Shown here piece by piece: positions 1 to 20,677 of a stretch of 20,677 bases of DNA. The DNA comes from a virus, in the IMG/VR virus record IMGVR_UViG_3300020456_000084, positions 1 to 20,677 of that record, one strand, 5' to 3'. Below the pieces are notes generated by a model. The model had not been told where the DNA came from and searched no databases. It saw nothing but the letters and a program-made list of their open reading frames with translations. The translations under genes were made by a program, and so were the position numbers. Positions within the stretch are counted from its first letter, which is position 1; the number at the start of each line of letters is the position of its first letter.

Positions 1-780
1 TATCTTGAAGATTGCTTAGATGGTATGAAAAAACTGGAGGACGGTAGCATTGATGCTATCGTCACATCTCCACCGTACAATCTAGACATCAAATACGGTA
101 GTTATGCTGACAACAAACCACGTCAGGAATATCTTGACTGGTTGGTAAAGATCTTTTGTGAAGGCAAACGTGTTCTCAAAGATGATGGTCATTTGTTTGT
201 CAACATGGGATATTCCAACGTTGATCCATGGGTTGGTATGGAAGTGGGTTTTGCACTTAGAAACGATTGGAAATTGCAAAATCATATTAACTGGGTGAAA
301 TCTATTCATGTGAGTGGCAAAACAAGTGGTCACTTTAAACCAATCAATAGTAAAAGATTTGTATGTCCCACATGGGAACATCTATTTCATTTTACTAAGA
401 CTGGTAAGGTAGATATTGATAGATTATCTGTGGGTGTTCCTTACGAATATTATGAAGCAAACATTCGTGGAAACAATACGGCAGAAACAAAACCAAATTT
501 AAGAGACAAAGGTAACTGCTGGTTTGTTCCATATGAAACTATCAACAGTAAAGAACTGAGAGGAAAGCATCCTGCTACCTTCCCAGTCAAACTTGCTGAA
601 GACTGTTTGAAATTGACCGGTAAGGATACTGGCATTGTACTTGATCCTTTCATGGGGACAGGGACTACTGCAGTAGCAGCACAGAATGTGGGTTGGGACT
701 ATATTGGATATGATATCGATGAAGATTATGTAGATTTTGCAACAAAAAGGTTGTCTGGGGGGTTGACACAGTTCTTCTGA
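1..780 (+). CDS. Beta-class DNA methyltransferase (N6-adenine or N4-cytosine), 5' partial
   Basis: This enzyme transfers a methyl group from S-adenosylmethionine to an exocyclic amino group of adenine or cytosine in DNA. The reading frame is open from base 1 (residues YLEDCLDG precede the first ATG at 25), so the true start lies upstream of the window. The catalytic motif TSPPYN (nt 64-81) comes first and the SAM-binding motif DPFMGTGTT (nt 643-669) comes near the C-terminus. This order defines the beta class, with the target-recognition part in between. SPPY is common in N4-cytosine enzymes but also occurs in CcrM-like adenine enzymes, so the target base is not decided here. No restriction partner is visible, which fits a phage orphan methylase that protects DNA or modulates expression. 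Its last codons contain the -35 box of the next gene's promoter. Confidence 0.9.
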   Translation, partial: YLEDCLDGMKKLEDGSIDAIVTSPPYNLDIKYGSYADNKPRQEYLDWLVKIFCEGKRVLKDDGHLFVNMGYSNVDPWVGMEVGFALRNDWKLQNHINWVKSIHVSGKTSGHFKPINSKRFVCPTWEHLFHFTKTGKVDIDRLSVGVPYEYYEANIRGNNTAETKPNLRDKGNCWFVPYETINSKELRGKHPATFPVKLAEDCLKLTGKDTGIVLDPFMGTGTTAVAAQNVGWDYIGYDIDEDYVDFATKRLSGGLTQFF

Positions 781-791
781 GGATATATAAT
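763..791 (+). promoter_or_regulatory. Consensus sigma70-type early promoter (TTGACA-17-TATAAT)
   Basis: TTGACA lies at 763-768 and TATAAT at 786-791, separated by exactly 17 nt, so both boxes match the bacterial consensus perfectly. Transcription should begin near 798. The -35 box is inside the end of the methylase gene and the -10 box lies just after its stop codon. T4-like cyanophages use host sigma70-like promoters for early genes, so this is probably the early promoter for the gene at 894. Confidence 0.8.
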
Positions 792-797
792 ATGTTC

Positions 798-813
798 AGT
801 TCAGTCATGAACT
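798..813 (+). promoter_or_regulatory. Short hairpin at the predicted 5' end of the early transcript
   Basis: AGTTCA (798-803) and TGAACT (808-813) are a perfect 6-bp inverted repeat around a 4-nt loop (GTCA). The repeat begins at the start site predicted for the 763-791 promoter. A hairpin at the extreme 5' end can stabilise an mRNA, or it could be a small operator. The rest of the leader to 893 holds a weaker stem (roughly 824-843) and a GGAG ribosome-binding site at 884-887. Confidence 0.4.
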
Positions 814-893
814 AAACTCAGTTGTTTCAAGTAGGTCCTAAAACACCTGCGTCGGAAACACTATTCTCTAAAACTTTTATAACGGAGTATTAA

Positions 894-2069
894 ATGACTG
901 CTACGCAGATTGTCGCTGTAAAGAAGCGTATTCTTATTCATCTTGTCGATGAGGCAAGTAAAGAAGTTAAAGATACACAGTTAGAAGAATATCGCAACTA
1001 TGGAGTTGCTCTTAATTCTCTGTCTGGCTTACCTCAAAAACCACCCAAAATTCCGCATTGGACTGCTGTTGCTGATCTATTTGAAGTAGATCAAGCAGTT
1101 CCTTGCATGATCCCTGTTACTATTTGTTGGGGCGATGCTGCTTACAATAGAGCAGATGAGATCAATTGGTCTCAGATCCATAATAACATTGAGTATAGTC
1201 AAGGTTATAGTTATGATGCTTCTAATAATCTCGATGTAGTTTACGATCCTAAGACTGGTCGTTTCATTGTCAAGAAGGGTCAGCATCGTGTAATCATGGC
1301 ATTCTTTTGTCTTGGTGAAGATGCTTGCATTCCTGCCAATGTCAAACTGATTGATGAAGACTACACAGAAGAAGAGCAGATTACTGCTGAAGCATATGAT
1401 CATCATGTTGATGCTCAGAAAGTAGCCCGACAGAAAGCACACCAAGCAGGTCGTTCAGCATTTGTTTCTGGTGATCCAGATGACATCAAGTACACCAACT
1501 TCATTCTGTCACATGGTATTGGTGTGAAGGGAAAAATGCATCTCTTCCCACAACTCGCACATTTCAGTCGTGTTTGTGACACACCATGGGCGGTAAAATC
1601 TGCCATGCAAATTAACGAAGAGTATACTTCTCTTGCACTGAAGTTGCTTAACAAGTATTTGCCTGCTAATGACAAAATTATTGGTGGTAAGGCAATCAAG
1701 GCTGTTACTCAATTCCTTCATCTCTTTGCAGATAAAATTGAGTCCACTGCTGTTAAAAACAATACCACATTTGAATTACTTGTTGATGAAGTCTTCAAGT
1801 ATATGTGGCATCAACGCAAGACCAAATCTGCTGCTTGGTTAAAAGGTTCTCAAGCATTCCGTGGGGAGAATGTTATTATTCCTCTAGCACGTTTGATCAA
1901 GTTTACTAATGCGTATTGTCAGGAGAGTAATATCATTCTTCCTGATGGTCGCAAGAATGAAGATAGTGCATGGTGCTCTACTGATGAAAAGTTCTGGTGT
2001 GACTTCTTGATTAAGTCTACCCCTAAGGAACTACATGGTTCGGTCAACGCTATCGTAAGTGAATGTTGA
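894..2069 (+). CDS. ParB/DGQHR-like domain protein
   Basis: This is a 391-aa protein starting at ATG 894, seven bases after a GGAG ribosome-binding site. Residues 119-132 contain PKTGRF followed by KKGQHR. This resembles the conserved loop of ParB/Srx-fold and DGQHR proteins, where a G-x-H-R-like motif binds nucleotide or DNA. The remainder (about 160-391) is mostly predicted helix and I do not recognise a further domain. It is the first gene after a consensus early promoter, so it is probably expressed immediately on infection. DNA binding or nuclease-like activity is a family-based guess. I see no catalytic site that would settle it. Confidence 0.55.
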   Translation: MTATQIVAVKKRILIHLVDEASKEVKDTQLEEYRNYGVALNSLSGLPQKPPKIPHWTAVADLFEVDQAVPCMIPVTICWGDAAYNRADEINWSQIHNNIEYSQGYSYDASNNLDVVYDPKTGRFIVKKGQHRVIMAFFCLGEDACIPANVKLIDEDYTEEEQITAEAYDHHVDAQKVARQKAHQAGRSAFVSGDPDDIKYTNFILSHGIGVKGKMHLFPQLAHFSRVCDTPWAVKSAMQINEEYTSLALKLLNKYLPANDKIIGGKAIKAVTQFLHLFADKIESTAVKNNTTFELLVDEVFKYMWHQRKTKSAAWLKGSQAFRGENVIIPLARLIKFTNAYCQESNIILPDGRKNEDSAWCSTDEKFWCDFLIKSTPKELHGSVNAIVSEC

Positions 2070-2081
2070 TCGTGATATCCG

Positions 2082-2089
2082 AATAAATA
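2082..2089 (+). promoter_or_regulatory. Candidate late promoter (AATAAATA)
   Basis: AATAAATA matches the NATAAATA form of the T4-like late promoter reported for cyanophages. By analogy with T4, transcription would start about 6 nt downstream, near 2095. That is inside the left arm of the terminator hairpin at 2092-2112. The next gene downstream is hsp20 at 2194. Confidence 0.45.
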
Positions 2090-2091
2090 TG

Positions 2092-2116
2092 GACGGGGAT
2101 CATCACCCCGTCTTTC
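2092..2116 (+). terminator. Intrinsic terminator after the ParB-like gene
   Basis: GACGGGG (2092-2098) pairs perfectly with CCCCGTC (2106-2112) around a 7-nt loop, followed by TTT at 2113-2115. It is a strong 7-bp GC-rich stem with a short T tract, placed 22 nt after the stop codon. It would end transcripts that started at the 763-791 promoter. Confidence 0.75.
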
Positions 2117-2120
2117 TAGA

Positions 2121-2185
2121 TTGTGTGATTAAATAGTATTGGATGCCGCAAGGGTCCACACAACGTAATCTCGCTATCTAGGAGA
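2121..2185 (+). promoter_or_regulatory. hsp20 leader with inverted repeat and weakly paired ribosome-binding site
   Basis: TTGTGTG (2121-2127) and CACACAA (2157-2163) form a perfect 7-bp inverted repeat with a 29-nt interior. ATTAAATA at 2128-2135 is a weak late-promoter look-alike inside it. Just downstream, TCTC (2169-2172) can pair with GAGA (2182-2185), which covers part of the GGAG ribosome-binding site (2181-2184). Heat-shock leaders often hide the ribosome-binding site in such structures, but this pairing is short and may mean nothing. Confidence 0.3.
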
Positions 2186-2193
2186 AACTTCAA

Positions 2194-2628
2194 ATGACGA
2201 ACCTTACGAGGTACAATGCTGCCAACATAAATCAATTGTTGGATCGTATTACGAAAAACAGCATTGGTATGGACGAGTATTTTGATCGTCTGTTTGCTCA
2301 ACAACAGCAGTCAAACTATCCACCCTACAATCTTGTGCAACTTAGTGATGTAGAATCTCGGTTAGAACTCGCACTAGCTGGATTTAAAAAGGAGGAAGTA
2401 CATGTCTACACCCAAGATGGAAAACTTTTCGTCGAAGGAACCAGGGACGACAGCAAGGACGAAGAAAGCACATTCATCCATAGAGGACTGGCTCAACGAT
2501 CTTTCACCAGATCTTGGACCCTCAGTGATGAGACGGAAGTTGGATCAGTTACTTTTGAGGATGGGCTTCTAGCCGTGAGTCTACGCAAGATCGTACCAGA
2601 AGGTCATCAAAGAAAGGACTATCTCTAA
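2194..2628 (+). CDS. hsp20: Small heat-shock protein Hsp20 (alpha-crystallin type)
   Basis: This 144-aa ATP-independent chaperone holds unfolding proteins in a soluble state. The alpha-crystallin domain runs from about residue 43 to 133. Its end has the family hallmark DGLLAVSLRK (G-x-L-x-V type) and its start has the strand PYNLVQLSD. The C-terminal tail is short and lacks the usual I-x-I/V oligomerisation motif. T4-like cyanophages almost universally carry an Hsp20, where a role in scaffolding or virion assembly during stress has been suggested but not proven. GGAG at 2181-2184 is the ribosome-binding site. The gene is isolated between two terminators, so it is its own transcription unit. 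Confidence 0.93.
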   Translation: MTNLTRYNAANINQLLDRITKNSIGMDEYFDRLFAQQQQSNYPPYNLVQLSDVESRLELALAGFKKEEVHVYTQDGKLFVEGTRDDSKDEESTFIHRGLAQRSFTRSWTLSDETEVGSVTFEDGLLAVSLRKIVPEGHQRKDYL

Positions 2629-2653
2629 ATAGATTGACTATCGTTGTCGCAAC

Positions 2654-2698
2654 AGAGGGGAGACTGGCACAATCCAGTTGACTCCCCTCTTTTTTATT
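2654..2698 (+). terminator. Strong intrinsic terminator after hsp20
   Basis: AGAGGGGAG (2654-2662) pairs with CTCCCCTCT (2682-2690). ACTGG (2663-2667) extends the stem by pairing with CCAGT (2674-2678), leaving a TGA bulge (2679-2681) and a CACAAT loop. A TTTTTATT tract follows at 2691-2698. This is a textbook Rho-independent terminator. Its right arm overlaps the -35 region of the next promoter. Confidence 0.9.
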
Positions 2699-2706
2699 GG
2701 TATAAT
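2678..2706 (+). promoter_or_regulatory. Sigma70-type early promoter of the replication operon (TTGACT-17-TATAAT)
   Basis: TTGACT (2678-2683, one mismatch to consensus) and a perfect TATAAT (2701-2706) are spaced by exactly 17 nt. Transcription should begin near 2713, about 15 nt before the ATG at 2728, giving a very short leader. The -35 box and spacer are embedded in the right arm and T tract of the hsp20 terminator. It is the likely start of the transcript carrying the polymerase, recombinase and helicase genes. Confidence 0.75.
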
Positions 2707-2727
2707 GTATTGAGGTTATAGTAACTT

Positions 2728-3063
2728 ATGTCTGTCAAACTTGTATTACTGAAGTCTGGTGAGTCAGTTCTAACTGATTTGAAAGAGATTCTTCAGGATG
2801 AAGAAATCAAAGGATATGTCTTTGAGAGTCCACTGGTGGCAATTGCTATGCCACAGAATGTATTCCTTGCAGAAGGTGTCAACAAACCAGAGAAGCTAGA
2901 TATTAGACTAGAGTCTTGGATGCCTTTGAGTATTGATAAGAGGATGGTAGTTCCTAAGGACTGGATTGTCACTTATGTGAATCCAATCAAGGATCTTGTA
3001 GAAATGTATGAGGAATGTACTAATGGAACCGATGGCGATCAAGTGTCTTCTACTGAAGAATAA
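2728..3063 (+). CDS. Small Sm-like-looking conserved phage protein, first of a tandem pair
   Basis: This is a 111-aa protein and the first gene of the replication operon. It opens with short alternating strands (VKLVLLKSGESVL, then TDLKEI) and ends with VPKDWIVTYVNPIKDL plus an acidic tail. Such a layout of small beta strands resembles Sm/Hfq-like small-barrel proteins, but I have no decisive motif. The next gene has the same layout and looks like a diverged copy. The position directly before DNA polymerase suggests a regulatory or replication-accessory role. This is inference only. Confidence 0.7.
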   Translation: MSVKLVLLKSGESVLTDLKEILQDEEIKGYVFESPLVAIAMPQNVFLAEGVNKPEKLDIRLESWMPLSIDKRMVVPKDWIVTYVNPIKDLVEMYEECTNGTDGDQVSSTEE

Positions 3064-3283
3064 TGCTCTGTTAATTGCTCAGGTTGAAGAAGTCTTAGGA
3101 CAGATTGGTGAACCTGATTGCAGGTTGCTCAAACCATATCTGGTTGAGAGACCCTCACTTGAGATTACAGACTGGTTGGATTTCACCAACCAAACTGATA
3201 TAATGATTAGGTCGGATGATGTCTTGACCTTTGTTGACCCCAAGGGTGAACTACTTGACAAATACTTAAAACAGATTGAATGA
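3032..3283 (+). CDS. Paralogue of the preceding small protein
   Basis: This is an 83-aa protein. I chose ATG 3032 because MAIKCLLLKNNALLIAQVEEV then aligns with the start of the upstream protein (MSVKLVLLKSGESVLTDLKEI). An earlier in-frame ATG at 3008 would add eight unmatched residues. The C-terminal part (SDDVLTFVDPKGELLDKY) aligns with KDWIVTYVNPIKDLVEMY of its neighbour. It overlaps the upstream gene by 32 nt in another frame, and its stop overlaps the start of gp43 (ATGA). Translation of the three genes is therefore probably coupled. Function is unknown. Confidence 0.7.
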   Translation: MAIKCLLLKNNALLIAQVEEVLGQIGEPDCRLLKPYLVERPSLEITDWLDFTNQTDIMIRSDDVLTFVDPKGELLDKYLKQIE

Positions 3284-5775
3284 AGTTCTACACTAATGTT
3301 CAGATGGTTGGGGACAGGTTCCTCGTCCGTGGCTATGAGAATGGTCAACATTTCATGGTTCGTGAGGAATTTCAACCAACTCTCTTTGTGCAGTCAAAGA
3401 AGAAGACTAAGTACAGAACCCTAGAGGGTGATTATGTTCAGTCTATTCAACCTGGCACAGTCAGGGACTGCCGTGAGTTTATCAAGAAGTATGATGATAT
3501 TGATAACTTCAGTGTCTATGGTAATGAGAGATACATCTATCAGTATATTGCTGAGAAGTATCCAGAAGAAGAGATCAAGTTTGACATTAGTAAGATTCGT
3601 TTGGTAACGATTGACATCGAGACCAAATCTGAGAATGGATTTCCTAACGTAGAGACAGCAGACCAAGAGTTGCTGCTGATTACTATTCAGGATTACACAA
3701 CCAAGGCAATCATCACATGGGGTGTAGGTCCTTTCAAGAACAACCATCCAAAGGTTGAGTATCGACAGTTCAGTAACGAGCATGCCATGCTGTCTGACTT
3801 CAGTCAGTGGTGGGAAGATAACATGCCTGACGTGGTTACTGGATGGAACATCCAGCTGTTCGATATTCCATACCTGGTAGGACGTATTGACCGTGTTCTA
3901 GGGGAGAAGAGGTGCCGTAGGTTCTCTCCCTGGGGTTTGGTGAGTGAGAAAGAATTGTTTATCAAAGGTAGAAAGTACAAGACGTATGACGTGGGTGGTA
4001 TCACTCAACTAGACTACCTAGAATTATACCGAAAGTTTACATATACAAACCAAGAGTCATATCGTCTTGATCATATTGCCAACGTTGAGTTGGGACAGAA
4101 GAAATTAGATCACTCTGAGTTCGACACTTTTAAGGATTTCTACACACAAGGGTGGCAGAAGTTTGTTGAATATAATATAATTGACGTGGAACTTGTCGAT
4201 CGTCTTGAGGACAAGATGAAACTCATCGAACTTGCCATCACTATGGCATACGATGCAAAGGTAAATTATGCCGATGTATTCTATCAGGTTCGTATGTGGG
4301 ATACTATCATTTATAACTACCTCAAGAAAAGAGACATTGTAATTCCACCTAAAGTCAATTCGTCGAAGAGTGAAAAGTATGCAGGCGCCTATGTCAAGGA
4401 ACCGATTCCGGGAAAGTATGATTGGGTTGTGTCTTTTGACCTTAACAGTCTCTACCCTCACCTTATTATGCAGTACAACATCTCGCCAGAAACACTCCTG
4501 GAAGAGAGACACCCAACGTCAAGTGTTGATCGAATCCTTGCGGAGGAGATAAGCTTTGAGATGCACAAGGACTATGCAGTCTGTGCTAACGGTGCCATGT
4601 ATCGTAAGGACGTGCGTGGGTTCCTGCCTGAACTAATGGATAAGATGTATGGTGAACGTGTCATCTTTAAGAAACGGATGCTCAAAGCAAAGCAGCAGTA
4701 TGAGAAGACTCCTACTGATGCACTTAAAAAAGAGATCGCCAGATGTAACAACATTCAAATGGCGAAGAAGATTGCTCTTAACTCTGCTTATGGTGCTATT
4801 GGTAATCAATACTTCAGGTATTACAAACTAGCAAATGCTGAGGCAATCACACTCTCAGGTCAAGTCTCAATTCGTTGGATTGAGAACAAGATGAATGAGT
4901 ATCTAAATAAACTCTTATCCACCGAACAAGAGGATTACGTAATTGCATCTGACACCGATTCAATTTACCTTAATCTTGGACCTGTTGTTGATAAATTTTT
5001 TGGTGCTAAGTCTGGCGACAAAGCAGCAGTTGTGGCGTTACTTGATAAGATCTGCCAAGAGAAACTGGAACCTTTTATCGAACGTTCATATCAAAGGTTG
5101 GCGACGTACGTTAATGCGTACGACCAAAAAATGCAAATGAAACGTGAGAACATTGCCGATCGTGGTATTTGGACTGCCAAGAAACGGTATATTCTCAACG
5201 TATGGAATAGTGAGGGTGTAGCATATTCTGAACCAAAACTTAAGATCATGGGTATTGAGGCAGTCAAGTCCTCGACACCATCGGCATGTCGTGATATGAT
5301 TAAGTCTGCACTCAAACTAATGATGAGTGGCACTGAGGAAGATGTCATCGAATACATTGACAAGTGTCGTTCAGAGTTCAAGTCTCTTCCACCAGAGGAT
5401 GTATCATTTCCTCGCAGTGCTTCTGATGTTCAGAAGTACAAAGGTTCTAGCACCATCTATGTGAAGGGGACACCTATTCATATTCGTGGTGCTTTGCTTT
5501 ATAACCATATGATCAAGGAAAAGAAACTTACAAACAAGTATTCTTTTATTGACAACGGTGAGAAGATTAAATTCTGCTATCTCACCAGTCCAAATCCAAT
5601 GCGTGAAAATGTTATTTCATTCATTCAAGACTTCCCCAAGGAACTTGACTTGAATAAGTATGTTGATTACGAACTTCAATTTACCAAATCCTTTCTCGAT
5701 CCACTGAAAGCAATCCTTGATGTTATCGGTTGGAACGTGGAAAAAACTGTAAACCTAGAACTATTCTTCTCATGA
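3280..5775 (+). CDS. 43: Family B DNA polymerase with 3'-5' exonuclease (T4 gp43)
   Basis: This is the replicative polymerase of the phage, 831 aa against about 900 for T4 and RB69. The proofreading sites are visible: Exo I IDIETK (D112, E114), Exo II NIQLFDIPY (D195) and Exo III YNIIDVEL (D302). The polymerase sites follow in order: motif A DLNSLYP (D387), motif B KKIALNSAYG (from K496) and motif C DTDS (558-561). All catalytic residues are present. The C-terminus ends LELFFS, which resembles the sliding-clamp-binding tail of RB69 polymerase. The start overlaps the preceding stop (ATGA) and has no good ribosome-binding site, so translation is likely coupled to the upstream paralogues. The frame is uninterrupted: no intein and no split. 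Confidence 0.97.
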   Translation: MKFYTNVQMVGDRFLVRGYENGQHFMVREEFQPTLFVQSKKKTKYRTLEGDYVQSIQPGTVRDCREFIKKYDDIDNFSVYGNERYIYQYIAEKYPEEEIKFDISKIRLVTIDIETKSENGFPNVETADQELLLITIQDYTTKAIITWGVGPFKNNHPKVEYRQFSNEHAMLSDFSQWWEDNMPDVVTGWNIQLFDIPYLVGRIDRVLGEKRCRRFSPWGLVSEKELFIKGRKYKTYDVGGITQLDYLELYRKFTYTNQESYRLDHIANVELGQKKLDHSEFDTFKDFYTQGWQKFVEYNIIDVELVDRLEDKMKLIELAITMAYDAKVNYADVFYQVRMWDTIIYNYLKKRDIVIPPKVNSSKSEKYAGAYVKEPIPGKYDWVVSFDLNSLYPHLIMQYNISPETLLEERHPTSSVDRILAEEISFEMHKDYAVCANGAMYRKDVRGFLPELMDKMYGERVIFKKRMLKAKQQYEKTPTDALKKEIARCNNIQMAKKIALNSAYGAIGNQYFRYYKLANAEAITLSGQVSIRWIENKMNEYLNKLLSTEQEDYVIASDTDSIYLNLGPVVDKFFGAKSGDKAAVVALLDKICQEKLEPFIERSYQRLATYVNAYDQKMQMKRENIADRGIWTAKKRYILNVWNSEGVAYSEPKLKIMGIEAVKSSTPSACRDMIKSALKLMMSGTEEDVIEYIDKCRSEFKSLPPEDVSFPRSASDVQKYKGSSTIYVKGTPIHIRGALLYNHMIKEKKLTNKYSFIDNGEKIKFCYLTSPNPMRENVISFIQDFPKELDLNKYVDYELQFTKSFLDPLKAILDVIGWNVEKTVNLELFFS

Positions 5776-5936
5776 CTGACAACGAAAGGTGGAACCGAGG
5801 ATTAGATATTTTTATTGAAAGTGTTTTAGAGCCAGATCCCAATCTGAGATCTTTCGCACACTCTGAGGAATGTTTTCACGAACTGATGTATGTACGTGAG
5901 AATGTGCTAGAATACCTGAAGACACTACGTAAATAG
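5772..5936 (+). CDS. Small conserved hypothetical protein (54 aa)
   Basis: ATG 5772 overlaps the gp43 stop as ATGA, which is why I chose it over a TTG further upstream inside gp43. The protein is charged and probably helical (TDNERWNRGLDIFIE, then ECFHELMYVRENVLEYL). It contains no recognisable domain, signal or membrane segment. It sits between polymerase and recombinase in the replication operon. I do not recognise its function. Confidence 0.65.
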   Translation: MTDNERWNRGLDIFIESVLEPDPNLRSFAHSEECFHELMYVRENVLEYLKTLRK

Positions 5937-5937
5937 G

Positions 5938-6108
5938 ATGGACTTACCTGTCAACGATAAAGAACTTGCTACTATTGTGAGTGCTTTACGATTGAGTGGT
6001 GATACTGCTCTGTATGAAAAACTGAAGAAAGTGAAAGAGGTTCGTGATGAGAACCCCGGTGGTCCATATAAAAAGATTTGTCGTGAACAGTTTGGGTTTG
6101 TAATCTAA
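5938..6108 (+). CDS. Small hypothetical protein (56 aa)
   Basis: The ORF starts at ATG 5938, one base after the previous stop, and ends at TAA 6106-6108, which overlaps the UvsX start as TAATG. The sequence begins MDLPVNDKELATIVSALRL and continues with a helical, charged segment (GDTALYEKLKKVKEV) and NPGGPYKKICREQFGFVI. The exact start/stop overlaps on both sides and the lack of any other frame in this gap argue that it is real. No function is evident. Confidence 0.65.
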   Translation: MDLPVNDKELATIVSALRLSGDTALYEKLKKVKEVRDENPGGPYKKICREQFGFVI

Positions 6109-7112
6109 TGGATTTTTTGAAAGACATCGTAAAAGAGATCGGGGATGACTATACAAAACTCGCATCCGATATTGACGATACTGAAACTTATGTGGATACG
6201 GGTTCGTACATTCTTAACGGACTTGTATCAGGTAGCATTTTTGGGGGTGTATCTGGTAACAAGATTACTGCCATTGCTGGTGAGTCTTCTACTGGCAAGA
6301 CTTTCTTTAGTCTCGCTGTGGTTAAGAATTTTCTGGATAACAATCCTGACGGTTACTGTCTGTACTTTGACACTGAAGCAGCAGTTAATAAGTCTCTTCT
6401 TGAGAGTCGTGATATTGACTTGAATCGTCTGGTTGTGGTCAATGTGGTGACTGTAGAAGAGTTCCGTCAGAAGGCACTGAAGGCAGTTGATATCTACCTG
6501 AAGAAGGACGCTGACGAACGCAAACCTTGTATGTTTGTGTTGGATTCTCTTGGTATGTTGTCTACTGAGAAAGAGATTACTGATGCTCTGAACGATAAGC
6601 AAGTTCGTGATATGACAAAATCACAACTGGTCAAAGGTGCATTTCGCATGTTGACATTGAAGCTTGGTCAGGCTAATATACCTATGATTGTCACGAACCA
6701 CACTTATGATGTCATCGGTTCTTATGTTCCTACTAAAGAGATGGGTGGTGGTTCTGGTCTTAAGTATGCTGCCAGTACCATCGTATATCTCAGCAAGAAA
6801 AAAGAGAAAGACGGAACAGAAATTGTCGGAAACATTATCAAGGCAAAGACTGCTAAGTCGCGTCTGAGTAAAGAGAACAAGACCGTAGAGATTCGTCTAT
6901 ACTACGATGATCGTGGATTGGATCGATACTATGGTTTGCTTGAACTTGGAGAGATCGGTGGTCTCTGGAAAAATGTTGCTGGTCGATATGAGATCAACGG
7001 CAAGAAGGTGTATGCCAAAGAAGTATACAAGAATCCAGAGAAGTATTTTAATGCTGAAGTGATGCAGGCACTTGATGAAACTGCACAGAAAGAATTCTCG
7101 TATGGTGGTTGA
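6108..7112 (+). CDS. uvsX: RecA-like recombinase UvsX
   Basis: UvsX forms filaments on single-stranded DNA and drives strand exchange for recombination-dependent replication and repair. The Walker A motif GESSTGKT lies at residues 58-65. A Walker B strand (CMFVLDSLGML) lies near residue 145, and the L2-like region with MIVTNHTYDVIG follows, with GGGSGLKYAAS after it. The length of 334 aa is shorter than T4 UvsX (about 390), as is usual in cyanophages. The start overlaps the previous stop (TAATG) and the gene leads directly into the gp41 helicase gene. Confidence 0.95.
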   Translation: MDFLKDIVKEIGDDYTKLASDIDDTETYVDTGSYILNGLVSGSIFGGVSGNKITAIAGESSTGKTFFSLAVVKNFLDNNPDGYCLYFDTEAAVNKSLLESRDIDLNRLVVVNVVTVEEFRQKALKAVDIYLKKDADERKPCMFVLDSLGMLSTEKEITDALNDKQVRDMTKSQLVKGAFRMLTLKLGQANIPMIVTNHTYDVIGSYVPTKEMGGGSGLKYAASTIVYLSKKKEKDGTEIVGNIIKAKTAKSRLSKENKTVEIRLYYDDRGLDRYYGLLELGEIGGLWKNVAGRYEINGKKVYAKEVYKNPEKYFNAEVMQALDETAQKEFSYGG

Positions 7113-7114
7113 TT

Positions 7115-8494
7115 ATGAAGGATAGGATTGAGAGGACTATCCTTTCTAATCTTCTTCATAATGAAGACTATCTTAGAAAGGTTATACCTTTTATAAAGTC
7201 AGATTACTTTGAAGAAAAGAAAGAGAGAGTCATCTATGAGGAGATCTCTGATTTTATTTCCAATTATGATAAACTTGCTTCTCAAGAGATTTTATCTATT
7301 GAAGTAAAGAATAGAAGTGATCTGAATGAGACTGAGTATCGTGAAGTTCAACAAGTAATTGATGGATGTGTGGAGGAAGAAATCAACCAAGAATGGTTGT
7401 CTGATGCCACTGAAAAATGGTGCAAAGATCGTGCTATATACTTGGCACTAATGGAGTCTATCGGCATTGCTGATGGTGGTGACGAGAAGAAGAATAGGGA
7501 TGCTATTCCATCCATCCTGCAAGAAGCACTTGCAGTTTGTTTTGATAACAACATTGGACACGATTACTTAGAGGATTACGAAAAACGATATGACTTCTAT
7601 CACAAAAAGGAAGACAAAATCCCATTTGATCTCGAATACCTTAACAAGATTACGAAAGGTGGCTTACCTCCTAAGACTCTTAACGTCGCTCTTGCTGGTA
7701 CGGGTGTCGGCAAGTCTCTATTCATGTGCCATGTTGCTAGCTCCGTGTTGCTCCAAGGGAGGAACGTTCTGTACATTACAATGGAAATGGCAGAAGAAAA
7801 GATTGCTGAACGAATTGACGCAAACTTACTGAACGTAAACATTCAAGATATCACCGATCTTCCAAAGCAGATGTTTGAGAGTAAGGTGGGTAGTCTTTGT
7901 AAGAAAACCCAAGGCACTTTGATCATCAAAGAATATCCCACAGCATCAGCTCACAGTGGACACTTTAGAGCACTTCTTAACGAACTTGCACTCAAACGGT
8001 CATTTAGACCGGATATTATTTTCATTGACTATCTTAATATTTGTGCTAGTTCCCGCTATAGCAAACTTGGTTCTGTCAATTCTTATTCGTATATTAAGTC
8101 AATTGCTGAGGAACTTAGAGGGTTGGCTGTTGAAGCAAACGTCCCTATCATTTCTGCCACGCAGACCACTCGTTCTGGTTATGCTAGCAGCGATGTTGAC
8201 CTCACTGACACTTCTGAATCCTTTGGTCTCCCTGCTACTGCTGATCTTATGTTCGCCCTTATTTCTACAGAGGAACTGGAAGGGCTGGGACAGATTATGG
8301 TGAAGCAGTTGAAGAATCGGTACAATGATCTTGCTGTCAACAAAAGATTTGTTGTTGGTATCGATCGTGCCAAGATGCGTCTCTACGATTGTGAGCAATC
8401 TGCACAGGAAGATATCCTTGACAAAGGTGATGATACAGAATATAATGAAGAGAAGTCATTCAAAGATAAGTTTACTAAACTGCAATTCGGATGA
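7115..8494 (+). CDS. 41: Replicative DNA helicase (T4 gp41, DnaB family)
   Basis: This is the hexameric 5'-3' helicase that unwinds the fork and, together with gp61, forms the primosome. ATG 7115 gives 459 aa, close to T4 gp41 (475). An in-frame TTG at 7109 is less likely. The N-terminal domain (about 1-150) is helical. The RecA-like core begins with GGLPPKTLNVALAGTGVGKS, with the Walker A at residues 195-201. A Walker B-like strand follows (PDIIFIDYLNIC), then a DnaB-type segment IISATQTTRSG. The start lies just after the UvsX stop and the stop overlaps the next start (ATGA). Confidence 0.95.
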   Translation: MKDRIERTILSNLLHNEDYLRKVIPFIKSDYFEEKKERVIYEEISDFISNYDKLASQEILSIEVKNRSDLNETEYREVQQVIDGCVEEEINQEWLSDATEKWCKDRAIYLALMESIGIADGGDEKKNRDAIPSILQEALAVCFDNNIGHDYLEDYEKRYDFYHKKEDKIPFDLEYLNKITKGGLPPKTLNVALAGTGVGKSLFMCHVASSVLLQGRNVLYITMEMAEEKIAERIDANLLNVNIQDITDLPKQMFESKVGSLCKKTQGTLIIKEYPTASAHSGHFRALLNELALKRSFRPDIIFIDYLNICASSRYSKLGSVNSYSYIKSIAEELRGLAVEANVPIISATQTTRSGYASSDVDLTDTSESFGLPATADLMFALISTEELEGLGQIMVKQLKNRYNDLAVNKRFVVGIDRAKMRLYDCEQSAQEDILDKGDDTEYNEEKSFKDKFTKLQFG

Positions 8495-8808
8495 GAAAGT
8501 ATCAATCACAAGACTACTATGATGTAGTTGATAAAACTACTGGTAAAAGAATCTGTCAGTGTGGTAGACTAGAAGATGCTCAAATGATGGTAGCATTTGA
8601 TCCTAAGAACAGAGTGTATACTCTCAATCAGTTTCTTCCTGGTCAGTGCATTGACATTCAGATTCCTAAAGAACTTCCTACTACAAATGTGGAATTTGCA
8701 GGGAACTATGAAGGTCCCTTGTATGCACCGCATCCAGATCTTTTGGAGCAAGAGAAACAAAAATCTCTACCAGAAAACAATGATCCCCCTATTCATTTTC
8801 GTGTTTAA
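8491..8808 (+). CDS. Hypothetical protein (105 aa) after gp41
   Basis: The start overlaps the gp41 stop as ATGA. Residues 1-60 read as a compact mixed domain (KYQSQDYYDVVDKTTGKRICQ, then CGRLEDAQMMVAFDP) with two cysteines near residues 22-24. The C-terminal third is proline-rich and acidic (PHPDLLEQEKQ, then PENNDPPIHF). I see no membrane segment. It is probably co-translated with the helicase. The function is not recognisable. Confidence 0.75.
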   Translation: MRKYQSQDYYDVVDKTTGKRICQCGRLEDAQMMVAFDPKNRVYTLNQFLPGQCIDIQIPKELPTTNVEFAGNYEGPLYAPHPDLLEQEKQKSLPENNDPPIHFRV

Positions 8809-8810
8809 TT

Positions 8811-9218
8811 ATGTCTGTTGATTACAACAAGTATGAAGAGTTCGTCAATGCTGTCACTTCTCTTGAGAGCAAGGATGCATATGAATTTGGACAACGATCT
8901 GTAGAACTTATTGAAGAACGTAAGTTTGCTGTTCAACGGTATCTTACTGCTGCTCTGGGTATCTGTGCAGAGGCAGGTGAGTTTACTGAGATCGTAAAGA
9001 AGATTGTCTTCCAAGGCAAACCAGTCAATGAAGACAACATCTATCACATGAAACGTGAACTTGGTGATGTCATGTGGTATGTTATGCAGGGATGCATGGC
9101 ACTGGATACTTCTCTAGATGAAATCATTGAGATGAATGTGGAGAAACTTCAGAAACGTTATCCTGGTGGAGAGTTTGATGTCCACTATTCTGAAAATCGT
9201 CAAGAGGGAGATGTCTGA
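8811..9218 (+). CDS. mazG: MazG-like nucleotide pyrophosphohydrolase
   Basis: The 135-aa protein carries the MazG/all-alpha NTP pyrophosphohydrolase signature. AEAGEFTE gives E54 and E57, and KRELGDVMWY gives E83 and D86, which together form the Mg2+-binding E-x2-E...E-x2-D site. Family members cleave NTPs or dNTPs to NMPs and pyrophosphate. Cyanophage MazG was first proposed to lower host ppGpp, but work on cyanophage enzymes points to deoxynucleotide substrates instead. Close to the replication genes and nrdAB, it fits a role in shaping the nucleotide pool. The C-terminal tail after residue 118 is not part of the core. The stop overlaps the next start (TGATG). Confidence 0.85.
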   Translation: MSVDYNKYEEFVNAVTSLESKDAYEFGQRSVELIEERKFAVQRYLTAALGICAEAGEFTEIVKKIVFQGKPVNEDNIYHMKRELGDVMWYVMQGCMALDTSLDEIIEMNVEKLQKRYPGGEFDVHYSENRQEGDV

Positions 9219-9382
9219 TGGACGCTGCAGTAGAAGCATGGAACACAATGACTTGGTTCGACGGGTTTCTTTTCACCGTTTGGATCGCAGCATTGTATAT
9301 CGGTAAACTGAAGATTGATCAACGGTTTGCTAGGAGAACCGTATATCGTGTAAAGTTGGAGGACAAGGATGGCACTAAGTAA
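9218..9382 (+). CDS. Small single-pass membrane protein (54 aa)
   Basis: ATG 9218 overlaps the mazG stop. The protein has a short N-terminus, one hydrophobic segment (about residues 14-29: FDGFLFTVWIAALYIG), then a basic stretch (KLKIDQRFARR) and a charged tail. A membrane anchor with a cytoplasmic basic side is likely. It overlaps the next gene by 14 nt in a different frame. Function unknown; it could be an inner-membrane modulator of the host. Confidence 0.65.
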   Translation: MDAAVEAWNTMTWFDGFLFTVWIAALYIGKLKIDQRFARRTVYRVKLEDKDGTK

Positions 9383-9605
9383 GTCTGTAGAAGACTCTCT
9401 TAAGGAGGCAGAACAATCACTGAGGAATGCACTTGCATTTGCTGCTAGAGGTGAACGTTCAACTGTCTGCACTCAGATTGCTAAGTTGATGCATGAGTTG
9501 AGTCATATTCAAACTATTGATACTATGTTTGATAAGTTAGAAGATCGTAAACCAGGAGACTCTGGATTTTTTGGTACGTTCTTCAAAGACGATGATGACG
9601 ATTGA
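9369..9605 (+). CDS. Conserved small cyanophage protein (78 aa)
   Basis: It starts at ATG 9369, inside the end of the preceding gene, with a GGAGGA-like ribosome-binding site about 5 nt upstream (around 9358-9364). The sequence MALSKSVEDSLKEAEQSLRNALAFAARGERSTVC is an amphipathic helical bundle pattern that I associate with a small protein conserved in T4-like cyanophages. The C-terminus is a run of five aspartates after FFGTFFKD. No function is known to me. Confidence 0.75.
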   Translation: MALSKSVEDSLKEAEQSLRNALAFAARGERSTVCTQIAKLMHELSHIQTIDTMFDKLEDRKPGDSGFFGTFFKDDDDD

Positions 9606-9819
9606 ACTGACAACACTAGGTCTTTATCTGGTAAAATTCTTTCAGGTGGTGGTGATGAATTGTATTCATCCCACCAATTGGGACGCTTGTGGTCCTGTAG
9701 AACAATGGTTGATTCCTGAACTTGTCCATGGATGGAAGATTAAGACAGGAGAGATAGTACCTTACCAGACTGAGAAGGACTATCTAAATAGTATCAAAAA
9801 CAATGGCAGTCAATATTGA
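9592..9819 (+). CDS. Hypothetical protein (75 aa)
   Basis: ATG 9592 (or 9595) lies within the Asp-rich end of the previous gene, and the reading frame ends 17 nt inside the next gene. The N-terminus is hydrophobic (LTTLGLYLVKFFQVVVMNC). The middle (HPTNWDACGPVEQWLIPEL) contains W, C and P residues that look like a folded small domain. I chose ATG over an upstream TTG. It fills an otherwise empty gap of about 200 nt, and I do not recognise a family. Confidence 0.55.
   Translation: MMTIELTTLGLYLVKFFQVVVMNCIHPTNWDACGPVEQWLIPELVHGWKIKTGEIVPYQTEKDYLNSIKNNGSQY
9783..9790 (+). promoter_or_regulatory. Possible late promoter variant (TCTAAATA)
   Basis: TCTAAATA differs from NATAAATA at one position and lies 12 nt before the ATG at 9803. 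It is within the coding region of the preceding ORF, so it could be chance. If it is used, the transcript would have a leader of only a few bases. Confidence 0.25.
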
Positions 9820-10666
9820 TCCAATCGGATTGTATGGTGATGATCCAGATTACGAAGATTGGGCTAAAGATTCCTTTGGAAAACAGATGAACCTTGGGTT
9901 CATCTATGAAAATAAATTGTTCTCTCAATATAAAGATGTTGGATTAGTACCTTCTGGATTTACTCCTGCTGGTGCTGACTCAACTGCTGCTGACTTAGAA
10001 TTGTGGACGGGGAAATATGCTTCTAGAAATCAAACACCAAAGACGGGATCTAAGATAAAGATCGAAGTAAAACTAGATCCTAATGCTGATTATGGACAGG
10101 CTAGTTTGAAACATAATGGTTCGTCATGGGTATTATCTGGCAAGAGCACTGCAGAAGCATTGGAGATGAGAAAGCTTCTGAATAATATGAATGTTGTGTC
10201 TGAGATAAACAAAGCTTGGCCTGGACAACCTAATCTTTTTAAATATGCAAATAGTAATCTAGTTCCCGCAGCAGAGAAAGCATACGATCAAGAAACTTTT
10301 AGGAGTTCTTATATTTCTGGATCAGGATTTGCCAGAACCTTTTCTAGTTACTATAGTTCTAAGGGAGTACATTACATTCAGATTGGTGGGTATGGATTAT
10401 ATTCTTTGAATCAAGATCCAAATGGATTGAAGAATCTAGGAGTGACATCTTTTCTCCAATCTGGAGCATCGATGAAACTTAGAATACGTGTCAAAGGATC
10501 TAAATCAAAAGGAACATATCGTTTTTCTACTGCTCTCTTGATGGACAAGCCACCTAGAAGATCTGGATTTGATCTTGATGATGAAGGTGCTTTAGAAACT
10601 TTAAGATGGGATGCTGTTGAGTGTAACAATGCACCGTATCAACTGAAGAACCAGTCACTTGGATAA
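9803..10666 (+). CDS. Putative PD-(D/E)XK-fold nuclease-like protein (287 aa)
   Basis: I do not recognise a named family. The N-terminal third has the order of residues seen in PD-(D/E)XK nucleases: a helix with E36 (GFIYENKLF), a strand with D64 (TAADLELW), a strand with E88-V-K90 (KIKIEVKLD), and Q99 just after (DYGQASL). E-x-K on a beta strand followed by a helix with Q is typical of this fold. The C-terminal half (FRSSYISGSGFARTFSSYY onwards) is beta-rich and ends with RIRVKGSKSKGTYRFSTALL. There is no clear ribosome-binding site, and the start overlaps the preceding ORF by 17 nt. The stop lies just before the ligase-like gene, so the two are probably co-expressed. It could instead be a structural protein. 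Confidence 0.5.
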   Translation: MAVNIDPIGLYGDDPDYEDWAKDSFGKQMNLGFIYENKLFSQYKDVGLVPSGFTPAGADSTAADLELWTGKYASRNQTPKTGSKIKIEVKLDPNADYGQASLKHNGSSWVLSGKSTAEALEMRKLLNNMNVVSEINKAWPGQPNLFKYANSNLVPAAEKAYDQETFRSSYISGSGFARTFSSYYSSKGVHYIQIGGYGLYSLNQDPNGLKNLGVTSFLQSGASMKLRIRVKGSKSKGTYRFSTALLMDKPPRRSGFDLDDEGALETLRWDAVECNNAPYQLKNQSLG

Positions 10667-10699
10667 GTGTCCACACTTCCACTACTGGAGGAGAATCCG

Positions 10700-11881
10700 A
10701 TGTATAATAAGGGTATGAAAAACACACACCTGGAACACCTGGAAGACGAGATCCTCAACCGTGGCAGTGCGGGTGCAGATGATGTCATTTCGGTTCTTCG
10801 TTCAGCAGATGACATTCTGACTGGTAAGTCCAACGATCTTGGTATCACCACCAAGTGGGATGGTGCTCCTGCTGTTGTCTGTGGCACCTGTCCTCAGACT
10901 GGTAAGTTCTTTGTTGGCACCAAGTCTGTCTTCAACAAGACTACTCCTAAGATCTGCTACACAGAAGCAGACATTGATCAGTGGTATCAGGGTGCTCTGG
11001 CATCCAAACTCAAGACCTGCCTTCGGTATCTGTCACAACTGCGCATCATTGGTATTGTGCAGGGTGATCTTCTGTTCACTGACGATGTGATTCCTGGTGT
11101 CATCGGCAAGAACAAGGTTCTTACTTTCACCCCTAACACCATCACCTACACTGTACCTGTTGGTTCTGAAGCTGCTAATCAAATCATGGTAGCAAAGATG
11201 GGTATTGTGTTTCACACTACTTACATCGGTCCTTCTATTCAGACTGCCGAGGTTGTTATTGGCACTCCTGACATCCGTGGTTCTGAGGATGTGTTCGTTG
11301 CTAGTGCTAAGTTTGATGGATACGTGAAAGTGTCTGATGCTCAGATTCGTCACTATCGAGCACTGGTCAATCGTGCTGCTGGTTCTATCAAGCAAGCATC
11401 TAACTTCCTGGACATCTTTAATTCTGGAGAGTCTAGGTTTGTCATGGCAGCAATGTTCAAGCAGTTCTTCAACCAGGTGGTTCGTAAGGGATACATTGTC
11501 CGCAGCACTAAGTATGTTGCCTCAGAATTTGCTAACTTCTATGCTTCTAAGATGGAAAGTGAGATCCAGTCTAAGAAGTCCGATGCGGCAAAGGCTAAAT
11601 ATTTACGGATGAAAACAGATGGACTTAAGTTCATCATAGCAAATGAACGTGCTATCTATTTCACGGTAGCATCTTACCTCAACATTCGATCTGCTAAAAA
11701 GTTTGTCATCGACCAACTTAATAGTGGTGGCACTATCGGCACTTACACAAGGTCCAAGAAAGGGTATCAACGTACTACCCCTGAAGGTTTTGTTCTCGTC
11801 AAGTCTGGTGGTGCTTATAAATTTGTTGATGACAACTTCCGCCGTGCTAATGTCACCGTTGTGAAAAACTGGGATAAATGA
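10700..11881 (+). CDS. Ligase-like covalent nucleotidyltransferase (KxDG family), conserved phage protein
   Basis: ATG 10700 is preceded by GGAGGAG (10687-10693) at ideal spacing, so I prefer it to the in-frame GTG at 10667. The 393-aa protein shows motifs in the order of the DNA/RNA-ligase and capping-enzyme superfamily. TTKWDGAPAV holds motif I KxDG, with K52 as the likely nucleotide-accepting lysine. FFVGTKSVFNK resembles motif Ia, and GIVQGDLLF resembles motif III. TPEGFVLVK (E362-V365) resembles motif IV and AYKFVD (K374) motif V. Known members join RNA or DNA ends or transfer NMP via lysine-NMP. A second DGYVKV occurs before a helical insert. I recall the family from T4-like phages as uncharacterised. 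The stop overlaps the next gene (ATGA), an NMNAT-like enzyme. Confidence 0.65.
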   Translation: MYNKGMKNTHLEHLEDEILNRGSAGADDVISVLRSADDILTGKSNDLGITTKWDGAPAVVCGTCPQTGKFFVGTKSVFNKTTPKICYTEADIDQWYQGALASKLKTCLRYLSQLRIIGIVQGDLLFTDDVIPGVIGKNKVLTFTPNTITYTVPVGSEAANQIMVAKMGIVFHTTYIGPSIQTAEVVIGTPDIRGSEDVFVASAKFDGYVKVSDAQIRHYRALVNRAAGSIKQASNFLDIFNSGESRFVMAAMFKQFFNQVVRKGYIVRSTKYVASEFANFYASKMESEIQSKKSDAAKAKYLRMKTDGLKFIIANERAIYFTVASYLNIRSAKKFVIDQLNSGGTIGTYTRSKKGYQRTTPEGFVLVKSGGAYKFVDDNFRRANVTVVKNWDK

Positions 11882-13065
11882 AGAGTTTTACTAGATTCCT
11901 TTCAGAAACAGTTACCCAAGCAGCCACCCAAGCCAAGAGATTAGGTCTCAAAGGTGATGGACATGGCGGGTGGGTTAACGCTCAGGGTTCAACCGTTGCC
12001 AGAACTGTCGATGGTAAGTTGGTTTTTTCTAGTGGTAGGAGACCGTCAACAGGAACTGACCCAGAAAAACCAGGTGCTGCTGCAAGACAAGCAGTTCCCG
12101 ATGAAGCACCTGCTGCTCAAGGAGGAGAACAACCACAACAGCAGGAACCAGAACCAGAACAGGAAGTTGAGAAGACTAGAGGTACAGTTACTCTTGGTTT
12201 CGGTCGTTTCAATCCACCAACTGCCGGACACGAAAAACTGTTAGATAAGATTCAAGATACTGCAGAGGGTGAACAGTATTATGTTTACCCATCCCATAGT
12301 CAGGATGCCAAGAAGAATCCATTAGATTCTGAGACTAAGGTGCAGTTCATGAAGCAGATGTTCCCTGCTCATGCCAATTCGATTGTATATGATTCATCGA
12401 TTAAAACTATTTTAGATGCATTGAAGCAAGCTGATGTCGAAGGATATGCCTCTGTCAATATCGTTGTTGGTGCTGACAGACAGAAAGAATTTGAGAACCT
12501 CGCAAACAAATACAACGGTCAACTCTATAATTTTGACCAGATTAACGTCATCTCTGCAGGGGAACGGGATCCCGATGCTGAAGGGGTCGAGGGTATGTCT
12601 GCTTCGAAACTTAGAAAGTTAGTTGCAGATGGTGATGCAGAAGGATTTGCTGCTGGTTTGCCTAAAGGTGTGAAACCAGATCTGGCAAAGAAACTGTATG
12701 CTACTCTTGCCAAGAGCATGTCTGTCAAGGCAGAGACCTGGGAGATTGCACCTAAGTTTGATTGGAAGAACCTGCGTGAGAATTATATTGCAGGTAAGGT
12801 ATTCAATGTTGGTGCTCTGGTTGAGAGTCTGAATACTGGAATGATTGGTAGAGTTATTCGTAAGGGTGCTAACCATATCATTGCCGTCACTAAGGAAGGA
12901 CTGATGTTCAAGTCCTGGATTCGTGATCTTACAGAAACATTTACAGACAAGTCTGGTGTACCTGCATCCCAACGTGGAATGGGAACAGATTCATATCGCA
13001 ACTATGTTACTGGATTATCAGCAGAAGCAAAACTTAAGTCTCTGATAAATAGAAACAAGAAATAA
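11878..13065 (+). CDS. NMNAT-like nucleotidyltransferase with an N-terminal capsid-targeting-like peptide
   Basis: This 395-aa protein has three parts. Residues 1-10 (MKSFTRFLSE) match the T4 internal-protein capsid-targeting peptide pattern (MKTYQEFIAE in T4 IPIII), which is cut by gp21 after I/L-x-E. Residues 14-55 form a small Gly-rich domain (KRLGLKGDGHGGW), followed by a Pro/Gln/Glu linker up to about residue 98. From residue 103 a Rossmann-like nucleotidyltransferase domain begins. FGRFNPPTAGH supplies the T/HxGH motif (T115-H118), GADR lies at 198-201 and MSASKLRK (240-247) is the ISSTxxR-like motif. Such enzymes adenylylate NMN or similar substrates. The C-terminal region after about 275 is unassigned. 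Start overlap (ATGA) ties it to the ligase-like gene. Confidence 0.8.
   Translation: MKSFTRFLSETVTQAATQAKRLGLKGDGHGGWVNAQGSTVARTVDGKLVFSSGRRPSTGTDPEKPGAAARQAVPDEAPAAQGGEQPQQQEPEPEQEVEKTRGTVTLGFGRFNPPTAGHEKLLDKIQDTAEGEQYYVYPSHSQDAKKNPLDSETKVQFMKQMFPAHANSIVYDSSIKTILDALKQADVEGYASVNIVVGADRQKEFENLANKYNGQLYNFDQINVISAGERDPDAEGVEGMSASKLRKLVADGDAEGFAAGLPKGVKPDLAKKLYATLAKSMSVKAETWEIAPKFDWKNLRENYIAGKVFNVGALVESLNTGMIGRVIRKGANHIIAVTKEGLMFKSWIRDLTETFTDKSGVPASQRGMGTDSYRNYVTGLSAEAKLKSLINRNKK
13044..13051 (+). promoter_or_regulatory. Candidate late promoter (GATAAATA)
   Basis: GATAAATA fits NATAAATA exactly and lies 26 nt before the ATG at 13077, with a predicted start near 13057. It sits inside the last codons of the NMNAT-like gene. 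The spacing to a start codon makes it a reasonable late promoter for the EF-hand gene. Confidence 0.5.
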
Positions 13066-13076
13066 ATCTAAGTAAG

Positions 13077-13634
13077 ATGTCTGATAGTTTTATTCAGGAA
13101 AATTCTGAACTCATCATGCTGCGTGCGATGTCCAACGTCTTCGTTGAGAAGATGGATCCTGTTGGACAGGAAGATGGTGATGTAGATAATGATGGTGATA
13201 AGGATAAGTCTGATAAGTATCTGCTGAAGCGTCGTAAGGCAATCGGTGATGCAATCTCGCGTAAAAAAAAAGTAACGGAGGGTGTGGTTGCGACCACTGA
13301 TGAGGACGAGAAGGAAGTAACTGAGAAGAATGTAAAGAATAAAGTCACTATCAATCCTGAAATGAAGGAAGGGTATGATAAGCCTGACGAGAAGTTGAAG
13401 ACTGATCGTGATATGTTTAATGTTCCTAAGGATGAGCAGAAGGCAGCACGTAAGAGAATTCTTGCTAAGGCATTAGCAAAGAGAAAGGAAAAGGGTATCA
13501 AGGAAGCAACCTATCCTTCAGACTTTAGGAATCCTGATGGTTCTAAAAGATCTGTTGCCAGGAAAAAGGATGGTATGCCTAAGCAACATGACGAGCCCAC
13601 AAGGGGTGGTCGTAGAAAGACTGTTGACGAATAG
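13077..13634 (+). CDS. EF-hand-like, highly charged phage protein (185 aa)
   Basis: Residues 35-46 (DVDNDGDKDKSD) form a complete 12-residue EF-hand or dockerin-type calcium loop, with Asp at positions 1, 3, 5, 7, 9 and 12 and Gly at position 6. It is flanked by VGQEDG and by basic KYLLKRRKAIG. The rest is extremely rich in Lys, Glu and Asp, with almost no hydrophobic core, and is probably disordered or coiled. This composition resembles phage prohead-core or internal proteins. Only one full loop is present, so a paired EF-hand is not supported. It probably binds Ca2+ or Mg2+ within the virion or during assembly, but this is inference. Confidence 0.75.
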   Translation: MSDSFIQENSELIMLRAMSNVFVEKMDPVGQEDGDVDNDGDKDKSDKYLLKRRKAIGDAISRKKKVTEGVVATTDEDEKEVTEKNVKNKVTINPEMKEGYDKPDEKLKTDRDMFNVPKDEQKAARKRILAKALAKRKEKGIKEATYPSDFRNPDGSKRSVARKKDGMPKQHDEPTRGGRRKTVDE

Positions 13635-13663
13635 TTAAAAAAACATTATTGATGCTATATAAT
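13635..13663 (+). promoter_or_regulatory. Possible sigma70-type promoter (TTAAAA-17-TATAAT)
   Basis: A perfect TATAAT lies at 13658-13663, in the short gap before the 65-aa gene. The best -35 at 17-nt spacing is TTAAAA (13635-13640), with four of six matches. The region is AT-rich, so chance occurrence is possible. Transcription would begin near 13670. Confidence 0.35.
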
Positions 13664-13686
13664 GATGAATATATTCGGTGAAAGTT

Positions 13687-13884
13687 ATGTTAGCATTTCT
13701 GCTTCCCTTAGCATCTAAGATTGTTGATGCTGCGATTTCCAAGATTCCTGATGATGCGGAACTTGGTGAAAAGTTGATTGAAATCTGCCTGCACATTCTT
13801 GGCAAAGCTGTAAAGCTGACCAAAACTGATGCAGATGATAAGCTCCTTGAGGCTGTTGCTTCTGCTATCAAAAATCGGGAATGA
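13687..13884 (+). CDS. Small conserved protein with hydrophobic N-terminus (65 aa)
   Basis: ATG 13687 is preceded by GGTGA (13676-13680) at good spacing. An in-frame GTG at 13678 overlaps this site and is less likely. The N-terminus MLAFLLPLASKIVDAAISKI is hydrophobic and could be a membrane-associated amphipathic helix. The remainder is two charged helices (LGEKLIEICLHILGKAVKL and DADDKLLEAVASAIK). The size and the LLPLASKI pattern recall small holin-like phage proteins, but one hydrophobic helix is not enough to call a holin. Confidence 0.65.
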   Translation: MLAFLLPLASKIVDAAISKIPDDAELGEKLIEICLHILGKAVKLTKTDADDKLLEAVASAIKNRE

Positions 13885-13889
13885 TTCCC
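13877..13889 (+). repeat. Perfect 13-nt palindrome at the end of the 65-aa gene
   Basis: GGGAAT (13877-13882) and ATTCCC (13884-13889) are an exact inverted repeat around a single G. The stop codon TGA (13882-13884) sits in its centre. No T tract follows, so it is a poor terminator. It lies only 3 nt upstream of the late promoter TATAAATA and could be an operator or a chance palindrome. Confidence 0.4.
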
Positions 13890-13892
13890 TAG

Positions 13893-13900
13893 TATAAATA
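13893..13900 (+). promoter_or_regulatory. Consensus T4-type late promoter (TATAAATA)
   Basis: TATAAATA is identical to the T4 late promoter -10 element and lies 33 nt upstream of the structural gene's ATG at 13934, with a predicted start near 13906. Late promoters of this kind need the phage sigma factor gp55 and the sliding clamp. It is the clearest late promoter in the window. Confidence 0.8.
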
Positions 13901-13933
13901 ATCTGTAGATAAAACGTAATTGCGAGTTAAGAC

Positions 13934-14926
13934 ATGGCTCTCTGGGGTAACGACGCAAACATCCAGACTTTTGGAACGATCACCATTTCCGGTAATACTA
14001 TCACTGGTACTGGTACAACCTTTACTACTGATGTAGAAGTTGGACAGGTCATCCGAATGGGTGTGCGAGGAGGAGTTGGAACATATTATGGTGACGCAGT
14101 AATCACAGCTGTTGCCAGTAATACTTCCTTGACTGTTGGTTCAACTGCTGGTTTGAACCCTGCTGCATTTGGTGCTGGTAGCACCAGTTATGTGGTTGAT
14201 GAGTCTCCAAAATCTGCGGTTTTGGATCACATGTATAGTCAGAAGCATGATACTGAACCGTCATATAGAACGATTGCAGAAGCAACTGCCAGTGAGACCG
14301 TTGCCATTGGTACTCAAGCAATTGGAATCAATGAGTCTGTTGCCACTCTGAATCTGACTGTTGGTGGACATTCAAGACAAGTTCTTGTTCACGATGGTGA
14401 TGTCATTCTCCTTGCTGGTGTCGGTACTGCACTTGCTAGCATCGACCAGACTGCTGGTGTTGGAACAAGTGTTCTCTCAGTTGTAGCACCTCCTGGTGTT
14501 TCTGGTGGTGACACTGTTGATGTTGAAGTTGGTGGTATTGATGTTTCGGCAACGATCTCTAGTATCGGTTCTACAACCGTAAGTCTTGCCTCTACTATTT
14601 CCTCTGCTATTTCTGCAGGCACTCAACTGAACTTTGGAAGTGACAACGTTATCTCCCTCGCATCTGGTCTGACTGCTCAGATCACTGCTGGTGATAACCT
14701 TGAGTTCCAAGCACTTGCTGGTGGATACGATAGAATTGTCTATGGTATCTCTACTTCTACCTCTGGTAATGATACCCAGTATCAGGGTGTCGGTCACCAA
14801 GGATGGGTTGGTGTTACTACATACATTGATATGCACGGTAACTTGAGAGTCAAGAAAGAAACTCTGGTTGCTATGTCTGGAATCTCCACTGGTGAGTTCG
14901 GTATCAACTATCCAACTGATGTCTGA
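13934..14926 (+). CDS. Virion structural protein (MALWGN family)
   Basis: The 330-aa protein starts MALWGNDANIQTFGTITISG, a beginning I recognise from conserved structural proteins of T4-like cyanophages. It is rich in Thr, Ser, Gly and Val with alternating beta-strand patterns (TGTGTTFTTDVEVGQVI, then YYGDAVITAVASNTSLTV). The central part (about 150-250) is low in charge and built of repeated V/T/S strand motifs. The C-terminus (YIDMHGNLRVKKETLVAMSGI) is typical of the family. No membrane segment or enzyme motif is seen. It has its own perfect late promoter, as expected for a virion component lying among replication genes. Its exact place in the particle is not known to me. Confidence 0.8.
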   Translation: MALWGNDANIQTFGTITISGNTITGTGTTFTTDVEVGQVIRMGVRGGVGTYYGDAVITAVASNTSLTVGSTAGLNPAAFGAGSTSYVVDESPKSAVLDHMYSQKHDTEPSYRTIAEATASETVAIGTQAIGINESVATLNLTVGGHSRQVLVHDGDVILLAGVGTALASIDQTAGVGTSVLSVVAPPGVSGGDTVDVEVGGIDVSATISSIGSTTVSLASTISSAISAGTQLNFGSDNVISLASGLTAQITAGDNLEFQALAGGYDRIVYGISTSTSGNDTQYQGVGHQGWVGVTTYIDMHGNLRVKKETLVAMSGISTGEFGINYPTDV

Positions 14927-14936
14927 TATGATGTAA

Positions 14937-15308
14937 ATGAGATTTAATGAATTGAACGATAATAACTATCTCCTTTTTGCCATTAAAAATTATGAGAATC
15001 CTCAAGCAATTACAAAGGAAGACTTCGAAGACGACTTGAAACGTATCAAGTACGTTAAGAGGTTGTTGAAGAGATATAAGAACACGGGTGAGTTGAGGAC
15101 ACATTTGATTCTCAATCACCTGATTGTTCTTTTCAATGTATTTGGAGATGCTACAGTACCTTTGTTATTCTTCAAACTAGATGAAGAGTTATGGTCCTCT
15201 GTGAAATCATTCTTGATGTTCTTGAAGAGAATTCCTGAACTTCCAAAGTCTGATCTCGATCTTATTATTGAGGATGACTATTGTTTAGAACAGTTAAAAT
15301 TGATCTAA
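14937..15308 (+). CDS. Conserved marine-phage hypothetical protein (123 aa)
   Basis: ATG 14937 follows the structural gene by 10 nt. The protein is helical, with FEDDLKRIKYVKRLLKRY, then TGELRTHLILNHLIVLFNVFG and WSSVKSFLMFLKRIP. I recognise this pattern as a family widely conserved in T4-like marine phages without known function. The middle segment HLILNHLIVLFNVFG is hydrophobic but is more likely a buried helix than a membrane segment. The stop overlaps the next start (TAATG). Confidence 0.8.
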   Translation: MRFNELNDNNYLLFAIKNYENPQAITKEDFEDDLKRIKYVKRLLKRYKNTGELRTHLILNHLIVLFNVFGDATVPLLFFKLDEELWSSVKSFLMFLKRIPELPKSDLDLIIEDDYCLEQLKLI

Positions 15309-15502
15309 TGGATAATCGTCTGCAAAAGATAATCAATTATTTTCATGAAGATGCTGGTATGGCAATGCCAGCAAATAATGCGAGTTCGGGTAATATTGCA
15401 GGACTGCCACCAGATCAACCCCCAGTAAAAAAGAGGAAGAGATATATCTACTCTGGCAGAGGGTCGAGAAAATTCTGGATGACAAATAAGAAAAATGGAT
15501 GA
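15308..15502 (+). CDS. Small conserved phage protein (64 aa)
   Basis: ATG 15308 overlaps the preceding stop (TAATG), which selects this start. After a short helix (DNRLQKIINYFHEDAG) comes a flexible Ala/Asn/Gly/Pro segment (MPANNASSGNIAGLPPDQPP) and a strongly basic tail (KKRKRYIYSGRGSRKFW). The PANNxxSGxIAGLPPD type segment recurs in small T4-like cyanophage proteins. The basic end suggests nucleic-acid contact. Function unknown. Confidence 0.75.
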   Translation: MDNRLQKIINYFHEDAGMAMPANNASSGNIAGLPPDQPPVKKRKRYIYSGRGSRKFWMTNKKNG

Positions 15503-15908
15503 CGCACAAGTTAATACGGCTATATTGGAGAGATTAGAAAGAGTTGTAGAATCTTTACAAGATAACTCAGTAAAGATGGGACAGCTACTTGCTGTTCATA
15601 ATGAGAAGTTAGATAAGCAAGATAGAATCGATGCCGTACTCTTTGAAAAAGTAGAGTCAGTGCATAGAGAAGTTAATCGTAGAGCAGACGAGATAAAGAA
15701 GGGTTGTGAAAGAGATATAATGAAGGTGGATAGTAGACTCCGTGAAATGGAGAAGAAGATGTGGACTATCTTCGGAGCACTTGCTGTGGTATCATTCATG
15801 GTTAGTATGCCAGGTCAGAAACTGCTACAGAATTTCTTGACACCTGGATTACAAACGAGTATGATAGAACCAGGTACTGCTTTGGTAAATGAATCTAGTA
15901 GATTCTAA
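15495..15908 (+). CDS. Coiled-coil protein with one membrane segment (137 aa)
   Basis: Residues 1-88 form a long charged helix with heptad-like hydrophobics (AILERLERVVESL, KLDKQDRIDAVLFEKVESV and IMKVDSRLREMEKKM). A hydrophobic segment follows at 90-105 (WTIFGALAVVSFMVSM). The short C-terminal part reads LLQNFLTPGLQ. The order of coiled coil followed by a transmembrane helix resembles XhlA-type proteins that accompany holins, but similar layouts occur in other phage membrane proteins. It overlaps the upstream gene by 8 nt and the primase gene by 20 nt. Confidence 0.75.
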   Translation: MDDAQVNTAILERLERVVESLQDNSVKMGQLLAVHNEKLDKQDRIDAVLFEKVESVHREVNRRADEIKKGCERDIMKVDSRLREMEKKMWTIFGALAVVSFMVSMPGQKLLQNFLTPGLQTSMIEPGTALVNESSRF

Positions 15909-16857
15909 GTATATTGGTTTAATTTCTTCCAGACTAGAAAAATTTAAACGAGTTAAAGCAGGTCTATACAACTGCCGATGTCCTATCTGTGGTGACTCAC
16001 AGAAGAATAAAAGTAAGGCAAGAGGCTACATATACACCATGAAAAATGGTGCTAATTACAAGTGCCACAACTGTGGTGCTTCAATGACTCTTGGTAATTT
16101 TATCAAGCAACTTGATGTGACAATGCATAAAGCATATGTCATGGATAGGTTTAAGGATGGTAAATCTGGAAAGGGATCTTATGTTGAAGAACCTAAGTTT
16201 AATTTTAAGGCACCTACGTTCAAGACCAGTATCGTTCTCCCTCTATGCTCTGAGGTGGAAGCTGGGAGAACCTATCTTGAAAATCGTGGAGTCGATCCCT
16301 CAAAGTTTTATTTTGCAGAGAACTTTAAGGGGTTTGTCAATTCGTACAAACAAACGTTTGGATCGGATGTTCGTCAAGAGTCTAGGATTATAATTCCTTT
16401 GTATCGAAACAAAAACCTAATTGGTTTTCAGGGAAGATCTCTAGGTCCCAGCAAGGTTAAATATATTACCATCATGTTGGATGAGGATGAACCAAAAATT
16501 TTCGGACTTGACGAAATTGATAAAAAACTACCTGTCTATGTGGTCGAAGGACCCTTGGACAGCACTTTCGTTGACAATAGTGTGGCTCTGTGTGGCAGCG
16601 ACGGTGACGTTCGTTGTCTTGATGAGTGCAATCTCGTTTTTGTTTACGATAACGAGCCCCGTAATCGAGAAATCGTTAGAAGGATTGAAGACTGTATCAG
16701 ACGAAATCAAAGCGTCGTAATTTGGCCAGACACAATTAAAGACAAGGATATCAACGATATGTTCCTTTCTGGACATAACGTAATGTCTGTGATAAAATCT
16801 AATACATATGTTGGATTAGAAGCTCTGTTGAAATTTAGGAATTGGAAAAAGGTATGA
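15889..16857 (+). CDS. 61: DNA primase (T4 gp61)
   Basis: Primase makes the short RNA primers for lagging-strand synthesis and works with the gp41 helicase. The N-terminal zinc ribbon is complete: C31-P-I-C34 and C59-H-N-C62, with the same 3/25/3 spacing as in T4 gp61. A TOPRIM catalytic region follows: VYVVEGPLDS supplies the glutamate and LVFVYDNEPRN the acidic loop, then VVIWPDTIKDKDINDM. The length of 322 aa is close to T4 gp61 (342). The gene is placed far from gp41, after the accessory and structural block. Its stop overlaps the nrdA start (ATGA). Confidence 0.93.
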   Translation: MNLVDSKYIGLISSRLEKFKRVKAGLYNCRCPICGDSQKNKSKARGYIYTMKNGANYKCHNCGASMTLGNFIKQLDVTMHKAYVMDRFKDGKSGKGSYVEEPKFNFKAPTFKTSIVLPLCSEVEAGRTYLENRGVDPSKFYFAENFKGFVNSYKQTFGSDVRQESRIIIPLYRNKNLIGFQGRSLGPSKVKYITIMLDEDEPKIFGLDEIDKKLPVYVVEGPLDSTFVDNSVALCGSDGDVRCLDECNLVFVYDNEPRNREIVRRIEDCIRRNQSVVIWPDTIKDKDINDMFLSGHNVMSVIKSNTYVGLEALLKFRNWKKV

Positions 16858-19154
16858 GTAACGGAATCAAGGTAGTCAAGAGAGACGGCAGAGTTGAGTC
16901 TCTTGATTTGGACAAGATGCATAAGATGGTCGATGAGGCATGCAAGGGATTGGCAAATGTTTCTGCCTCTCAGGTAGAAATGAAATCGGGTATTCAGTTC
17001 TATGATGGTATTACAACTGAGGCAATTCAAGAGATCCTGATTCGTGCTGCTTCTGATTTGATCGATTTGGATCATCCAAACTATCAGTTTGTAGCAGCAA
17101 GACTTCTTCTCTTCTCTTTGAGGAAGAGACTGTGGGGTAGGATGCATGAACCAGTATCACTGCAAGAGCATGTGAAGCAGTGTGTTGATAAAGGACTGTA
17201 TGATGCTGCTATCCTGAGAGATTACTCTGATGAAGACTTTCAGAAGTTTGAATCTTGGATTGATTATGGTCGTGACTTTCTCTTTACATATGCTGGATTA
17301 CGGCAGGTTGTGGATAAATACCTAGTACAGGATAGAAGCACTGGAGAAGTCTATGAGACACCACAGTGCATGTACATGCTGATTGCTGCAACTCTGTTTG
17401 CAAAGTATCCTGAAGAGACGAGATTAGATTACGTCCGTAGGTATTACAATGCAATCTCAAAACACAAAATCAACATTCCCACACCTATCATGGCAGGAGT
17501 GCGAACTCCACTTAGACAATTTGCTAGCTGTGTTCTTGTTGATGTTGATGACACCCTCGATAGCATCTTTAGCTCTGATATGGCTATCGGCAGGTATGTT
17601 GCACAAAGGGCGGGAATCGGTATCAACGCAGGCAGAATCCGTGGCATCAACAGTAAGATCCGCGGGGGAGAAGTTCAACACACAGGTGTTGTACCTTTCC
17701 TTAAAAAGTTTGAGTCAACTGTCCGCTGCTGTACACAGAATGGAATTCGTGGTGGCTCAGCAACTGTCCACTTCCCAATCTGGCACCAAGAGATAGAAGA
17801 TATTATTGTTCTTAAGAACAATAAGGGTACAGAAGATAATCGCGTGAGGAAACTTGATTACTCCATCCAGATTTCAAAACTTTTCTACGAACGTTTCATT
17901 ACGGATGGAGAGATTAGCCTGTTCTCACCGCATGATGTTCCGGGACTCTATGATGCTTTTGGTACTGATTCATTTGATGATCTCTATGTGGGCTATGAAC
18001 AAGACGACTCTGTTCCTAGGAAAACTATCGGAGCTCAGAAACTCATTCTTGATCTCCTGAAGGAGAGAGCAGAGACAGGTCGTTTGTATATCATGAACAT
18101 CGACCACTGCAACACTCATAGTTCTTTTGATGATAAGGTTACCATGAGTAACCTGTGCCAAGAGATCACCCTTCCCACAGAACCAGTCGATCACATTGAT
18201 GATTCGAAAGGTGAGATTGCTCTGTGTATTCTATCTGCCATCAACGTTGGTAAGATTACCAAGTTGGAAGATCTAGAAGAACTCTGTGATCTTGCTGTTC
18301 GTGGATTGGAGGAGTTGATTGACTATCAAGATTATCCTGTAGAGGCAGCTGAGAGGAGCACTAAGGCACGTCGATCCCTGGGGGTAGGATTTATTGGTTT
18401 GGCACATTACCTTGCCAAGAACGGTGCAAAATATAACTCTCAGGAAGCATATGAATTGGTACATGACCTGACTGAAGTTTTCCAATTCTGTCTTCTTAAG
18501 TCATCCTGCCAACTTGCAAAAGAGAAAGGACCCTGTGAAGGATTTGATCGTACTAAGTATTCTCGTGGTCTACTGCCACTTGATACATATAAGCAGGAAG
18601 TTGATGAAATTGTACCGCATAGAGTAAAATATGATTGGGAGTATCTTAGATCGTCTATTCAGTTATGGGGATTACGGCACTCAACACTGTCCGCACAAAT
18701 GCCATCGGAGAGCAGTTCCGTTGTGTCAAACGCAACCAACGGAATCGAACCTCCTAGAGGATACCTGTCCATTAAGAAATCAAAGAAAGGACCTCTTAAG
18801 CAAATTGTTCCACAGTATGCCACACTGAAAAACAACTATACCCTGCTCTGGGATATGGAATCCAATGAGGGTTATATTAAGATTGTTGCTATCATGCAGA
18901 AGTTCTTTGACCAGGCTATCAGTGGCAACTGGTCCTATAACCCAGAGAATTATGATGACAATGAGGTTCCCGTTTCGGTCATGGCAAATGATCTTTTGAC
19001 TACATATAAGTATGGTTGGAAAACCAGCTATTACCAAAACACACACGATCTAAAGTCGGATGAAGTAGACGAGGAATCCAAAGAAAAACTGAATAATTTG
19101 TTAGAAACTATTTTAAATTCATCGGAGGAAGATTGTGAGTCTTGTACAATTTAA
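16854..19154 (+). CDS. nrdA: Class Ia ribonucleotide reductase, large subunit (NrdA)
   Basis: NrdA reduces ribonucleoside diphosphates to deoxyribonucleotides with a radical supplied by NrdB. ATG 16854 overlaps the gp61 stop (ATGA) and gives 766 aa; a TTG at 16842 is unlikely. The N-terminal ATP-cone segment KVVKRDGRVESL is present. Catalytic residues are all in place: C226 (ASCVLVD), N433/C435/E437 (SNLCQE), C458 (ALCILS) and the radical-transfer tyrosines Y726-Y727 (SYYQNT). The redox pair of the flexible tail is CESC at residues 761-764, next to the C-terminus. No intein is seen. The 3' end overlaps the start of nrdB by 20 nt. Confidence 0.97.
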   Translation: MSNGIKVVKRDGRVESLDLDKMHKMVDEACKGLANVSASQVEMKSGIQFYDGITTEAIQEILIRAASDLIDLDHPNYQFVAARLLLFSLRKRLWGRMHEPVSLQEHVKQCVDKGLYDAAILRDYSDEDFQKFESWIDYGRDFLFTYAGLRQVVDKYLVQDRSTGEVYETPQCMYMLIAATLFAKYPEETRLDYVRRYYNAISKHKINIPTPIMAGVRTPLRQFASCVLVDVDDTLDSIFSSDMAIGRYVAQRAGIGINAGRIRGINSKIRGGEVQHTGVVPFLKKFESTVRCCTQNGIRGGSATVHFPIWHQEIEDIIVLKNNKGTEDNRVRKLDYSIQISKLFYERFITDGEISLFSPHDVPGLYDAFGTDSFDDLYVGYEQDDSVPRKTIGAQKLILDLLKERAETGRLYIMNIDHCNTHSSFDDKVTMSNLCQEITLPTEPVDHIDDSKGEIALCILSAINVGKITKLEDLEELCDLAVRGLEELIDYQDYPVEAAERSTKARRSLGVGFIGLAHYLAKNGAKYNSQEAYELVHDLTEVFQFCLLKSSCQLAKEKGPCEGFDRTKYSRGLLPLDTYKQEVDEIVPHRVKYDWEYLRSSIQLWGLRHSTLSAQMPSESSSVVSNATNGIEPPRGYLSIKKSKKGPLKQIVPQYATLKNNYTLLWDMESNEGYIKIVAIMQKFFDQAISGNWSYNPENYDDNEVPVSVMANDLLTTYKYGWKTSYYQNTHDLKSDEVDEESKEKLNNLLETILNSSEEDCESCTI

Positions 19155-20322
19155 GACAAACACAGGAGATAATAAGTCAACTGTAAATTCAATGACTGTT
19201 TTCAATAAAGAAGACGTTGATGTAAAAAAACAACCGATGTTCTTTGGTAAACCTTTGGGTATCCAGAGGTATGATTCTTACAAATATCCAATTTTTGAAA
19301 AGTTAACTCAACAGCAGTTATCTTATTTTTGGAGACCAGAAGAAGTGTCCCTGCAAAAGGACAGATCTGATTATCAGATGTTACGTCCAGAGCAAAAGCA
19401 CATCTTCACGTCTAATTTAAAATATCAAATCATGCTTGACTCTGTTCAGGGTCGTGGTCCTGGTATGGCTTTCATGCCATACTGTTCCTTGCCTGAACTT
19501 GAGGCATGCATGAACGTCTGGGAATTTATGGAGATGATCCATAGTCGTTCCTATACGTACATCATTAAGAATGTGTACCCTAATACTAATGAAGTCTTTG
19601 ATACTATTCTAAAGGATGAACAAATTTTAGAAAGAGCGACAGCTGTGACAAGTGCATACGATGATTTCATTAATGCAGCCCACCAATTTGATAATTCTAA
19701 TGAGTGGGTACATGCATTAGAGGGTGTTGATGCAGCACTCACCTCAAGGTATGAACTCAAACGAAAACTTTTCAGAGCCGTTTCCACAGTCAATATCCTG
19801 GAAGGAATTAGGTTCTATGTCTCCTTCGCATGCAGCTTTGCTTTTGGAGAGCTTAAGCTTATGGAAGGATCGGCAAAAATTATTAGTCTCATCGCCAGGG
19901 ATGAGAATCAACACTTGGTAATTACTCAGAACATCCTCAATAACTGGAGAAAGGGTGATGATCCTGAGATGAAGCAGATTATGAAAGAAGAAGAACAGTG
20001 GTTATATCAACAATTTAAAAATACAGTGGATCAAGAACGTCGTTGGGCGGAGTATCTGTTCAAAGAAGGTTCTATGATTGGTTTGAATGACAAACTGCTT
20101 TGTCAGTATGTTGAATGGATTGCTAATCGCAGATTGAAAGCAATCGGATTAGATCCCATTTATGATATCTCTGCTAAGAATAATCCTCTGCCTTGGACAC
20201 AACACTGGATCTCTTCCAAGGGATTGCAGGTTGCTCCTCAGGAGACTGAGGTTGAATCTTATGTTGTAGGTGGTATCAAACAAGATGTCAAAGCAAACAC
20301 ATTCTCAGGATTCAAACTTTGA
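19135..20322 (+). CDS. nrdB: Class Ia ribonucleotide reductase, small subunit (NrdB)
   Basis: NrdB carries the diiron-tyrosyl radical used by NrdA. I chose GTG 19135 because GGAGG (19124-19128) lies at ideal spacing. An ATG at 19192 would give an N-terminus closer in length to E. coli NrdB and remains possible. With the GTG start the iron ligands are D102, E133, H136, E239, E257 and H260, and the radical tyrosine is Y140 in EMIHSRSY. All are intact, so the enzyme should use the normal Fe/Tyr mechanism. There is an insertion between the first and second ligand pairs compared with E. coli. The C-terminus ends DVKANTFSGFKL, the expected NrdA-binding tail. Confidence 0.96.
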   Translation: MSLVQFKTNTGDNKSTVNSMTVFNKEDVDVKKQPMFFGKPLGIQRYDSYKYPIFEKLTQQQLSYFWRPEEVSLQKDRSDYQMLRPEQKHIFTSNLKYQIMLDSVQGRGPGMAFMPYCSLPELEACMNVWEFMEMIHSRSYTYIIKNVYPNTNEVFDTILKDEQILERATAVTSAYDDFINAAHQFDNSNEWVHALEGVDAALTSRYELKRKLFRAVSTVNILEGIRFYVSFACSFAFGELKLMEGSAKIISLIARDENQHLVITQNILNNWRKGDDPEMKQIMKEEEQWLYQQFKNTVDQERRWAEYLFKEGSMIGLNDKLLCQYVEWIANRRLKAIGLDPIYDISAKNNPLPWTQHWISSKGLQVAPQETEVESYVVGGIKQDVKANTFSGFKL

Positions 20323-20458
20323 GTGGGATATTGAAGAACTAAAAAAAGCATATATCGATGCAGCAGAACACTCACGAATGGAGAGAAGAGTATCGACAGA
20401 TGAAGTCGAAGACTCTAACCAAGAGGCAGATAGAACTACTGGAGAACGGTCCAGATAG
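20285..20458 (+). CDS. Small ORF overlapping nrdB and the next gene (57 aa)
   Basis: ATG 20285 lies 38 nt before the nrdB stop. The first 34 residues (MSKQTHSQDSNFEWDIEELKK, then AYIDAAEHSRME) look like a real acidic/helical protein. The rest overlaps the following ORF by 101 nt in another frame and is low in complexity (Glu, Arg, Thr, Ser). It could be a small gene, or the 5' part of a gene joined to the next ORF by a +1 frameshift. Confidence 0.45.
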   Translation: MSKQTHSQDSNFEWDIEELKKAYIDAAEHSRMERRVSTDEVEDSNQEADRTTGERSR

Positions 20459-20585
20459 TCTATCTGCTAGTTGGGTTCTTATGGCTATGCATGGTGATTG
20501 GAAAAGAATGAAAGGTATCAAACCAGATCCAGAACCACCTAATTGTCAGTCATCACTAAAAGAATTTTATAAAAGGCATTTCTAA
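20358..20585 (+). CDS. Conserved small cyanophage protein (75 aa)
   Basis: The segment TLTKRQIELLENGPDSLSASW followed by VLMAMHGDWKRMKGIKPDPEPP resembles a small protein I associate with the nrdB region of T4-like cyanophages. ATG 20358 has no clear ribosome-binding site and lies deep inside the previous ORF, so the true start is uncertain. The frame is open upstream only from 20343, after a TAA at 20340. No function is known to me. Confidence 0.7.
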   Translation: MQQNTHEWREEYRQMKSKTLTKRQIELLENGPDSLSASWVLMAMHGDWKRMKGIKPDPEPPNCQSSLKEFYKRHF

Positions 20586-20591
20586 TGTAAA

Positions 20592-20677
20592 ATGAAACCA
20601 GTAGTACTAGCAGCATGCTTTACTCCACTTGTTATTATCTACATAGTAATGAAGCTCGCCGTCTGGCTTTCTGCCGT
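20592..20677 (+). CDS. Small membrane protein, 3' partial
   Basis: The frame from ATG 20592 runs off the window after 28 codons (MKPVVLAACFTPLVIIYIVM, then KLAVWLSA). Almost the whole visible part is hydrophobic, consistent with a signal anchor or a single transmembrane helix. It begins 6 nt after the previous stop. The family cannot be named from this fragment. Confidence 0.6.
   Translation, partial: MKPVVLAACFTPLVIIYIVMKLAVWLSA

Follow-up and report, generated by a model that had tools for sequence, protein, structure and literature searches.

Is a nucleotidyltransferase carried in the heads of T4-like cyanophages, and if so, what takes it there? The question is raised by an ORF at 11878-13065 of IMGVR_UViG_3300020456_000084, an IMG/VR virus contig of 20,677 bases that was analysed over its whole length and is referred to below as the window. 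The ORF opens with MKSFTRFLSET, and the initial annotation had aligned its first ten residues with the peptide that targets the internal proteins (IPs) of T4 to the prohead, the capsid-targeting sequence (CTS).

Gene context

The window has a gene order of the T4-like cyanophage type, namely gp43, uvsX, gp41, mazG, the cluster at 9803-14926, gp61, nrdA and nrdB (features in Table 1). As it is a 20.7-kb genome fragment without head genes (gp21 and gp23 included), these two genes of the window phage are not visible. The ATG of the tagged ORF overlaps the stop of the upstream DUF6267 gene (ATGA). The annotated GTG start of that gene is doubtful, and translation may in fact begin at the ATG at 10715 (MKNTHLEHLEDE), which fits the homologues. 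Its product contains a KWDG stretch (ITTKWDGAPAV), which we take to resemble motif I as found in RNA ligases and other covalent nucleotidyltransferases. The window's own DUF6267 protein is untagged and relatives with a CTS occur at three IMG/VR loci (L175, L215, L225). In S-PM2 DUF6267 is fused to the cytidyltransferase, with the catalytic domain behind it and no tag.

In S-SCSM1 the genes flanking the NMNAT gene bear the label virion protein, and the product of 13077-13634 is probably a virion protein as well. Its DGDVDNDGDKDKSDKYL stretch is a calcium-loop-like repeat, and it matches phrog_38880, as do three of the tagged proteins from the IMG/VR scan described below. A search for late promoters recovered TATAAATA once, with near-matches at chance level, and does not fix the timing of expression; TCTAAATA at 9783, directly ahead of the cluster, is only suggestive as a promoter signal.

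Table 1. Features of the gene cluster and of the tagged enzyme (positions in the window).
Feature	Position	Strand	Evidence
First gene of the cluster	9803..10666	+	phrog_26930
DUF6267 upstream partner gene, without CTS	10667..11881	+	DUF6267 E=2.6e-112
Tagged nucleotidyltransferase ("cytidyltransferase", T4-GC190 family), 395 aa	11878..13065	+	ATG start; PF01467, phrog_395
Putative CTS MKSFTRFLSE, residues 1-10	11878..11907	+	Comparison with T4, conservation
Second leader module, residues 15-52 (A..AKRLGLKGDGHGGW...VARTVDGKLVF)	11920..12033	+	Sequence comparison
Pro/Glu/Gln linker, residues 53-96	12034..12165	+	pLDDT <50 over 53-96
Catalytic domain, residues 101-280	12178..12717	+	AlphaFold2 high pLDDT; Foldseek; invariant residues
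Motif FGRFNPPTAGH	12199-12231	+	(Nearly) invariant in homologues
Motif SASKLR	12598-12615	+	(Nearly) invariant in homologues
Small C-terminal beta domain, residues 297-353	12766..12936	+	phrog_4808 and phrog_22379 matches; moderate-confidence strands
Downstream gene with DGDVDNDGDKDKSDKYL stretch	13077..13634	+	S-SCSM1 gene at same position labelled virion protein

Identity of the enzyme

The encoded protein matches PF01467 in Pfam (E=1.2e-5) and phrog_395 in PHROG (E=7e-98), and homologues occur in 558 phage records; among cyanophages this "cytidyltransferase" family bears the gene-cluster name T4-GC190. An AlphaFold2 model is confident over residues 101-280 and poor at 1-11, where the tag is modelled as a low-confidence helix, and at 53-96, a stretch that is probably disordered. 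The nucleotidyltransferase fold is accompanied by the (T/H)xGH and SxSxxR motifs. Thus, the superfamily implied by the earlier name NMNAT was borne out by fold and motifs, but NMNAT itself was not singled out: the best Foldseek matches are CoaD (PPAT; 5.6e-6) and, about equally, NadD (1.1e-5), so a role in NAD metabolism is just one option. On the modelled structure the protein would be an adenylyl- or cytidylyltransferase, for which "NMNAT-like" is a fair label. Sequence searches against solved structures returned weak matches only, rejected as spurious (peptidoglycan-associated lipoprotein, E 0.03).

The N-terminal peptide as a probable T4-type CTS

In the T4 record, IPII and IPIII start with MKTYQEFIAEA, IPI with MKTFKEFTSTTTPVSTITEA and the product of gene 61.1 with MKTFKEFIKED; since the latter has Phe at position 4, Phe4 of the window peptide is also T4-like. 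Mutagenesis of the T4 CTS has assigned targeting mainly to residues 4 and 7, and processing to residues 8 and 10 (PMC9026906). The window peptide, which occupies residues 1-10 counted from the start codon, has an aromatic residue at 4 (F4), Phe at 7 (F7), a residue of the I/L class at 8 (L8) and E10, and so agrees with the T4 CTS at all positions known to matter. The alignment proposed in the initial annotation is therefore confirmed, apart from its statement that Alt carries the ten-residue peptide, which is wrong: the Alt propeptide has 7 residues (PMC9026906). A gp21-type cut is predicted after E10, between 11907 and 11908; the uncut N-terminus would yield MKSFTR / FLSETVTQAATQAK and the cut one would begin TVTQAATQAK.

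The machinery for such a cut is kept in related phages. The gp21 proteins of S-CREM2 and S-SCSM1 align with T4 gp21, conserved H-P and SSRG stretches included, and the T4 gp23 cleavage site GSFLTE|A aligns with TGLLTE|A in S-CREM2 and GSFLAE|A in S-SCSM1. At its cut T4 gp23 reads FGSFLTEA, the same core as that of the CTS. Taken as a putative T4-type CTS, the window peptide is well supported by its conserved determinants, by the tag on unrelated virion enzymes (see below) and by this machinery.

T4 gene 61.1 (L032; NC_000866 18966-19130, minus strand) encodes a 54-aa acidic protein whose start is a full match to the CTS, making it a candidate unrecognised internal protein.

Conservation of the tag in homologues

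Homologue N-termini were aligned, as proposed at the outset, from 79 loci comprising 48 distinct N-termini. M1, K2, F4, F7 and E10 are invariant in 48 of 48, position 8 is L, I or F, and positions 3, 5, 6 and 9 vary. Adding the diverged enzymes of S-CREM2 and S-CRM01 leaves the same five residues invariant. The codons at positions 2, 4, 7 and 10 show synonymous variation among homologues, indicating that selection acts on the protein. Homologues lacking the pattern, named in the initial annotation as grounds for refutation, do exist, but close homologues keep the tag and it is absent only from remote or fused ones, namely the remote homologues of P-HM1, Syn1 and a jumbo coliphage and the S-PM2 fusion. 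In S-T4 (NC_048049, 98932-99984) the annotated start of the cytidyltransferase is too short, and a tagged ATG (MKNFLAFITE) lies upstream at 100044.

After the tag, most homologues carry a second module, A..AKRLGL..DGHGGW....VAKT..GKL.F. Across 16 genomes, a search for it outside the enzyme family returned only the kinase and the Cas9-annotated protein of S-CREM2 together with the ORF128 product and the kinase of S-CRM01; its presence on unrelated tagged proteins marks it as a part of the leader common to them. The cytidyltransferases of S-CREM2 and S-CRM01 lack this module, though both retain the CTS.

Controls against chance resemblance

The strict tag pattern, MK-x-[FY]-x-x-F-[ILMV]-x-E, was searched as a DNA pattern and occurs once in the window and not at all in 100 dinucleotide shuffles of it. 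The proposed search of whole genomes for further tagged starts gave 17 matches in 16 phage records (3.05 Mb), against 0 for the reversed pattern. In T4 the matches are IPII, IPIII and 61.1; none was found in the T7-like P-SSP7, the non-T4 S-CBWM1 or a 373-kb jumbo phage. The P-HM1 match among the 17 was set aside as spurious, since the frame it opens is only 18 codons long. Across the whole IMG/VR collection, a version of the tag with Gln at position 6 gave at least 120 matches versus 21 for a control with permuted codons and identical composition, which is thus at least 5.7-fold rarer. ORFs of at least 50 aa were opened by 76 of 80 tag matches (among the matches listed), compared with 9 of 21 control matches. 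The resemblance of MKSFTRFLSE to the T4 CTS is not due to chance.

Virion proteomes and other tagged proteins

Members of the enzyme family have been found in virions by mass spectrometry in S-SCSM1 (PMC9602691), S-SZBM1 (PMC9146016) and S-CREM2 (PMC10665884), and T4-GC190 was detected in S-SM1 virions and listed as not detected in those of S-PM2 (PMC3037559). The virion-found enzymes of S-SM1, S-SCSM1 and S-CREM2 carry the strict tag, and that of S-SZBM1 starts with MRFRQFIIEA, a form one residue shorter. The contrast between these tagged enzymes and the untagged S-PM2 fusion fits a CTS, but weakly, because genuine structural proteins, too, escaped detection in that early study of S-PM2. The particles were CsCl-purified, and the authors of two of the papers allow for carry-over (PMC9602691, PMC10665884); for the nucleotidyltransferase family the proteome authors left cargo versus contaminant undecided. 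That the tag is shared with the T4 CTS is a reason to read the enzyme as cargo. In S-CBWM1, a non-T4 phage with published virion NMNAT and kinases, neither a tag nor a homologue was detectable with the window protein as query, which is neutral for this reading.

Association of the tag with virions was evaluated in S-CREM2 by comparing its 218 annotated CDS with the 52 virion proteins listed in the publication. Of the 218 ORFs, the strict tag heads 3 (cytidylyltransferase, SAM hydrolase and an APH/ChoK-like kinase with a GTG start), all three in the virion (p=0.013), and these are the very enzymes reported as its virion "regulatory" proteins (PMC10665884). The core motif [FYW]xxF[ILMVF]xE occurs 9 times, 4 of them starting exactly at residue 4 (position p=3e-8), and these four all belong to virion proteins (p=0.003). 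With a relaxed motif, all 5 ORFs so marked are virion proteins (p=7e-4), a descriptive figure only, as the motif was defined after looking. Tag variants are present in two further virion-detected proteins, ORF13 (MKDLHSFLTE) and the Cas9-annotated ORF12 (RFASFMAEA, residues 18-26). In S-SCSM1, 1 of 2 tagged proteins is labelled as virion protein, an association that is not significant alone (p=0.29); the other, gp030 (106 aa), bears no such label. The virion kinase of S-CRM01, known from a report as cited in PMC10665884, starts with MISFDQFLSE. Many virion proteins have no tag.

Among the 120 IMG/VR matches listed, 44 belong to the enzyme family, 30 to a family of ~104 aa, 3 to DUF6267 and 43 to others, including SAM lyase, a zeta-toxin-like kinase, DUF5661 and further nucleotidyltransferases. 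The ~104-aa family (MKSFQQFLSESITINGDFNGTLNVGG) has a perfect CTS and is encoded near terL (S-SCSM1 gp030, S-T4 gp186; L014, L024, L250 and about 30 IMG/VR loci). One further tagged ORF bears a weak resemblance to an ADP-ribosyltransferase, below the Pfam cut-off (L179:897-1478); another looks like a zeta-toxin-like P-loop kinase whose tail is nucleotidase-like (L182:7824-9002). In those at L213 and L219, inspection by eye suggests a lysozyme-like stretch (DTVGHGHL) and a stretch resembling an HEXXH metalloprotease. The S-CREM2 protein annotated as Cas9/Csn1 and found in the virion (OR473000, 7704-10313, minus strand) combines the CTS core with the DGHG module at its N-terminus; a Pfam search of it gave no match, and the Cas9 label looks doubtful.

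Proposed route and alternatives

It is likely that the peptide targets the enzyme to the capsid and is then cut off. The F4/F7 face would bind the prohead core during prohead formation, drawing the enzyme inside, and a gp21-type protease would cut after E10 (L-x-E|T), leaving a 385-residue enzyme free in the head. Packaged with the DNA, this enzyme would most likely enter the cyanobacterium at infection, a delivery that we consider probable. There, the adenylyl- or cytidylyltransferase domain could act on a small nucleotide or cofactor (NMN, phosphopantetheine or similar).

Less probable, though the most serious alternative, is that the CTS is real and the enzyme enters the prohead, yet has its role in head assembly alone or never leaves the capsid. 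Particle association is the sole measurement, and in T4, core proteins that have entered the prohead are for the most part degraded or stay in it (PMC9026906). Delivery is favoured by the intact active-site signature of the enzyme, by the host-directed nature of other tagged proteins (e.g. SAM lyase) and by the T4 IPs and Alt, which are delivered. We regard as improbable that the conserved N-terminus is a helix with another purpose, such as enzyme assembly or membrane or partner binding, and that virion detection is due to the carry-over allowed by the authors of the two proteome papers: a helix is indeed predicted, with low confidence, but unrelated proteins start with this ten-residue pattern too, and in S-CREM2 it picks only virion proteins detected by mass spectrometry. 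Chance, or simple ancestry in one enzyme family, to which about a third of the listed scan matches belong, is hardly credible, being already contradicted by the shuffled, reversed and permuted controls, by the ORFs opened and by the tag on unrelated proteins.

Beyond this enzyme, we lean slightly towards a more general reading of targeting by the CTS, in which one modular leader (the CTS, often followed by GL..DGHG) would serve as a general address by which the heads of marine T4-like phages are loaded with many host-directed enzymes unrelated to one another. The cargo would include nucleotidyltransferases, SAM lyase, protein/APH-like kinase, the Cas9-annotated protein, zeta-toxin-like kinase, GNAT acetyltransferase and DUF6267. 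If so, the set of proteins injected by these abundant viruses would be partly predictable from N-termini, and the injected-effector strategy of T4 would hold also for viruses that infect the ocean's main photosynthesizers. Metabolic or regulatory enzymes turn up repeatedly in cyanophage virion proteomes, and the tag offers a mechanism for their presence and a quick way to screen sequences for further cargo, and it tells exactly which peptide to seek in mass-spectrometry data that already exist. Presence of the family in virions was already known; the open-literature papers on the virion enzyme of these cyanophages make no mention of a targeting peptide, and no earlier report linking it to the T4 CTS in cyanophages was found in the open-licence literature.

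Comparison with known systems

The window enzyme belongs to the same T4-GC190 family as the virion NMNAT/cytidylyltransferases of S-SM1, S-SCSM1, S-SZBM1 and S-CREM2, and those of S-SM1 and S-SCSM1 align with it from residue 1. It resembles CoaD (PPAT) and NadD/NadM in fold and in the (T/H)xGH and SxSxxR motifs, but identity is low (11-19%) and the window enzyme has extra leader and C-terminal domains.

With the CTS of T4 IPI-III it shares the ten-residue pattern MK-x-aromatic-x-x-F-[IL]-x-E, placed right at the N-terminus, and a small residue after the predicted cut, and a gp21-type protease occurs also in phages related to the window phage. The T4 IPs are small, at about 8-20 kDa, and have no known enzyme fold, whereas the putative cargo in the window is an enzyme of 395 aa that carries another N-terminal module besides the tag, in a phage whose host, judged by kinship of the phage, is a marine cyanobacterium. 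Its mature part, a PF01467 enzyme, has no homology to the mature IPI-III proteins; only the tag is common to them, so the enzyme is not an IP by descent. Compared with Alt, the injected ADP-ribosyltransferase of T4, it has a different propeptide and no homology, but if it is injected, the two would be alike as enzymes carried in the head.

What the first reader, a model, noticed from the sequence alone, without database searches (positions are those of the whole stretch)
10700..11881. Uncharacterised phage protein with a full set of ligase-like motifs
KWDG (K52), the GTKS segment, GIVQGDLLF, EGFV (362-365) and YKFV (K374) occur in the order of motifs I, Ia, III, IV and V of covalent nucleotidyltransferases (RNA/DNA ligases, capping enzymes). 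The gene is conserved in T4-like phages as far as I recall but has no assigned role. A lysine-AMP or lysine-GMP chemistry is testable. With only about 393 aa and a long helical insert between DGYVKV and EGFV, it would be a divergent branch.
Basis: partly seen in the sequence, partly recalled or inferred. Interest (0 to 1): 0.7.

Follow-up and report, generated by a model that had tools for sequence, protein, structure and literature searches.

The report
Divergent ligase-like enzyme of marine phages
A gene of unknown function carried by nearly all sequenced T4-like cyanophages folds like the catalytic core of the enzymes that seal nicks in RNA and DNA, and it may be the ligase that these phages were thought to lack.

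Summary
The ORF at 10700-11881 (393 aa, Pfam DUF6267) carries motifs I, Ia, III, IIIa, IV and V of covalent nucleotidyltransferases, in order. In 225 distinct relatives K52, D54, G55, K75, D123 and H172 are invariant; E362, G363 and K374 are in 224, the other being a gap. AlphaFold models of the window protein (pLDDT 92.9) and a short relative (92.1) both match RNA ligases best (Naegleria RNA ligase, Z 8.1 and 8.4). For the short model, 48 of 50 aligned PDB titles name a ligase. Plain Foldseek gave no significant hit. No paper in the library holds the family's name.

DUF6267 is near-universal in T4-like cyanophage records. Ten of 10 Kyanoviridae records tested lack the Pfam ATP-dependent DNA-ligase domain; 8 of 8 lack three other ligase families. 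All 10 encode DUF6433, which a 2021 paper read as a stand-alone ligase DNA-binding domain. DUF6267 is often paired, sometimes fused, with an HxGH adenylyltransferase. Best reading: a nick-sealing ligase working through lysyl-AMP, probably the "missing" replication ligase; substrate and partners are inferred. Divergences: Asp in motif III, one motif V lysine, no OB domain, a helical insert.

The parts
10700..11881 (+). DUF6267 protein, 393 aa, ligase-like covalent nucleotidyltransferase core
   Evidence: Pfam PF19782 E 2.3e-112; AlphaFold pLDDT 92.9; RNA ligases best in VIA-align
10687..10693 (+). GGAGGAG, ribosome-binding-site-like, before ATG 10700
   Evidence: sequence read directly
10853..10864 (+). 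motif I KWDG, K52 = predicted nucleotidylated lysine
   Evidence: K52, D54, G55 in 225 of 225 distinct relatives
10916..10927 (+). motif Ia G-T-K75-S
   Evidence: K75 in 225 of 225
11060..11068 (+). motif III Q-G-D123 (Asp where known ligases have Glu)
   Evidence: D123 in 225 of 225
11213..11215 (+). H172, probable motif IIIa residue (His also in RLIG1, PMC11494293)
   Evidence: H172 in 225 of 225; RLIG1 motif list read; equivalence inferred from order
11336..11722 (+). helical insert (residues 213-341) between motif IIIa and motif IV; shorter in the short-type relatives (85 of 234 rows)
   Evidence: DSSP of the model; insert lengths
11783..11794 (+). motif IV E362-G-F-V
   Evidence: E362 and G363 in 224 of 225, one gap
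11819..11833 (+). motif V K374-F-V-D-D (family consensus K-L-V-D/N-R)
   Evidence: K374 in 224 of 225, one gap; residue 378 is Arg in 230 of 234 rows, Asp in the window
11878..13065 (+). HxGH-type nucleotidyltransferase, 395 aa, start overlaps the stop of DUF6267 (ATGA); HxGH motif GRFNPPTAGH at 12202-12231
   Evidence: Pfam CTP_transf_like E 1.2e-5, over cut-off; phrog_395; invariant GR..PP..GH, K-x-P and S..K-x-R in 23 aligned sequences
9803..10666 (+). upstream gene, 287 aa, E36...D64...E88-x-K90...Q99 pattern of PD-(D/E)xK nucleases; exchangeable neighbour, not a fixed partner
   Evidence: five residues invariant in 79 of 79 aligned relatives; DUF6267 directly follows in 9 of 71 loci of this family that have room (80 loci in all)

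Best explanation
DUF6267 is a divergent polynucleotide ligase of the covalent nucleotidyltransferase superfamily. Supported here: the conserved catalytic set and the ligase fold of predicted models. Inferred: K52 attacks the alpha-phosphate of ATP (or NAD+) to give lysyl-AMP; D54, D123, H172, E362 and K374 hold nucleotide and metal; AMP is passed to a 5'-phosphate and a nick is sealed. Inferred with less certainty: in Kyanoviridae it acts on phage DNA during replication and recombination and takes the place of T4 gene 30. The DNA-binding role that classical ligases carry in their own domain would then be supplied by the helical insert and perhaps by the separate protein DUF6433. The HxGH adenylyltransferase encoded next to it, or fused to it, serves the same pathway in a way not yet known. 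My odds: superfamily and fold 0.93; active lysyl-nucleotidylation 0.85; nick-sealing polynucleotide ligase 0.65; DNA rather than RNA as the main substrate 0.45.
For: Motif residues invariant. Models with pLDDT 92.9 and 92.1. VIA-align, window protein: top 8 rows all RNA ligases; of 50 rows 34 titles name a ligase and 3 more are NHEJ-complex chains that I take for ligase IV by their numbering. Short relative: 48 of 50 titles name a ligase, the other two being a chain of an NHEJ ligation complex and a chain of a human capping structure; best Naegleria RNA ligase, Z 8.4, 3.6 A over 175 residues. The gene lies between gp41-like helicase and gp61-like primase genes in the window (names mine) and in DSL-LC02, and between the DnaB-like helicase and a DNA primase in Vibrio EniLVp02. 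No PF01068 DNA ligase in 10 of 10 Kyanoviridae records; no PF01653, PF09414 or PF09511 in 8 of 8; no match to T4 polynucleotide kinase in 10 of 10. A 2010 review says g30 is not found in cyanomyoviruses and leaves open distant homologues (PMC2984593, passage). DUF6433 is found in 10 of 10 of these and in 0 of 5 tested genomes that do have PF01068; a 2021 paper reads its P-SSM2 member AAX44695.1 as a stand-alone ligase DNA-binding domain (PMC7824862, passage).
Against: Foldseek itself found no significant PDB match for either model (best E 0.19 and 0.091); for the window model its listed best rows are not ligases. Z of about 8 is in the range the tool calls middling, and Hsp70 helical chains reach Z 6.7 (73 residues), level with T4 Rnl2 (6.8, 177 residues); 13 of its 50 rows are unrelated proteins. 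hhalign against T4 Rnl1, Rnl2 and gp30 was not significant, though the positive control Rnl1 versus Rnl2 also failed (5.3% probability). Motif III has Asp, motif V lacks the second Lys, and there is no OB domain. The nearest structures are RNA, not DNA, ligases. Two phages outside the group (Vibrio EniLVp02, Pseudoalteromonas XG4) carry DUF6267 beside a DNA ligase, Rnl1 and Rnl2, so it is not simply a replacement there. Kyanoviridae are one clade, so their shared gene content is not independent evidence. In T4, host ligase can stand in for gp30 (PMC2984593, passage).
Confidence: 0.62

Rival explanations
1. RNA ligase for RNA repair (counter-defence against anticodon nucleases), like T4 Rnl1 or RLIG1: same lysyl-AMP chemistry, substrate is broken tRNA or other RNA.
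For: Nearest structures are RNA ligases: Naegleria RNA ligase, T4 Rnl2, tRNA ligases. RLIG1 has a matching motif set, with a His in motif IIIa and no separate RNA-binding domain (PMC11494293 passages).
Against: No match to T4 polynucleotide kinase/phosphatase in 10 of 10 Kyanoviridae, an activity that repair of nuclease-cut tRNA would normally need; location in the replication block; in Vibrio EniLVp02 and Pseudoalteromonas XG4 Rnl1 and Rnl2 are already present.
Confidence: 0.2
2. Nucleotidyltransferase that is not a ligase: it puts AMP or GMP on a protein, an RNA 5' end or a small molecule, in one pathway with the HxGH adenylyltransferase.
For: Asp in motif III, loss of the second motif V lysine, no OB domain; 4 loci with DUF6267 fused to an HxGH domain; the HxGH protein is encoded in 10 of 10 DUF6267 genomes searched, even where the genes lie 100 kb apart.
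Against: RLIG1, with one motif V lysine named and no RNA-binding domain, ligates (PMC11494293 passages). The HxGH protein also occurs without DUF6267 in 2 of 2 jumbo phages tested.
Confidence: 0.13
3. Catalytically dead nucleotide-binding or structural protein that kept the fold.
For: No activity has been measured.
Against: The presumed catalytic residues are among the invariant ones of the family.
Confidence: 0.04
4. Chance resemblance of short motifs.
For: KxDG and EG[FY]V are short; sequence searches against PDB found no ligase.
Against: Conservation and two fold comparisons.
Confidence: 0.01

Closest known systems
Naegleria gruberi RNA ligase (5cot, 5cou, 6vt0-6vtg), nick-sealing RNA ligase
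   Same: Best structural match of both models (Z 8.1 and 8.4); in most rows the match covers chain residues 143 or 146 to 339, and the chain ends there just as DUF6267 ends after motif V
   Different: About 10% identity; its first 140 residues are outside the match in most rows; Glu at the motif III position (mutant E227A in an entry title; its assignment to motif III is recalled)
T4 RNA ligase 2 (RnlB)
   Same: Core fold, Z 6.8 over 177 residues at 4.3 A
   Different: No detectable profile similarity; T4 Rnl2 (317 residues in 2hvq) runs beyond the matched core (to 234), DUF6267 does not
T4 RNA ligase 1 (RnlA)
   Same: Motif IV-V segment aligns in register: PEGFVLVKS-GGAYKFV with IEGYVAVMKDGSHFKIK
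   Different: Alignment not significant; Rnl1 has a second motif V lysine
RLIG1 / C12orf29 RNA ligase (PMC11494293, passages)
   Same: Motif set K-D, Ia basic, III acidic, IIIa His, IV Glu, V Lys; the Dali best hit of its viral homologue was also Naegleria RNA ligase; lacks an RNA-binding domain
   Different: Motif III Glu174 in the viral RLIG1, Asp here; not compared directly in a call
T4 gp30 and other ATP-dependent DNA ligases (PF01068)
   Same: Core fold (T4 ligase 6dt1, Z 5.2, 165 residues, 4.5 A); possible functional replacement
   Different: No PF01068 match; no OB domain; no DNA-binding domain recognised in the same chain
HxGH nucleotidyltransferases (CTP_transf_like; NMN/NaMN and PPAT adenylyltransferases)
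   Same: Adjacent or fused partner, with HxGH and S..K-x-R motifs
   Different: Another fold and chemistry; the NCBIfam scores are all below the curated cut-offs except the general cyt_tran_rel model for L216

Membership tests
Covalent nucleotidyltransferase superfamily (ligases and capping enzymes) | Motif I K-x-D-G with invariant lysine | tested here: met
   225 of 225 distinct sequences; 10 of 10 of the tblastn-found records that were fetched for it
Covalent nucleotidyltransferase superfamily (ligases and capping enzymes) | Motif IV E-G and motif V lysine downstream | tested here: met
   E362, G363, K374 in 224 of 225, one gap
Covalent nucleotidyltransferase superfamily (ligases and capping enzymes) | Motif III glutamate | tested here: not met
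   Asp123 in 225 of 225; an acidic residue is kept. That known members have Glu is established knowledge plus E174 of viral RLIG1
Covalent nucleotidyltransferase superfamily (ligases and capping enzymes) | Nucleotidyltransferase core fold | tested here: met
   VIA-align on two predicted models; Foldseek alone not significant
Covalent nucleotidyltransferase superfamily (ligases and capping enzymes) | Lysyl-NMP intermediate | not testable with these tools
   needs biochemistry
ATP-dependent DNA ligase (PF01068 type) | Match to PF01068 | tested here: not met
   hmmscan gives DUF6267 only, at E up to 1
ATP-dependent DNA ligase (PF01068 type) | C-terminal OB domain with motif VI | tested here: not met
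   model ends with one helix after motif V (residues 378-386 of 393)
Rnl1 (PF09511) or Rnl2 (PF09414) RNA ligases | Match to the family model | tested here: not met
   hhalign with T4 RnlA and RnlB not significant, but that test lacked power
Rnl1 (PF09511) or Rnl2 (PF09414) RNA ligases | Motif V K-x-K | tested here: not met
   K374-x-V376 (V in 225, I in 8 of 234 rows, one gap)
DUF6267 (PF19782) | Score over the Pfam gathering cut-off | tested here: met
   376.5 bits against 27

The most novel reading that the evidence does not exclude
T4-like cyanophages run a split ligase: the nucleotidyltransferase core (DUF6267) and the DNA-binding domain (DUF6433) are separate proteins that meet at a nick, and the HxGH adenylyltransferase, whose weak best matches include NMN and NaMN adenylyltransferases, supplies or regenerates the adenylyl donor. 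In the boldest form the ligase is NAD+-dependent and its partner remakes NAD+ from the NMN released. A split ligase with its own cofactor recycler has no precedent that I know of.
Probability: 0.15. Interest if true: 0.88.

Novelty: new variant of a known kind. Interest (0 to 1): 0.7.

Why it matters
T4-like cyanophages are among the commonest ocean viruses (established knowledge), yet a review states that no homologue of the DNA ligase of the T4 replisome is found in them and judges absence more probable (PMC2984593, passage), and a later survey proposes recruitment of a host ligase for jumbo phages of this kind (PMC7824862, passage). A core gene that folds like a ligase makes that open question directly testable: a K52A protein and a nicked substrate suffice. 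It would also give a function to a Pfam DUF found in 371 Synechococcus, 61 Cyanophage and 24 Prochlorococcus phage records, and possibly a small ligase without an OB domain.

Tried and rejected
Sequence searches against PDB with the protein and with the A1 profile found no ligase (best E 0.94 and 0.065, unrelated chains). hhalign against single T4 RnlA, RnlB and gp30 gave probabilities under 2%. Against Rnl1 and Rnl2 alignments made here it gave 1.1% and 0.2%, no better than unrelated families (up to 1.0%); Rnl1 versus Rnl2 gave 5.3%, so the test has no power at this distance (a first run was forced to global mode by a wrong option and is discarded).

A nuclease-ligase-NTase cassette was considered. 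The gene upstream of DUF6267 differs between phages, and in the window's upstream family DUF6267 directly follows in only 9 of 71 loci with room, so it was dropped as a fixed partner. A loose PD-(D/E)xK regular expression over the upstream genes was inconclusive.

The NTase pairing is not reciprocal: jumbo phages CBB and Cassandra have the HxGH protein and no DUF6267 match. Short-type DUF6267 genes usually lack a nearby NTase (4 of 76 distinct loci with room), although the four short-type genomes searched each encode one.

PDB families not listed in the VIA tables are not excluded. The relation of DUF6433 to ligase DNA-binding domains rests on PMC7824862; my own scan of the P-SSM2 member shows DUF6433 and phrog_461 and no PDB hit of note. 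The DUF6433 absence in five genomes rests on a single-sequence query.

Genome-collection hits (37 loci) are mostly in metagenome bins and look viral to me; this was not tested. Whether the few Stenotrophomonas and Xanthomonas records with DUF6267 also carry a DNA ligase was not tested.

Full report
Observation. The ORF is real and at the stated place. Start ATG 10700 follows GGAGGAG; the stop overlaps the start of the next gene (ATGA at 11878-11881), so the two are probably translated together. The protein is Pfam DUF6267 (PF19782, E 2.3e-112) and PHROG 455, function unknown. The PHROG 455 profile of 764 positions matches DUF6267 in its first half and the next gene's protein in its second half, a first sign that the two genes occur fused. 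The window is a virus record of 20,677 bases, probably a fragment. By their sequences I read its neighbours as gp43, UvsX, gp41, a DnaG-type primase and nrdA/nrdB (the names are mine, in line with the annotation of relatives).

Conservation. tblastn finds the protein in 471 of 50,697 phage records: 371 Synechococcus, 61 Cyanophage, 24 Prochlorococcus, a few others. The neighbouring gp41 helicase is in 376 Synechococcus and 61 Cyanophage records (E limit 1e-30), so by these tallies DUF6267 is close to universal in T4-like cyanophages. T4 DNA ligase gp30 matches 2,520 records, and Synechococcus is not among the ten commonest names there (the tenth has 53). Of these 240, 223 were complete and unfused; with the window and 10 phage records they make 234 rows, 225 of them distinct. 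Invariant in all rows: K52, D54, G55, P57, G62, K75, F78, D123, Y150, H172, N258. Invariant but for one gap: E362, G363, K374, F380, N384. These include the expected positions of motifs I, Ia, III, IIIa, IV and V. The family has a long type (149 rows, median 191 residues between the H172 block and E362) and a short type (85 rows, median 127).

Fold. AlphaFold with 130 sequences gives pLDDT 92.9 and pTM 0.89. Foldseek alone against PDB finds nothing significant (best E 0.19, an unrelated chain). VIA-align on Foldseek's first 1000 chains puts RNA ligases in the top 8 rows: Naegleria RNA ligase Z 8.1, 4.0 A, 180 residues, model range 7-387; T4 Rnl2 Z 6.8. Of 50 rows, 34 titles name a ligase, 3 are NHEJ-complex chains that I take for ligase IV by numbering, and 13 are unrelated, among them Hsp70 helical chains at Z 5.7 to 6.7 over about 72 residues. 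Because Z near 8 can be a common arrangement, I folded a short-type relative (L095, 297 aa, 61 sequences, pLDDT 92.1). There the top row is again Naegleria RNA ligase (Z 8.4, 3.6 A, 175 residues). Of 50 rows, 48 titles name a ligase; the other two are a chain of an NHEJ ligation complex and a chain of a human co-transcriptional capping structure. Foldseek's first 11 rows for this model are also all ligases, but at E 0.09 to 0.54. Two models agreeing on one superfamily, with the catalytic residues in order, is strong evidence for the fold; it does not show activity.

How it differs. Motif III is Asp, not Glu, in all rows. Motif V has one lysine (K374-x-V-x-R; the window has D378 in place of the usual R). 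No domain follows motif V, so there is no OB domain. For RLIG1, the passages read name one motif V lysine, a His in motif IIIa and the lack of an RNA-binding domain, and the best Dali hit of its viral homologue was also Naegleria RNA ligase (PMC11494293, passages).

Which substrate. A 2010 review states that T4 g30 (DNA ligase) homologues are not found in cyanomyoviruses and that either distant homologues are unrecognised or none exists, the latter judged more probable (PMC2984593, passage). I tested whole records. PF01068 is absent from 10 of 10 Kyanoviridae and present in the 5 others tested: T4, Vibrio EniLVp02, Pseudoalteromonas XG4, and jumbo phages CBB and Cassandra. PF01653, PF09414 and PF09511 are absent from the 8 Kyanoviridae tested. 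T4 polynucleotide kinase has no match in 10 of 10, which speaks against a T4-style tRNA repair pair. DUF6267 itself was found by profile in 9 of these 10 Kyanoviridae; in the tenth, S-MbCM25, it is the annotated gene of cluster T4-GC_71, the same cluster as in S-SSM7. PMC7824862 (section 21 and passages) notes that most jumbo phages of its subgroup 2.1, of which P-SSM2 is named as prototypical for surface-gene clusters, lack any known DNA ligase but encode a stand-alone ligase DNA-binding domain, AAX44695.1 of P-SSM2. That protein is DUF6433. It is found in 10 of 10 of the same Kyanoviridae and in none of the 5 genomes with PF01068, and in 374 Synechococcus, 61 Cyanophage and 24 Prochlorococcus records. 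The paper proposes recruitment of a host ligase; I propose that DUF6267 is the partner. The caution is that Kyanoviridae are one clade and share most core genes, so this co-occurrence is suggestive only. EniLVp02 and XG4 carry DUF6267 together with classical ligases, which shows that its role cannot everywhere be replacement.

The HxGH partner. The next gene has HxGH and S..K-x-R motifs and weak similarity to NMN/NaMN and pantetheine-phosphate adenylyltransferases, all below cut-off. Of 127 distinct long-type loci with room downstream, 100 have it within 1.5 kb, against 4 of 76 short-type loci (with duplicates 107 of 134 and 4 of 78; 'room' was only 450 bases, so some misses may be cut contigs). 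Four fusions were seen: L188 and L194 clearly, L199 weakly by the NTase profile, L216 by Pfam over cut-off. All 10 DUF6267 genomes searched encode it somewhere, while two jumbo phages have it without a DUF6267 match. The tallies by organism are alike (371/61/24 and 374/61/24 for Synechococcus/Cyanophage/Prochlorococcus), but the NTase also occurs in about 60 further records. A shared pathway is likely; what it is, I can only guess.

Literature. No paper of the library holds DUF6267 or PF19782; 'covalent nucleotidyltransferase' with 'cyanophage' returns only PMC7824862, whose RNA-repair section names Rnl1, Rnl2, RtcB and rare divergent actinophage ligases and not this family. 'RNA ligase' with 'cyanophage' gave 32 papers, of which I saw a listing of 15 and read from one. 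PMC9503650 was read only as passages and PMC2993671 as one passage. The library lacks most subscription journals, so prior description elsewhere is possible.

Verdict. This is a divergent branch, abundant and nearly universal in its phage group, with a specific and cheap test, and it bears on a stated gap in cyanophage replication.

Noticed in passing
window 9803-10666: Upstream gene has the E...D...E-x-K...Q pattern of PD-(D/E)xK nucleases, invariant in 79 of 79 aligned relatives (E88-x-K90 lies in one of the two search patterns), with no Pfam match; other phages often have other genes in this place.
   Followed up: partly
L188, L194, L199, L216: Natural fusions of DUF6267 with HxGH nucleotidyltransferase domains, apparently of more than one kind.
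   Followed up: partly
L441 38440-39063 (P-SSM2 AAX44695.1): DUF6433, proposed in PMC7824862 as a stand-alone ligase DNA-binding domain, is found in all 10 Kyanoviridae tested and in none of 5 genomes with a PF01068 DNA ligase.
   Followed up: partly
window 13077-13634: Protein with a VDNDGDKDKSDKYLLKRRKAI segment that also matches parts of several other phage families, including a cytidyltransferase family; looks like a mobile domain.
   Followed up: no
window 11878-11910: The HxGH protein begins MKSFTRFLSE, which resembles the start of head-targeted proteins of T4-like phages as I recall; it might be packaged in the virion.
   Followed up: no
window 894-2069: 391-aa protein of PHROG 15918, function unknown, with a GQHR segment like ParB-type proteins (my reading, not a call).
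   Followed up: no
L006 5721-5996, L009 6775-7056, L439 2773-3918: Cyanophage records name the HxGH protein or the small gene behind it as a ribonucleotide reductase subunit; probably a misannotation.
   Followed up: no
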